This document shows positions 1 to 56,530 of a stretch of DNA of 56,530 nt, in pieces; position 1 is the stretch's first letter, and every line of letters starts with the position of its first letter. The notes beneath the pieces are model-generated. The model was not told the DNA's origin. It ran no database searches and saw only the letters and a program-made list of their open reading frames with translations. Both the position numbers and the translations under genes were made by a program. The stretch lies in the NCBI GenBank assembly GCA_003149565.1, contig QCWH01000022.1:4686-61215 (forward strand), written 5' to 3'. Origin of the DNA: Marivita sp. XM-24bin2. GTDB taxonomy: Bacteria > Pseudomonadota > Alphaproteobacteria > Rhodobacterales > Rhodobacteraceae.

Positions 1-525
1 AGCATCAAGAACGCGACCTCGATCCTCGACTACATCTTCCGCGAACTGGCCGTGTCCTACCTTGACCGGACCGATCTGGCGCATGTGAAGCCCGAGGGTG
101 CCACCTTTGACGATCTGGGCCGCGGTGAGGAAGAGGGCGTGTCGAACGTGAAGGAACTGTCAGACACCGCCGCGTCGAAATCGCTCGAGGTACTCAAGCA
201 GATCAGCTCCACCGGCTACCTGCGCAAGCGTCTTCCGCAGGAACTCATCGTGCTGCAGGGCGGACAGTCCGGCGCGGTGGCCTTCGGCGGAAGCGACGCG
301 GTGGCGGCCCTGAACACATTGGTTCCGGAAACCGGTGGCGTGGCGACGGCGGTGGCAACGACCACAACAACCAGCGCCTCGATCCCGGCGATGACGGCGG
401 TCACACGAGCCAAGATGCAGGGCTACGAAGGCGAAGCCTGCGGCGATTGCGGCAACTACACGTTGGTCCGCAACGGCACCTGCATGAAGTGCAACACCTG
501 CGGCGGAACATCGGGCTGTAGTTGA
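1..525 (+). CDS. nrdJ: Adenosylcobalamin-dependent ribonucleotide reductase, C-terminal part (5' end outside window)
   Basis: Reading frame 1 is open from the first base, so the gene begins upstream and only the last 174 residues are visible. The family (class II RNR) reduces ribonucleotides to deoxyribonucleotides using a B12-derived radical. The visible part has the acidic, repetitive linker typical of the tail of alphaproteobacterial NrdJ, and ends with a cysteine-rich tail: CGDC, then CMKCNTCGGTSGC. These cysteines are the redox-active or zinc-binding tail that re-reduces the active site in this family. The protein implies a need for cobalamin, like two other genes in the next 9 kb. Identification is by the tail and is strong. 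Confidence 0.93.
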   Translation, partial: SIKNATSILDYIFRELAVSYLDRTDLAHVKPEGATFDDLGRGEEEGVSNVKELSDTAASKSLEVLKQISSTGYLRKRLPQELIVLQGGQSGAVAFGGSDAVAALNTLVPETGGVATAVATTTTTSASIPAMTAVTRAKMQGYEGEACGDCGNYTLVRNGTCMKCNTCGGTSGCS

Positions 526-631
526 GCCGTACAAAGTCACGAGGCGGGTGCGCCCGCCTCTGACGCGCGTCAGGCCGCAGGCAAGATTATTCCGAGCGGT
601 GTACAATTTGGGAGCTTGACGAGCGAAACTC

Positions 632-660
632 AAAGGGGGCCTCTGCGGCCCCCTTTTTTC
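632..660 (+). terminator. Rho-independent terminator after nrdJ
   Basis: A GC-rich inverted repeat (GGGGGCC, short loop, GGCCCCC) is followed directly by a run of T. It lies about 105 bases after the nrdJ stop and fits as the nrdJ terminator. Confidence 0.85.
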
Positions 661-803
661 CGGTGTCTTGGGATCTCAAATACCTCGGGGAGGGCCCGTG
701 GCTGAGACCTGCTGCACCACGCCGGCGCGATCGTCACGATATGCCTCTATTGTGCCGTGGTGTCTTGGCGCGGGACGAGAGCAGCACCTGTGTCGGTGGC
801 ACA

Positions 804-847
804 GCCAAACTCTTGGAAGAGTTTGGCGAAATCCTTCCAAGGATTTC
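804..847. repeat. Two abutting perfect hairpins in the nrdJ/rdhA spacer
   Basis: Two inverted repeats touch with no spacer. At 804-827, 11-base arms (GCCAAACTCTT / AAGAGTTTGGC) flank GG. At 828-847, 9-base arms (GAAATCCTT / AAGGATTTC) flank CC. They lie 6 bases past the stop of the minus-strand dehalogenase gene and lack a T-run on either strand. They could end or stabilise that transcript, or be a dispersed palindromic repeat. Confidence 0.7.
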
Positions 848-853
848 AGTCGC

Positions 854-3800
854 TTACAGGTCGATCGTGATCTCACCATCCGGCTTGGCGGCGCGCGACT
901 GACAGAGGATGATCGTGTCCTCGCGCTGCGCTTTGGACAACACGAAATCGCGGTGTTCCACGACACCGCTCAAGACCCGCGCCTTGCATACCCCGCAAAT
1001 CCCGTCCGAGCATTTCAGGTCAACCGTCACGCCGTTGGCGTTGAGAACATCCGTCGCCGTCTGGTCAGCGGGTATATGGAAGGTGCGCCCATCGCTGAGT
1101 CTCAGCGTGAAGGGGTGGTTCTCGTACTCGGGTAATTCCGGCACAGCGAAGTATTCCAGATGTCTTGAATCTTCAGGAAATCCTTTGGAGTCAGCTGCAT
1201 CCATGACAGAGTTCATGTAAATATCAGGTCCGCAGGTATAAATGTGCTGACCGACCGCGTAGTCTGTGATCAACGCATCCAGATCGGCGCGGGTGCCTTC
1301 GTCGCTCACGTGGATATGTACCCTGTCAGCCCAGGGAACATTGGCCAGATCCTCCAGATACCCCGCCTCAGCGCGGGTTTTCACCGAATAGTGCAGTTCA
1401 AAGGGCCGCCGCAGCGCATGCAGCCGGTGCGCCATCGCGATCATCGGTGTGACCCCGATGCCACCGCCCATTAGCCAGCTGAAACTGGCATCCTCAACCA
1501 GCGGGAAATGGTTGATCGGTTTTGACACAAAGACCCGTCGCCCTTCGGCAAAGATGCGATGCAAAAGCGCCGATCCGCCGCGTCCTTGTTCCTCGCGCAG
1601 AACACCGATCTGGTAGACGGACCGATCCGCCGGATCGCCAGACATGGAATATTGCCGCAGGAATTCAGGCGCGACCACCAGATCAAGATGCGCGCCTGCG
1701 GTCCATTCCGGCAGGTCATGCCCGTCGACATGGCGGAATTCGTACTTGGTCACCGTCGGCGACATCTTCTCGACCTTGCTGACCACCACCGGAACCACGG
1801 GGCTTTCGGTGGCGTCCTTGCGGCGATGCAAATGGGATGTGTCGCCCTTGGCGAGCCGCGCCTTATGTTCGTTAGCGCTGACCATCTTGGTATAGGCGTC
1901 GATGCCCGCTTCGCGGTCCATTGGATCCGGGTAGGGGTAGGGATGGGGTGCCAGCGGGGCGGGGTAGACGGCGAGCGTCTGGTCCTCATATTTGAGGTCG
2001 AGGTCCTTTTGCAGGTCGCGGGCGTTGACCGGGTGGTTGGTTGGGGCGTAGCTGCCATTTTCCTGCAACTCCAGGTCCCACCACCATTTCTTGACAGGGT
2101 TCAGCCCCCCGCGTCCCGCCGCATCGTCCAGCTTTGCCAGCAGGGGGGCTGCCTTGGGCACGTTCATCGCCGCCCAGCGGAACGGCTTTTCGGCAAACAG
2201 CCCTTCAAGGTTCCACGGGCAGGTCTTCATGCAGCGTCCGCACATCGCGCCGCCTTCGGTTGTGATGCGGTAGGTGGCGCATTTCTGGCTGTCGGATTTC
2301 CAGATCTCGTAGCCGTTGAACATGAGCTTTGGCCCGGCGGTGATTGCGCCGGATGGGCATTCACGGGCACATTTGTTGCAGCTTTCGCAGAAGGTTTGCA
2401 GGCCGAAATCGATGGGCTTGTCATGGGCGAGCGGCATGTCAGTCGTGACAACACCGGACTTGAGGCGCGGGCCAAGGAACGGGTTCAGGATCACCTCGCC
2501 GATGCGGCTGACCTCGCCCAATCCCGACAGCAGAAGGAGCGGCGGTTGCAGCACCTCACCATCGAGCACGGTATGCGCCTTGGCGGAATAGCCCAGGTTG
2601 CGGATCTGCTTGGCCAAAACACCGCCCAACAGCGAGAACCGCAGATAGGCGCGCATGGATTGCGCCACGCTGATCCAGTCGTCGCCCGAGGCCCCGTCCA
2701 TCGTTTCATAGCCCTGGTCGATGATGATGCTGATCGCCTGATCGTGCGGTGGGTCAATGGGGTCGCCGCGGGCATCGTGGCTGTACCATGTCCAGTCCGG
2801 GCAGCGGCTGATGCCCAACGCATCGACGCCCAGCCAATAGGCGGTGGCTTTGATCGCATCCGCGTTGCTTTGCAAATTTGCAGGGCGTGGGCCGTTTTCG
2901 GGCGGTCCGTCTTGCAATAATACAAAGGCACCCAGCATCCGCCGTTGCGCCGAGGACGGCGCGGCCTTGCGTGCGTAATATCCACCCTTTGCGCCGTCCT
3001 GGAGCTTTTTGCCCATATCGCCGAACTGCGCGCGGGCGAACATGTCGGTGCGTTTGGGCACGCGGGGGACGTTCGGCTCGTCGATATAGGTGGTCGGTTC
3101 CTCGACCCGCTTGAGCGTCTCGAACGGGTGCGGCCCGTCGACATAGCGCCGCGTTTCGAACGGGTCGCCGTTGAGGCCAGACCGCGCCGAGGTTGTGCCG
3201 AGTTTCCACGCAAGGCCGTGGGTCAAGGATTTTGGCTGCTCGGTGGCGAGAGGCGCGTCATGGGCGACGTCAAAGGTCGTCGTCACCACGGCCACGCCAA
3301 AGCGGTCGCCGAGCCACGGATTGACCAACCGTCCGGATGATCCGTACGCCAGACCGGCCGCAACGGTACAGATGTTCAAATCCACATCGGTACTGGTCGC
3401 CGTATGGGCCTTGGCGTCCCATCCAAGCAAACGGATATAGTTGGCGATCACGACAGCTGTCTCGGTCGCGCGTAGACAGGCGCGGTGCGCCTGAGCCTCG
3501 GCAATCCATTCGGTTCCGGTTTCGCCGGGTTTTGGATCGCGCGGAATTTCGTACAGGAACACAAGCGCCGTGTGGTGCCCGTCGATGGTACTGGGCGGCG
3601 CGTCCATCGATTCCTTGAGATCGGCCATGATCATGTCGATGCCCGAGGCGAGTGTTTTGGTCTGGCGGGTCTTAAGATCGTCGGCGAGGCGGTCAATGCC
3701 CGGGTTGAGGCGCGGTTCCGGCAGCAATGCCGCTTGCAGCAGAGGACCGATTCCAACCATTGTCGCATCCGAGAAATATCCAAACGCTTTCAGATGGTTG

Positions 3801-4054
3801 GCGCGCTCTGCTATATCATCCGGACAGGCGGAGCGGGCTTTGTTTACAAACCCATCGCGAATTGCGTCCATCATCGCCTGATATTCGCCCATCGCGTTGA
3901 CGATGGAGGCTGGGTCTTCGGGGCGGTGAAAGCTGAGTCGGGGATGACGCGGGATCGTGGCCGGGTCTGGCATCGGCCCGCGCGCTGCACGCTCCAGCGG
4001 GAACGGCCCAAGGTGCACCGGCCGATTTTTATCGGAAAAGAACCGCAAACCCAT
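854..4054 (-). CDS. rdhA: Self-sufficient (catabolic-type) reductive dehalogenase with fused flavin/2Fe-2S reductase
   Basis: A 1066-residue fusion. The corrinoid-binding RdhA-like region is duplicated. The first copy (about 200-265) and second copy (about 480-545) share the pattern 'lG[WY].AKAHT ... NP[WF]LG.R ... VVTT ... AHD.P', and only the second leads into the iron-sulfur part. Two ferredoxin-type clusters follow: CESCNKCARECPSG (about 553) and CGRCMKTCPWN (about 604). The C-terminal third is a dioxygenase-reductase-like module: flavin motif RQYSMSGDP (about 805), nucleotide motif GGGIGVTPM (about 866) and plant-type 2Fe-2S CSDGICGVC (about 1018). This is the architecture of BhbA and NpRdhA, which take electrons from NAD(P)H to remove halide from halo-phenolics aerobically. 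There is no Tat signal, so it should be cytoplasmic, unlike respiratory RdhA. The start has GGGAGGA 5 bases upstream. Substrate unknown. Confidence 0.9.
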   Translation of the reverse strand: MGLRFFSDKNRPVHLGPFPLERAARGPMPDPATIPRHPRLSFHRPEDPASIVNAMGEYQAMMDAIRDGFVNKARSACPDDIAERANHLKAFGYFSDATMVGIGPLLQAALLPEPRLNPGIDRLADDLKTRQTKTLASGIDMIMADLKESMDAPPSTIDGHHTALVFLYEIPRDPKPGETGTEWIAEAQAHRACLRATETAVVIANYIRLLGWDAKAHTATSTDVDLNICTVAAGLAYGSSGRLVNPWLGDRFGVAVVTTTFDVAHDAPLATEQPKSLTHGLAWKLGTTSARSGLNGDPFETRRYVDGPHPFETLKRVEEPTTYIDEPNVPRVPKRTDMFARAQFGDMGKKLQDGAKGGYYARKAAPSSAQRRMLGAFVLLQDGPPENGPRPANLQSNADAIKATAYWLGVDALGISRCPDWTWYSHDARGDPIDPPHDQAISIIIDQGYETMDGASGDDWISVAQSMRAYLRFSLLGGVLAKQIRNLGYSAKAHTVLDGEVLQPPLLLLSGLGEVSRIGEVILNPFLGPRLKSGVVTTDMPLAHDKPIDFGLQTFCESCNKCARECPSGAITAGPKLMFNGYEIWKSDSQKCATYRITTEGGAMCGRCMKTCPWNLEGLFAEKPFRWAAMNVPKAAPLLAKLDDAAGRGGLNPVKKWWWDLELQENGSYAPTNHPVNARDLQKDLDLKYEDQTLAVYPAPLAPHPYPYPDPMDREAGIDAYTKMVSANEHKARLAKGDTSHLHRRKDATESPVVPVVVSKVEKMSPTVTKYEFRHVDGHDLPEWTAGAHLDLVVAPEFLRQYSMSGDPADRSVYQIGVLREEQGRGGSALLHRIFAEGRRVFVSKPINHFPLVEDASFSWLMGGGIGVTPMIAMAHRLHALRRPFELHYSVKTRAEAGYLEDLANVPWADRVHIHVSDEGTRADLDALITDYAVGQHIYTCGPDIYMNSVMDAADSKGFPEDSRHLEYFAVPELPEYENHPFTLRLSDGRTFHIPADQTATDVLNANGVTVDLKCSDGICGVCKARVLSGVVEHRDFVLSKAQREDTIILCQSRAAKPDGEITIDL

Positions 4055-4110
4055 GATGTCCTCCCATGCGCGTTCCGTCGCGCGATTGCTCAGAGTGCAT
4101 CATTCCCGGG

Positions 4111-4776
4111 TCAGGACTGCAAGGCGTGAAAGTCCTTCAGTGTTTTTCCGACCTCGTCGACAAAAAGACCGGGGAGGGGCGTGAGGTCGGTCACGCGGTC
4201 CATGCGGAATGTGGCGAAGGCTTCGTCAGTTTCGTCCCAAACGACGCAGGTCCAGATGCGGCCCCAATAGTCGAGATGAAGAGGGCGGACTGTGTGGCTC
4301 TGCGCGTCACCTTCCAGACGCAGGCGGAGTTTCTGGCGCGCGCGGATCGCTTTGCGGAACGCGGGCATGTGGCGAAAACCCTGAGCAGCTTCAGCGAAGG
4401 GGTAGGTGGCAAATCCGAACTTGCCGACAGGAGTGCCGACGTCTTCGGGCAGCACCGCGTCAATCTTGTCAGAGAGCGCACGCGCAGCACCTGCGAGGTC
4501 TTCGCTTTCAGAGACACCGATGGCGGCAAGCCCAATATGAAGGGCTTCCAGTTCCTTCTGGGTCAGGTTGAGAGGCGGCAGGGTGATCATTTCCTGCGCA
4601 GTGTAGCCGGCACCGCGCGCGCCCTCGACCGGTACGCCAGAGGCGGCCAGCGTATCCATGTCGCGGTAGATTGTGCGTACGGAGACGCCGAGATCCTGAG
4701 CCATCGCCTCGGCGGTGTGCAGGCGACCGTCCTTCAGGCGCTGCATCAGGGCATAGAGTCGGTCGCTGCGTTTCAT
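4111..4776 (-). CDS. YafY-type HTH/WYL-domain transcriptional regulator
   Basis: 221 residues from the ATG at 4776, chosen because the protein then begins right at the helix-turn-helix (MKRSDRLYALMQRLKDGRL...); a longer in-frame start is unsupported. Residues 1-55 are a DeoR-like winged HTH ('DLGVSVRTIYRDMDTL'). The C-terminal half is a WYL ligand-sensing domain containing LHLDYWGRIWTCVVW and a basic FRMDRV stretch. It lies 56 bases upstream of the dehalogenase gene on the same strand and is divergent from tatA, so it probably controls the dehalogenase and itself. WYL proteins sense small molecules or nucleic acid; the ligand here is unknown. Confidence 0.85.
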   Translation of the reverse strand: MKRSDRLYALMQRLKDGRLHTAEAMAQDLGVSVRTIYRDMDTLAASGVPVEGARGAGYTAQEMITLPPLNLTQKELEALHIGLAAIGVSESEDLAGAARALSDKIDAVLPEDVGTPVGKFGFATYPFAEAAQGFRHMPAFRKAIRARQKLRLRLEGDAQSHTVRPLHLDYWGRIWTCVVWDETDEAFATFRMDRVTDLTPLPGLFVDEVGKTLKDFHALQS

Positions 4777-4805
4777 GTGATTCTCCGTGCTGCGCTGCGT
4801 GAATA

Positions 4806-4845
4806 CTGACAAAAACCTGTCAACTGACAAGCTCTTGACAAAAAC
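4806..4845. promoter_or_regulatory. Repeated TGACA motifs, candidate operator of the WYL regulator
   Basis: Between the divergent WYL and tatA genes, [CT]TGACAAAAAC occurs at 4806-4816 and 4835-4845 (29-base pitch), with an inverted TGTCA-AC-TGACA at 4818-4829 between them. A cluster of direct and inverted copies just upstream of a regulator gene suggests autoregulation. Inference only. Confidence 0.45.
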
Positions 4846-4950
4846 GGCTTGAAATGGCGCGTTTTCGTCCTTTCGCAGCGCGGCGTGAGCCATTACATAA
4901 CCACGGTGGAATTCAACGCAGGCCGTGGCCTGCCGGTAAGGAGAAACTTC

Positions 4951-5172
4951 ATGGGTATCGGAAATATCGGATTGCCGGGCCTCTTGCTCATCGCCGTTGT
5001 GGTGCTGGTGCTGTTTGGCCGTGGCAAGATCTCATCGCTGATGGGCGAAGTGGGCAAGGGCATCACCGCGTTCAAGAAGGGTGTGGACGAAGGCAAGCAG
5101 GAGCTTGAAGAACAGCAAGCCGAAAGCGCGAAAGATGTGACGCCGGAAAGCGAAGAGAAAGACAAGGTCTAA
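4951..5172 (+). CDS. tatA: Sec-independent translocase subunit TatA
   Basis: 73 residues from the ATG at 4951, preceded by AAGGAG at 4938-4943; an upstream in-frame ATG is ignored. It has the short N-terminal transmembrane helix ([16 protein letters not shown]), then the conserved '[23 protein letters not shown]' amphipathic hinge, and an acidic, disordered tail. TatA oligomers form the pore that passes folded, twin-arginine proteins across the inner membrane. First gene of tatABC, 5 bases before tatB. Confidence 0.95.
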
Positions 5173-5177
5173 CACAG

Positions 5178-5630
5178 ATGTTCGATCTTGGCTTTGCCGA
5201 GCTGTTGGTGATCGGGGTGGTGGCGTTGATCGTCGTTGGCCCCAAGGATCTGCCGGTGCTCTTTCGGAAAGTGGGGAATTTCATGGGCAAGGCCCGTGGC
5301 ATGGCCCGCGATTTCTCCCGCGCGATGAATGACGCCGCGGACGAGTCCGGCGTCCGGGACGTGCAGAAGACCTTCAAGACCGCCACCAACCCGCTGGGAA
5401 GCGCGATGGATGGCGTGAAGGATGCAGCCAAATCGATGACCAACATCGATCCTGAGAGCAACACCGGAAAACTGTCCGCCGAACGCGAGGCCGCCAAGAA
5501 AAAGATCGAGGCCAGTGCAGCACGTGCCGCCGCGGACCGTAAGAAACGCGAAGCGGAAGAGGCTCAGAAGAAGGCCGAAGAAATGGAAGCCGCGCTGAAA
5601 GCTGAGCCTGCGCCGGAAAAGGACGCCTGA
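5178..5630 (+). CDS. tatB: Sec-independent translocase subunit TatB
   Basis: 150 residues beginning [26 protein letters not shown], the standard TatB N-terminus with the conserved Glu in the membrane helix and the GP hinge. It is followed by a long amphipathic region and a highly charged Ala/Lys/Glu coiled-coil tail (about 110-150). TatB with TatC forms the receptor for twin-arginine signal peptides. It lies between tatA and tatC, one base before the tatC start. A client in this window is the Tat-signal TRAP binding protein near 19.5 kb. Confidence 0.95.
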
Positions 5631-5631
5631 G

Positions 5632-6585
5632 ATGAGTGCCCGCGACGACGACATCGAGGATAGCAGCGCACCGCTGATCGAGCATCTTGCCGAACTGCGC
5701 ACCCGGCTGATCCGCTCGGTGCTGGCGCTTTTCATTGGCATTTGTGTGCTGTTTATTCCGATACAGGGCGATTTCCTGTCCGAGCATGTTTTGCGTTTTC
5801 TCCTTGTTCCGATTGAAGATACGCTGCGTGCTCTGGGTGACCCGGCGCCGACGCTTCAGTACACCAGCCCGCAGGAATACCTGTTCGTGCTGTTCCGCAT
5901 CGGTCTCGTGTTCGGCTTCGCACTGGCCTTCCCGGTGATCGCACACCAAATGTGGCGCTTTATTGCGCCGGGGCTCTACAAGTCCGAGAAATCGGCCTTC
6001 CTGCCATTCATCATTGCGTCGCCTGTGATGTTCATGGCGGGCGCGGCCTTTGCGCATTTCATTGTGACACCCCTTGCGATGGCGTTCTTTCTTGGGTTCA
6101 CCGACGCGCCGTCGCTGTTTGCAAACCTGCTTTCGGAATCCGTGGATGTGGACCCGACCGCCGTTGTGCCCGCGACAAACGAAGGATTGAAGATCACCTT
6201 CTTTGGTAAGGTGAACGAGAGCCTTCAGACCTCTTTGGTGTTCATCACGGCCTTCGGGCTGTGTTTCCAGTTGCCGGTTTTGCTGACGCTGATGGGCAAG
6301 GCGGGGCTTGTCTCGGCTGATGGCCTGGGCAGCGTGCGCAAATACGCCATGGTGGCTATTCTGGTGCTGGCCGCCTTGGTGACGCCGCCGGATGTTGTGA
6401 CTCAGTTGATCCTCTTTACAGTGGTGTACGGGCTTTACGAGGTGTCGATCATTCTGGTCCGTCGCGTGGAGAAGAAGCGCGAGAAAGAGTTGAGGGCGCA
6501 AGGCCTCTGGTTCGAGGATGATCCAGCAGAGGGCATGGAGGACGATCCTCTGATGAAAGAATTCGACGAGGACGCGAAGAAGTGA
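5632..6585 (+). CDS. tatC: Sec-independent translocase subunit TatC
   Basis: 317 residues, a six-helix membrane protein with the N-terminal 'PLIEHLAELRTRLIRS' signature that binds the twin-arginine motif. It is longer than the usual 250-260 residues because of an insertion of about 40 residues in a periplasmic loop (around 163-200) and a charged C-terminal extension. Both are common in alphaproteobacteria. It completes tatABC. The stop overlaps the GTG start of the next ATPase gene by one base pair step (GTGA), which suggests coupled translation. Confidence 0.95.
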   Translation: MSARDDDIEDSSAPLIEHLAELRTRLIRSVLALFIGICVLFIPIQGDFLSEHVLRFLLVPIEDTLRALGDPAPTLQYTSPQEYLFVLFRIGLVFGFALAFPVIAHQMWRFIAPGLYKSEKSAFLPFIIASPVMFMAGAAFAHFIVTPLAMAFFLGFTDAPSLFANLLSESVDVDPTAVVPATNEGLKITFFGKVNESLQTSLVFITAFGLCFQLPVLLTLMGKAGLVSADGLGSVRKYAMVAILVLAALVTPPDVVTQLILFTVVYGLYEVSIILVRRVEKKREKELRAQGLWFEDDPAEGMEDDPLMKEFDEDAKK

Positions 6586-7418
6586 CCGACCCTATTGAGC
6601 GGATCGCCGCTGCGCTGGAGCGGCTGGCCCCCGCGCCGCAGCCAGCGCCGGACTATGACGCGGCAGATGCCTTTGTCTGGCATGTGGAACCCGATCACCT
6701 ACAGCCGGTGCCCAAAGTCAGTCGCGTTCCCGTCGACTTGCTTGTTGGGGTAGATCGCAGCCGCGACACGCTCCTGGCCAATACCCGGCAATTTGCACAA
6801 GGGTTGCCTGCGAACAATGCGTTGCTTTGGGGCGCGCGCGGGATGGGTAAGTCGAGCCTTGTGAAGGCCGTGCATGCTGCCATTCTGGCCGAGGGGTCGT
6901 CGCTGAAGCTTGTCGAGTTGCAGCGTGAGGACTTGCCAAGCGTGGCACGGCTGTTGAACCTCCTGCGGGTCGCCGATCACAGGTTTCTGCTATTCTGTGA
7001 CGACCTGAGCTTCAGCCATGACGACCAGCATTACAAATCTCTAAAGGCTGTTCTGGATGGAGGTGTCGAGGGACGACCGGACAATGTGGTGTTCTACGCC
7101 ACGTCAAATCGCCGTCACCTGATGCCACGTGACATGATCGAGAACGAGCGGTCGTCGGCCATCAACCCGTCCGAGGCGGTGGAAGAGAAGGTGTCTCTGT
7201 CGGACCGGTTCGGTTTGTGGCTGGGCTTCCACCCGTGCAATCAGGACGACTATCTGGCGATGATCCGGGGCTACTGCGACGCCTATGGAGTCGAGATCGA
7301 CGATGCCACCTTGCGGGCTGAGGCGATCGAATGGCAGGCCACACGTGGCGCGCGCTCCGGTCGGGTGGCGTGGCAGTATTTCACAGATCTGGCAGGTCGG
7401 CGCGGCGTCGCCATCTAG
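6582..7418 (+). CDS. DUF815-family AAA+ ATPase
   Basis: 278 residues starting at a GTG that overlaps the tatC stop (GTGA). It has a Walker A motif GARGMGKSS around residue 84 and a Walker B-like LLFCDDLSF around residue 142. The stretch 'SDRFGLWLGFHPCNQDDYLAMI' is typical of the DUF815 family. These are single-AAA ATPases of unknown role, frequently found next to tat or cell-envelope genes in alphaproteobacteria. The overlap makes it the fourth gene of the tat operon, but nothing in the sequence shows a direct role in Tat export. Confidence 0.85.
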   Translation: MTDPIERIAAALERLAPAPQPAPDYDAADAFVWHVEPDHLQPVPKVSRVPVDLLVGVDRSRDTLLANTRQFAQGLPANNALLWGARGMGKSSLVKAVHAAILAEGSSLKLVELQREDLPSVARLLNLLRVADHRFLLFCDDLSFSHDDQHYKSLKAVLDGGVEGRPDNVVFYATSNRRHLMPRDMIENERSSAINPSEAVEEKVSLSDRFGLWLGFHPCNQDDYLAMIRGYCDAYGVEIDDATLRAEAIEWQATRGARSGRVAWQYFTDLAGRRGVAI

Positions 7419-7475
7419 GGGCGTGGAGCCGTCGCGTCGTTTCTCTCCAACGGCCCCAGAATTTTATGGGTTGGG

Positions 7476-7503
7476 TCCAGAATCTTCGTACGAAGATTCT
7501 GGA
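7476..7503. repeat. Perfect 28-base palindrome
   Basis: Two 14-base arms meet without a loop, with the centre at 7489/7490 (core AATCTTCGTACGAAGATT). A second copy of part of the arm (CCAGAAT) stands at 7456. It is 57 bases after the DUF815 stop. A loopless perfect palindrome this long could be a dispersed repeat, a cruciform or a protein-binding site. There is no T-run, so it is not a standard terminator. Confidence 0.75.
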
Positions 7504-7590
7504 ACGTCGCAGTTAAAATATCGCAAATCACATTTTCCGTCAGTGAGATGCGATGCAGTTTCGCGCGTGCGCATGCGCAACGTGAATAAG

Positions 7591-7621
7591 ACAAAGCCGT
7601 GCCTATGGCACGGCTTTGTTT
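7591..7621. terminator. Terminator between convergent DUF815 and methyltransferase genes
   Basis: 13-base perfect arms (ACAAAGCCGTGCC / GGCACGGCTTTGT) with a 3-base loop at 7604-7606 lie between two convergent genes. The T-rich tail (TTGTTAATT) favours the plus strand, but the stem can also stop the minus-strand transcript. Confidence 0.75.
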
Positions 7622-7629
7622 GTTAATTC

Positions 7630-8712
7630 TTATGCGCGGCGGCGGCGGCCACCTGTGCGGCCTTCGCGGCCACGGCCTTCGTGACCGGCTTTCGGTGGCT
7701 GACGGTTGAACGCAATCCAGGCACCACCGCCGTCGTCGTTGTTGGTGAGGAAGTTCGCCGCTCGGATCGCTTCCATCTCTTTGCCGGGGCGCGGCTTGGT
7801 GGAGCCGAGACCAAAGAGTGTGCAGAAGGTTTCGTCGTCCATGTCTTCGGGCAGCACGATCCCCGCAGCGGCCACCTCGGCGCGCTTTTCGGCGATCTTG
7901 GTGGCTCCAACGGGCAGGGCGACCGGGTTCATGATGGCAGAGGTCATACCCGCGCCCATTGCCATCGGCAGGAAGGCATTGTTAATGCCGTGACGGTTCG
8001 GCAAACCGAAGCTGATGTTGGACGCGCCGCAGGTGGTGTTCACACCCAGTTCTTCGCGCAGACGACGAACGAGCGTGAAAACCTGAAGACCGGCGGTGCC
8101 CATTGCACCAATCGGCATGACAAGCGGATCGACCACAATATCATGCGCCGGGATGCCGAAATCAGCGGCACGCTCCACGATTTTCTTGGCGACGGCAAAA
8201 CGGACATCGGGGTCCTCGGAGATACCTGTGTCGTCGTTCGAGATCGCCACAACCGGCACGTTGTATTTCTTGACCAGCGGCAGAACCATCTCAAGCCGCT
8301 CTTCTTCACCCGTGACCGAGTTCAGGAGCGGACGGCCTTCGGCGGCGGCGAGACCGTTTTCCAAGGCACCGGGCACGGACGAGTCGATGCAAAGTGGGCA
8401 ATCAGTGACAGCCTGGACCCGTTCGACCAGTTCCTTCATCAGCGTCGGCTCGACAAAGTTGTTGTCGGCGTAACGGGGATCCTCGGCCATCTTATTCGAG
8501 AAGACAGCACCGGAATTGATGTCGAGGATGTTTGCACCCGCGGCGACCTGTGCCAGCGCGTCAGCCTCCACCCGGCTGAAATCGCCGCGCTCCAGCTCTT
8601 CGTTCAGGATCTTGCGGCCCGTCGGGTTGATGCGTTCGCCGATCACACAGAACGGCTGGTCGAACCCGATGATGGCGGTTTTGGTCTTCGACTCGACAAT
8701 CGTGCGGGTCAT
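7630..8712 (-). CDS. Methyltetrahydrofolate:corrinoid methyltransferase (pterin-binding domain protein)
   Basis: 360 residues with a single pterin-binding TIM barrel: 'VIGERINPTGRKIL' at the N-terminus, 'ANILDINSGAV', 'PLCIDSSVPGALE', 'NSVTGEEERL' and 'GASNISFGLPNR'. This corresponds to the folate domain of MetH or to AcsE/MtgA-type enzymes moving a methyl group between tetrahydrofolate and a corrinoid protein. Roseobacters commonly carry MetH split into separate genes, and this may be one piece; no corrinoid-binding partner is in the window. The last 20 or so residues are an Arg/Gly-rich tail (GHEGRGREGRTGGRRRR), unusual for the family. It overlaps the HAD gene by 4 bases. Confidence 0.85.
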   Translation of the reverse strand: MTRTIVESKTKTAIIGFDQPFCVIGERINPTGRKILNEELERGDFSRVEADALAQVAAGANILDINSGAVFSNKMAEDPRYADNNFVEPTLMKELVERVQAVTDCPLCIDSSVPGALENGLAAAEGRPLLNSVTGEEERLEMVLPLVKKYNVPVVAISNDDTGISEDPDVRFAVAKKIVERAADFGIPAHDIVVDPLVMPIGAMGTAGLQVFTLVRRLREELGVNTTCGASNISFGLPNRHGINNAFLPMAMGAGMTSAIMNPVALPVGATKIAEKRAEVAAAGIVLPEDMDDETFCTLFGLGSTKPRPGKEMEAIRAANFLTNNDDGGGAWIAFNRQPPKAGHEGRGREGRTGGRRRRA

Positions 8713-9368
8713 GCGGCTACTCCTTCAATGCGGGCCAGAATGTCTGGCAGCGCGGGGTCTGTGAAATCGTCTATGGTCATCTGCGCACCAACCGCGCGCA
8801 GTTTGGCGTCACTCAGCGCCGAGCGGACACCGATGCTGTAGGCCCCGGAAGCGGCCGCGGCGCGCATACCGGAGGGGCTGTCCTCGAACGCGATGCAGGT
8901 CTCCGGCGTTTCACCAAGCAGTTCCATCGCGGTCAGATAAGGCAGCGGGTGCGGCTTGCCGTGGGCGCACTCCTCACCGATCACAATCACCTCGAACCGG
9001 TCGCGTAAACCGATGGCCCCAAGCATTGCCTCGGCATTCAAACGCATAGCGTTGGTGACAACGGCAAGTTGCCAGTGATGTGCCAGCGCGTGGTCCAGAA
9101 AGCTCTCAAGCCCCGGCGTGGCCGGGTAGGGTTTCGGCAGACGGTCCCGGAACTGCGCCTCTTTCCATTCGCTCAGCCCCTGCGGATCAGGCTCGTCCGG
9201 CAGGTAATCTGCAAAGACATCGACATTCAGGCGCCCGTGCACTTGCTCCATGTAGAAGCCTTCTGGCACGGGGAGACCGCGTGATGTCCACAGCTCGGTG
9301 AAGACGGCCTCGTGAATGGGATCCGAATTCAGCATGGTGCCGTCGAGATCGAAAAGCAGGGCTGGCAT
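8709..9368 (-). CDS. HAD-superfamily phosphatase (beta-phosphoglucomutase-like)
   Basis: 219 residues with the full HAD set: nucleophile motif DLDGTMLNSD at residues 7-16, 'VVTNAMR' (motif II), 'GKPHPLPY' (motif III lysine) and 'CIAFEDSPSGMRAA' (motif IV). The cap insertion after motif I is of the beta-phosphoglucomutase/phosphoglycolate phosphatase type. The substrate cannot be read from sequence. It is translationally coupled to the methyltransferase (ATGA overlap) and lies just after metF, so it may serve one-carbon metabolism or remove a damaged metabolite. Confidence 0.85.
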   Translation of the reverse strand: MPALLFDLDGTMLNSDPIHEAVFTELWTSRGLPVPEGFYMEQVHGRLNVDVFADYLPDEPDPQGLSEWKEAQFRDRLPKPYPATPGLESFLDHALAHHWQLAVVTNAMRLNAEAMLGAIGLRDRFEVIVIGEECAHGKPHPLPYLTAMELLGETPETCIAFEDSPSGMRAAAASGAYSIGVRSALSDAKLRAVGAQMTIDDFTDPALPDILARIEGVAA

Positions 9369-9377
9369 CAGATCGGA

Positions 9378-10304
9378 TCAGCTTGCGTCTGCGGGAGCTG
9401 TGCCAGCACCACCGTTTTCGATCGCCCAATTGGCGTTGGTTTTGATGCCGCCCAGCGGGAAGAAATGCACCTGTTCAATGTTGAACTCAGGGTTCTTGGC
9501 TTTGTGCGCGGCCAGTTTGCTCAGCACCTCTGTCGGCTCGTAGGGCAGGAGCAGCTTGGACACGTCCATGGCGCGCTTTTGCAGAACCTTGAGCGACGGG
9601 CCGACACCGCAAGCGATGGCGAACTTGATCAGGGTCTGCAGCTTGGCGGGACCGGCGATACCGATATGCACCGGCAGCTTGATGCCGGCAGCGGACAGGT
9701 CGTCGACCCATTTGATGATCGGGTCGGCGTCGAACGCGAACTGCGTCGCCAGCGCCATCTTGGCGTCGGTGCGTTCCGAGAACGCCTGCTTCCAGCGCAG
9801 CGCGTCTTCGACGTTTTTCATACCGCCTTTCGGATCGATATCCTTGTTACCCTCGGGGTGGCCTGCCACGTGCAGACGCTTGAAGCCCGCCTTGTCGAAA
9901 AGACCGGTTTCCATCAGCTGCATGGAGCTGTGAAAATCTCCATGCGGTTGGGCAACGCCACCGGCGAGCAACAGAGCCTGATCGACACCGGCTTCGCCCT
10001 GATAGCGGGCAATCCAATCGGCCAGTGTCGCTTCATCCTTGATGATCCGCGCCGGGAAGTGCGGCATGACCGGGTAGCCTTCATCCGCCAGACGCTTTGC
10101 AGTGGCCACCATGTCTTCGATGGGGGTGCCTTCGATATGGGCGATGTAGACACGCGTACCCGGAGCCAGCAGCGTGCGGAAATCTTCGACTTTTTCAGCC
10201 GTGCGCGGCATGACCTCAATCGAATAGCCCTTGAGAAATGCTTCCATCTCGGGCGTGGTGCCGTTTTCGACGGTTTCGCGCTTGCGGAAATTCAACAATG
10301 CCAT
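9378..10304 (-). CDS. metF: Methylenetetrahydrofolate reductase family protein
   Basis: 308 residues from the ATG at 10304, preceded by GAGGGAGG; an ATG 21 bases upstream lacks such a site. It is an FAD-dependent TIM barrel: 'TRVYIAHIEGTPIEDMVATAKRL', 'VMPHFPARII', 'DQALLLAGGVAQPHGDFHSS', 'HVAGHPEGN', 'KMALATQFAFDADPII' and 'PVHIGIAGPAKLQTL' match the MetF fold. MetF makes 5-methyl-THF, the substrate of the methyltransferase encoded just downstream. It lies 27 bases after the small 98-residue gene and 9 bases before the HAD gene, so all four probably form one operon. Confidence 0.85.
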   Translation of the reverse strand: MALLNFRKRETVENGTTPEMEAFLKGYSIEVMPRTAEKVEDFRTLLAPGTRVYIAHIEGTPIEDMVATAKRLADEGYPVMPHFPARIIKDEATLADWIARYQGEAGVDQALLLAGGVAQPHGDFHSSMQLMETGLFDKAGFKRLHVAGHPEGNKDIDPKGGMKNVEDALRWKQAFSERTDAKMALATQFAFDADPIIKWVDDLSAAGIKLPVHIGIAGPAKLQTLIKFAIACGVGPSLKVLQKRAMDVSKLLLPYEPTEVLSKLAAHKAKNPEFNIEQVHFFPLGGIKTNANWAIENGGAGTAPADAS

Positions 10305-10331
10305 GATGGCCTCCCTCAGGGTCATGGGGGC

Positions 10332-10628
10332 TTACGCCCAACCTTCGTTATCAATCAGCGCCTTGAGGCGCTCTTTGTCATATTCCGCATCCAAGCGGGC
10401 CGCTTCGGCGGTGCAGACCTCTTGCGCGTCACCTTCGACGTCGTAGGGGGCTGCCTTGCGCCACTCTGCCAGATAGCTGTCGGTATCGGCTGCGCCAACT
10501 TTCATTGCGGCGCGATCAATCGCCTGCTCAAACCGCTCTGGCAACTGAGCCTTTGCACCGCGACGGCCTTTGCCCACGATCACCTGCGCCGGGATATCCC
10601 GCCAGTAGACAATTGTGACATCAACCAT
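10332..10628 (-). CDS. Small 'virulence factor' domain protein (PF13769-like)
   Basis: 98 residues, soluble and charged, opening 'VTIVYWRDIPAQVIVGKGRRGAKAQLPERFEQAIDRAAM'. This matches a small conserved family called 'virulence factor' in databases, without a demonstrated biochemical role. In alphaproteobacteria it tends to sit beside metF and corrinoid methyltransferase genes, as here, so a role in folate or corrinoid one-carbon metabolism is more likely than virulence. First gene of the minus-strand operon; its promoter must be in 10629-10893. Confidence 0.75.
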   Translation of the reverse strand: MVDVTIVYWRDIPAQVIVGKGRRGAKAQLPERFEQAIDRAAMKVGAADTDSYLAEWRKAAPYDVEGDAQEVCTAEAARLDAEYDKERLKALIDNEGWA

Positions 10629-10893
10629 GTCGTGATTCCTTTGCTCAACTTGCGCCTTCGTAATTTACGCCGTCGCCGACATAAGGGCGATTTTCGACTT
10701 GTCCGCAGCAATCTGCGACCCGCGGTCACAATAGGACAGGATCGCGGCTTTTGCGATGCATACGCGTGGCCAAAATTCTCAGGCTTTGCATGAGAGGGTT
10801 TCATAACGGCGCGGAAGGCGATCACGAAACTTGCTTAGATGCGCAAGGCCGCATAGGGTTGAGGCAACTTACATATTCGGAAGGCGCAAAGTC

Positions 10894-12006
10894 ATGGCGC
10901 CAAAGCGTCCCAAAGGTGCGGGCGCATTCCCGAAACCGGTAGAGAGCCCCGCGCCGTCACTGCCCGATCCATCCGAGCTTTATGCCGCGTTGGATTTGGG
11001 CACTAACAGTTGTCGCATGTTGATTGCCCAGCCAAAGGGCAACCAATTTCACGTGGTCGACAGCTTTTCGAAATCGGTGCAACTTGGGGCGGGGCTGGAA
11101 AAGTCTGGGCGCCTCAGCCGGTCGTCTATGAACCGCACGATATCCGCCTTGCGCGTGTGCCAGCAGAAAATACGTCGGCACGAAGTGACTCGGATGCGGC
11201 TGGTAGCAACCGAAGCGTGCCGAAGAGCGCATAACGCGCGGGATTTCATTCGGCAGGTCAAACGCGAGACCGGGCTGACGCTTGAGATTATCCAGCCCGA
11301 GGAAGAAGCGCGGCTGGCTGTTATTTCCTGCGCGCCGCTGGTCAGTACCAAGACCGAGCAATTGCTGGTGGTCGATATTGGCGGTGGATCCACTGAGCTG
11401 GTCTGGATCGACCTGACAGCCGTACCTCCGTTTGATCGGCCACGCGCCATCATGCGCCTGCACGCCGGGTTCCACACCAAGGACAGCCCTTTTCCGGCCG
11501 CGCGTGTGGTGGACTGGATCAGCGTGCCGCTTGGTGTGGCGACGTTGCGCGATCAGTTTTCGGATGTGGAGAGCGACTCTGCGCGTTACGCGCTTATGAG
11601 TTGGTATTTTGAGGAAAACCTCGCCGAGTTCGCGCCTTACAAAGATGAGCAGGCCCGAGAAGGGTTCCAGATTGTGGGAACCAGCGGCACCGTGACAACC
11701 GTTGCAGCCAGTCATCTCGGGCTGAAGCGCTATGACCGGACCAAAGTGGACGGGTTGCGCATGACGTCCGACCAGATCGAAAAGGTGATCTCAGGCTATC
11801 TGCAACTGGGTCCCGAGGGTCGCCGGGCCGACCCGCGTATCGGGCTGGACCGGCAAGCTCTCATCATGTCGGGATCAGCGATCTTGCAGGCGCTTTTGCG
11901 GTGTTGGCCGACCGACCGGTTGTCGGTTGCAGACCGGGGCTTGCGCGAAGGTTTGCTCTACGCACAGATGTCTGCTGATGGCGTGCTTGAGGACGGACCG
12001 TTCTGA
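10894..12006 (+). CDS. Ppx/GppA-family exopolyphosphatase / guanosine pentaphosphatase
   Basis: 370 residues from the ATG at 10894; an in-frame ATG 63 bases earlier is possible, but the family similarity starts later. It has the actin-like ATPase fold with the phosphate-1 loop 'YAALDLGTNSCRMLIA', 'VATEACRRAHN', 'EIIQPEEEARL', the phosphate-2 loop 'LLVVDIGGGSTELVW' and 'GTSGTVTTVAA'. Members hydrolyse polyphosphate or pppGpp. The N-terminal 30 residues are Pro/Lys-rich and probably disordered. It converges on aroQ with only 3 bases between the stops. Which substrate it uses is open. Confidence 0.88.
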   Translation: MAPKRPKGAGAFPKPVESPAPSLPDPSELYAALDLGTNSCRMLIAQPKGNQFHVVDSFSKSVQLGAGLEKSGRLSRSSMNRTISALRVCQQKIRRHEVTRMRLVATEACRRAHNARDFIRQVKRETGLTLEIIQPEEEARLAVISCAPLVSTKTEQLLVVDIGGGSTELVWIDLTAVPPFDRPRAIMRLHAGFHTKDSPFPAARVVDWISVPLGVATLRDQFSDVESDSARYALMSWYFEENLAEFAPYKDEQAREGFQIVGTSGTVTTVAASHLGLKRYDRTKVDGLRMTSDQIEKVISGYLQLGPEGRRADPRIGLDRQALIMSGSAILQALLRCWPTDRLSVADRGLREGLLYAQMSADGVLEDGPF

Positions 12007-12009
12007 CGC

Positions 12010-12447
12010 TCAGCCCAGCAGGCTGATCACCCGACGCAATGCCAGTTCATACCCTTCGACACCGAACCCGGCGATCACACCCTCGGCACGAGCCGATACA
12101 AATGAATGATGACGGAACGCCTCGCGTTTGTGCACGTTCGAAATATGCACTTCGAAAACAAGACCTTCATATGCTTGCAGCGCATCGAAAATCGCGACTG
12201 ATGTGTGGGTGAACGCCCCCGGATTGAGGATGATCGCATCCGCCGCATCACGCGCCTCGTGAATCCAGTCAATGATCTGGCCCTCATGGTTCGATTGCAT
12301 CGACTTCAGAGTGAACCCAGCAGTCTCACCCAGTGCCGTACAGCGTGCGGTGACATCGTCGAGCGTATCTGCGCCGTAGATGGATGGCTCCCGTTTGCCC
12401 AGAAGGTTCAGGTTTGGCCCATTGATCAGGAAAACGGTCTTGGACAT
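12010..12447 (-). CDS. aroQ: Type II 3-dehydroquinate dehydratase
   Basis: 145 residues from the ATG at 12447 (GGAG just upstream), the usual size for this dodecameric enzyme. Family motifs are complete: '[19 protein letters not shown]' with the catalytic Tyr24 and Arg19, '[12 protein letters not shown]', '[14 protein letters not shown]' and '[18 protein letters not shown]'. It converts 3-dehydroquinate to 3-dehydroshikimate in the shikimate pathway. The first enzyme of that pathway, a class II DAHP synthase, is encoded 35 kb away in the same window. Confidence 0.95.
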
Positions 12448-12628
12448 GAAAGGCTCCGCAATTGACGTTATAGCTGTGCCAGCTGGCCGGCTCCGGCGCA
12501 ACCTGCTTCAAAACTGATCCCAGAGCAATGTGCCAATGCCGCCGACGCGATGGGGCTGGATTCGCCGACGTGATCGGGGCAGAACGGAGCAAACGGCTGA
12601 CACCGCCTTTCACACTCCGGAGACTTGA

Positions 12629-13315
12629 ATGACCCAATACGCCATCGAAACGCCGCCTGTTGTTGCTTTGCCCGTCGCGGGTCAGGAGACGTTGTTTCCG
12701 GTTCGCCGGATCTACTGCATCGGACGCAACTACGCGGCGCATGCGATTGAAATGGGACACGATCCAGATCGCGAAGACCCGTTTTTCTTTCAGAAAAACC
12801 CGGACAACCTCGATCCGTCAGGAAGGTTTCCCTATCCGCCGAAAACTTCAGATGTTCATCATGAGGCGGAAATGCTGGTCGCGCTGAAATCGGGTGGAAG
12901 AAATATCTCCGTATCTTCGGCCTTGGATCACGTGTTCGGTTATGGGCTCGCGCTCGATATGACCCGGCGGGACTTGCAAGGCATCGCCAAGAAAGCAGGT
13001 CGCCCTTGGGAGATTGGCAAAGCGTTTGAGCATTCCGCTCCTTGCGGGCCAGTTCATCCAGTCTCAGATGTTGGGCATCTTGATGCGGGCCGGGTTGAAC
13101 TCAAGGTCAACGGGGAGGTGCGTCAGGAAGGGGACTTGAATCAGATGATCTGGAAAGTGCCAGAAATGATTTCCTACCTGTCCGAATATTTCGAACTGGC
13201 GCCCGGGGACGTCATTCTGTCCGGAACCCCGTCTGGCGTTGGACCCGTTGAGAAGGGCGATACGCTTGACCTTTCGATTGAAGGGCTGGGCAGTCTGACG
13301 GTCTCGGTCGTTTGA
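12629..13315 (+). CDS. Fumarylacetoacetate hydrolase (FAH) family protein
   Basis: 228 residues with the FAH fold: 'RIYCIGRNYAAHA' at the N-terminus, metal-binding acids in 'HHEAEM' (E79, E81) and 'GYGLALDMTRRDLQ' (D110), then 'KAFEHSAPCGPV' and the C-terminal 'PGDVILSGTPSGVGPV'. Members split C-C bonds of acylpyruvates, decarboxylate oxaloacetate or hydrate dienoates, so the exact reaction is unknown. It is 26 bases before the DHDPS-family gene and starts a four-gene plus-strand cluster. With an aldolase-family enzyme next to it, cleavage of a 2,4-dioxo or 2-oxo acid intermediate is a reasonable guess. Confidence 0.88.
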   Translation: MTQYAIETPPVVALPVAGQETLFPVRRIYCIGRNYAAHAIEMGHDPDREDPFFFQKNPDNLDPSGRFPYPPKTSDVHHEAEMLVALKSGGRNISVSSALDHVFGYGLALDMTRRDLQGIAKKAGRPWEIGKAFEHSAPCGPVHPVSDVGHLDAGRVELKVNGEVRQEGDLNQMIWKVPEMISYLSEYFELAPGDVILSGTPSGVGPVEKGDTLDLSIEGLGSLTVSVV

Positions 13316-13341
13316 TCTGAACACTCTGGGAGGAACTGAGT

Positions 13342-14277
13342 ATGAGCCAGAAGATCGACAGGCACTCGGAAGGCGTCTTTATCATCGCCGCGACACCTTT
13401 TGCCAGCGACGGTGCGCTGGACCTCGACAGCACGGACCGCATGATCGAATTCTATCTCGATTGCGGTGTTTCCGGTATGACCATTCTTGGCATCATGGGG
13501 GAAGCGCCAAAATTGACAGCCGAGGAATCCGCGCAGTTCGCAAACCATGTTCTCGAACGCGTTGCGGGACGGGTGCCGGTAGTGGTCGGGGTATCCGGTG
13601 CCGGGCTCGATAACATGGCGCGGTTGTCGCATAGCGTTATGGGTGCGGGCGCAGCAGGCGTCATGGTCGCGCCGATGCCGGGACTGGCGACCGAGGCGAA
13701 GCTGCGAAACTATTTTGGGCAGGTCTGTGCAGCGCTTGGGCCGGATGTCCCTGTGTGTTTGCAAGACTATCCGCAGACAACCGGCGTTCAGTTCAGCGTT
13801 GAAACCATCCTGCAACTGACGCGCGACCACGACCAGATCGTGATGCTGAAACACGAGGACTGGCCGGGCCTGACCAAGCTGTCGCGTGTACGGGCCGAAT
13901 CCGGCACCGGAGACACCCCCCGGCTTTCGATCCTGACCGGCAACGCGGCGCTTTTCCTGCCATTGGAACTGCAGCGCGGCGCGGACGGGGCGATGACGGG
14001 TTTTGCGTATCCCGAAATGTTGGTCCAGGTTGTAGAGCGTCATAAGGCGGGTGATGTGGACGGAGCAGAGGATCTCTTCGACGCGTATCTGCCGATGGTG
14101 CGCTATGAGCAGCAGCTGGGCATCGGCCTTGCGATCCGAAAGGAAATCCTCCACCGACGCGGCGTGCTTGCCGCACCCAAGGTGCGTGCGCCCGGACCGT
14201 CCATGACCGAGGACGACCACGCCGAGCTGACACGGCTGATGGACCGCTTGGATCGCAAGCTGGCCGCATTGGGCTAG
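13342..14277 (+). CDS. Dihydrodipicolinate synthase-family lyase/aldolase
   Basis: 311 residues, a TIM barrel of the DapA/NanA class I aldolase family. The Schiff-base lysine is K170 (IVMLKHEDWPG) and the catalytic tyrosine Y143 (CLQDYPQTTG). 'GVSGMTILGIMGEAPKLTAEE' replaces the usual GTTGE loop with GIMGEAPKL, so pyruvate binding may differ from true DapA. The C-terminal tail is longer than in DapA. It is preceded by GGAGGAACTGAGT. Between an FAH hydrolase and a hydantoinase-like amidohydrolase, it is likely catabolic rather than a lysine-biosynthesis enzyme. Confidence 0.87.
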   Translation: MSQKIDRHSEGVFIIAATPFASDGALDLDSTDRMIEFYLDCGVSGMTILGIMGEAPKLTAEESAQFANHVLERVAGRVPVVVGVSGAGLDNMARLSHSVMGAGAAGVMVAPMPGLATEAKLRNYFGQVCAALGPDVPVCLQDYPQTTGVQFSVETILQLTRDHDQIVMLKHEDWPGLTKLSRVRAESGTGDTPRLSILTGNAALFLPLELQRGADGAMTGFAYPEMLVQVVERHKAGDVDGAEDLFDAYLPMVRYEQQLGIGLAIRKEILHRRGVLAAPKVRAPGPSMTEDDHAELTRLMDRLDRKLAALG

Positions 14278-14303
14278 GACACCCGCAGAACAAGGACGAC
14301 AGC

Positions 14304-15752
14304 ATGCAGCACGATCTGGTGATCAAAGGCGGAACTTTGGCAACTGCCTCCGAAACCTTCCGCGCGGATCTGGGCATCAGGGATGGCAAGATCGCGACCT
14401 TGGGCCATGACCTGAGCGGCGACGATGTGATCGATGCGACGGACAAACTGGTGCTGCCCGGTGGGATCGAAGCGCATTGCCATATCGCGCAGGAAAGCGG
14501 CATGGGTCTGATGACGTCGGACGATTACGAGTCCGGGTCTATTTCGGCCGCGTTTGGCGGCAATTCCTGTTTCGTACCGTTTGCCGCGCAAAAGCCGGGC
14601 CAGAGTGTGGCCGACACTTTGGCCACCTATGACGGACGCGCAGCCCCCAAATCGGTGATCGACTATTCCTACCACCTGATCCTGACCGATCCAAACCCCT
14701 CGGTTCTCGAAGAACTGCCGGGCGTGTTCGACCGGGGCATCACGTCCTTCAAGGTGTTCATGACCTATGCAACACGCGTCAGCGATGCCCAGTTTCTGGA
14801 TATCCTGACCGTTGCGCGGCGGCATGGTGGGCTGACGATGGTGCATGCGGAAAACCATGACATGCTGACATGGATGGCGTCCGCCTTGGCCGACAGCGGC
14901 TATACCGAGCCGAAATACCACGCCCCCGCACGTCCCGGTTTGGCCGAGGAAGAGGCGATCAACCGGGCAATTAGCCTGTCCAAACTGACCAATGCGCCGC
15001 TGATGATCGTGCATGTCTCCACACCGAAAGGCGCAGAACTGGTGGCGACTGCGCGGGCGGATGGGGCCTATGTCTTTGGCGAAACCTGCCCGCAATACCT
15101 TTTCCTGACGAAAGATGACCTGGACCGTCCGGGGATGGAGGGTGCCAAATACATCTGTTCGCCGCCCCTGCGCGACGCCCACACGCAAGAGGTTCTCTGG
15201 CGACACATCGCGCGCGGCACGTTCAGTGTTGTCTCCTCGGATCACGCGCCGTTCCGCTATGATGAAACAGGCAAATTCTCAAACGGCCGCGACGTTGATT
15301 TCCGCCAGATCGCCAACGGCATGCCGGGGATCGAAATGCGCTTGCCGATGCTGTTCTCGGAAGGGGTTGTAAAAGGGCGGATCAACCTGAACCAGTTTGT
15401 CGCCCTGTCCTCGACCAACGCGGCGCGACTTTACGGCATGCACCCAACCAAAGGCACGCTGGCCATCGGGGCGGATGCGGACATTGCGATCTGGGATCCG
15501 ACCGAGACCCGCATCGCCGGCGAGATGCACGACGCGATGGACTATAACCCCTTCGAAGGAATGGAAGTGACCGGCTGGCCGATCACCGTTCTGTCACGCG
15601 GACGGCGGATCGTGGAGCAAGGCGAACTTGTTGCCAAACCGGGCGACGGAGCATTCGTGAAACGTGGTCGCAGTGATTTGTCTGGTCTTACGGGAACGCG
15701 CCTGCCGGAAACCGATCCGGCGACTAATTTTGGTGCGGAGGTCCTGAAATGA
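14304..15752 (+). CDS. Dihydropyrimidinase/D-hydantoinase-family cyclic amidohydrolase
   Basis: 482 residues, an amidohydrolase-superfamily barrel. The metal ligands are visible: H58-C-H60 (GGIEAHCHI), the lysine expected to be carbamylated at K150 (ITSFKVFMTY), 'MVHAENHDML', 'PLMIVHVSTPKGAE' and 'SVVSSDHAPF'. Enzymes of this group open hydantoin, dihydropyrimidine or allantoin rings. The loop after HCH ('AQESGMGLMTSDDYESG') fits hydantoinases, but the following 'AAFGGNSCFVPFAAQ' is atypical. It overlaps the racemase gene by 4 bases (ATGA), so ring opening and racemisation probably act on the same compound. Confidence 0.87.
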   Translation: MQHDLVIKGGTLATASETFRADLGIRDGKIATLGHDLSGDDVIDATDKLVLPGGIEAHCHIAQESGMGLMTSDDYESGSISAAFGGNSCFVPFAAQKPGQSVADTLATYDGRAAPKSVIDYSYHLILTDPNPSVLEELPGVFDRGITSFKVFMTYATRVSDAQFLDILTVARRHGGLTMVHAENHDMLTWMASALADSGYTEPKYHAPARPGLAEEEAINRAISLSKLTNAPLMIVHVSTPKGAELVATARADGAYVFGETCPQYLFLTKDDLDRPGMEGAKYICSPPLRDAHTQEVLWRHIARGTFSVVSSDHAPFRYDETGKFSNGRDVDFRQIANGMPGIEMRLPMLFSEGVVKGRINLNQFVALSSTNAARLYGMHPTKGTLAIGADADIAIWDPTETRIAGEMHDAMDYNPFEGMEVTGWPITVLSRGRRIVEQGELVAKPGDGAFVKRGRSDLSGLTGTRLPETDPATNFGAEVLK

Positions 15753-16399
15753 GCGGACCCATCTTGGTCATCAATCCCAACTCCAATGAGGCAGTGACAG
15801 AAGGTCTGCGCGACGCCCTCGGTGGCTTCAATCTGCCTGGGGGACCAGCCATTGAATGCCTGACGCTAAAGGAGGGCCCGTTTGGCATCGAAAGCCAGCG
15901 CGACTCAGACAGCGTGATCCTGCCTCTTGCCGATCTCATGCAATCTCGCCCGGATGCGGGGGCTTTTGTGATTGCTTGCTATTCCGATCCCGGTCTCGAA
16001 ACCTGTCGATCCGTTGTGCCGCAACCGGTGTTTGGCATTCAGGAAAGCGGGGTTTTGACCGCGATGGCCCGGGCAGACCGATTTGGGGTTGTTGCGATCG
16101 CAGATGGCTCCATTCCCCGACATCGCCGCTACATGGCGCGGATGCAGGTGCTGGACCGGCTCGCCTGCGAAATCGCGCTGAACATGACCGTCGATGAAAG
16201 CGCACGGGGCCAAGGCACATTTGCCCGATTGGCTGAAGTCGGTGCCGTGCTCAAATCACAGGGTGCAGGCGCGGTCATTCTAGGCTGTGCCGGCATGGCG
16301 CGTCACCGCGCACCGCTGCAGGCTGAGCTTGCTGTTCCCGTCATCGAGCCCACGCAGGCGGCGGTCTCAATGGCGCTTGGCACGCTGTTGGCGGGTTAA
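15749..16399 (+). CDS. Asp/Glu/hydantoin racemase family protein
   Basis: 216 residues with the two catalytic cysteines of cofactor-independent racemases: C77 (FVIACYSDPG) and C180 (VILGCAGMARH). 'ILVINPNSNEAVTEGL' at the N-terminus is the standard hydantoin/aspartate racemase opening. It overlaps the amidohydrolase gene by ATGA and ends the plus-strand cluster. Its stop overlaps by two bases with the stop of the convergent TRAP gene. The likely role is to interconvert the enantiomers of a 5-substituted hydantoin or of the resulting amino acid, but no N-carbamoylase follows to finish a standard hydantoin pathway. Confidence 0.87.
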   Translation: MSGPILVINPNSNEAVTEGLRDALGGFNLPGGPAIECLTLKEGPFGIESQRDSDSVILPLADLMQSRPDAGAFVIACYSDPGLETCRSVVPQPVFGIQESGVLTAMARADRFGVVAIADGSIPRHRRYMARMQVLDRLACEIALNMTVDESARGQGTFARLAEVGAVLKSQGAGAVILGCAGMARHRAPLQAELAVPVIEPTQAAVSMALGTLLAG

Positions 16400-17946
16400 A
16401 ACAACACAGCCGGAAGCCAGGTCGCCAGAACCGGCAGCGCCCAGACAAGCCCGATTCCCACTGCCTGCAATGCGATAAAGGGCACGACGCCCTGATAAAT
16501 CTGTTCTGTCCGGATCTCTTTCGGTGCGGCCGCTCGAAGATAGAAGAGCGAAAACCCAAAAGGCGGTGTCAGGAAACTGGTCTGAAGGTTGATTGCCAAC
16601 AGAATGCCCAGCCAGATCGGATCATGGCCCATGAGGATCAGCGACGGCGTCACCAGAGGCAAAACGATCACCGAGATCTCGACGAAGTCGAGAAAGAACC
16701 CAAGTACGAACACGAACACCATCACAAAAAGCAATGCGCCGTTTGGACCGCCGGGGAGGTTTTCAAGAATATGCGCGACGCGCTCTTCACCTCCCAGCCC
16801 GATGAAGACCAGCGAGAAGAAACCGGCGGCAAGGATCGTGGCAAAGATCATCGCCGTCATGGTCAGGGTGGATGTCAGAGCATCATGGATTACGCGTTCG
16901 CGGATCATCGCGCGCAGAGCAAGACCAACCGCTGCAATACCGCCCAGCGAGAGCAGGATGTAAAATCCGCCCAGCGCATACTCGAACGCGCCGATGTCAC
17001 TGCGTTGCAAGCGCACTGGATACGCTCCGGCCATAATGCCCAAAAGGACAAGTGCCGCAGCTCCGAGGAGGATCAGCCTCGGATTGATCCCGATCTTGCG
17101 CCCGGCCATAAGAACGGCTCCGATCGCTCCAACTGAAGCGGCCTCTGTAGGGGTCGCGACGCCGCCAAGAATGGCACCCAGTACAGCGAAGATCAGAAGG
17201 ACTGGCGGCACAATCGCCGCCATCACCTCGGTCCGGTCGGGGCGTGCGCCTCCGATTTGGGCGGGGGGCATGTCCTGCGGACGCACTGCACCCCGGATAA
17301 GGATGTAGAGCAGATACAGCCCGACAAGAAGCAGCCCCGGAACGATGGCAGCCGCAAAGAACTGCCCCACCGACAACGCTTCGACCGAGAACTTGCCCTG
17401 CTCATATTGGGCTTGTTGATAGGCGTTCGACATCACGTCCGCGAGGATGATCAGCAGCGTCGATGGCGGAATGATCTGGCCCAAGGTCCCTGCCGTGCAA
17501 ACAATGCCCGAGGCAACCGTGGGGCTGTACCCCGCACGCAGCATTGTCGGCAGGGCAATCATGCCCATCGCGACCACGGTCGCACCGACAATTCCCGTCG
17601 AAGCCGCCAGAAGCGCGCCGACCAGAACGACAGAAATACCCAAACCGCCGCGCAATTGGCCGAAACTGCGCCCCATCGTATCGAGTAGGTCCTCTGCGAT
17701 GCGGCTCTTTTCAAGGATTGCGCCCATCAACACAAAGACCGGGATGGCAATGAGCACGGTGTTTGTGATCAGACCAAACGCCCGCTGTCCCAACGCGCCC
17801 AGCAAGGACACGTCCATCACTCCCAACATCCAGCCCAAATAGGCAAAGATGATGGCGACACCCGCGATTGCAAAGGATACCGGAAACCCGGAGAGAACAG
17901 CGGCCATCAGCGCCGCGAACATGATGAGATCCAGATACTCGGTCAT
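16396..17946 (-). CDS. TRAP transporter large permease (DctM family)
   Basis: 516 residues, about 12-14 hydrophobic helices, with the DctM signature 'MGAILEKSRIAEDLLDTMGRSFGQLRGGLGISVVLVGALLAASTGIVGATVVAMG' region and 'GLGGEERVA'. It is longer than typical DctM (about 430) owing to an extra helical region around 250-345, as in the mannitol/chloroaromatic subfamily. It overlaps the small-permease gene by 4 bases. It is the last gene of the minus-strand hutI-H-G-U-TRAP run, so histidine, urocanate or a related compound is the likely cargo. It is convergent with the racemase gene. Confidence 0.92.
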   Translation of the reverse strand: MTEYLDLIMFAALMAAVLSGFPVSFAIAGVAIIFAYLGWMLGVMDVSLLGALGQRAFGLITNTVLIAIPVFVLMGAILEKSRIAEDLLDTMGRSFGQLRGGLGISVVLVGALLAASTGIVGATVVAMGMIALPTMLRAGYSPTVASGIVCTAGTLGQIIPPSTLLIILADVMSNAYQQAQYEQGKFSVEALSVGQFFAAAIVPGLLLVGLYLLYILIRGAVRPQDMPPAQIGGARPDRTEVMAAIVPPVLLIFAVLGAILGGVATPTEAASVGAIGAVLMAGRKIGINPRLILLGAAALVLLGIMAGAYPVRLQRSDIGAFEYALGGFYILLSLGGIAAVGLALRAMIRERVIHDALTSTLTMTAMIFATILAAGFFSLVFIGLGGEERVAHILENLPGGPNGALLFVMVFVFVLGFFLDFVEISVIVLPLVTPSLILMGHDPIWLGILLAINLQTSFLTPPFGFSLFYLRAAAPKEIRTEQIYQGVVPFIALQAVGIGLVWALPVLATWLPAVLF

Positions 17947-18455
17947 GCGCTCTCAGCGGGTTCGGTAAAGAGCCGCACCAAAATCGACAGCGACTGTAAC
18001 AATATCAAAATGCAAAAGGCCGGGATCAGGGTTTTCAGCAAGAACACTGCTTCGATACCGCCCACCGAAATCGGCCCTTCCAGAATTTTCCAGGAGTTTC
18101 GAACCGATGGCCACGACCAGTAAAGCAGGGCACACATGGACGGTATCAGCAGAAAGATATGCCCAAAAAGATCAATTCGGCGTTGCATCACCGCGCTGGC
18201 TTTGGCGTAGAACACATCGACACGCACATGTTTGTCGACAAGCAGCGTGTAACCGGCGCCCAGCATGAACAGCGTGGCGTGCATATATAGAACGCTTTCC
18301 TGCGCCGCGATGGAGTTGATGCCGAAAACGTAGCGCCCGATCACAATCAAGAATTGCACAAGCACAAGGATCAGCGCCAGCCAGCGCAATCCTCGCGCAA
18401 CGGTGCCGTTCAGCCGATCAATCGCCTTTGCAATTTCGAGCATGAGCAAATCCAA
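17943..18455 (-). CDS. TRAP transporter small permease (DctQ family)
   Basis: 170 residues with four hydrophobic segments and the DctQ pattern 'FGINSIAAQESVLYMHATLFMLGAGYTLLVDKHVRVDVFYAK' (QE..LY.H...F..g......HVRVD). With the large permease it forms the membrane part of a sodium- or proton-driven TRAP importer. It is 50 bases after the binding-protein gene and overlaps the large-permease gene by ATGA, so the three are translated together. Confidence 0.92.
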   Translation of the reverse strand: MDLLMLEIAKAIDRLNGTVARGLRWLALILVLVQFLIVIGRYVFGINSIAAQESVLYMHATLFMLGAGYTLLVDKHVRVDVFYAKASAVMQRRIDLFGHIFLLIPSMCALLYWSWPSVRNSWKILEGPISVGGIEAVFLLKTLIPAFCILILLQSLSILVRLFTEPAESA

Positions 18456-18505
18456 TCAGGCCGGGTGTGCAGGTGCGCGACGCTGCGCCGCGCACCTTGT
18501 TCAGG

Positions 18506-19591
18506 TCAATAGCCAAACACACGCGCACGGGCGTTCATCTGGCCGTTATCGGCATAGCTCATATACCCGCCGACAAGATCACGATAGGCGAGGAAGCTCT
18601 CGGTGATCCGTACCACCAGTTCATCGTCATCCGAGCGGTACTCTTCCATAATTTCCTTGGCCGCTTCGCCCATCGCTGCGATGACATCGTCGGGCAGCTT
18701 GTGCACCTGAACGTTGTGTTCAGAGACCAGTGTCTGCAGCGACTGCGCGTGTTTGGTCATGTATTCGGTCCAGACAGGGTTATAGAGCCCGTGGCACGCT
18801 TGTGTGACAACCTCTTTGAGGTCATCCGGCAGTTCAGCGAAGACATCGGCATTTACGCCGCATTCCTCGGCGGAAGATGGCTCTCCAACACCGGGCCAGT
18901 AGTAATGTGGGCAAACCTGGTAGTAGCCCAATGCGGAATCTGTCCATGGTCCGATGAATTCGCCTGCATCCAAGGCACCGGTTTGCAGCGCCTGGAACAT
19001 TGCTGGACCAGACATGGCTTCTGCCGCCATACCCAGTTTGGCCACCATTTGCGACGCAATACCAGTGGTGCGGAATTTCAGACCCTTGAGGTCCTCAACG
19101 GATGTGATCTCGTTCTTGAACCAGCCCGCCCATTGCGGCCCTGAGTTCCCGCACAGGAACGGCTTGATGCCGAAGCGCGCGTACATCTCGTCATAAAGCG
19201 CCTGCCCACCGCCATGATACAGCCAGCCAAACTGTTCATCTGCACGCAGACCAAATGGTTGCGATCCGAACAGCAGGATGCCTTTGGATTTGCTGCAACA
19301 ATATGCGGGAACAGCATGATATAGCTCCGCTGTTCCTTCAGACACGGCATCGAACACGCCACGTCCCGGGACGATTTCACCGGCTGCGTAAAGCGTGACG
19401 TTGATCCGTCCGCCGGACAACGTGGTAATCCGGTCGGCCAGCGTTTGCGCCGCCACGCCCGGTCCGGGCAGGTTCTTGGGCCATGCTGTCACGAGTTTCC
19501 ATTCACGCACGTCCTGCGCAATCGCCGGTGCCGCCAAAGATGTGGCTGCGGCACCCAATGTGCCGGTGGTCAGGAATGTTCTTCTGTCCAT
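18506..19591 (-). CDS. TRAP transporter periplasmic binding protein with Tat signal
   Basis: 361 residues from the ATG at 19591 (GGAG 9 bases upstream; an ATG 15 bases earlier is the alternative). A twin-arginine signal peptide is clear: MDRRTFLTTGTLGAAATSLAAPAIA, so it should be exported by the TatABC encoded in this window. The mature part has the DctP fold: 'WPKNLPGPGVAAQTLADRITTLSGGRINVTLYAAGEIVPGRGVFDAV' and 'LKGLKFRTTGIASQMVAKLG'. It resembles the 'mannitol/chloroaromatic' TRAP binding subgroup. It lies about 65 bases after hutU on the same strand, which points to histidine/urocanate-type ligands. Confidence 0.92.
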   Translation of the reverse strand: MDRRTFLTTGTLGAAATSLAAPAIAQDVREWKLVTAWPKNLPGPGVAAQTLADRITTLSGGRINVTLYAAGEIVPGRGVFDAVSEGTAELYHAVPAYCCSKSKGILLFGSQPFGLRADEQFGWLYHGGGQALYDEMYARFGIKPFLCGNSGPQWAGWFKNEITSVEDLKGLKFRTTGIASQMVAKLGMAAEAMSGPAMFQALQTGALDAGEFIGPWTDSALGYYQVCPHYYWPGVGEPSSAEECGVNADVFAELPDDLKEVVTQACHGLYNPVWTEYMTKHAQSLQTLVSEHNVQVHKLPDDVIAAMGEAAKEIMEEYRSDDDELVVRITESFLAYRDLVGGYMSYADNGQMNARARVFGY

Positions 19592-19657
19592 GTCTCTAGT
19601 CTCCATGTTGGTTTCAGGGGAGGGAGGGTGGTCGACCGTCTGACGCGGCCTTCATGA

Positions 19658-21334
19658 TTATGCGTTTCCAAGGATCCGCGGCAGCCGCAGACCGTTTTCC
19701 CGGGCACAGGCAATGGCATCGTCATAGCCTGCATCCGCGTGCCGCCAGACACCGCTGGCTGGATCGTTCCACAGAACCCGCTCTAGCCGCTTGGCGGCCT
19801 CGGGTGTGCCGTCGGCGCAGATCACGACCCCAGCGTGCTGGCTGTAGCCCATGCCCACACCACCTCCGTGATGCAGACTGACCCAGGTTGCGCCGCTTGC
19901 CGTGTTCACCAACGCGTTGAGAAGTGGCCAGTCCGACACGGCGTCCGAGCCATCTTTCATCGCCTCGGTTTCGCGGTTGGGGCTGGCCACCGAGCCACTG
20001 TCGAGATGGTCCCGACCAATCACCACAGGGGCCTTCAATTCACCGTTTGCAACCATCTCGTTGAAGGCCAGCCCCGCGCGGTGCCGGTCGCCCAGCCCGA
20101 TCCAGCAGATCCGCGCCGGCAGCCCCTGAAACGAAATCCGCTCTCGCGCCATGTCCAGCCAATTGTGCAGATGCGCGTTTTCCGGGAACAGTTCCTTCAT
20201 CTTCTGGTCGGTCTTGTAAATATCCTCCGGATCGCCCGAGAGTGCGCACCAGCGGAATGGACCAATGCCGCGACAAAACAGCGGGCGGATATAGGCCGGT
20301 ACAAATCCGGGAAAGGCAAAGGCATTTTCCAGTCCTTCGTCTTTCGCAACCTGTCGAATGTTGTTGCCGTAATCGAGCGTCGGCACTCCGGCGTTCCAGA
20401 AATCCACCATAGCGGCCACATGAATCTTCATGCTCGCCCGCGCAGCTTTCTCGACCGCTTTCGGATCGCTTTCCCGCTTGGCGCGCCATTCCGCAAGGCT
20501 CCATCCCTGTGGGAGGTAGCCGTTGGTCGGGTCATGTGCGCTGGTCTGGTCGGTCACGATATCGGGCCGCACACCGCGCTTGACCAGTTCCGGGAATACG
20601 TCCGCTGCATTGCCCAGAAGCGCCACCGACCTTGCTTCGCCAGCCTTCGTCCAGCGGTCGATCATGGCAAGCGCCTCGTCCAGACTGTCGGTCTTTTCAT
20701 CGACGTAGCGCGTCCGCAGGCGGAAATCGATGCTGTCGGGGTTGCATTCCACAGCCAGGCAACACGCGCCCGCCATCACCGCCGCCAGAGGTTGCGCACC
20801 GCCCATGCCGCCAAGACCGCCTGTGAGAATCCACTTGCCGGTCAAATTCCCGTCATAGTGCTGACGGCCGGCCTCGGCAAAAGTTTCATAGGTGCCCTGA
20901 ACGATGCCCTGCGTGCCAATGTAAATCCAGGACCCGGCTGTCATCTGGCCGTACATGGCCAGCCCTTTTTTATCCAATTCGTTGAAATGATCCCAGGTCG
21001 CCCAGTTTGGCACGAGGTTCGAGTTGGCGATCAGGACGCGTGGCGCATCGGTATGGGTTTTGACGATGGCAATCGGCTTCCCGGATTGCACCACAAGAGT
21101 TTCGTCTTCCTCAAGATCCTTGAGGCTTGCGACGATGCTGTCGAAATCCTGCCATGTGCGCGCGGCCCGACCTATCCCGCCATAGACCACAAGTTCATGC
21201 GGGTTTTCGGCCACATCCGGGTGCAGATTGTTCATCAGCATCCGCAAAGGCGCCTCGGTCTGCCAGCTTTTGGCGTTCAGCTGTGGCCCGGTGGGGGGGA
21301 AGACATCGCGGGTGTTCTTGCGGGGGTCGCTCAT
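19658..21334 (-). CDS. hutU: Urocanate hydratase
   Basis: 558 residues, full length for the NAD+-dependent enzyme that turns urocanate into imidazolone propionate. Matches include '[38 protein letters not shown]', the NAD-binding '[20 protein letters not shown]', '[19 protein letters not shown]' and the C-terminal '[19 protein letters not shown]'. Its start overlaps the hutG stop (ATGA). It catalyses the second step of the pathway and is followed by the TRAP transporter genes. Confidence 0.97.
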
Positions 21335-22122
21335 TGGGGCCTCCAGTCGGACAGGGTTTCGAGAAGGGTCTTGAGATGCGCGCGCAGACGCGCGGCGCGG
21401 GGGGCGTCATAGGTCCAGGGCGGCGCCTCGGACGCCAGATAGGTGGACTGTGCCAGTTCCATCTGGATTGCGTGCCAACCATCATCCGGGCGGCCATAGT
21501 GGCGGGTTGTCCAGCCCCCCTTGAAGCGCCCATTCAAGACGCTGGTATATCCTTCGGCGGCCTTGCAGATTTGCAAAACCGCAGTCTCGATTTGCACATC
21601 GCAGGTGACGCCCATGTTGGTGCCGATATTGAAATCGGGCAAGATGCCATTGAACAAAAACGGGATCTCCGACCGGATCGAGTGGCAGTCATAGAGCACC
21701 GCAAAACCGTGTATGGCTTTGACGCGCTCAAGTTCCGCCTCGAGCGCCGCGTGATAGGGGGCATGGAAGAGTTGACGCCGACGCTCGACCTCGTCTGCAT
21801 CCGGGGCCTGTCCCTCCAAATAGATCGGTAGTCCGTCGAAATCGGTCAACGGGCACAACCCGGTGGTATTCTGACCCGGATAAAGACTTTCGCCGGACGG
21901 ATCGCGGTTCACGTCGATCACATATCGGTGCATCGTGGTTCGCACACGCGTCGCATCGTCTACAAGGTCGTCGTAGAGCGTATGAATGTGCCAATCCGTA
22001 TCGGCGATCTCCCGCCCTGTGTCGTTCAACCGAACAAGGCAGTCGTCTGGAATCTCTGTACCGGTATGCGGAAGCCCAAGCACCAAAGGGCTGTCACCAC
22101 GTGTCACGTCAATCAGGCTCAT
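21331..22122 (-). CDS. hutG: N-formylglutamate deformylase
   Basis: 263 residues from the ATG at 22122, which overlaps the hutH stop (ATGA); a longer reading frame is open upstream but lies inside hutH. Family motifs: '[14 protein letters not shown]', '[11 protein letters not shown]', '[26 protein letters not shown]' and '[14 protein letters not shown]'. It releases formate and glutamate from N-formylglutamate, the product of HutF plus HutI in the five-step pathway. Its presence with HutF rules out the formimidoylglutamase (four-step) route here. Confidence 0.95.
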
Positions 22123-23645
22123 AGGGTGAACTCCACTCCGGCCGCAGTGGCAAGGATGTCTTTGGTTACGCAAGATGCTGACGCAGCGATGTCCGGGGCG
22201 AGATAGCGATCCTGTTCAAGACGCGGCACTGCGCGGCGCAGGCTGTCTATCGCGGTTTGCAATGCGGCTGAGGTGGCGAGTGGTGCACGTTGCTCGATGC
22301 CTTGTGCTGCACACATTGCCTCGATCCCCAGGATTACCGACAGATTCTGCGTCATGCGACCCAACCGCCGCGCCCCATGTGCCGCCATGCTCACATGATC
22401 CTCTTGGTTGGCCGATGTCGGCGTGCTGTCAGTGGAACATGGATTCGCCAGGTGTCTGTTTTCGCTCATCAAAGCGGCGGTCGTGACCTCAGCGATCATA
22501 AGGCCCGAGTTCAAGCCGGGTTCCGGTGTCAGGAAGGGGGACAGGTCAAATGACAGCGCCGGATCCACCATCAGTGCGACCCGCCGCTGCGCAATCGCTC
22601 CGATCTCGGCCACAGCCAGTGCGATCTGATCGGCAGCAAAGCCGACGGGTTCGGCGTGAAAATTGCCACCAGAGAGGATCTCTCCACTGTCTGTGATCAC
22701 GAGCGGATTGTCGGTGACAGCGTTGGCTTCAATCTCAAGCGTGCGCCCGGCGTAGCGCAAAAGGTCGATGGCCGCGCCTGTGACCTGTGGTTGGCAGCGA
22801 ATGCAGTAGGGGTCCTGAACACGTGTGTCGCCGTCGCGGTGGCTTTCGCGGATCTCGCTGCCCTCAAGCAGGGCTGCCATCGCGGTTGCAACATCGATCT
22901 GACCCTGATGTCCCCTCAATGCATGAATCGCCGGATGCAACGGAGCGGTTGACCCCATGATCGCATCCGTCGAGAGCGATGCCGTCACCACAGAGGCCCG
23001 CGCCGCGCGCCACGCCTCGAAAAGCCCGGTCAGCGCGCACGCGGTTGAAAACTGCGTGCCGTTGATCAGCGCCAATCCTTCTTTCGGCCCAAGCACAACG
23101 GGCGTGAGACCCGCCTTCTTCAGCGCTGCACCACCTGCAAGGGTCTCGCCCTCAAAGGTTGCTTCACCTTCACCGATCATCACCGCCGCCATATGCGCCA
23201 GCGGTGCCAGATCGCCCGAAGCCCCGACAGACCCCTGAACCGGAATGACCGGAAGAACCCCGCGTGCAAGCATCGCCTCAATCAGAGCACAGATTTCCCA
23301 TCGTACACCGGATGCGCCGCGCCCCAATGAGATCAGCTTGAGCGCCATCATCAGTCGAACGGTCTCAGGCTCCAATGCATCTCCGACACCACAGCAATGC
23401 GACAGGATCAGATTGCGTTGCAGGGTTTCAGTGTCCTCCGGTGCAATCCGAACCGAGGCCAGTTTGCCAAACCCGGTATTCACCCCGTACACAGGCGCAT
23501 CACCACATGCAGCTTTTGAAATCAGCGTGGCTGACGCTTCGACACCGGGGCGCGCGGAGGGATCCAATGCTATCGCATCCGTTCCGCGCCACAGGGCTTC
23601 CAATTGCGCCAGTGTGACTGTGCCCGGTGTCAGGGTCTGGGTCAC
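22119..23645 (-). CDS. hutH: Histidine ammonia-lyase
   Basis: 508 residues, full length. The MIO cofactor triad A142-S143-G144 lies in '[15 protein letters not shown]', and the catalytic Tyr53 in '[10 protein letters not shown]'. It deaminates L-histidine to urocanate. The start overlaps the hutI stop by 4 bases, and the stop overlaps hutG. No tyrosine-lyase active-site switch was examined beyond the local motif; neighbouring hut genes make histidine the clear substrate. Confidence 0.97.
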
Positions 23646-24844
23646 AGGTCACCTCCAAAGACGCGCGTATGCAGTGGATTGATCCCGATTCCGTATGACA
23701 ACTCAGCCGGATCGCTCACATCCCAAATGGCCAGATCCGCGCGCCTGCCCGGGGCAATCACGCCGCGATCCTTGAGGCCCAGAGCCCGTGCCGCGTTGCG
23801 TGTTGTGCCCGCCAGTGCCTCGGACGGGGTCAGGCGGAACAGCGTGCACGCCATATTCATTGCAAGCAACAACGAGCCCAGAGGCGAAGAACCGGGGTTC
23901 CAATCCGTGCCGACCGCCATCGCCACTCCGGCGTCCCGGAAGGCCTGAACCGGCGGAGCCTGCGTTTCATGTATCGTATAGAACGCACCGGGCAGCAGGA
24001 CTGCCACCGTGCCTGAATGCGCCAGAGCCTCGGCATCCGCCTCGGTCGCGTATTCTACATGATCGGCCGACAACGCCCCGTATCGCGCCGCGAGCGCCGT
24101 GCCGCCCAGATGGCTCAGCTGCTCGGCATGTAGTTTGACCGGCAACCCCAGTTCGGTCGCCACGTCAAACACGCGGGAGATCTGTGGTGTGTCAAACGCT
24201 ATGCCCTCGCAAAACCCGTCGACCGCATCGACGAGACCTTCGGCATGGGCTGCACGCAACGCGGGAATGCAGACCTCGTCGATATAGGCGTCGGCCTCAG
24301 ACCCGGCGGGAACGGCGTGAGCGCCAAGAAAGCTGGTCACAACCGTAATGGGACGTACGCTTTCCAAAGTGCGGGCGACCCGCAGCATTTTGATCTCGGT
24401 GTCCTGATCAAGGCCATAACCTGACTTGATCTCAACCGTGCTGACCCCTTGGGCAATCAGCGCATCAATCCGGGGCAGGGCGGTCTTGAGCAGCGCATCT
24501 TCTGACGCGCCCCGTGTCGCGGCGACGGTCGAGACGATGCCACCACCTGCGCGCGCCACCTCTTCGTAGCTTGCCCCGTTGAGCCGCATCTCGAATTCGC
24601 GTGCGCGGTTGCCACCATGGACAATGTGGGTGTGGCAGTCGATCAGCGCGGGCGTCACCAAGCGAGGTCCGAAATCCTTGAGAGGACAATCAGTGTATAC
24701 GTTTGGCAGGTCTCTGCTGGTGCCAACCCACTCGATCCTGTCGCCCTCGACCACAATTGCCCCGTCTTCAATCAGACCATAGCCGTCGCCAGCCTCGTTG
24801 AGGGTCGCAATTCGGGAGCCAGTGAGGACGAATGCCTGCGCCAT
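23642..24844 (-). CDS. hutI: Imidazolonepropionase
   Basis: 400 residues, an amidohydrolase with the metal motif '[37 protein letters not shown]', plus '[17 protein letters not shown]', '[29 protein letters not shown]' and '[12 protein letters not shown]'. It opens imidazolone propionate to N-formimidoyl-L-glutamate. It is the first gene of the minus-strand hutIHGU-TRAP run and is divergent from hutF. The start codon has AAGG 8 bases upstream, and the spacer of 72 bases contains a candidate HutC site. Confidence 0.96.
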
Positions 24845-24875
24845 TAGAAAACCTTGAATTAAGTGGTGTTTAAAT

Positions 24876-24903
24876 TCAATATGTAGCTACATAATAATGT
24901 CAA
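24876..24903 (-). promoter_or_regulatory. Candidate hutI promoter with embedded HutC operator
   Basis: On the minus strand, TTGACA (24903-24898) and TATTGA (24881-24876) are separated by 16 bases. Between them stands the 14-base palindrome TATGTAGCTACATA (24880-24893), suited to a GntR/HutC dimer. A repressor there would cover the promoter. Position and symmetry are seen; function is inferred. Confidence 0.5.
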
Positions 24904-24916
24904 CGGAGTTTTTGAC

Positions 24917-26284
24917 GTGCAGGTTATCCATGCCGAACAGGCGCTTACGCCGGAGGGCTGGCAGTCAGATGTCGAGGTTCAGGTCGGAACAACAGGTCGA
25001 ATCGAGCATGTCGGCCCTGTGACACAACCAGCGACGCATCGTGTTCCGCTGCTGTTGCCTGCACCCACCAACCTGCACAGCCATGCATTCCAGCGCGCAA
25101 TGGCCGGACTGACCGAAGCGCGCGGCCCTGATCCGAGCGACAGTTTCTGGAGCTGGCGCCGGTTGATGTACAAATTCCTTGGCCAACTGACCCCCGAGCA
25201 TGTCGAAGCCATCGCGGCGCAGGTCTTTATGGAAATGCTCGAAGCGGGCTATGCCGCCGTGGCAGAGTTTCATTACCTGCATCACGCAACCGGCGGGACG
25301 CCATACGACTCTCTCTCAGAAATGTCGGACAGGATCATCGCCGCGTCTTTACAAGCCGGAATAGGGCTGACGCTTTTGCCGGTCTATTACCAGTTCGGAG
25401 GATGCGACCAGCGGGACTTGATTGCAGGTCAGGACCGTTTCGGAAACGACCCGGAGCGTTTTCAGGAACTGCATGCTCAAGCCGCGGCGCAGATTGCCAA
25501 AGGTCCGTCCGATCACGCCATCGGCGTCGCACCGCATTCATTGCGCGCTGTGAACCCTTCCGGGCTGAAAGAGGTGCTTTCAGCCGCAGAAGTCGGGCCA
25601 ATTCACATGCATCTTGCCGAACAGGTGGCCGAGATTGAGGAAGTCTTGGCGTATCTGGGCGCCCGACCAACCGAGTGGCTTCTCGATAAACACAATGTCG
25701 ATGATCGTTGGTGCCTGATCCACTGCACACAGATGACAGACGCCGAAACGCATGCGCTTGCCCGCACCGGGGCTGTGGCGGGTCTCTGTCCGATCACCGA
25801 AGCGAGCCTTGGTGATGGGATTTTCCAAGGCACTCGGTTTCTTGGCGCGGGCGGCACGGTTGGTTTCGGGTCAGACTCAAACATCCACATCGCGCTTTTC
25901 GACGAATTGAAAGCGCTCGAATATTCCCAAAGGTTGCGAGACAGGTCTCGCGCGGCGCTGGCCACGTCCGAGAAGTCGACGGGTCGGCTACTCTTTGGTG
26001 CTGCCAATCGTGGTGGCGCACAGGCCGCAGCGCGTGATGCGGGCCGGATTTCACCGGGTGCCTGGGCCGATCTGATAGCAATCGAGACCGACAACGCGTT
26101 TCTGTGCAATCGCCGTGGCGATGCGTTACTCGACAGTCTGATTTTCACGGGCGGAGGTGCGGATTGCATCCGAGATGTCTGGAGCGCCGGGCGGCATGTG
26201 GTCGAGAACGGTCGTCATTTTCAACGCGGCGCGATGGAAACCCGGTTCAAAGAGGTGATGCGCCAGTTGGAGACCGATATTTGA
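24917..26284 (+). CDS. hutF: Formimidoylglutamate deiminase
   Basis: 455 residues from a GTG at 24917 with GGAG 8 bases upstream. It is an amidohydrolase with 'PAPTNLHSHAFQRAMAGLTEARG' (the HutF hallmark), 'AVAEFHYLHHA', 'IHMHLAEQVAEIEEV', 'LIHCTQMTDAET' and 'VGFGSDSNIHIALFDELKALEY'. It hydrolyses N-formimidoylglutamate to N-formylglutamate and ammonia, feeding HutG. It is divergent from hutI and overlaps hutC by TTGA. Confidence 0.96.
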   Translation: MQVIHAEQALTPEGWQSDVEVQVGTTGRIEHVGPVTQPATHRVPLLLPAPTNLHSHAFQRAMAGLTEARGPDPSDSFWSWRRLMYKFLGQLTPEHVEAIAAQVFMEMLEAGYAAVAEFHYLHHATGGTPYDSLSEMSDRIIAASLQAGIGLTLLPVYYQFGGCDQRDLIAGQDRFGNDPERFQELHAQAAAQIAKGPSDHAIGVAPHSLRAVNPSGLKEVLSAAEVGPIHMHLAEQVAEIEEVLAYLGARPTEWLLDKHNVDDRWCLIHCTQMTDAETHALARTGAVAGLCPITEASLGDGIFQGTRFLGAGGTVGFGSDSNIHIALFDELKALEYSQRLRDRSRAALATSEKSTGRLLFGAANRGGAQAAARDAGRISPGAWADLIAIETDNAFLCNRRGDALLDSLIFTGGGADCIRDVWSAGRHVVENGRHFQRGAMETRFKEVMRQLETDI

Positions 26285-26982
26285 CGATCGACAGCCGCCT
26301 TTCCTGGACGCAGGTCCGCGACGAGATCCGCGCACGCATTCTGAACCGGACTTACGCGCCGGGGGACAAGCTTCCGCGTGATGAGGATCTCGCGCAGGAG
26401 TTGGGCTGCGCCCGTACGACGGTTCATCGGGCAATGCAGGATCTGTCGCTCGCCGGTTTGGTGGAACGCAAACGCAAAGGCGGTACACACGTCAAAGCTG
26501 ACCCTGTCACGCGGGCCACGTTCGACATCCCCATCACCCGGCGCGAAGTTGAGCAGCGTGGGAGCAAATACGGCTATCAACTGATCCAGCGCTCTGTGGA
26601 ACTCACTCCACCTGCGATCATGGCGCGGTTTGGCTTGCCGAAGGCGATCAAGATGATGCGGGTCAAAGCGCTGCACCTGTCGGACAACCGCCCCTTTATT
26701 CTTGAGGACAGATGGATCGATATCCGGTCAAACCCGGAAATTCTTGAGGTGGATTTAACCACCCAGAGCGCCAATGAATGGCTCGTCCTTCACAAACCCT
26801 ACAGCCGCCTGGACCTGCGCTTTTACGCCATGAACGCCACCGGTGAGATCGCGAAACATCTGGACACACCCGACACCAGCGCCGTTCTGGTGATCGAGCG
26901 GACCACATGGATCGGCGCCGAGCCAATCACGACCGTTCAGGCCGTAACGACTCCGGGGTATCAGCTGTCGTCTGTTAGATGA
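26281..26982 (+). CDS. hutC: GntR-family histidine-utilisation repressor
   Basis: 233 residues if translation starts at the TTG at 26281, which overlaps the hutF stop (TTGA). The frame is open further upstream, but that part lies inside hutF and is not family-like. Residues 1-75 are a GntR winged helix ('SWTQVRDEIRARILNRTYAPGDKLPRDEDLAQELGCARTTVHRAMQDLSLAGLVERKRKGGTHV'). The rest is a UTRA ligand domain. HutC represses hut genes until urocanate binds. The likely operator is the palindrome at 24880-24893. Confidence 0.93.
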   Translation: MTIDSRLSWTQVRDEIRARILNRTYAPGDKLPRDEDLAQELGCARTTVHRAMQDLSLAGLVERKRKGGTHVKADPVTRATFDIPITRREVEQRGSKYGYQLIQRSVELTPPAIMARFGLPKAIKMMRVKALHLSDNRPFILEDRWIDIRSNPEILEVDLTTQSANEWLVLHKPYSRLDLRFYAMNATGEIAKHLDTPDTSAVLVIERTTWIGAEPITTVQAVTTPGYQLSSVR

Positions 26983-27017
26983 AACTCACCTGGAACTGCG
27001 GCGGGGTATGAAAAGAG

Positions 27018-27046
27018 AAGGGCTCAGCAAATATCGCTAAGCCCTT
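27018..27046 (+). terminator. Terminator of the hutF-hutC transcript
   Basis: Inverted arms AAGGGCTcAGC / GCTaAGCCCTT (one mismatch, loop AAATATC) begin 36 bases past the hutC stop and are followed by a T-rich stretch (TTCTTTTG). Confidence 0.65.
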
Positions 27047-27051
27047 GAATT

Positions 27052-27097
27052 CTTTTGCTTCAGCGGCAAGGGTAGAACCCTGTGACCAATTGATTAA
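27052..27097. repeat. Diverged copy of the tRNA-Asn 3' half (outer integration scar)
   Basis: This stretch aligns with the 3' half of the intact tRNA-Asn at 30365-30439, in the same orientation. There is an exact 14-base match GACCAATTGATTAA (27084-27097 = 30393-30406), and about three quarters identity through the T-arm and acceptor end with one single-base gap. It cannot fold as a tRNA. It reads as an old attachment-site copy left by an element inserted in tRNA-Asn. Confidence 0.65.
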
Positions 27098-27100
27098 ACG

Positions 27101-27562
27101 TCAAAAAGCTTTTTTGTAGGAAAAACTTTTGTGCACATATTTGCCGCGAAGCGAATTATACGTCGATTCATACACATGTTTGCTAAATAGCATGAAGAAA
27201 TTGCTGTTAAGGTCTGGTGAAGAAGGGATGCCCAGAACGACCGCTTTAAGCTCTTTAATGGCTGTGCCACCAATCAGCACTTTGCCTAGTGAACCAGATT
27301 TGTGAAAATAATAGCTAAGGTCCCGAAGCATGTGCGGATGGCGCAAGTTCATCTGAATTCGTTCCAGTTCGAGATCTGATGCGAGGTAGCCGAACATACT
27401 GGCCCCAAACCCAGCAACTTTATCTTTGCCCGCCTGGCCAGCATCGGCTAGATAAGCCTTCAGCTCATGTATGTTGGTAAGCTCATCTTCAAACCGAATG
27501 CCGAGTTTCGTTTGTGCTTCGGGACAGTCGGCAGAAGAACATTTTAGCTTTAAGTGCAACAT
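27101..27562 (-). CDS. Orphan hypothetical protein of the integration hotspot
   Basis: 153 residues from the ATG at 27562, preceded by GGAG at a 9-base spacing. I do not recognise the family. It is soluble, without signal peptide or membrane helix. It opens with a possible beta-strand and a Cys pair (LKLKCSSADC), has an acidic middle, and ends with a basic, aromatic tail (KYVHKSFSYKKAF). Codon use is more A+T-rich than in the flanking hut and mbl genes, consistent with acquisition by transfer. It lies between the outer tRNA scar and the inner att copy. The Shine-Dalgarno and intact 153-codon frame suggest a working gene. Confidence 0.6.
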   Translation of the reverse strand: MLHLKLKCSSADCPEAQTKLGIRFEDELTNIHELKAYLADAGQAGKDKVAGFGASMFGYLASDLELERIQMNLRHPHMLRDLSYYFHKSGSLGKVLIGGTAIKELKAVVLGIPSSPDLNSNFFMLFSKHVYESTYNSLRGKYVHKSFSYKKAF

Positions 27563-28031
27563 TATTGAACGCTCCGATTGGACTTCTAAAAAATTAATAC
27601 CCGCACACATGTGGTCAATAAATCAAGGAATTTTGAACCTTGGTGAACGTCGTGGCGCCCGATGCCTCAAATCGGCCACGGTTCGTGGTAGGGATGCCCA
27701 CGGCCCTGACGGGATCAAGATGTGAATCTGATGGATCCCTGCGTGCGTGATATCTGCTGAGAAAAATGGAGTTGCAGCCTGCCATGGAACCGGCACCGAA
27801 TTCGGTCACTTCCGGCTTTTGCGTTGCGCCTTAGACAGCGCCCCAACTATCCCTGACATAGATGAGTTCTTACTTCATTATGACCCTTGGCGAAGCAAAG
27901 CTGAAGCGGGTGTCATCGCGGCAACATCCAGTTGTCGGCGTTTTTGTGTTACCCCAATGGTACCCCGTGACAAAAACCACCAAGGCCGCTTAGAGCGACT
28001 TAAGACAACTTGTTGCTTTCTTGGGGTTTTA
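27563..28031. other. Gene-poor spacer of the hotspot
   Basis: No convincing gene. Short frames exist on both strands, but none has a family match, ribosome site and suitable length together. Near its right end is a GTTACCCCAATGGTACCCCGTGAC segment region (about 27948-27971) with imperfect symmetry, next to the inner att copy; it could be a remnant of an integrase gene end or arm sites. Confidence 0.4.
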
Positions 28032-28048
28032 TGGCTCCGGCGGTAGGG
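28032..28048. repeat. 17-base exact copy of the tRNA-Asn 3' end (inner att core)
   Basis: TGGCTCCGGCGGTAGGG is identical to 30365-30381, the last 17 bases of the intact tRNA-Asn including CCA, and lies in the same orientation. Such an exact 3'-end direct repeat is the usual footprint of a tyrosine-recombinase element integrated into a tRNA gene. The pair encloses about 2.3 kb. Confidence 0.8.
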
Positions 28049-28098
28049 GATACTAACAGATCTATATTTATCAATGACTTACAGTCCGACTTACACGA

Positions 28099-28135
28099 TT
28101 TGTGTACCAAATATCTCTTCCTTTGTGTACCAATT
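28099..28135. repeat. Paired TTTGTGTACC direct repeats beside the inner att copy
   Basis: TTTGTGTACC occurs at 28099-28108 and 28122-28131 (23-base pitch), each followed by AA-rich sequence. A close relative, TTTGTGTACA, is at 30299-30308 near the tRNA end of the segment. Placement at both ends suggests arm-type integrase sites; inferred. Confidence 0.45.
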
Positions 28136-28191
28136 TTTCAGGCCCCTAGGCTAAGAACTTCTGCCGACGTCGGGGACTTGAGAGCAACTAC

Positions 28192-28202
28192 AGCGTGTTG
28201 CG
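28192..28202. repeat. IS630-type terminal inverted repeat remnant
   Basis: AGCGTGTTGCG reads inward toward the IS630 transposase 3' fragment (28204-28419). The same 11 bases at 30013-30023 read inward toward the IS630 5' fragment. These are the two ends of the same kind of element. Confidence 0.6.
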
Positions 28203-28203
28203 T

Positions 28204-28419
28204 TTAAGCGGCGTCATAGAAAGGGGCCTTGAAGAAACCGTAGTACTTTTCGTCAGTGAAGAGATCACAGACATGCCCAACGGCGTGCCAAAGGTCGTCG
28301 TAGCTCCGGGCGGCGGCCCTTTGGATCAGGGCTTTGAGCTTGGCGAAGGCCGTTTCTATGGGGTTGAGATCGGAACTGTAGGGAGGCAGAAACAGAAACC
28401 ATGCACCAAGCGCACGCAT
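28204..28419 (-). pseudogene. IS630-family transposase, C-terminal fragment
   Basis: About 70 residues containing 'GAWFLFLPPYSSDLNPIETAFAKLKALIQRAAARSYDDLWHAVG', the end of the DDE domain of IS630 transposases (LPPYSPDLNPIE, with the catalytic Glu). The N-terminal two thirds are missing. The fragment abuts a piece of a PIN-domain gene on the other strand, so this IS inserted into, and then lost its left part next to, a toxin gene. Confidence 0.8.
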
Positions 28420-28449
28420 GGCATCTGCGGCCGTGGGGCTTTTGTGGGA

Positions 28450-28551
28450 GGACTTTTCGATCGGATTTTGATTGCCCAGGCCACTTTTGAGGGACTGACG
28501 CTGGTTACCGCAGATAGACAGTTTGCAGCCTACGAGGTAGCCCTCCGATAG
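28450..28551 (+). pseudogene. PIN-domain (VapC-like) toxin, C-terminal fragment
   Basis: 33 residues, 'FDRILIAQATFEGLTLVTADRQFAAYEVAL', match the end of PIN-domain ribonuclease toxins, with the conserved 'DR.LIAQA..EG..LVT.D..F..Y'. The rest of the toxin and any antitoxin are absent. The fragment begins where the IS630 fragment ends, which suggests disruption by that IS. Non-functional. Confidence 0.65.
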
Positions 28552-28590
28552 AGGCTAAGGTTTGCTTGTTGAGCCTACGGCAGATTAATC

Positions 28591-29109
28591 TCACGACGCA
28601 TGGATAAGCGATGGGTCGCCTAGCGGATTGCCGTCCAGATCGGCATAAAGTTGCGCCTTGCTGAGTTTCACGTTCGCGCCATGCCATGGGTCATGCGTCC
28701 AGAAATGGCTGGCGTCTGCACCCTTGATGAGTATCCAATGGCCTTGGACCCCAATCACTCCCATGTGAGCGAATGTGCCTGCGCACATGATGGGGCCACG
28801 GCGCTTTAGCAGGCCTTCTAACTGCTGTGCATTGTTCGCGTATCCTTGGCAGACGCGGGTGCCGTAAGTGGTGAGGACGTCACTGCCGTCGAGGCCGTCG
28901 AATGCACCGCGAGGATTGGTGCCCAGATTGATGTTTAGGCCCCAGCCCATATATTGGCTGAGCATTTCCAAACAGGCGTCACCGCACATATTGGCGTGCT
29001 TCTGCTTAATGAAGGGGACCTCGTATCCGTATCCGTCGGTTTGGATGCGAGTTTTGGAGTAGTTTGAACGTCCGAGGACTTTTTTTGCAATGAACATGGG
29101 AACTTTCAC
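28591..29109 (-). CDS. Papain/C39-like cysteine peptidase-type protein
   Basis: 172 residues from a GTG at 29109, chosen because AGGAG lies 6 bases upstream; an ATG at 29097 and a longer frame to 29142 are alternatives. It contains 'VPFIKQKHANMCGDACLEMLSQYMG', the C39/papain-like nucleophile motif with C42. A likely His124 (GHWILIKGAD) and Asp140 (HDPWHG) complete a Cys-His-Asp triad in the usual order. 'GPIMCAGTFAHMG...GHWILIKG' matches proteins of the AvrRpt2/C39 type. There is no ABC transporter, leader peptide or export signal nearby, so it is not an ordinary bacteriocin exporter. It is the only seemingly intact cargo gene inside the exact tRNA-Asn repeats. Substrate unknown. Confidence 0.7.
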   Translation of the reverse strand: MKVPMFIAKKVLGRSNYSKTRIQTDGYGYEVPFIKQKHANMCGDACLEMLSQYMGWGLNINLGTNPRGAFDGLDGSDVLTTYGTRVCQGYANNAQQLEGLLKRRGPIMCAGTFAHMGVIGVQGHWILIKGADASHFWTHDPWHGANVKLSKAQLYADLDGNPLGDPSLIHAS

Positions 29110-29152
29110 AGCAATCTCCTGAAAATGAAAAAGCAAAAACATCGATAAATGC

Positions 29153-29465
29153 TCAGATGGTGAAGGCTACCGACGAATCCAGCACACGTCTAGCTGTTCT
29201 GTCAGGGCCGATGATGACGAATTGAAACCAGGCAAAAGCAGGAACGGGCAGCTTATGGTGGATGTTCTTTGGCGGAATAGGGGCTCGAATATCGGAAAGC
29301 GCCCTCAGAGGCCCGTAGGGTGCCAGTGTTGGGTTTAGGTGCATGTGTCGCAAAAACCAGAGATCGCCACTGCGAGGCCATCTCAGAGCCATTCTGGCTG
29401 GCACGTCAAATTCGCTTTGCGGGTAGCGTCCACGGACGTAGTTTAATTTCTGCGCCGTTAACGAT
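29153..29465 (-). pseudogene. 3' fragment of an unknown gene, cut by the IS5 remnant
   Basis: An open frame of about 100 codons without a good start ends at 29153, 43 bases before the peptidase start on the same strand. The deduced text (…'NYVRGRYPQSEFDV', 'LWFLRHMHLNPTLAPYGPL', 'KLPVPAFAWFQFVIIGPD') looks protein-like but matches no family I know. Its 5' end runs into IS5 transposase sequence near 29465, so it is probably a truncated gene formerly upstream of the peptidase. A shorter product starting near 29404 or 29392 is possible. Confidence 0.4.
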
Positions 29466-29855
29466 GTAGTCGACCTTGGTCAGGAGCCACTCGGCACCTT
29501 CATCACCGACCCGGTCGCGCCATCGGCTGAGGGAGGACGGATAGATCGGCCGCTGATGCCGAAAGAAGGTTTCACTCATGAAGTGCTGAAAGTATGCGTT
29601 CTCAACCCGGCGGGCGACAACGGCTTCATCGGACACGCCATGCAGATATTGCAGATACATCAAACCCGCAAACAGTCTCGGCGGTGTCGTCGGACGCCCG
29701 GTTTCCGAAGGAAAGAGACCGGCCTATTCCTACTCGAAGAACTCCCAATCGATCGACGCCGTCAGCTTCACCAGTTGGTGGCGCATATCGATCACGTCAA
29801 CGAGGCGCGGGCCCAGAAGATTATCTTGTTCAGGCAGGCGGTTACGATGTTTCAT
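29406..29855 (-). pseudogene. IS5-family transposase remnant with in-frame stops
   Basis: Translating from the ATG at 29855 gives 'MKHRNRLPEQDNLL', 'LVDVIDMRHQLVKLTASIDWEFFE', then two TAG stops within three codons, then 'GLFPSETGRPTTPPRLFAGLMYLQYLHGVSDEAVVARRVENAYFQHF' and 'SSLSRWRDRVGDEGAEWLLTK'. This is the N-terminal domain of IS5 transposases. The sequence leaves the family after LLTK (about 29475), so the catalytic domain is gone. Inactive. Confidence 0.82.
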
Positions 29856-30012
29856 GGCCGGATCAAATTGCAGGGTTTTCAATGTAACGGTACAAAACCG
29901 TGCAACTCATAGCCACTTAAATCATCGTTTAATCACGCATTATTAACAGCTTGTGCGTTTTTCAAGACGGACTAACATAGCGTCGCGCGGCAGAGGTCTG
30001 CTTAGATTTCAG

Positions 30013-30260
30013 AGCGTGTTGCGCCCTTTCCGATTCAGGATTCCCGCGAAACTTGATCTGTGATTGCTTGTCCGCATGGCAGATATGGGTGTTTGAGATG
30101 GGGAAGTCACATCCTACGGCGCTTTGGGAGCGTGTTGTCGCGTTTGTGGAGGAAGGGCAATCTCACCGTTTCGCCGCTGCGCGGTTCCGGGTTTCGGTAA
30201 AAGTCGTCAATGACATGGTGATCTTGAAGCGCGAGACGGGCGGACTGGCGCTGCGCATGA
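30013..30260 (+). pseudogene. IS630-family left end with N-terminal transposase fragment
   Basis: An AGCGTGTTGCG end (30013-30023) precedes an ATG at 30098 whose product 'MGKSHPTALWERVVAFVEEGQSHRFAAARFRVSVKVVNDMVILKRETGG' is the HTH domain of IS630 transposases. After about 55 codons the family match stops. With the C-terminal fragment at 28204-28419 on the other strand, these are two truncated copies or one rearranged element. Confidence 0.78.
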
Positions 30261-30364
30261 GGTATTTGCTGCGCATTGTGTGCCGTGTGTGTAGCACTTT
30301 TGTGTACACAAAGGTCGCCAATCACCCGAAAAGTCAATAAGATATGACGATTACGAAGATGATT

Positions 30365-30439
30365 TGGCTCCGGCGGTAGGGATCGAACCTACGACCAATT
30401 GATTAACAGTCAACTGCTCTACCGCTGAGCTACGCCGGA
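30365..30439 (-). tRNA. tRNA-Asn (GTT)
   Basis: 75 bases on the minus strand with encoded CCA. Acceptor stem TCCGGCG / CGCCGGA, D-arm GCTC-AGC-GG-TAGAGC, anticodon loop CTGTTAA with GTT, and T-arm GTAGG-TTCGATC-CCTAC are all visible. Its 3' end borders the decayed integration hotspot, and partial copies occur at 27052-27097 and 28032-28048. Confidence 0.97.
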
Positions 30440-30509
30440 ACATGTGGCGGGTATTAGCAACAGTGTTCGGCGGCGTCCAGAGGGTTTTGTGAAAAAAATG
30501 CACTTCGGA

Positions 30510-31424
30510 TCACGCCAAGGCAAATTGCACATCTGCAGTGAGGTCGCCCAGGGGAAGGACGCGGTTTTTGCCATGCAGATCAATCAGATGCGCGAGGACG
30601 TTGCGCGCCGCGGCGGGCATCAGCGCCGCTGGGGTGTCGGTGTAGATCCGGGCTGCGAGGGTGCCACTTGTGGCGGGACCGGATTGCAGGGCCTCCAGGA
30701 CGGCGGCTTCACGGGCGAGGCGGTGATTGATCAGCCAATCCAGCCTTTCGTTCGGTGCTGTGATCGGCGCACCGTGACCGGGGTGAAATACGGACCAGCG
30801 CTGGGATTGCAGGCGTCGGCAGGACGCCATGAAATCCGTCAGGTCCCCATCCGGCGGCGACACTAGCGAACTGGCCCAGCCCATGACCAGATCGCCGCAA
30901 AACAAAACGTCTTCCCATTGGAAGCCGAGATGATTGCCGAAATGGCCGGGCGTGTGCAGGGCTTTCACGCTCCATCCATCGCCCGAGACGATGTCGCCGT
31001 CGGCGAGACAGATGTCAGGCTGAAAAGCTACATCCACTCCTTCGCCGCCACGCATCAGGCCACTTTCCGCCAATCTCTGCATAACAGGGCTGCGCCCTCC
31101 AAGAGCATCGGAAAACGCGTAGACCGGAGCATCGACACGCTGTGAAAGTTCGGATGCAAGCGGTGAGTGATCGACATGGGCGTGGGTGACAAGAATTGCG
31201 GAGACATGTGCATCTCCGATGGCTTCTAGAAGCGCAGTAAGATGTGCTGGATCCGTGGGGCCGGGGTCGATGATGGCCAGGTCGTGGTCGCCAAGCAGAT
31301 AGGTGTTGGTGCCTCGAAAGGTCATCGGAGACGGATTACCCGCCAGCACGCGCCGCAAGCCGGGAGCGAGATGTTCAGCTTTGCCGGGCAAAGGTTGGAA
31401 ATCGGGTTGCGGGTCCTGCATCAT
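30510..31424 (-). CDS. MBL-fold hydrolase (LACTB2-like, with winged-helix tail)
   Basis: 304 residues from the ATG at 31424 (a second ATG follows at once). The reading frame extends far upstream but that part overlaps the histidine kinase on the other strand and is rejected. Metallo-beta-lactamase motifs: 'THAHVDHSPLASEL' (HxHxDH), 'LHTPGHFGNHLGF', 'LFCGDLVMG' and 'HPGHGAPI'. Residues about 230-304 form a short winged helix typical of the LACTB2 group, whose members act on RNA or thioesters. The precise substrate is unknown. It is divergent from the kinase gene with a 90-base spacer. Confidence 0.88.
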   Translation of the reverse strand: MMQDPQPDFQPLPGKAEHLAPGLRRVLAGNPSPMTFRGTNTYLLGDHDLAIIDPGPTDPAHLTALLEAIGDAHVSAILVTHAHVDHSPLASELSQRVDAPVYAFSDALGGRSPVMQRLAESGLMRGGEGVDVAFQPDICLADGDIVSGDGWSVKALHTPGHFGNHLGFQWEDVLFCGDLVMGWASSLVSPPDGDLTDFMASCRRLQSQRWSVFHPGHGAPITAPNERLDWLINHRLAREAAVLEALQSGPATSGTLAARIYTDTPAALMPAAARNVLAHLIDLHGKNRVLPLGDLTADVQFALA

Positions 31425-31514
31425 ACTTGTCAAAGCATCAGCGTCACCCGCGAATTGCAATCCCTGACAGACAGAGACATTCCGTTTTCCCCTGACGTGG
31501 GTTAGCGTCGCCGC

Positions 31515-32813
31515 ATGACGTTTGACTGGCTGAAACGCTATATGCCACGCGGGCTCTATGGGCGGGCTGCGCTTATCCTCCTGCTTCCGGTGGTGGCGCT
31601 GCAGCTTGTGGTGTCTGTTGTGTTTGTCCAACGCCATTTCGAGGGCGTGACGGAGCAACTGAGTCGTGAGGTGGCCCGCCAAATCAACACGGCGCTTGAT
31701 CCGGACTGGCGCGACACCCCGGGGATTGCCGATGCGCTGAGCTTCGACTTCCTCCCCACATCCCCCGATGCAATGCCGTCGCAGGACCTGCGCCGATGGT
31801 ACGACTTCTCGGGCATCGCGGTGATCCGCACCCTTCGGTCTTATGTGGTCGGGTTCAAGCGCGCGCATCTCGTGGACGATTGGACGGTTCTCGTTTGGGT
31901 TCAGAGAGATGGTGAGCCGTTGACCTTGATCGAGTTCGACCGGGGCCGCGCCTCGGCTTCCAACCCGCATCAGCTTTTGGTCAATATGGTGGTTTTTGGC
32001 GCCTTGCTGACGCTGATCGCGTATCTGTATTTGCGCAACCAACTGCGTCCGATCACCCGGTTGGCCGGGGCCGCAGAGGCGTTTGGCCGCGGCCGGCATG
32101 TGCCATATTCGCCCTCAGGCGCCTTGGAAGTGAGGGCGGCGGGCCACGCCTTTCTTGACATGCGCGCGCGGATTGAACGGCAGATCGAACAACGCACGAT
32201 GATGCTGTCCGGGATAAGCCATGATCTGCGGACGCCTCTGACACGTCTTCGTCTGGCGGTCTCGATGCTGGATGATGCGGATCGCGAGCCTTTGGAGCGC
32301 GATATCGACGACATGCAAAAGCTGATTGATGCGTTTCTTGATTTTGCACGTGGCAATGCGGACAGTGCGCAGCCAGAAGAGACGGACATGCCAGACTTCG
32401 TGCAACGCGTGGTGGAGGATTGTGCGCGCAGTGGGACACCGGTTGAACTGGTCGAATCTGTTGGGACAGGTCAGGTCATGCTGCGACAAATGCCAATGCG
32501 CCGCGCGATCGAGAACCTGATTGGCAATGCGGAACGCTATGGATCGCGTTGTGAGGTTTCGGTTGTGCTGACCGAGAAATCGCTCCGCATTCGGATCGAG
32601 GATGACGGACCCGGTATTGCGACCGATCAACGGGACGCCGCGTTGCGTCCCTTCGTGCGGTTGGATCCCGCGCGCAATCAGGACAAGGGCTCGGGCGTCG
32701 GATTGGGGCTGGCCATCGCGGCTGACATCGCGCGGGCGCATGGTGGCGTCTTGCGCCTTGGCGACAGCGACACGCTGGGCGGCTTGCGCGCCGACATCGT
32801 GATCGCACGGTAA
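31515..32813 (+). CDS. EnvZ-like membrane sensor histidine kinase
   Basis: 432 residues. Two membrane helices (about 19-38 and 155-175) bracket a periplasmic domain of about 115 residues. Then come HAMP (RPITRLAGAAEAFGRG), the H-box 'MLSGISHDLRTPLTRLRL', N-box 'RRAIENLIGNAERYG', and 'DDGPGI' and 'GSGVGLGLAIAADIARAHGG' of the ATPase. It is nearest to EnvZ/PetP-type kinases. No response-regulator gene is adjacent in this window, so the partner is encoded elsewhere. Confidence 0.9.
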   Translation: MTFDWLKRYMPRGLYGRAALILLLPVVALQLVVSVVFVQRHFEGVTEQLSREVARQINTALDPDWRDTPGIADALSFDFLPTSPDAMPSQDLRRWYDFSGIAVIRTLRSYVVGFKRAHLVDDWTVLVWVQRDGEPLTLIEFDRGRASASNPHQLLVNMVVFGALLTLIAYLYLRNQLRPITRLAGAAEAFGRGRHVPYSPSGALEVRAAGHAFLDMRARIERQIEQRTMMLSGISHDLRTPLTRLRLAVSMLDDADREPLERDIDDMQKLIDAFLDFARGNADSAQPEETDMPDFVQRVVEDCARSGTPVELVESVGTGQVMLRQMPMRRAIENLIGNAERYGSRCEVSVVLTEKSLRIRIEDDGPGIATDQRDAALRPFVRLDPARNQDKGSGVGLGLAIAADIARAHGGVLRLGDSDTLGGLRADIVIAR

Positions 32814-32962
32814 TTTCTTTCTTGTGACGCCACTTAAAGTTGGTCTTGCATCTTCATTAAGCGCAAAAGACGAAATTTGTTGAAAACGTGATCGTTTTTT
32901 TGAATAGAGAAGTCGTCCGGCGGTTGTCGGATGACGACGCGACTTTGACAGGATTTTTCACG

Positions 32963-33409
32963 ATGCCGGCATACAAATACGTTCACGATATCATGCTGCG
33001 AGATTGTGAACCGTCGGGGATCGTCTTCCTCCCTCGATATTTCGATATGGTACACACCGTTATCGAAAACTGGCTAGATGAGGCGCTGGACTGGCCGATC
33101 AGTCAAATTCAAGGAAGCGACGGTCTTTCATTGCCGTTTGTGAACATCAGTGCTGAGTTTCCCGCGCCGAGCCGTCTAGGCGATCGGCTGACGTGGCGGC
33201 TGTCTGTGCGCGAGCTTCGTCGTAGCAGCATTTGGCTTGAATTGGGTGCGACCACGGGCGCAGAGGCCCGCGTTTCGGTGACCGGGACGCTTGTACTGAC
33301 GGAAGCTTTGGCGCTACGTACACGGCGTTGGCCGGAGTCGATTGCCGAGCGGGTCAAAGATTACCTTGTTTCATCTGATGAAGCATCGGGCAAGAAGGTG
33401 GCCGAGTAG
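32963..33409 (+). CDS. Hotdog-fold acyl-CoA thioesterase (4HBT-like)
   Basis: 148 residues from the ATG at 32963 with AGGA 9 bases upstream; an ATG at 32888 is less likely because the extra residues do not fit the family. The opening 'KYVHDIMLRDCEPSGIVFLPRYFDMVHTVIENWL' is the 4-hydroxybenzoyl-CoA thioesterase pattern, with the catalytic Asp in RDCEPSGIVF. Members hydrolyse aryl- or acyl-CoA thioesters in the cytoplasm. It is convergent with the hybrid-kinase gene (3 bases apart). The natural thioester is unknown. Confidence 0.85.
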   Translation: MPAYKYVHDIMLRDCEPSGIVFLPRYFDMVHTVIENWLDEALDWPISQIQGSDGLSLPFVNISAEFPAPSRLGDRLTWRLSVRELRRSSIWLELGATTGAEARVSVTGTLVLTEALALRTRRWPESIAERVKDYLVSSDEASGKKVAE

Positions 33410-33412
33410 GCG

Positions 33413-35623
33413 TTAGCCCGCGATTTGCCTTGCGGCTGTGTGAAGAAACTCGATCAGCTTTGTTCGGTCGAGCGGTTTGAGCAGCAACTCAGCTCCAAGC
33501 CGTTTCGTTTCGTGTCGTAACTGCGCTGACCTTTCCGCAGAGACAATCGCGCAGGGCAGTCGGCCTAGACGGCGCGTCAGTTCTTCGTACAGCTCGGTCC
33601 CTGAGGCACCATCGCCAAGCTGGTAGTCGAGCAACAGAGCATCCGGCGTGATCTGAAGGTCTTCCATCAGTTCCAGGGCGCTTTCGGCGTTTTCGCTTTC
33701 GATCACGCTGATGCCCCAGCTTTCGATCAGGATCGACATGGCGCGCCGGAGCTGTGGGTCGTTTTCAACCAAGAGGACGATCAACCCCGATTTCAGCAGC
33801 GACATCGTCGAAGTGTTGCGGGATTTGACCGGCGTATGCGTATGCGTCTGTCTTGCCAGCGGGACGTTGAGCATAAAGCACGATCCGCGTCCCAGTTCTG
33901 ACCAGAGGCCCAGCGGGTGACCCAAGCGGGCACAGGCCCGTTCGACAATCGCGAGGCCCAGCCCCAGACCGTCATTGTTACTGGCCTTCGCATCGAGACG
34001 GCGGAACTCTTCAAAGATGGAGTTCTGATCCTCTTCGGCGATGCCGGGGCCAGTGTCCCAGACTTCGATCCGGGCCGACTCACCACTGCGCCGCGCCCCA
34101 ACGACAACGCGGCCAGAGTTGGTATAGCGGATGGCGTTGGTCAGCAGGTTTTGAACGATGCGACGCAGGTATGCTGGGTCGGACTCCACCACAAGCGAGC
34201 TATCGACAATGCGCAGAGTCAGCCCCTTTTTTTCGGCCAGCATTTCCATCTCGTCCCGCAATGGATCGAAAATTTCGCGCAGAGCAACCGGTCGGATGTC
34301 AAAACTCAGCCCGTCGGATTCCAGCTTCGAGATATTGAGCAAGGCATCAATGATCTGCTCTGCAGCCCCCAAGGCGGTTTCCGCCTTGGCCAGTACGGCG
34401 CGTTCGTTTGGGGTTTCGATCTTGTCGGATAGCGATGCCATGAAGAGCTTTGCTGCCGATAACGGCTGCAAGAGGTCATGGCTGGCAGCGGCAACAAACC
34501 GCGATTTCGACGCGTTGGCCCGTTCTGCCGCGCTCAGAGCGTCTTCCAATTCCAGTGTTCGCTCCATGACGCGCTGTTCGAGGATTTCGTTCAATTCGTA
34601 CAGTTTTTGCGCGGCTTCGCGTTCAGCTGTGACATCGGTACAGGAAATTACAAAGCCTCTGTCAGGCATCGACCTCCCGAAGATATGCAGTACGATGCTG
34701 TCGCCGCGTTGGACCTCGAACGAAACCGGCTGACGCAAACCGTCTTCATTGGCCCAGCGACGGAAGGTGTCACGGTCTATGCCGCGTGTGAATTCGAAGC
34801 TGTCGTCGAGATCGTCCAACAGCCCGGTGAAAGAGGCCCCGATCCGCAACCGTCGCGCCGGGATCGACAACAGGCTGCCCAGCTTTTGGTTCCAGCCGAC
34901 CAGCTGCGCGTTTTCGTCAAAGATACACACTCCCTGATTCAGGTGATCCAGCGTCGCCCGGATCATGCGTGTTTGTTTGTCCCGGAGTTTCGCCTGCTCC
35001 TGCCGCTCGATCCGCATGATGTCGGTAATGTCTGTCTGCAGAACCACCGTACCACCATTCGCCGTGCGGTGCTCTGACACCTGAAGCCAGCGATCATGGG
35101 TCAGCTGCACATTAAACATCACCCGCCGGTCCTTGTGATGCTGGCGACGTAGTTCTGCCCAGGTTTCGCGGTCCTGATGGTCGGGCATCTGCAAATAGGC
35201 CGATTTGCTGACCCGATCCACATAGCTGTCAAACGCGAGACCGGGTTTCAGGTCATTCGCTGTGTCCCTGAAATCCCGGCAAAAGCGCGAATTGCACATC
35301 ACCAGATCATCGTTTGGATCAAAGAGCGCAAAACCTTCCGAAATCGTCTCAATCGCATCAGCAAGGTTGCGCCGCGCGGCTTCGGTTTCCTGATTGGCGC
35401 GGGCCAACTGCGCGTTTGCGTCGTGCAGAAGGTCGAGCGTGCGCTCTAGTTCAAGCGTGCGTTCCCGTACGCGCTTTTCCAGGAGGGCGGCCCGTTCGAA
35501 CTGCGCGTAGGCGGCACCGGATTGCGAGGAGCCATATTCGACACGACGCATCAGACTGTCGGCGATCTTGAGCAGTTTTTCGTTCTGACGTTCCAAACTG
35601 TCGTTCGGGTCAATCAGGGACAT
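33413..35623 (-). CDS. Hybrid histidine kinase: PAS-PAS-HisKA-HATPase-receiver (NahK-like)
   Basis: 736 residues from the ATG at 35623, which lies 14 bases inside the preceding FIST gene. Order: coiled coil (about 10-95); two PAS_7-type domains ('LADAIETISEGFALFDPND', 'TLDHLNQGVCIFDENAQLVGWN'), the first followed by 'TDITDIMRI', the second by 'TDVTAERE'; kinase with H-box 'FVAAASHDLLQPLSAAKLFMASL', N-box 'LLTNAIRYTNSG', 'WDTGPGI' and 'GLGLGLAIV'; and a C-terminal receiver with Asp in 'LLLDYQLGDGASG'. No membrane helix, so cytoplasmic. The SHDLLQPL H-box and the FIST neighbour recall NahK/ErcS' of Pseudomonas. Confidence 0.92.
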   Translation of the reverse strand: MSLIDPNDSLERQNEKLLKIADSLMRRVEYGSSQSGAAYAQFERAALLEKRVRERTLELERTLDLLHDANAQLARANQETEAARRNLADAIETISEGFALFDPNDDLVMCNSRFCRDFRDTANDLKPGLAFDSYVDRVSKSAYLQMPDHQDRETWAELRRQHHKDRRVMFNVQLTHDRWLQVSEHRTANGGTVVLQTDITDIMRIERQEQAKLRDKQTRMIRATLDHLNQGVCIFDENAQLVGWNQKLGSLLSIPARRLRIGASFTGLLDDLDDSFEFTRGIDRDTFRRWANEDGLRQPVSFEVQRGDSIVLHIFGRSMPDRGFVISCTDVTAEREAAQKLYELNEILEQRVMERTLELEDALSAAERANASKSRFVAAASHDLLQPLSAAKLFMASLSDKIETPNERAVLAKAETALGAAEQIIDALLNISKLESDGLSFDIRPVALREIFDPLRDEMEMLAEKKGLTLRIVDSSLVVESDPAYLRRIVQNLLTNAIRYTNSGRVVVGARRSGESARIEVWDTGPGIAEEDQNSIFEEFRRLDAKASNNDGLGLGLAIVERACARLGHPLGLWSELGRGSCFMLNVPLARQTHTHTPVKSRNTSTMSLLKSGLIVLLVENDPQLRRAMSILIESWGISVIESENAESALELMEDLQITPDALLLDYQLGDGASGTELYEELTRRLGRLPCAIVSAERSAQLRHETKRLGAELLLKPLDRTKLIEFLHTAARQIAG

Positions 35624-36803
35624 CGGTCGCCTCGTCGCTGTGTGCTGGGTAAATGGCCACACCCGTGAGGGTCTGGTTTACATGCAGGCCGCCAATCTGT
35701 TCTCCGTATGTCGAAAATCCGATAACGTTATGCGCGCTCAGCACATCAGAGACAGCGCGGGTTTTCTGCAACCGACCCGCCTCGATGCGGCGCAGAATAC
35801 AGTCACAGCCCAAAATGAATTCCGGTTTCTCTTGCTTTCCAAGCTCGCTGAGCCCCCGATCCAGATGTGCCACGATATCGTCATGCGTCGCCAGTGTCAG
35901 AACCATGCCTTCGTTGATGGCGGAAAAAAACACGAGATCGTGGTTTTCTTTCACTTGCTGGATCGCCCGGACGTGGTGAACATCACCCAACCGCACGACC
36001 ACTGGGTGCTCGGCAAAGGTGAACTGGTCCAACTGGTGCGGATCAAGCCCCAGCAGACGCGCATATTCAAGCGCTGCCGGTTCGGCGTTGATCTCGTGCA
36101 CGATACGGTTTTCGGGAGTGGCAGAGGTTACCACCATACGCTGCTCGGTTGGGATCAGATGATCAAGGCTGAAGACACGCACAGGACGATCACAGCGCCC
36201 GACGACGACAATCGCCGCGTTCTGCATCACCGTGCCATTGCGGGCGAGCCATGTTTGCCCAAAACGCGTGCCGTCCCCCGAAGAACCTCCGAACAAGGGT
36301 GTTGGCCCCAATCCAGCAGACAGGAATGCGGTTAATTGCTCTTCCCGCAAGCTCATTCCATCGACCATGAGAAAAGCGAACTCAGACATCCAGTCCGGGG
36401 TCGTCTGGGTCAATGCAAGTCGCGCTTCGATCAGCGTGTCGGCGACTGACTGCTCTTCAATTTCATCAAGGTTTTCAATGGCATATGTCAGAAATTTGAA
36501 GTGGTCCTTGCGAAACCCAACGGCAATGATTTGATCGTCTTCATATCCGGCGCGTCCAATCTCGCCGGCAGTTGTACAGGCCAGAACGTCCGCCCCCCCA
36601 AAGAGGTGCGCTGTAGCTGTGACCAACGCTGCGAAATCCGCTTCTGGCGACACAAACAGACACACAAGCTCGAAAGGTCCCGGTCCAAGCTGTGTGGCAA
36701 TCTGATCTGCGGACGCAGGGTCATCGCAACGCACTTGTGCCACTGCGATGACCTCGGCGGTCTCGGAACGTTCGGCCTCAGGAAATGCCCTGCATCCTTC
36801 CAC
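35610..36803 (-). CDS. FIST-domain sensor protein (NosP-like)
   Basis: 397 residues from a GTG at 36803. It has an N-terminal FIST domain ('GGADVLACTTAGEIGRAGYEDDQIIAVGF', 'FLMVDGMSLREEQLTAFLSAGLGPTPLFGGSSGDGTRFGQTWL') and a FIST_C domain ('NVIGFSTYGEQIGGLHVNQTLTGVAIY'). FIST proteins bind small ligands. In Pseudomonas and others, NosP is a heme/nitric-oxide sensor of this fold that inhibits a co-encoded hybrid kinase. Here the gene sits between a NarL-type regulator (42 bases upstream) and an NahK-like kinase (overlapping start). Heme binding is not shown by sequence; an amino acid or other ligand is possible. Confidence 0.88.
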   Translation of the reverse strand: MEGCRAFPEAERSETAEVIAVAQVRCDDPASADQIATQLGPGPFELVCLFVSPEADFAALVTATAHLFGGADVLACTTAGEIGRAGYEDDQIIAVGFRKDHFKFLTYAIENLDEIEEQSVADTLIEARLALTQTTPDWMSEFAFLMVDGMSLREEQLTAFLSAGLGPTPLFGGSSGDGTRFGQTWLARNGTVMQNAAIVVVGRCDRPVRVFSLDHLIPTEQRMVVTSATPENRIVHEINAEPAALEYARLLGLDPHQLDQFTFAEHPVVVRLGDVHHVRAIQQVKENHDLVFFSAINEGMVLTLATHDDIVAHLDRGLSELGKQEKPEFILGCDCILRRIEAGRLQKTRAVSDVLSAHNVIGFSTYGEQIGGLHVNQTLTGVAIYPAHSDEATDVPD

Positions 36804-36845
36804 TCTTTGGTTCCCAAGTGCTGGCTGTCAGGGATGATAGGAGCA

Positions 36846-37529
36846 TCAGCCGTCGCTTGGCAAGACCCGGTTGAAGCGGGCTTCCTGCGCGATCAGCACC
36901 GCTTGCGTACGACTGTGCACGCCAAGTTTGCGCATAATGGCCGTCACATGCGCCTTGACCGTGGTTTCGGCGATCGACAGATCAAAGGCGATCTGTTTGT
37001 TCAGCTTGCCTTCGCAGATCAGGTTGAGGATCCGGGCCTGTTGATTGGTCAATGACGCCAGACGGGATAGCGCTTCTTCGGGTGCGTCGCGATTGCTCTC
37101 CTGTCCCTGTGGATCGATATATCCATCAGGCACAAAAGCGTTTCCATCGCGCACCGCGTCAAATGCCTTGCGGAAAACGGCGCGCTGCGAATGCTTGGGC
37201 ACAAACCCGTTGGCCCCAGCCTTGAGCGCATGGCTGATCATACGGTTGTCGGCCATCGACGACACAATCAGGATCGTCGCCTTCGGGGACGCCGTTCGCA
37301 GTCGTACCAGCCCGTCCAGCCCATTCACGTCAGGCAGGTTCAGATCCAGCAGGATCAGATCGAAATCAGTTCCGGACGCAACCTTGTCGAGCGCAATATC
37401 CATCGTTCCCGCAGTCTGAATTTCCGCGAAATCCGCGATGGAGCGCAGCGTCAGCATCAGGGCGTCACAGAAGAGCGGATGGTCATCGACCACCAATGCT
37501 GTCAGCTCGGCTGTTGGTATGTCACGCAT
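36846..37529 (-). CDS. NarL/FixJ-family response regulator
   Basis: 227 residues from the ATG at 37529; a GTG 12 bases earlier (37541) is also open. Receiver domain 1-125 has 'ALVVDDHPLFCDAL', phospho-acceptor D62 (LILLDLNLPDVNG), 'ILIVSSMAD' and K in 'GANGFVPKHS'. The C-terminal LuxR-type HTH reads 'LTNQQARILNLICEGKLNKQIAFDLSIAETTVKAHVTAIMRKLGVHSRTQAV'. It is the first gene of the regulator-FIST-kinase operon and the likely output of that kinase. Similar regulators in Pseudomonas (ErbR/AgmR) control PQQ-dependent alcohol oxidation. Confidence 0.92.
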   Translation of the reverse strand: MRDIPTAELTALVVDDHPLFCDALMLTLRSIADFAEIQTAGTMDIALDKVASGTDFDLILLDLNLPDVNGLDGLVRLRTASPKATILIVSSMADNRMISHALKAGANGFVPKHSQRAVFRKAFDAVRDGNAFVPDGYIDPQGQESNRDAPEEALSRLASLTNQQARILNLICEGKLNKQIAFDLSIAETTVKAHVTAIMRKLGVHSRTQAVLIAQEARFNRVLPSDG

Positions 37530-37649
37530 CGTTCTGCCCACTTCTGTCGTCTATCTGGCAGACGCGGCGATCATCTGCCTGTCCCGCCAGATTACCGATT
37601 ATTTGCTGCGCCGTCACTTGCCGAAAGGTCTCATACGCACGACACAGCA

Positions 37650-38939
37650 TCAGCGTTCGGGCAAAAGGCCTCTGGGATTGAGCCGAAGGACAAGCAACAG
37701 GATGATCCCCATAGTCAACAGGCGCATATGCTGCACACTGTCAAGCAAATGTGCCTTAAGCCACGAACCATCGGCCATCCCGGCGGTCACCAGTGACATC
37801 AACAGATGGCCCATTGGTTCCACCTGCACCCAGAGGAACCAGATCAGGAAACCGCCAAGAACAGCCCCGAGATTGTTTCCTGAGCCGCCGACAATCACCA
37901 TCACCCATATCAGGAACGTGTACCGAAGCGGTTGATAGCTGCCAGGCGTGAGCTGTCCATCGAGCGTCGTCATCATCGCGCCTGCAACTCCGCAGATGGC
38001 AGACCCCAGGATAAACACCTGAAGATGCCGCGCAGTGACATCTTTGCCCATCGCGCGTGCAGCGGTTTCATTGTCACGGATCGCCCGCATCATCCGGCCC
38101 CAAGGGCTTTTCAGCGCCAGTTGCGCAAGCACAAGCAGCACTATCAGGACAATCGCGAAGAGAATGCCGTATTCGACCTTGACGTAGATCGTCGAAGCCG
38201 TCGTTGGGTCGAGCCCAAAACCGGAGGCACGTTCGACAAAGGCTGGGTCGCTCTGCAGGTCCACTTCATACGGTACAGGACGGGGTAGGCCGATCACGTT
38301 CTTCACGCCGCGCGCCAGCCAATCCTCATTCTTGAGAACGGCAATGACAATCTCGGCAATACCCAGCGTCGCGATGGCCAGATAGTCAGAGCGTAGACCA
38401 AGTGCGGTCTTGCCGATCACCCAGGCCGCCCCCGCGGCCAGCAATCCGCCCACTGGCCATGCCACGAGAACGGGCAATCCGAGCCCCCCAAGATATCCGG
38501 CAAGCGCCGGATCGACCGCCTCGACCGCTTCCACCGATGGGTCCAGCACCATGCGATAGATCACCATCCCAAGGAGCAGAACCACAGCCGTGCCCCAGCC
38601 CCGCAGCTTGCCGGATGTCCGCGACCAGACCAGCACAGCCGCCACAATGGTCGCGGCCCCCAGCACCAGACCGAGCAGGATACCGCCGCCACCGGCCTGC
38701 CATGCAGCGCCCACTGGTGGCATGGAGACCAGAACCACTGCCAAGCCACCCAACGCCACAAAGCCCATGACACCCACGTTGAAAAGGCCCGCCAAGCCCC
38801 ATTGCAGGTTCACACCCAGCGCCATCACAGCGCTGATCAAGCCCATGTTGAGGATCAACAGCGCCGAGTTCCAGCTTTGCAAAAACCCGGTTCCCAGAAT
38901 GAGACAGGCCACAGCCGTGAAAAGCAGAACGGTTCTCAT
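37650..38939 (-). CDS. livM: Branched-chain amino acid ABC transporter permease LivM
   Basis: 429 residues, around ten hydrophobic helices, with the LivM pattern 'WGLAGLFNVGVMGFVALGGLAVVLV' and the 'GSAICGVAGAMMTTLDGQLTPGSYQPLRYTFLIWVMVIVGGSGNNLGAVLGGFLIWFL' region carrying the coupling helix. It is longer than E. coli-type core LivM because of an extended loop region around 120-245. Last gene of livKGFHM; its start overlaps the livH stop by 4 bases. Confidence 0.92.
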   Translation of the reverse strand: MRTVLLFTAVACLILGTGFLQSWNSALLILNMGLISAVMALGVNLQWGLAGLFNVGVMGFVALGGLAVVLVSMPPVGAAWQAGGGGILLGLVLGAATIVAAVLVWSRTSGKLRGWGTAVVLLLGMVIYRMVLDPSVEAVEAVDPALAGYLGGLGLPVLVAWPVGGLLAAGAAWVIGKTALGLRSDYLAIATLGIAEIVIAVLKNEDWLARGVKNVIGLPRPVPYEVDLQSDPAFVERASGFGLDPTTASTIYVKVEYGILFAIVLIVLLVLAQLALKSPWGRMMRAIRDNETAARAMGKDVTARHLQVFILGSAICGVAGAMMTTLDGQLTPGSYQPLRYTFLIWVMVIVGGSGNNLGAVLGGFLIWFLWVQVEPMGHLLMSLVTAGMADGSWLKAHLLDSVQHMRLLTMGIILLLVLRLNPRGLLPER

Positions 38940-39946
38940 AGCGATTTCCCCCGGAAAAGACCGGTCGGTCGGAACAGCAGCACGATCACAAGGATCACGA
39001 AACTGACCGCAAATTTGTATTCGGTGCTCAGAATCTGCACGAGGCCATCCGGCTCAAGGGCAGGGGGCAGCATATAGCCCAGCACCTTTTTCCACGCATA
39101 GGTGATCCCCACCTCGGAAAACGCGATCACAAACCCACCCGCGATCGCGCCCAGAGGGTTGCCTAGGCCCCCGACGATGGCCGCAGCAAAGATTGGCAGC
39201 AGAAGCTGGAAATATGTGAAGGCCTTGAACGACTTGTCCAAGCCGTAAAGCACCCCCGCCACGGTCGCCAGTGACGCCACGATCAGCCATGTCACCAGCA
39301 CCACACGTTCCGGGTTGATACCCGACAACAGCGCCAGGTCTTCGTTGTCCGAAAACGCCCGCATGGATTTGCCGGTGCGCGTCTTGTTCAGAAACCAGAA
39401 CAGCGCAGCAACCACCACAATCGCGGTGATGACTGTGATCACCTGCGTTGTGCGTAGTGCCAAGCCTTCGGCCAATCCGGTCACTTCTTTAAACTCCCGC
39501 GCCGAAATGACAAACCGTTCGCCATCGGAAAAGCGGTGGTCATCCGGCCCGATGATGATGCGCGTGAGGCCATTGTAAATGAACATCACACCCATCGACA
39601 CGATCACGAGAATGACTGGCTTGGCCTTCTGCGCGCGGTAGAACTTGTAAACATATTTGTCCGTCAGCAGCACCAGCGCCGTCGCCCCGAGGATACCCAC
39701 CGGAATCGCCAGCAACGCTGTTGGCAACGGCCCAAGGCTCACCCCCATGCCCTGCAAACCCCAGGTGGCCAGAACCGCCACCATCGTGCCCACCGCCATC
39801 GTGTCGCCATGGGCAAAGTTCGAAAACCGCAGGATGCCGTAGATCAGCGTCACGCCCAGTGCGCCCAGCGCCAGCTGGCTGCCATAGGCAATCGCCGGAA
39901 TCAGCACGAAGTTGGCAAGTGCCACAAAACCGTTCAACAGGTCCAT
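38936..39946 (-). CDS. livH: Branched-chain amino acid ABC transporter permease LivH
   Basis: 336 residues with eight or so helices and the LivH signature 'ALGALGVTLIYGILRFSNFAHGDTMAVGTMVAVLATW' and 'AIVGGLGNPLGAIAGGFVIAFSEVGI'. A slightly longer loop (about 125-165) follows the third helix. It pairs with LivM to form the membrane channel. It begins 88 bases after livF, a spacer without a gene, and overlaps livM by ATGA. Confidence 0.93.
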   Translation of the reverse strand: MDLLNGFVALANFVLIPAIAYGSQLALGALGVTLIYGILRFSNFAHGDTMAVGTMVAVLATWGLQGMGVSLGPLPTALLAIPVGILGATALVLLTDKYVYKFYRAQKAKPVILVIVSMGVMFIYNGLTRIIIGPDDHRFSDGERFVISAREFKEVTGLAEGLALRTTQVITVITAIVVVAALFWFLNKTRTGKSMRAFSDNEDLALLSGINPERVVLVTWLIVASLATVAGVLYGLDKSFKAFTYFQLLLPIFAAAIVGGLGNPLGAIAGGFVIAFSEVGITYAWKKVLGYMLPPALEPDGLVQILSTEYKFAVSFVILVIVLLFRPTGLFRGKSL

Positions 39947-40034
39947 GTCGGGAACCCTCCGCTGCGGACGGGACGCAGCCCCATCTTCTTCTTTTCAAAA
40001 ATATGCAAATTCCACATCTCGGCTCGTGCTCCCC

Positions 40035-40865
40035 TCAGCCGCCCAGGAACGACCGGCGGACCTCCGGGTCGGCGAGCAAATCCTTGCCGCTCCCCGAATA
40101 GCCGTTCGCGCCCTGCACAAGCACATAGCCCTTGTCCGCGATCTCCAGCGCCTGCCGCGCGTTCTGTTCCACCATCAGGATCGAAATGCCCGTGCGCGCC
40201 ACTTCTATGATCCGGTCAAACAGCTCGTCCATGACGATCGGCGACACGCCCGCCGTTGGCTCATCCAGCATCAGCACCTTGGGCTGGGTCATCAGAGCAC
40301 GGCCTACAGCCACCTGCTGCCGCTGACCACCGGACAGTTCACCCGCTGGCTGACGCCGCTTGTCGCGCAGGATCGGGAACAGCTCATACACCTGCTCCAT
40401 CGTGCTGCGGTAATCATCCTCGCGGATGAAGGCACCCATCTCGAGGTTCTCCTCCACCGTCATCGACGTAAATATGTTCGAGGTCTGCGGAACGAACCCC
40501 ATCCCGTAGCGCACCCGCGCCTGTGGTGTCAGTTGGGTGATGTCCTCGCCATCCAGCAGCACACGGCCTTCGCGCAGGTCCAGCATGCCGAACACGGCTT
40601 TCATCGCGGTTGATTTTCCAGCACCGTTAGGGCCGACGATCACAGCGATTTCGCCTTTTTCAACGGCGATGGTGCAGCCGTGCAGAATATTAGGACCGGT
40701 TTTGCCATAGCCGCCGGTCATGTTCTCGCCGATGAGGAACGGACCGTCACTGCCCGGCATGGCGCGCACTTGCGTGCCCGAGACGGACAGCGTGCCCGCA
40801 CCGTGCGGGTTGGCGATCGACGCGTCCTTGTTCCCACGGTCGTCCTGGTAGGGGTTGCCACTCAT
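40035..40865 (-). CDS. livF: Branched-chain amino acid ABC transporter ATPase LivF
   Basis: 276 residues with Walker A 'VGPNGAGKST' (about 82-91), signature 'ELSGGQRQQVAVGRAL', Walker B 'VLMLDEPTAGVSP' and the switch histidine replaced by the family's 'MVEQNARQAL'. It carries an N-terminal extension of about 40 residues rich in Gly, Asn and Asp ahead of the ATPase core, absent from standard LivF (about 235 residues). The start overlaps the livG stop by ATGA. Confidence 0.93.
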   Translation of the reverse strand: MSGNPYQDDRGNKDASIANPHGAGTLSVSGTQVRAMPGSDGPFLIGENMTGGYGKTGPNILHGCTIAVEKGEIAVIVGPNGAGKSTAMKAVFGMLDLREGRVLLDGEDITQLTPQARVRYGMGFVPQTSNIFTSMTVEENLEMGAFIREDDYRSTMEQVYELFPILRDKRRQPAGELSGGQRQQVAVGRALMTQPKVLMLDEPTAGVSPIVMDELFDRIIEVARTGISILMVEQNARQALEIADKGYVLVQGANGYSGSGKDLLADPEVRRSFLGG

Positions 40866-41641
40866 CCAACCGCATCCTTGTTCTTCAGACCCGTGCCCAG
40901 ATAGGCCTCGATCACGCGCTCGTCGGCCTTGATCTCGTCGATTGTGCCTTTCGCCAGCACCTTGCCCTCGGCCATGACGATCACCGGATCACAGAGCCGT
41001 CCGATGAAATCCATGTCATGTTCGATCATGCAGAACGTGTAGCCGCGTTCCTTGTTCAAACGAATGATCGCGTCACCGATTGTGTTGAGCAGTGTACGGT
41101 TCACGCCCGCGCCGACCTCGTCAAGGAATACGATGCGCGCATCGACCATCATGGTGCGGCCCAGTTCCAACAGCTTTTTCTGACCACCCGAGACCTGACC
41201 CGCCTTGTGGTCCGCCAGATGTTCGATAGTCAGGAATTCCAGCACTTCGTCTGCCTTGGCCCGCAGCGCGCGTTCTTCGTCGGCGATGCGTTTTCGACCG
41301 AACCATGTGTTCCACAGCGTCTCGCCAGTCTGTCCACCCGGCACCATCATCAGGTTCTCGCGGCAGGACATGGAGCTGAACTCGTGCGCGATCTGGAACG
41401 TGCGTAACAGGCCCTTGTGAAAAAGTGTGTGGGGCGGCAGGCCAGTGATGTCTTCGCCCGCCATCAGAACCTGTCCCGATGTTGGTGCAAGAACGCCCGC
41501 TACCACGTTGAAAAGCGTTGTCTTTCCAGCGCCATTCGGGCCGACAAGCCCCGTGATGGACCCGGTCTCAATCTCGAGAGTGGCGCCATCAACCGCGCGA
41601 AAACCGCCGAAATGGCGGTGAAGGTTTTTCACCTCGATCAT
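40862..41641 (-). CDS. livG: Branched-chain amino acid ABC transporter ATPase LivG
   Basis: 259 residues with Walker A 'VGPNGAGKTTLFNVVAG', signature 'VSGGQKKLLELGRTMM', Walker B 'RIVFLDEVGAGVN' and H-switch 'CMIEHDMDF'. The usual DEP after Walker B reads DEV here. It ends with the typical LivG 'GTIDEIKADERVIEAYLG'. It lies 98 bases after livK, with a hairpin in between, and overlaps livF. Confidence 0.93.
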   Translation of the reverse strand: MIEVKNLHRHFGGFRAVDGATLEIETGSITGLVGPNGAGKTTLFNVVAGVLAPTSGQVLMAGEDITGLPPHTLFHKGLLRTFQIAHEFSSMSCRENLMMVPGGQTGETLWNTWFGRKRIADEERALRAKADEVLEFLTIEHLADHKAGQVSGGQKKLLELGRTMMVDARIVFLDEVGAGVNRTLLNTIGDAIIRLNKERGYTFCMIEHDMDFIGRLCDPVIVMAEGKVLAKGTIDEIKADERVIEAYLGTGLKNKDAVG

Positions 41642-41687
41642 CGTCTATCCCTGTGGCGGTGTTGTCCGGTCCGCCTTTTTTATAGTG

Positions 41688-41714
41688 AAACGGCGCGAGA
41701 CAATGCCCGCGCCG
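41688..41714 (-). terminator. Hairpin between livK and livG
   Basis: Arms CGGCGCG (41691-41697) and CGCGCCG (41708-41714) form a stem directly after the livK stop; on the minus strand it is followed by TTTCACTATAAAAAAGG rather than a clean T-run. It may act as a partial terminator or mRNA stabiliser, giving more binding protein than permease, as is usual in such operons. Confidence 0.5.
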
Positions 41715-41739
41715 CTTGGTGTCAGATGCTTTACGCGGC

Positions 41740-42936
41740 TTAGCGGTAGCCGACAACCTTCAGTTCGCCGTCTTCTACGGTGAACTCGGCATAGGAACCA
41801 GCGGCTTCACCAGGCTCAACCAGTTCCACGCCCGTTGCGCCCTGATAGTCGACGTCGCCGCCGCCCGCGATGATGTCGAGCGCTTTGCCCAGTTCACCCG
41901 GCAGGATCGGCTCGCCCGGCGCGTTGGCCACGTGGAAAACATGCGACTGGTAGTCAGCCGGTTCTTTCGAGCCGGCGGCTGCCATTGCCAGCAGCATAAG
42001 CGCCGCTGCGTCATAGGACTCACCCGCGTACACCGAGGTGCCGTCGATGCCCGCGGCGGTTGCCATTTCAGCGAACATCGCACCGCCTTCGTTGTCAGAG
42101 CCCGGCGCTGTGCCGATCATGCCGGCGATATCGTCGCCAAAACGTTCGACCAGAGAGTCGCCGATCATGCCGTCACCCATGGCAAACATGTCGAACGCCC
42201 CCGTGTCGAGCGCGCCCTGAATGACGCCTGCGCCACCCTGATCGACATAGCCCAGCACGACCAGCGCATCGCCACCAGCCGAAGCCAGTGCGCCGACTTC
42301 TGCGGAATAGTCTGCCTTGCCGTCTTCATGCGGCGCGGACAGGGTCACGGAACCACCGGCGGCTTCGTACGCGGCCTGGAACGCATCGGCAAAACCCTTG
42401 CCGTAGTCATTGTTGGTGTAGGTCACGGCGGCGCTGGTGATGCCTTTTTCGATCATGATGTTCGCCAGAACTTCACCCTGACGCGCATCGGAAGGCGCGG
42501 TGCGGAAGAAGAGGCCATTGTCCTCGGCAGCCGACAGGGCGGGCGAGGTGGCGGACGGCGAAATCATCACCATGCCATTCGGCACGGACACGTTCGCCAG
42601 AACAGCGCCGGTCACGCCAGAGCAATCCGGGCCCATCATCGCGCTGATGCCGTCCGAGGTGATCAGACGCTCTGCGGCAGCGGTCGCTGCAGCACTGTCA
42701 ACACAGGTCGAGTCTGCGCGGACGGATGAGACGGTCGCGCCGCCCAGCAGCTTGCCGCTCTCGGACACTTCGTTGATCGCCATCTCTGCACCAGCCGCCA
42801 TCGCAGGCGTCAGGGATTCAATCGGGCCGGTGAAGCCCAGAATGATGCCCATTTTAATCTCGTCGGAATGGCTGCCTGCAAAAGCAGTGCCCGTCATCAA
42901 TGCGGCAGCCGCTGTGGCTGTCAGAAACTTTTTCAT
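41740..42936 (-). CDS. livK: Branched-chain amino acid ABC transporter substrate-binding protein LivK
   Basis: 398 residues from the ATG at 42936 (GGGAG 7 bases upstream); a longer frame upstream is not family-like. It has a Sec signal peptide 'MKKFLTATAAAALMTGTAFAG'. The mature part is a type I periplasmic binding protein: 'KMGIILGFTGPIESLTPAMAAGAEMAINEVSESGKLLGG', 'ISAMMGPDCSGVTGAVLANVSVPNGMVMISPSATSPALS' and 'AAVTYTNNDYGKGFADAF'. First gene of the operon. The ligand could be Leu/Ile/Val or another amide or amino acid; it cannot be fixed from sequence. Confidence 0.92.
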   Translation of the reverse strand: MKKFLTATAAAALMTGTAFAGSHSDEIKMGIILGFTGPIESLTPAMAAGAEMAINEVSESGKLLGGATVSSVRADSTCVDSAAATAAAERLITSDGISAMMGPDCSGVTGAVLANVSVPNGMVMISPSATSPALSAAEDNGLFFRTAPSDARQGEVLANIMIEKGITSAAVTYTNNDYGKGFADAFQAAYEAAGGSVTLSAPHEDGKADYSAEVGALASAGGDALVVLGYVDQGGAGVIQGALDTGAFDMFAMGDGMIGDSLVERFGDDIAGMIGTAPGSDNEGGAMFAEMATAAGIDGTSVYAGESYDAAALMLLAMAAAGSKEPADYQSHVFHVANAPGEPILPGELGKALDIIAGGGDVDYQGATGVELVEPGEAAGSYAEFTVEDGELKVVGYR

Positions 42937-43184
42937 AATGTCACTCCCATGTTGGAACATCGCTGTGTTCTCACCGTCACGATATTCAGATGGCCGCGAA
43001 AAGAAAAGACCCCTCAGCTTTGCGTCGACCACGTACGATTTGTTTGTTTTCAGAGGCTTGGTGGCGATCTTTGCGCTACTGCGGATCTTTTTCAGCCGCG
43101 TCGGGCAGCATCACGACTTTGTAAGCGCGGTTGCCGCAAGGGCAGCGTCACCCATAATCTACAGAGGCCGAAGCCAATGGAGAT

Positions 43185-44318
43185 ATGCCGATGTCTGTCC
43201 TGCGCCGCCTGACCCTGTCGCTTTCGCTGATGGTCTCCTGGGCAACACTGTCCCCGGTGGCGGCGCAGGTCACATCGGAAACGATCGAGACCAGTGCCGG
43301 TGCCATGCAGGTGTCGGCCGTAGTGACCGGGTTGGATGAGCCGTGGGGTTTCGGTTTTTTACCAGATGGTAAAATCGTCATTACAGAACGAGACGGCCGC
43401 GTCTTGCTGGTGACACCTGGCGAGGGTTCGAAAGTCGTGCAATCCCCTCCAGATGTTTATACCGACGGGCAGGGCGGATTGCTGGATGTGCTTGTCCCGC
43501 GCGATTTCGCACAGAGCCGAACGCTCTTTTTCTCGCACGCAAAACGGCAGGAACGCGGGAGCGGGACAGCGGTCACCAAGGCCGTCCTGAGCGCAAACGG
43601 TATGGCGCTCACCAACCATGAAACGATATTCGAGATTGCTCCGGGTTCCAGCGGCGGGCGTCATTTCGGATCGCGTCTCGTAGAAGGGCGCGATGGCACC
43701 CTGTTTGTCACGGTCGGGGATCGCGGCGACCGGCCTTCGGCGCAGGACCGGCGTCTGCACAACGGTTCGGTGCTGCGCATCACCAAAACCGGCGCAGTAC
43801 CGGACGACAATCCATTTGCAAACACAGACGGCGTGCAACCCGAGATCTGGTCTTATGGACACCGCAACCCCCAAGGCGCCGCGCTGGATGGCAGCGGACA
43901 GCTTTGGATCACCGAACATGGTGCACGCGGCGGGGACGAGGTAAACCGCATCGAGAAAGGCGTTAATTACGGTTGGCCCGTGATCGCCTATGGTCGGCAC
44001 TATTCCGGCCGCAGTATTGGCGAAGGCACCGCAAAGCCGGGCATGGCGCAACCGGAAACCTATTGGGACCCATCAATCGCGCCGTCTGGGTTGGCCTTTT
44101 ATATCAACGGACCGATTCCAGCATGGAATAACGATCTTTTCGCGGGGTCGCTCAAGTTTGATTACATCGCCCGTCTGTCCGGGGAACCACTGCGAGAGGT
44201 GGAACAAATCAACGGAGAGAGCACGCAGCGCGTGCGTGACGTGCGGCAAGGCCCGGACGGGGCTATCTGGTTTCTCAGTGTCGGCAATGGTGCTTTGTAC
44301 AGGCTGTCTCCCGGTTAG
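43185..44318 (+). CDS. PQQ-dependent aldose sugar dehydrogenase-like protein
   Basis: 377 residues with an N-terminal signal peptide (LRRLTLSLSLMVSWATLSPVAAQ) and a six-bladed propeller of the soluble glucose/sorbosone dehydrogenase family: 'VVTGLDEPWGFGFLPDGKIVITERDGRVLLV', 'GGRHFGSRLV', 'VTVGDRGDR', 'IWSYGHRNPQGAALDGSGQLWITEHGARGGDEVNRIEKGVNYGWPV'. The family oxidises aldoses in the periplasm using PQQ and Ca2+. It is divergent from livK with a 248-base spacer. Substrate unknown; no PQQ biosynthesis genes in the window. Confidence 0.9.
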   Translation: MPMSVLRRLTLSLSLMVSWATLSPVAAQVTSETIETSAGAMQVSAVVTGLDEPWGFGFLPDGKIVITERDGRVLLVTPGEGSKVVQSPPDVYTDGQGGLLDVLVPRDFAQSRTLFFSHAKRQERGSGTAVTKAVLSANGMALTNHETIFEIAPGSSGGRHFGSRLVEGRDGTLFVTVGDRGDRPSAQDRRLHNGSVLRITKTGAVPDDNPFANTDGVQPEIWSYGHRNPQGAALDGSGQLWITEHGARGGDEVNRIEKGVNYGWPVIAYGRHYSGRSIGEGTAKPGMAQPETYWDPSIAPSGLAFYINGPIPAWNNDLFAGSLKFDYIARLSGEPLREVEQINGESTQRVRDVRQGPDGAIWFLSVGNGALYRLSPG

Positions 44319-45427
44319 ATCTGCGCACCGCTGCCCGGCGGTTCCGCTTCGAATGCAAAACGGGCGCGATCATTACCTTCTGGCGTGTAGACCAACGCGC
44401 GCGCATTTTTCTTATGGCGCATCGTCAAGCGGCGGGCCTTGGCACCTTTGGCGAAAGTTCGAGATGGGGCGTAAGACAAAGTGTCAACGGCATCCATTTT
44501 AGGTTCCGAAGGTGTTGTTGCAAGCGACCTAAGCGTCTTCAAAGCCTGCTCGCCAGGATAAAGGCTTTCGCATAGGGCTTTGTTAGCAAATATTATTTCA
44601 TGTTTTTGAAACATGAAATGATGATAGTCGACCGGTGTCATGCGGTCGGATATGGAAATCCCGTCAAGCCCGAGAAGTTGCTTCGCCGGAACAAGGACTT
44701 CGGATGTTCCGAACATCCTATTGGCGATTTTTGACCGCACGAAAACCCGGTGTTGCTGCGACACCAAAAGCGGCTGATCGGGTGTATTGTTACCCAGCGC
44801 CCCCTTGCCAATCTTGACCGGTCTCAATTCCGGACGCGCCATCAGCTGGGACGGGCTGACCGAACGCACACCCGTCCAGACAATCTGTTGCGCTCCGTGG
44901 TCCAATGTCTCGACAAGGTCACCAACCCGCAGGTCTTCAACAGGAACCAATTGTCCATCTGCAGACAGGATCAATGTTCCGTTTGCAAAGCAAACCACGG
45001 AGACGTTGTTGTCGGTTGTGGATTGAATGGCCGAGTCATTGCCCGCAACGGTCTCCAGACTCCCCGTCCGGATTTCGCTGATACTCATATCCCCATAGCT
45101 GTCGTTGGGGATGATGAAGTATCGGGTATCTACCCCATTAGAGAGCGTCAGAAAGGTCGCTGAAAGATTGGCTTCGCTTTGAGGGTCAAAACTGAGGCTG
45201 GTGCCGTCCGTCAGCGTAAAGCGACCGCTGCTCAAAGGCTCTTGAATCAGGTCAATAGTATAGTCGACGCCGCCAATCGTGACGACGTCACCTTGGTCGA
45301 ACTCGCCGTCGTCAAGATCGGTCGACACCATGCCATCCACCACGCCAAGGTAATTTCCTTGGATGGCAGAGTAGGTTGTGTCCGGACTGATGTTGGTGAC
45401 CTCAATGAGGTCATAGATCGTTGCCAA
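44315..45427 (-). CDS. Hint-domain (Hint_2) secreted-type protein
   Basis: 370 residues. After a glycine/aspartate-rich N-terminal region (1-140), a Hint_2 domain starts at the nucleophile C146 in 'VVCFANGTLILSADGQLVPVEDLRVGDLVETLDHGAQQIVWTGVRSV' and runs to about 290, including 'PLLVSQQHRVFVRS' and 'DYHHFMFQKHEIIFANKALCESLYPG'. In intein/Hedgehog-type domains this cysteine starts an N-S acyl shift that can cleave the preceding peptide bond. There is no classical signal peptide; such roseobacter proteins are usually type I-secretion-like. It ends 3 bases inside the convergent sugar-dehydrogenase stop region. Role unknown. Confidence 0.85.
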   Translation of the reverse strand: MATIYDLIEVTNISPDTTYSAIQGNYLGVVDGMVSTDLDDGEFDQGDVVTIGGVDYTIDLIQEPLSSGRFTLTDGTSLSFDPQSEANLSATFLTLSNGVDTRYFIIPNDSYGDMSISEIRTGSLETVAGNDSAIQSTTDNNVSVVCFANGTLILSADGQLVPVEDLRVGDLVETLDHGAQQIVWTGVRSVSPSQLMARPELRPVKIGKGALGNNTPDQPLLVSQQHRVFVRSKIANRMFGTSEVLVPAKQLLGLDGISISDRMTPVDYHHFMFQKHEIIFANKALCESLYPGEQALKTLRSLATTPSEPKMDAVDTLSYAPSRTFAKGAKARRLTMRHKKNARALVYTPEGNDRARFAFEAEPPGSGAQI

Positions 45428-45577
45428 TGTTGTGCCTCGTTCGGAACCTGAATTGGAAATGCAGCGAAAGCGTTACTTGCCAAAACTAACGACGAACCGT
45501 GTCCGAACTTTAGCGACTCTAAGGCAATTCTGACCTATTTGTCTTTCAAATGAGGGGTATAGCGTGCAGTTGGTCGG

Positions 45578-46468
45578 TCAATCGAGAACAATGATTCCGG
45601 TGTGCTTTTGCTTGTGCTCCGGCTCGACGTGAATGGTCACGCGGCTGTCCGGCTCGGCTTTTTCAATTGCGGCTTCAATGCGGTCACAGATTTCATGCGC
45701 ATCGAATACGGTCATGTCACCCGGCACGACCAGGTGAAATTCTACGAAGGTCACACGACCGGCATGCCTGGTGCGCAGGTCATGCGCCTCAACGGCTCCG
45801 GAAGCGTGTTCCGAGATCAGGTCGCGGATACGCGTGAGCGTGTCCTCTGAGACTGCTTCATCCATCAATCCGCTGAGCGATTCTTTGACCACCCGAGAGC
45901 CAGACCAAAGGATGTTTACCGCAACAAGTGCAGCCATGATCGGATCGAACAGCCACCAGCCTGTCAAGATCGCCAGTAAGACGCCGATGGCCACACCCGC
46001 CGAGGTGATCACGTCCGTCCAGAGATGTTTGCCATCGGCAACAAGAGCAGGAGATTTCAGCCGCCGACCTTGTCGTACGAGGACCATCGCCCAAACGGCG
46101 TTCAGCACGGTTGCCGCTCCGTTGATCAACAGGCCCTCAAAAGGTGCAACCAGCGCGCAGGGGGCCATCAGGCCTTCATACGCTTCGCGCAGAATGAAAA
46201 GCGCCGCGATAATGATCATCACACCTTCAAGCACAGCACTGAAGAACTCGGCCTTGTGGTGTCCAAACGGGTGGTTTGCGTCAGCAGGGCGCTGCGCCAC
46301 CTGAATTGCGATCAGGGCGGCGAATGCCGTTGTCAGATTGACGGTGCTTTCAAGTGCATCGGACAGAAACGCGACCGAACCGGTAATCCACCAGGCCAAT
46401 GCCTTGAGACCAAGCACAACGACGCCCACCAGCAAGCTTCCAACAGCGAGTTTGAGCGCGGCGGACAT
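45578..46468 (-). CDS. Cation diffusion facilitator (CDF) metal exporter
   Basis: 296 residues, six transmembrane helices and a C-terminal ferredoxin-like cytoplasmic domain ('IRDLISEHASGAVEAHDLRTRHAGRVTFVEFHLVVPGDMTVFDAHEICDRIEAAI'). Metal motifs: helix 2 'SDALESTVN' and helix 5 'DGKHLWTDV' (H-x3-D). Helix 2 has E40-x3-N44 where zinc/iron CDFs have D/H-x3-D, so metal preference may differ from FieF or ZitB. 'HPFGHHKAEFFSAVLEG' is the conserved second loop. It is 150 bases upstream of the Hint gene on the same strand. Confidence 0.9.
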   Translation of the reverse strand: MSAALKLAVGSLLVGVVVLGLKALAWWITGSVAFLSDALESTVNLTTAFAALIAIQVAQRPADANHPFGHHKAEFFSAVLEGVMIIIAALFILREAYEGLMAPCALVAPFEGLLINGAATVLNAVWAMVLVRQGRRLKSPALVADGKHLWTDVITSAGVAIGVLLAILTGWWLFDPIMAALVAVNILWSGSRVVKESLSGLMDEAVSEDTLTRIRDLISEHASGAVEAHDLRTRHAGRVTFVEFHLVVPGDMTVFDAHEICDRIEAAIEKAEPDSRVTIHVEPEHKQKHTGIIVLD

Positions 46469-46612
46469 GGCGTTCCCCTTTTGGATGCGAGCGCTTTAAC
46501 GGGGGAAAGCTTGTCACTCAAGTCTTTGATTTTGCGATTGATAATGACTTTCAACTGGCATGCCCAGACCTGCGAGTATGGGTGTCCTGGCGTCGGTGAC
46601 GAAAAAGCGGTT

Positions 46613-47617
46613 TTAGACCGACAGACGTGAGGCGTGAGCACCGCGTTCGCGATAGGGCGTGGTCTCATAATGCGCACGGTAGCATTTCGAGAAATGCGAC
46701 GGCGACGCAAAGCCACAGGCGAGTGCCACGTTGATGACGCTCATATCCGTCTGCATCAGCAGGTTCCGCGCTTTCTGCAGACGCAGTTCCATGTAGTACC
46801 GCTTTGGACTGCGGCTGAGATAGCGGCGGAACAGGCGTTCAAGCTGCCGCGTCGACATCCCCACTTGCTGGGCCAGCACCGACGGGCTGATCGGCTCTTC
46901 GATGTTTTGCTCCATCATCTGAATGACTTTGGACAGCTTTGGATGGCGGACACCGATGCGGGTTGGCACAGAAAGGCGCTGGGTGTCCTGATCGGTGCGG
47001 ATCGAATTGTAGATAAGCTGATCCGCAACTGCCCCTGCGAGTTCTTCGCCGTGGTCGTCTGCAATGATCTTGAGCATCAGGTCGACCGAAGCCGTGCCGC
47101 CTGCGGTGGTGATGCGGCTGCCATCGACCACGAAGATCGACTTGGTCAGGTTCACCTCGGGGAATTCTTCGGTAAAGCTGTCCTGATTTTCCCAGTGGAT
47201 CGTTGCGCGTTTGCCATCAAGCAAACCGGCGGTCGCAAGGCTGTAGGCGGCGGTGCACAAGCCACCGATGGACAGTCCCCGGCGCGCTTCGCGGCGCAGC
47301 CAGTTGATGACGCGCTTGGTCGTTGCCGCCTGTACGTCAATGCCCCCGCACAACAGGACGACATCATCGCGATTCAGCTCAACCAGATCCGAATCCAGAC
47401 CAAAGGACACGCCGGCCGAACAAGTGATGGACTCTCCGCCTTCACCGATAATCGACCAATCGTAGAGCTTGCGATTTGCCATCCGGTTGGCAATCCGCAG
47501 AGATTCCACTGCTGCGGCAAAGCACAGCATTGTAAACTCGGGAAGCAGAACAAAAACGAACCGGCGTGGCTTTTTGGGAATGTGATCCAGTTCGATGGTT
47601 TGGCGTGTCGGTAGCAT
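46613..47617 (-). CDS. GlxA-family (DJ-1/AraC) transcriptional regulator, GbdR-like
   Basis: 334 residues. Residues 18-190 form a DJ-1/PfpI-like domain ('RFVFVLLPEFTMLCFAAAVESLRIANRMANRKLYDWSIIGEGG', 'VLLCGGIDVQ', 'GGLCTAAYSLATAGLLDGKRATIHWE'). Residues 225-325 are an AraC-type double HTH ('PSVLAQQVGMSTRQLERLFRRYLSRSPKRYYMELRLQKARNLLMQTDMSVINVALACGFASPSHFSKCYRAHY'). The closest family known to me is GbdR, which activates glycine-betaine catabolism. Divergent from the DAHP synthase gene. No betaine genes in view, so the regulon is unclear. Confidence 0.85.
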   Translation of the reverse strand: MLPTRQTIELDHIPKKPRRFVFVLLPEFTMLCFAAAVESLRIANRMANRKLYDWSIIGEGGESITCSAGVSFGLDSDLVELNRDDVVLLCGGIDVQAATTKRVINWLRREARRGLSIGGLCTAAYSLATAGLLDGKRATIHWENQDSFTEEFPEVNLTKSIFVVDGSRITTAGGTASVDLMLKIIADDHGEELAGAVADQLIYNSIRTDQDTQRLSVPTRIGVRHPKLSKVIQMMEQNIEEPISPSVLAQQVGMSTRQLERLFRRYLSRSPKRYYMELRLQKARNLLMQTDMSVINVALACGFASPSHFSKCYRAHYETTPYRERGAHASRLSV

Positions 47618-47787
47618 AGAAAATCGGGCCTTCTGCTGTGCTCTGCGGCACGTTGCGGGTCACATGGTCAGAACTGACGCGCCGGGTCAAGCGTTCCCGG
47701 GCAATTCGTCACTGGTCAGACCGGACCCGTTTCTGTATAGCAAGCCCGCTAACGCTAACTTACTTGGACCATACCGGAGTAGAGACA

Positions 47788-49158
47788 ATGACCGAGTGGC
47801 AAAAATCAGGCTGGCGCGCGAAACCGCGGGTGCAGATGCCTGACTATACGGATCAGGCAAAGCTGGAAGCTGTAGAAGCCCAGCTGTCGAAGTATCCGCC
47901 GCTGGTTTTTGCTGGTGAAGCCCGGAAGCTGAAAAAAGAATTGGGCGCGGCGTCGCGCGGTGAGGCATTTTTGCTTCAGGGCGGCGATTGTGCCGAGGCG
48001 TTTGACCAATTCAGCGCCAATGCGATCCGTGACACGTTTAAGGTCATGCTGCAGATGGCTATGGTTTTGACTTTCGGCGCGAAAGTACCCGTGGTCAAAG
48101 TCGGCCGGATGGCAGGCCAGTTTGCCAAACCGCGCTCGGCGCCGACCGAAGTGGTGGATGGTGTGGAATTGCCGAGCTACCGCGGCGACATCATCAACGA
48201 GTTGGCGTTCACGCCCGAAGCGCGCATCCCCGATCCAGCCAAGATGCTGCAGGCCTATACGCAAGCGGCGGCCACACTGAACCTGCTACGCGCGTTCTCG
48301 ACCGGCGGTTACGCCGATGTGCATCAGGTGCATCAGTGGACGCTGGGCTTTACCGATCGTGAGGAGTCGGAAAAATATCGTGATATGGCGAACCGCATCA
48401 GCGATACTCTCGACTTCATAAAAGCCGCAGGTGTCGATAGCGACCGCGCGCACACGCTGCAAACCGTGGACTTCTACACCAGCCATGAATCCCTGCTGCT
48501 TGAATACGAAGAGGCGCTGACCCGTCAGGATTCGACGTCCGGCAAGTGGCTGGCAGGGTCGGGGCACATGATCTGGATCGGCGACCGTACACGTCAGCCT
48601 GACGGCGCGCATGTCGAGTTTGCACGCGGCGTGTTGAACCCCGTCGGTCTCAAATGTGGTCCGACCACCACGGCGGAAGATCTGAAGGTTCTGATGTCCA
48701 AGCTGAACCCGGACAATGAAGCCGGCAAGCTGACGCTGATTGCACGTTTTGGCGCGGGCAAAGTTGGTGAGCATTTGCCGCGTCTCATCAAGGCCGTGGC
48801 CGAAGAGGGCGCGAACGTGACTTGGGTCTGTGATCCGATGCATGGCAACACGATCAAGTCTTCGACCGGCTACAAGACGCGTCCGTTCGATTCGGTACTT
48901 CGTGAAGTGCGCGACTTTTTTGCTGTGCACAATGCCGAAGGCACCGTGCCGGGTGGCGTGCATTTCGAGATGACCGGTCAAGATGTGACCGAATGCACCG
49001 GAGGTGTCCGGGCGGTGAGCGAGGAAAACCTGAGCGACCGCTACCACACAGCCTGCGACCCGCGCCTCAACGCGTCTCAGTCACTGGAACTGGCATTCCT
49101 CGTGGCAGAAGAGCTGACAGCGCGCCGCGAAGCGCAGCTTTCAGCCAAAGCGGGCTGA
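47788..49158 (+). CDS. aroG: Class II 3-deoxy-7-phosphoheptulonate (DAHP) synthase
   Basis: 456 residues from the ATG at 47788 (GGAG 9 bases upstream); a longer frame upstream carries no family similarity. Class II (plant-like) motifs: '[17 protein letters not shown]', '[15 protein letters not shown]' with the metal-ligand C68, '[13 protein letters not shown]', '[18 protein letters not shown]' and '[23 protein letters not shown]'. It joins erythrose 4-phosphate and phosphoenolpyruvate, the first step of the shikimate pathway. A terminator follows. Confidence 0.96.
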
Positions 49159-49178
49159 ATTATCACAATCCTGTTCGA

Positions 49179-49208
49179 AAAGGCGGCTCTTTGAGGCCGC
49201 CTTTTTTT
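49179..49208 (+). terminator. Rho-independent terminator after DAHP synthase gene
   Basis: AGGCGGC / GCCGCCT arms (49181-49187, 49196-49202), loop TCTTTGAG, then seven T. It overlaps the stop of the convergent PAS gene. Confidence 0.85.
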
Positions 49209-49770
49209 ATGTGTTGTCGACGACCAAACGCAGCGTCGGCGCTTTGACCTGACCGGCCGCGTGATGCACGTCGGCGATCCGGTATTGCGTGCCGCGCGCA
49301 CGGGACTCTTCGGCTTCGGCCACCGCACCCAGAAAATGGGACACATGCCCATCGGTATCCCGCAGAGGGTAAATCATCAGTCGTGCTTTGGCCGTATGAG
49401 GAGCGCCAGACTCCGCAGATCTCAAGTCGATTTCGCATGGTGCGCGATGGTGTCCGCATGTTTCCAAGGCGGAATACAATCGGGGCCGCGAACCCGGATC
49501 GAGCGCGAGTGAAAAAGGCCCTCCCAAGACATGCTGCCCAAGTATGCGCTGAACGCCGCCGCCCGCGATGCGCAGACGCGCGTCGCGACACCCAAATCGC
49601 TCGGCAAGAAAGGCATGCTCCAAAGCATCTTGGATGGCGCGCGGATCCACATCTGACCAAAGCGGAATGTCACCGTGCGACGTGAGCTCGAACCAATAAG
49701 TCTGCAAAAGCTCCAAAGCCCGTGCGCCATGTCGGTTGAGTGTTTCCTGCAAAAGAGATGTTATGATCAT
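49207..49770 (-). CDS. PAS_5-domain protein
   Basis: 187 residues from the ATG at 49770; a frame to 49836 is open but lacks support. The first part matches the PAS_5 family common in Rhodobacteraceae ('YWFELTSHGDIPLWSDVDPRAIQDALEHAFLAERFGCRDARLRIAGGGVQRILGQ'). The later 'LRLVVDNT' tail is typical. No kinase, HTH or cyclase domain follows, so it is a stand-alone sensor or an adaptor of unknown target. The stop codon uses the T-run of the neighbouring terminator. Confidence 0.8.
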   Translation of the reverse strand: MIITSLLQETLNRHGARALELLQTYWFELTSHGDIPLWSDVDPRAIQDALEHAFLAERFGCRDARLRIAGGGVQRILGQHVLGGPFSLALDPGSRPRLYSALETCGHHRAPCEIDLRSAESGAPHTAKARLMIYPLRDTDGHVSHFLGAVAEAEESRARGTQYRIADVHHAAGQVKAPTLRLVVDNT

Positions 49771-49950
49771 GTCACGACGTCCGATCCCATTTCCCGGGTC
49801 CGGTCCTAACACAAGGCCGCCGCAATGCGGGCGCAAATCTTAACAATTGGTTAACCCAACCAGATCGCTCCGCGTGCCCCTTGCATCGGGTTGCATCAGA
49901 CCGACGCACAGCGTAACCCAAATTCAAGATCGGGGAGCGAGGAGCACAGC

Positions 49951-50841
49951 ATGCGCCAATCCATGACGGGATTTGCCTCGGGACAGGGTGAGGCTTTGGG
50001 GCTGACGTGGACCTGGGACCTGCGAAGCGTCAATGCGCGTGGTCTCGACATCCGGGCACGTGTCCCAGACTGGGTCGATGGATTGGAACAATCCCTTCGC
50101 GCGGCGATCTCGAAGCGACTGGCGCGGGGCAATGTGACTGTGTCCCTTCGTCTGCAATCGACCACGGCTGAAAATGTTCAGGAGCTGAACGAAGCGCAAC
50201 TCGACCGGGTATTGACGGCAATGCTGCGGATCGAAGCCGAGGCAATGGCGCGCGGCTTATCGCTGACAGCCTCCTCTGCGGCTGACCTGATCACCGTACG
50301 AGGCGTGATGGACGCGCCGCAACAAAGCACCGATCCGGTAGAGTTGCGCACGATTCTCGTCGCGGACTTTGCTGCTGTTCTCGACCAGTTTATCGTCTCG
50401 CGCCAAACGGAAGGGTCTGCTCTGGTCGATGTGCTGACAGGTCAGGTAGACCAGATTGCACACCTCGTCGGTCAGGCTGACGACGTGGCTCAGGCCCGCA
50501 AAGACGAGCAGGCCGAAAAAATGCGCGCGGCGATGGCGCGGGTGATGGACGCGCAGGACGCCGTGGACGAACAACGCGTTGCGCAGGAATTGGCTCTGAT
50601 CGCGGTCAAGGCCGATGTCACAGAGGAAATCGACCGTCTTCGCGCGCATGTCGAGGCCGCTCGGGCCTTGCTTTCCGCTGATGGGGCCGTGGGGCGCAAA
50701 TTGGATTTCCTGATGCAGGAGTTCAACCGCGAGGCCAATACGCTCTGTTCAAAGGCACAATCCTCGGCGCTCACAACGGTGGGACTGGAATTGAAGACGG
50801 TGATCGAACAAATGCGTGAGCAGGTTCAGAATGTGGAGTGA
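49951..50841 (+). CDS. yicC: YicC-family endoribonuclease-like protein
   Basis: 296 residues from the ATG at 49951 (GAGGAG upstream). It begins 'MRQSMTGFASGQGEALGLTWTWDLRSVNARGLDIRARVPDW' and ends 'KLDFLMQEFNREANTLCSKAQSSALTTVGLELKTVIEQMREQVQNVE', both family hallmarks. Family members have been linked to RNA decay and stationary-phase survival. It is 3 bases before gmk, a common pairing. Confidence 0.93.
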   Translation: MRQSMTGFASGQGEALGLTWTWDLRSVNARGLDIRARVPDWVDGLEQSLRAAISKRLARGNVTVSLRLQSTTAENVQELNEAQLDRVLTAMLRIEAEAMARGLSLTASSAADLITVRGVMDAPQQSTDPVELRTILVADFAAVLDQFIVSRQTEGSALVDVLTGQVDQIAHLVGQADDVAQARKDEQAEKMRAAMARVMDAQDAVDEQRVAQELALIAVKADVTEEIDRLRAHVEAARALLSADGAVGRKLDFLMQEFNREANTLCSKAQSSALTTVGLELKTVIEQMREQVQNVE

Positions 50842-50844
50842 GGC

Positions 50845-51486
50845 ATGATCAACCGACGCGGATTGCTGATAATTCTGTCTTCGCCATCGGGCGCGGGCAA
50901 GTCGACCCTTTCGCGTCGTTTATTGGAGTGGGACACGTGCCTGAGCTTTTCCGTCTCCGCCACCACGCGCGCACCGCGCCCAGGTGAGGTGGATGGGGAG
51001 CACTATCATTTCCTCACGGACGACGCGTTCAAACTTGACGTTGCAAACGGCAATATGCTGGAGCATGCGCATGTTTTCGGAAATTTCTACGGCAGTCCGC
51101 GCAAACCGGTGCAAACCGCAATCGATGCGGGGAATGACGTGCTCTTTGACATCGACTGGCAGGGTGCGCAGCAGATCGTGAACTCTGCTCTTGGCCCCCA
51201 CACGCTGTCGATCTTCATCCTGCCCCCGTCCATTGCCGAGTTGCGTCGACGTCTCGAAAGCCGCGGCCAAGACAGTGCCGAGACCATCGGCAAGCGCATG
51301 CTCAAAAGCTGGGACGAAATCAGCCATTGGGGCAGCTATGACTACGTTCTGGTGAACGATGATCTCGATGCCACCTTTGAAAAGCTAAAGACCATCGTGG
51401 ATGCGACACGTCTGCGCCGCCTGCAACAGCCGGGCCTCGTGGAGCATGTTCGCAAACTGCAACAGGAATTCGAGGAACTGACATGA
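50845..51486 (+). CDS. gmk: Guanylate kinase
   Basis: 213 residues with the P-loop '[17 protein letters not shown]' (residues 11-27), the GMP-binding '[22 protein letters not shown]', '[32 protein letters not shown]' and the lid '[17 protein letters not shown]'. It phosphorylates GMP to GDP. Its stop overlaps the carbonic anhydrase start by 4 bases (ATGA). Confidence 0.96.
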
Positions 51487-52004
51487 CGCTTTACGCACTG
51501 GATGGAATTGCACCCCAGATTGCCGAAGACACCTGGATCGCACCGGATGCAAACCTGATCGGCCGGATCATTGTCGAAGAGGCGGCAAGCGTCTGGTTCT
51601 GTTCGACCCTGCGTGGCGATAACGAGGTGATCACCGTTGGCACGGGCAGCAACATTCAGGAAAACTGCGTTCTACACACAGATATGGGCTACCCGCTGAC
51701 CATCGGCGCAGGCTGCACCATTGGCCACAAAGTTATGCTGCACGGCTGCACGATTGGGGACAATTCCCTGATCGGCATGGGCGCTACCGTTCTGAACGGA
51801 GCGAAAATCGGCAACAACTGCCTGATCGGGGCAGGGGCCCTGATCACCGAGGGCAAGGAAATCCCCGACGGATCGCTGGTTATGGGCGTGCCGGGCAAAG
51901 TTGTCCGCGCGCTGGACGAGGCGGCCATTGACGGTTTGCGTAAAAGCGCGCTGGGGTACCAAGCCAATATGCGCCGCTTCCGTGACGGGTTGTCTGCACT
52001 GTAA
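51483..52004 (+). CDS. Gamma-carbonic anhydrase family protein
   Basis: 173 residues forming a left-handed beta-helix of hexapeptide repeats ('[94 protein letters not shown]'). Three candidate metal histidines lie in LHTD, GHKV and LHGC. Active gamma-CA has this trio, but many family members are inactive or have other roles. Translationally coupled to gmk. Confidence 0.88.
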
Positions 52005-52076
52005 CCGCCGAAATTTCCTGAAACTTTCACTTGAAGCCGCGCGCGGCTGCATCAGCTTCTGTCAGGGGTCAAAGGG

Positions 52077-53387
52077 ATGCGTGTGATGAGAGCAATTTGG
52101 ATCGGTTTGTGTTTTTTGGTGACGGCAACATGGGCCGCAGCACACGAGGTACGGCCCGCGATTGGCGACCTTGAGGTGGTGAACGGACAGGTCCAACTGA
52201 CCATCACACTGAACGGCGAGGCCCTTGGGGCCGATGTCAGTCTTGAAGGCATCGACAACACAGACGCCCTCGACGCATCCGACGAAGTGGACCGCTTGCG
52301 TGCGCTGGAGCCAGACGCGCTGCGGGCCGAGCTTGAACCCAAACTTCCGGGGTTCGCAGACCGCCTTGATATGACAGCAGGCGGCACGTCTGTTCCGTTG
52401 ACAGCAAGCGTGGTCAGTATCGATGACGTTGGAAACACCGACCTGCCGCGAGATACGGTCATCGCACTTTCCGGACCGCTGCCCGACGGCAGCGATACGA
52501 TCAGCCTGACCTGGCCCGCTGCCTACGGCGCGTTGGTCCTGCGCCAGCAAGGCGTCGAAGAGCCGTATACTGGTTATCTCGAAGGCGGCCAAAGCACTGG
52601 CGACATTCAACTGGGCGGCGGTGATGAGGCCAGCGGCTGGATGACATTTGCAAATTACATTCCGGTTGGCTTCGACCACATTCTGCCAAAGGGACTCGAT
52701 CATATCCTGTTTGTGCTGGGCCTGTTTTTCCTGTCAACGCGCATGACACCGCTGCTTTGGCAGGTCTCAGCCTTTACGCTGGCACACACGATCACGCTGG
52801 CAATGGCCGTACTGGGCATCGTCACAGTTCCAGGCAGCATTGTTGAGCCGCTGATCGCGCTTTCGATTGTCTATGTTGCGGTTGAAAACATCGTCTCGGA
52901 CAAGCTTCACCGATGGCGCCCGGTTATTATCTTTGGCTTCGGACTTTTACACGGACTGGGATTTGCGAGTGTGCTCGGCGAGTTCGGTCTGCCCGATGGT
53001 CAGGTCATTCCCGCTTTGATCGGATTTAATATCGGAGTGGAGCTGGGCCAGCTGACGGTTATCGCACTGGCTTTCATCCTTGTCTGGTACGCTATCCGGG
53101 TCGATCGTGGCGAAGCAGATGTGGCCCCGGCGCAAGGCCTCTACGGCGTGTTGGCCGTCGTGTTCATCGGGCTTGGCTTTGCTATGAACACCAATGGGTT
53201 CCAAGAGATTATGGGCGCGTCCGCGATGGTCTTTTTCTGGCCCTTGGCAGCTCTTTCGTTGCTTTGCGCCGTATCTGCAACGTTGGTAGACCAACTGGAC
53301 GCATACCGTCGCTATGTCGCCGTGCCCGCATCAGCAGCGATTGCACTTGTGGGGGCCTATTGGTTCGTGGAGCGGGTGTTTCTGTGA
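52077..53387 (+). CDS. HupE/UreJ_2-family membrane protein
   Basis: 436 residues with a signal peptide (about 1-25), a periplasmic domain of about 165 residues, and a C-terminal block of six to seven helices starting with 'PVGFDHILPKGLDHILFVLGLFFLSTRMTPLLWQVSAFTLAHTITLAMAVLG'. The histidine-rich 'HILPKGLDHI' and 'FTLAHTITL' motifs mark the HupE/UreJ_2 family, implicated in metal (nickel or cobalt) uptake but largely untested. An alternative ATG is 9 bases later. It may belong to the gmk operon but is separated by 72 bases. Confidence 0.85.
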   Translation: MRVMRAIWIGLCFLVTATWAAAHEVRPAIGDLEVVNGQVQLTITLNGEALGADVSLEGIDNTDALDASDEVDRLRALEPDALRAELEPKLPGFADRLDMTAGGTSVPLTASVVSIDDVGNTDLPRDTVIALSGPLPDGSDTISLTWPAAYGALVLRQQGVEEPYTGYLEGGQSTGDIQLGGGDEASGWMTFANYIPVGFDHILPKGLDHILFVLGLFFLSTRMTPLLWQVSAFTLAHTITLAMAVLGIVTVPGSIVEPLIALSIVYVAVENIVSDKLHRWRPVIIFGFGLLHGLGFASVLGEFGLPDGQVIPALIGFNIGVELGQLTVIALAFILVWYAIRVDRGEADVAPAQGLYGVLAVVFIGLGFAMNTNGFQEIMGASAMVFFWPLAALSLLCAVSATLVDQLDAYRRYVAVPASAAIALVGAYWFVERVFL

Positions 53388-53458
53388 GTGCGGAAAACGC
53401 GCTTGATGACGCTCGACACGGCGGTTCAAGGCACTTTGAGAGCGTGTAACGCAGGGGC

Positions 53459-53487
53459 TTGCACCTTTCCGCAACCCCCGCTATACG
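53459..53487 (+). promoter_or_regulatory. rpsB promoter
   Basis: TTGCAC (53459-53464), 17-base spacer and TATACG (53482-53487) lie about 120 bases before rpsB. A stem TTTGGGG / CCCCAAA (53520-53540) follows in the leader and could affect translation, as many ribosomal-protein leaders do. Confidence 0.7.
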
Positions 53488-53607
53488 CGCGCCACTGACA
53501 CCACAGGCGGGGTCGGGCCTTTGGGGGAGACATCCCCAAACGTCCACCGGTTGTCCCATTCGGGATGATACCCCCGCTGAGGATTGAAACCGGAAAGGAA
53601 AACGACA

Positions 53608-54390
53608 ATGGCTCTTCCAGAGTTTACATTGCGCCAATTGCTTGAAGCAGGCGTACACTTCGGCCACCAGACGCAGCGTTGGAACCCCCGCATGGGCGAG
53701 TTCATCTATGGCGCGCGCAACGGCATCCACATCATGGACCTCACGCAGACCGTTCCGATGCTCGACGCAGCATTGAACGTGATCCGCGAAACCGTGGCAA
53801 AGAACGGCCGCATCCTGTTTGTTGGCACCAAGCGTCAGGCACAGCAGCCGATCGCTGACGCCGCAGAAAGATGCGCACAGTATTACATGAACCACCGTTG
53901 GCTGGGCGGCACGCTCACCAACTGGCAGACTGTCTCCAAGTCGATCCAGCGTCTCAAGCAGATTGACGAGCAGATGGAAAGCGGAGCTGAAGGCCTGACG
54001 AAGAAAGAGCGCCTCGGCATGGAGCGCGAGCAGGGCAAACTGCAGGCGTCGCTCGGCGGTATCCGCGAAATGGGCGGTGTGCCGGACCTTCTTTTCGTCA
54101 TCGACGTCAAGAAAGAAGCGCTGGCCGTAGCCGAAGCCAACAAGCTGGGTATCCCCGTTGTGGCTGTGGTTGACACCAACTGCTCTCCGGACGGTGTGGA
54201 CTACATCATCCCGGGCAACGACGACGCCGCGCGTGCAATCAGCCTTTATTGCGATCTCGTGTCTCGGGCCGCACTTGACGGCATGACTGCCCAGATGGGC
54301 GCTGCCGGTGTCGACCTTGGTGCTCTCGAAGAAGCCCCGGTCGACGAAGCGCTTGCCGACGCGACAGCGGAAGACGCAGCCGCCAGCTAA
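53608..54390 (+). CDS. rpsB: 30S ribosomal protein S2
   Basis: 260 residues from the ATG at 53608 (AAGGAA upstream). S2 motifs: '[50 protein letters not shown]', '[16 protein letters not shown]', '[22 protein letters not shown]' and '[30 protein letters not shown]'. It ends with a short acidic/alanine-rich tail. Cotranscribed with tsf, 89 bases downstream. Confidence 0.98.
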
Positions 54391-54479
54391 GCGACACCGC
54401 GTCGTTACATCACTATGTCAGGGCAGGGCCGTTGCACAGGAACGGCCCAACGCCCGAATTTGAAATGAGGAGAGCCAAG

Positions 54480-55355
54480 ATGGCGATCACAGCTGCACTC
54501 GTGAAAGAACTGCGCGAAATGACTGGCGCAGGCATGATGGATGCCAAGAAAGCGCTGGTCGAAAACGACGGCAACATGGAAGCCGCCGTCGACTGGTTGC
54601 GCACCAAGGGTCTGGCGAAAGCCGCCAAGAAATCAGACCGCACCGCGGCAGAAGGCCTCGTGGCCGTCAAGGTCGACGGTGGCAAAGGTGTTGCCGTCGA
54701 AGTGAACTCCGAAACCGATTTCGTTGGTAAAAACGCGGAATTCCAGGCAATGGTTGAGGCCATCGCCGGTGCTGCGCTTGACGCAAGCGATGTCGAAGAG
54801 CTCAAGACCAAAGACATCGACGGCAAGTCCGTTCAGGACATGATCACCGACAAGATCGCCACCATTGGCGAGAATATGTCGCTGCGCCGCATGGTCAAAA
54901 TCGAAGGCACCCAGGTTGTATCCTACGTGCACAACGCTGCCGCAGATGGCATGGGCAAGATCGGCGTTCTGGTTGCACTGTCCGGGGAAAATGAAACATT
55001 TGGCAAGCAGGTTGCGATGCACATCGCCGCTGTGAATCCAACCTCTTTGTCCGCAGACGATCTTGATCCGTCCGTTGTCGAAAAAGAGCGTCAGGTTCAG
55101 ATCGATATTGCACGCGAGTCGGGCAAGCCGGAGCAGGTCATCGAGAAGATGATCGAAGGCCGCATGAAGAAGTTCCTCAGCGAAGTCACGCTGCTGGGCC
55201 AGTCCTTTGTGGTCAATCCGGACCTGACCGTTGAACAGGCGGCGAAGGAAGCAGGTGTCGACATCACCGGTTACGTGCGTCTTGAAGTTGGCGAAGGCAT
55301 CGAAAAGAAAGTCGAAGACTTCGCTGCGGAAGTGGCGAAAGCCGCTCAAGGCTAA
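54480..55355 (+). CDS. tsf: Translation elongation factor Ts
   Basis: 291 residues from the ATG at 54480 (GAGGAG upstream). It begins '[54 protein letters not shown]' and contains '[12 protein letters not shown]' in the core. It exchanges GDP for GTP on EF-Tu. It lies after rpsB in the usual order and ends with a strong terminator. Confidence 0.98.
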
Positions 55356-55381
55356 GTTTGTGATTTAAAATCGGAAAAATG

Positions 55382-55417
55382 AAAGCGGCGCTGTTGAAAT
55401 AACAGCGCCGCTTTTTT
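55382..55417 (+). terminator. Strong terminator after rpsB-tsf
   Basis: 12-base perfect arms (AGCGGCGCTGTT / AACAGCGCCGCT), loop GAAAT, and five T. Confidence 0.92.
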
Positions 55418-55679
55418 ACGGGAGCAATGGACCGGCGTCATTTGGGGATGACGTGATCCCTTGGCAGGTGCCGCCAGACAACCGGGACAGGCCACTACAA
55501 CTCACACGCTGCCAAGTGTCGTTCAGACGGGATCCGCAGAGCCGAGAAAATCGCAAGGGTGCGGACCCCATGTTCCTTGGCCGTAATTGCCACCACTCAC
55601 GGAACCTCCGCAGTTTGCCAATTTCCCCAGGGTCAAGGAAGTAGGGATTTCCTGACCTCACAGTTTTTTCACGCCCGGT
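55418..55679. other. Spacer between tsf and luxR-type gene
   Basis: No supported gene or RNA. It has a short inverted GTCAT-TTGGGG-ATGAC (55437-55452) and no ORF with family features; frames of about 60-80 codons on both strands look random. Confidence 0.5.
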
Positions 55680-56441
55680 TTACCGGTCGCTGATAAACAT
55701 CTGATTTTGCAATGCGGCCTTGAGAACGGCTTGCGCCGTTGTGTCAACGTTTAGCGCTTCACGCGCCAGTCTCAGGTGTTTTTCGACCGTTGCCGGGGTG
55801 AGGCCCATAATCGTCGCAATGTCCTGCATGGTCTTGCCGCCGCCAACCCATTCCAACACCTCACGTTGGCGTTTGGTCAGTGTTTGGTGTGGAGGCGTAT
55901 AGGGCAGGGTCAGTATCTTGAGATGCACGATGTTGTTCATCAACTGGATCAGCTCACCGGAGCTTGCCCACAACCGATCAACCTCGTCCTGTGATGTGCC
56001 GTCTTCAGCGATCAGTGCAATGGCACCCTTGGCCCGGTCTGACAGGCTCCGAAAACTGATCGAGTAGCCAGCCGTGATTTTGTGCTGGGCATTGAATTCG
56101 AGGATGCGTTTTTCGTCGTCCGTTACGGTTCCGCTCTCCATCATCATGCGCAGTACAGTCCAGCTGGCTGCACCATCATTCGCAAGCGACCAGCGCACCA
56201 TGGGCGCTGATCGGTAGAGTCCATCATTGATGAACGCGTTCACGTAATCGGTGTCGATATTCGACAGCACGATAAAGTCATCCGGATCGCCCAGAGACGT
56301 CGCCGTGCGAAACCGTGTGAAACCATAAAGCAGCCGATCAAACCCAAATTGCGCCATGGAACGACAGTGCAGGTCCCACAGCTCTTCGATGCTGTTGGCA
56401 TGCGTCAGATCAAGAAGCGCTGCGTTCTGCTTGGGTGACAT
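55680..56441 (-). CDS. LuxR-type regulator with autoinducer-binding domain (no luxI in view)
   Basis: 253 residues. Residues 20-165 match the autoinducer-binding domain ('IEELWDLHCRSMAQFGFDRLLYGFTRF', 'YVNAFINDGLYRSAPMVRWSLANDGAASW'). Residues 188-248 are the LuxR HTH ('QTLTKRQREVLEWVGGGKTMQDIATIMGLTPATVEKHLRLAREALNVDTTAQAVLKA'). In the usual 'DP' ligand motif the Asp position reads as Ala (RSAPMV), if my alignment by eye is right. So acyl-homoserine-lactone binding is uncertain. It starts 89 bases from the window end, with an A+T-rich upstream region. Confidence 0.87.
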   Translation of the reverse strand: MSPKQNAALLDLTHANSIEELWDLHCRSMAQFGFDRLLYGFTRFRTATSLGDPDDFIVLSNIDTDYVNAFINDGLYRSAPMVRWSLANDGAASWTVLRMMMESGTVTDDEKRILEFNAQHKITAGYSISFRSLSDRAKGAIALIAEDGTSQDEVDRLWASSGELIQLMNNIVHLKILTLPYTPPHQTLTKRQREVLEWVGGGKTMQDIATIMGLTPATVEKHLRLAREALNVDTTAQAVLKAALQNQMFISDR

Positions 56442-56530
56442 GATAAACCCGGACTAAAAGTACAGGCGTGTGTAAAGTTTTTGCGGTAGTCTTGTCCATA
56501 GTTGGATGGATCATTTATTACATAATACTG

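Follow-up and report, generated by a model that had tools for sequence, protein, structure and literature searches.

A predicted self-sufficient reductive dehalogenase in Marivita sp. XM-24bin2 and its likely role in removing halogens from phenols

The window analysed here, a 56,530-nucleotide stretch of contig QCWH01000022.1 from Marivita sp. XM-24bin2, contains a long open reading frame, rdhA, and raises the question of whether its product removes halogens from organic compounds and, if so, from which ones. An earlier sequence-only reading had placed a 1066-residue product at this position; the open reading frame listing, which covers frames of 100 aa or more, confirms its extent and length and supplies the strand, which had been left unnamed and is minus. 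The frame is intact, runs from an ATG at 4054 to 854, and is 1066 codons long (Table 1). In four comparisons with close relatives, at nucleotide identities of 76 to 86%, dN is 0.04 to 0.13 and dS is 0.74 to 1.17 (dN/dS about 0.05 to 0.12); with dN this far from dS, the protein is under purifying selection.

Table 1. Features of the rdhA locus, in coordinates of the window
Feature	Coordinates	Strand	Evidence
Self-sufficient reductive dehalogenase gene (rdhA), predicted	854..4054	-	ORF list, TIGR02486, PDB match, alignment
Shine-Dalgarno-like GGGAGGA, 4 bases 5' of the rdhA ATG	4059..4065	-	sequence
N-terminal vestigial corrinoid-domain half, residues 1 to ~300, borders approximate	3155..4054	-	weak second TIGR02486 match; NpRdhA alignment
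Insertion relative to NpRdhA, residues ~104-158, also in BhbA	3581..3745	-	alignment; NpRdhA residues 99-111 are X there
Catalytic corrinoid half, ~residues 394-550, borders approximate	2405..2875	-	TIGR02486 best stretch 438-647; alignment
Two 4Fe-4S sites: Cys 556, 559, 562, 566, 592, 605, 608, 612	2216..2389	-	motifs, alignment
Phthalate-dioxygenase-reductase-like (PDOR) module, residues ~752-1066: flavin and NAD(P) domains followed by a 2Fe-2S ferredoxin	857..1801	-	
RQYS, residues 800-803	1646..1657	-	motif search, alignment
GGGIGVTP, residues 863-870	1445..1468	-	motif search
Plant-type 2Fe-2S ferredoxin Cys 1015, 1020, 1023, with 1051	902..1012	-	Fer2, motif CSDGICGVC at 1015, alignment
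Y470 (NpRdhA Y426), proton donor by analogy	2645..2647	-	alignment; role from PMC7565698
K532 (NpRdhA K488)	2459..2461	-	alignment
R596 (NpRdhA R552)	2267-2269	-	alignment
HTH_11/WYL-domain transcription regulator, 57 bp upstream of rdhA, candidate regulator	4111..4893	-	Pfam scan
Vitamin B12-dependent ribonucleotide reductase, C-terminal end, converging with rdhA	52..525	+	NF005736; outside the rdhA system

Family and anatomy of the RdhA protein

The protein scores 191.1 bits against the NCBIfam model TIGR02486 (cut-off 160.35), and a PDB search returns NpRdhA as its best solved relative (E 1e-158). Residues 757-1065 match phthalate dioxygenase reductase (2pia, E 2.7e-50), Pfam Fer2 gives 39.3 bits against a cut-off of 21, and two 4Fe-4S double-cluster models likewise exceed their cut-offs. 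The Pfam family PF13486 (Dehalogenase) is absent among the families listed for the protein to an E value of 1, and a PF13486 search of the genome gave no match, as was the case with control genomes. A profile search of the genome's contigs revealed no second gene above the reductive dehalogenase cut-off. On the TIGR02486, PDB and reductase matches we assign the protein to the catabolic reductive dehalogenases, here fused to a PDOR-like module.

The N terminus carries a duplicated, vestigial corrinoid domain, seen as a second TIGR02486 match at approximately residues 82-274, which at 31.1 bits (E 3e-7 genome-wide) falls short of the cut-off, and the structural alignment of a predicted model to NpRdhA begins at residue 1 or 2. 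The 4Fe-4S motifs are CESCNKCARECP at 556 and CGRCMKTCP at 605, together with Cys at 592. In the reductase module we take RQYS to be the flavin motif and GGGIGVTP to be the NAD(P) site motif, and Cys 1051 of the ferredoxin domain is invariant in the 42 sequences used for an AlphaFold model (the query and 41 relatives at 71 to 93% identity). This model served for fold matching only; its mean pLDDT is 69.1 and its pTM 0.59, and its confidence is low around the cluster and corrinoid sites, with residues 501-530 and 551-620 at pLDDT below 50.

Motif inspection found no RR pair in residues 1-60, so the N terminus lacks a twin-arginine motif; judged by its lack of a Tat signal peptide, the protein is predicted not to be a respiratory reductive dehalogenase. 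The two 4Fe-4S motifs, the fused flavin/NAD/2Fe-2S reductase and the missing Tat signal had all been proposed in the sequence-only reading, and each is borne out by these matches and motifs, as is the relationship to RdhA and NpRdhA that it suggested checking by profile and database search.

Catalytic and pocket residues

PMC7565698 describes an NpRdhA active site in which S422, K488 and R552 contact the substrate hydroxyl and Y426 supplies a proton. The serine aligns with S466 of the window protein, and the other three equivalents are given in Table 1. In an alignment of 86 proteins (the window protein, the best 80 of 578 relatives and five plasmid loci), S466, Y470, K532, R596, F339, M467, the eight 4Fe-4S cysteines and Cys 1015, 1020 and 1023 are invariant in all 86, and all 106 sequences of a wider set retain the catalytic Tyr, Lys and Arg.

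The pocket is less uniform. At NpRdhA positions F290, F310, A419 and N452 the window protein has M, Y, V (V463) and V (V496), and BhbA has F, S, S and A; given that the pocket differs from both, the substrate of neither can be safely transferred. Among the 83 proteins first compared (the window protein, L004-L083 from the best 80 of 578, L086 and L087), positions 310 and 452 are fixed, and 290 and 419 almost so. A further 20 distant proteins, 53 to 70% identical and picked mostly for low identity, retain Val at 452 but vary at 290, 310 and 419, with His at 310 in five, leaving only Val 452 near-universal. Overall, Val occupies position 452 in 104 of 106 sequences (the exceptions are BhbA and the Nitratireductor sp. 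OM-1 plasmid protein), Tyr or His occupies 310 in 104 of 106, and Val occupies 419 in 95 of 106. Val 452 is a candidate determinant of bromine/iodine preference. We suggest, with somewhat less than even confidence, that the fused proteins found in Rhodobacteraceae and in some Hyphomicrobiales make up a bromine/iodine-tuned subfamily marked by Val 452, Tyr/His 310 and mostly Val 419.

Neighbourhood, host capacity and distribution

A scan of genome contigs identified 578 stretches encoding relatives, of which we studied the best 80 (70 to 93% identity). By name, and including genera that we placed there by our own judgement, 64 of these 80 belong to Rhodobacterales, Rhodobacteraceae or Paracoccaceae; 11 are Hyphomicrobiales by name or by our placement (Oricola, Ahrensia, Aquibium, Nitratireductor, Rhizobiaceae), and five are labelled only as Alphaproteobacteria. 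The window protein groups with those of Marivita, a genus placed in Roseobacteraceae in the NCBI taxonomy, and its nearest neighbours among the best 80 of 578 are Marivita proteins and that of one bin nesting within Marivita.

Neighbourhoods were mapped for 77 of the best 80 loci (of 578), with L027, L033 and L083 left out. Among the matches listed, a homologue of the WYL regulator lies near rdhA in nine of these 77 relatives, all of the Marivita group, and a tatC homologue lies near rdhA in five of the nine. Outside the Marivita group the neighbours of rdhA are mostly different among the matches listed for the 77 loci. A reading of the whole window as one operon was rejected; homologues of the regulator and of the ribonucleotide reductase accompany rdhA only in the nine Marivita-group loci among the matches listed. 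The ribonucleotide reductase frame, a C-terminal piece only, matches the last part of NF005736 at 114.2 bits, below the whole-protein cut-off. The window neighbourhood is silent as to substrate.

Some relatives are more informative. In L029, L055 and L060, pobA adjoins rdhA (TIGR02360 636 to 677 bits, cut-off 538.7), overlapping the rdhA start by one base in L029 and following rdhA by about 10 bp in the other two. PobA homologues were present in the fetched stretch of five of 85 loci, these three together with L080 (at 5.6 kb) and L085 (at 3.4 kb, opposite strand), and were not found in the fetched stretch of the other 80; the flank reached 5 kb on both sides in 58 of the 85. Since L055 and L060 form a sister pair in the tree, at most four of the cases are independent. 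The chance expectation is about 0.3 cases (1.13 Mb of flank, one pobA per ~4 Mb genome), a rough figure that ignores relatedness. On a Nitratireductor sp. OM-1 plasmid, rdhA lies beside genes annotated as pobA and protocatechuate 3,4-dioxygenase. Genes of phenylacetate type also occur nearby, with paaZ about 0.12 kb upstream of rdhA and paaK at 5.6 kb in L020, whereas in L060 paaK lies 1.6 kb and paaZ 3 kb from it. We found no description of an rdhA-pobA link in listings of the open-licence literature on reductive dehalogenases.

In each of L040, L044 and L065 a DctM-type transporter gene stops 18 to 57 bp ahead of rdhA (by Pfam scan in L065 only), and 5-oxoprolinase-like genes (PxpABC) lie upstream of rdhA in 11 loci among the best 80 of 578, which we take to be background. 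A bromobenzyl-alcohol route, suggested by a GMC oxidoreductase and an aldehyde dehydrogenase upstream of rdhA in L029 and L030, was dropped because in L029 the GMC protein proved to be choline dehydrogenase BetA, which it matches over cut-off at 843.6 bits.

The host genome has its own pobA (623 bits, over cut-off) and paaZ (994 bits), and a gene for a protocatechuate dioxygenase alpha subunit (pcaG-like, 211 bits, over cut-off) on the same contig as pobA and about 3 kb from it; none of the three is beside rdhA. With pobA and a protocatechuate dioxygenase gene present, dehalogenated 4-hydroxybenzoate could be usable by the host. Corrinoid supply is less certain. The models for CobN (TIGR02257) and CobI/CbiL (TIGR01467) give only sub-cut-off matches in the genome, with matches over cut-off in five and four of 14 control genomes respectively, and a PF02514 match considered as cobN was rejected, since at 2021 bits the gene is bchH, for magnesium chelatase. 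With these models no de novo corrinoid synthesis was found, and B12 may be salvaged; given a cobQ gene that scores over cut-off (417 bits) and an assembly of 116 contigs with 96.27% completeness, either salvage or missing contigs could explain the absent corrin genes. Salvage, of incomplete or complete corrinoid, appears to be the simplest reading. Judging by the adjacent B12-dependent ribonucleotide reductase, the host probably needs B12 for more than RdhA.

The gene is common in the family. Of 394 sampled family genomes, 149 match at E=0, the window's own genome included, and at least five of these matches have partial coverage; the number rises to 161 at a threshold of E 1e-60, and the 12 with E values of 1e-137 to 1e-60 may be fragments or a lone reductase module. 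In a class-wide sample, 31 of 385 genomes match at E 1e-100. Nine of the 31 are full-length at E=0 (the window's own genome, four more Rhodobacteraceae, and four from three other families), and for the remaining 22 the best match falls within residues 152-782, the dehalogenase part. By these counts the fused form is frequent in Rhodobacteraceae and present in other families.

Proposed role and comparison with known systems

Bromophenols and their kin are abundant natural marine products. We read the protein as a cytosolic, self-sufficient catabolic reductive dehalogenase, driven by NAD(P)H and acting on ortho-halogenated phenols of natural marine origin, and put the probability of this reading at roughly 0.86. 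NAD(P)H would pass hydride to a flavin in the C-terminal module (FMN by analogy), from which electrons would travel singly, first to the 2Fe-2S ferredoxin domain, next to the pair of 4Fe-4S clusters and finally to a base-off corrinoid. The substrate would lie above cobalt with its hydroxyl gripped by S466, K532 and R596, the halogen would depart as cobalt-bound halide, and Y470 would donate a proton. Cofactors, electron route, chemistry and bromine/iodine preference are those that we infer by homology to JtRdhA and NpRdhA, and the neighbourhoods of relatives suggest the substrate class: bromo- or iodo-4-hydroxybenzoate, 4-hydroxyphenylacetate or similar natural marine phenols. The role is likely to be removal of bromine or iodine from ortho-halogenated phenols of the 4-hydroxybenzoate type, with the resulting 4-hydroxybenzoate predicted to pass through PobA to protocatechuate dioxygenase.

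The same chemistry could serve another job, namely detoxification or salvage of halotyrosine, bromophenol or iodinated metabolites rather than growth on halobenzoates, with the WYL regulator answering that stress; this is a variant of the main reading and not exclusive of it. The regulator lies directly upstream, no aromatic catabolism gene is adjacent in the window or in close relatives, and a gene so widespread in the family with mostly different neighbours fits a stand-alone function. The pobA or paa genes adjoining rdhA in several relatives and the genome's own pobA and pcaG-like genes argue the other way, and we consider this job possible, though rather doubtful. It is unlikely that the enzyme dechlorinates in addition to debrominating, as NpRdhA does: its catalytic residues are those of NpRdhA, which, according to PMC10463259, reduces chlorinated compounds unlike JtRdhA, but JtRdhA has the same fused architecture and in that account is merely inhibited by the chlorinated compounds tested, and positions 310, 419 and 452 of the NpRdhA pocket are changed in the window protein.

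An epoxyqueuosine reductase, or another corrinoid protein with no dehalogenase activity, is most improbable. Such a protein, with QueG-like matches and loss of the catalytic Tyr/Lys/Arg, was what the sequence-only reading had said would count against it. The QueG model TIGR00276 does match weakly, at 23.4 bits, but its cut-off is 200 and the genome's own QueG is a separate gene (contig C18, L095, 440.5 bits), whereas the window protein exceeds the reductive dehalogenase cut-off, has NpRdhA as its best solved relative and keeps all three residues. We conclude that the protein is not QueG. The earlier reading identified the protein correctly and came close to its predicted function, substrate and activity being predictions there as here.

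If the main reading holds, a gene matched at E=0 by 149 of the 394 family genomes sampled would make aerobic, B12-dependent dehalogenation a marine background process. Were the bromine/iodine subfamily also real, aerobic NADPH-driven debromination into the protocatechuate route would characterise marine Rhodobacteraceae generally instead of being confined to pollutant degraders, and hosts that salvage corrinoid, possibly including the present one, would rely on the B12 of their neighbours.

Among known systems, phthalate dioxygenase reductase (2pia) and the self-sufficient P450s (6kbh, 6laa) resemble the window protein in the reductase module only, and in both that module serves an oxygenase. 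The debrominase Ros_A3X954 of a Roseobacter sp. is, in PMC13101508, a catabolic roseobacter RdhA without a Tat signal that debrominates 2,6-dibromophenol and loses activity in oxygen; its 4Fe-4S motifs lie at 283-294 and 337-345 and each enzyme contains about 8 Fe, so it appears to be shorter and unfused. NpRdhA (Nitratireductor pacificus; 4ras, 6zxu) shares the corrinoid and 4Fe-4S part at 42.8% identity but is missing the greater part of the insertion around residues 104-158 in the alignment and, as described in PMC10463259, has no fused reductase. BhbA (Comamonas sp. 7D-2 plasmid pBHB, L084) has the same domain order over its entire length at 49.5% identity, with identical catalytic and cluster residues and the different pocket noted above; its gene lies on a conjugative plasmid with annotated neighbours for a tripartite tricarboxylate transporter protein and transhydrogenase. 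The sequence-only reading had named both as relatives, which holds for BhbA and, for NpRdhA, as an RdhA relative but not as a fused form.

A close likeness by description is to JtRdhA of Jhaorihella thermophila, whose host is marine and also of Rhodobacterales. In PMC10463259 (2023), JtRdhA is a full-length RdhA with a PDOR module and without a Tat signal, and shares the duplicated cobalamin domain, an insertion covering the active site and the catalytic Tyr/Lys/Arg. It contains FMN, is driven by NADPH and works in air; its best substrates there are 3,5-dibromo-4-hydroxybenzoate and 3-bromo-4-hydroxyphenylacetate, iodinated phenols are good, and the Figure 1 legend names homologues in Ruegeria pomeroyi, Pseudovibrio and Tropicibacter. 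The fused RdhA-PDOR architecture is already known from BhbA and JtRdhA (PMC10463259, 2023). The reach of the finding is limited by the prior characterisation of this enzyme type, and the single protein adds little beyond JtRdhA; what is added here is the frequency of the gene in Rhodobacteraceae, its association with pobA and paa genes in some relatives, and the differences in the pocket, Val 452 included.

Corrinoid supply and the magnesium chelatase gene

Profile searches of the Marivita sp. XM-24bin2 genome identified cobQ but neither CobN nor CobI/CbiL over cut-off, even though its B12 users include, at a minimum, the dehalogenase and a B12-dependent ribonucleotide reductase, a combination that makes it possible that the host is a corrinoid salvager. 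These searches also identified the magnesium chelatase gene bchH over cut-off (2021 bits; contig C46:25968-28949, locus L092), and the host probably makes bacteriochlorophyll. We note that Pfam PF02514 by itself does not discriminate between bchH and cobN.

Genes close to the dehalogenase

Both tat and methyltransferase-type genes are present in the window. The dehalogenase protein lacks an RR motif, and the proximity of the tat genes therefore looks coincidental. Genes of the kinds matched by the two reverse-strand frames belong, in roseobacters, to a split methionine synthase.

Selected genes other than the dehalogenase in the window
Feature	Position	Strand	Profile match
tatA, tatB, tatC	4849-6585	+	Above cut-off for tatB and tatC, slightly under it for TatA
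Methyltetrahydrofolate:corrinoid methyltransferase-type protein	7630-8712	-	NF005719, 394.5 bits (cut-off 259)
Methylenetetrahydrofolate reductase, weak match	9378-10325	-	26.4 bits, below cut-off

Dehalogenase-like frames and relatives elsewhere

Genome G690, from another alphaproteobacterial family, carries two short dehalogenase-like frames of 438 and 451 aa separated by 53 bp (C1:2322175-2323410 and 2323464-2324753), and a dehalogenase-like match in genome G585 (C151:32057-33394) contains one in-frame TGA.

Tripartite transporter genes lie upstream of rdhA at three loci of relatives (L040, L044 and L065), with gaps to rdhA of 18 to 57 bp, and are a candidate uptake system for a halogenated acid. 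On the Comamonas sp. 7D-2 plasmid pBHB, bhbA is followed by NAD(P) transhydrogenase genes (locus L084, 12298-15156), an arrangement that would accord with an NADPH requirement.
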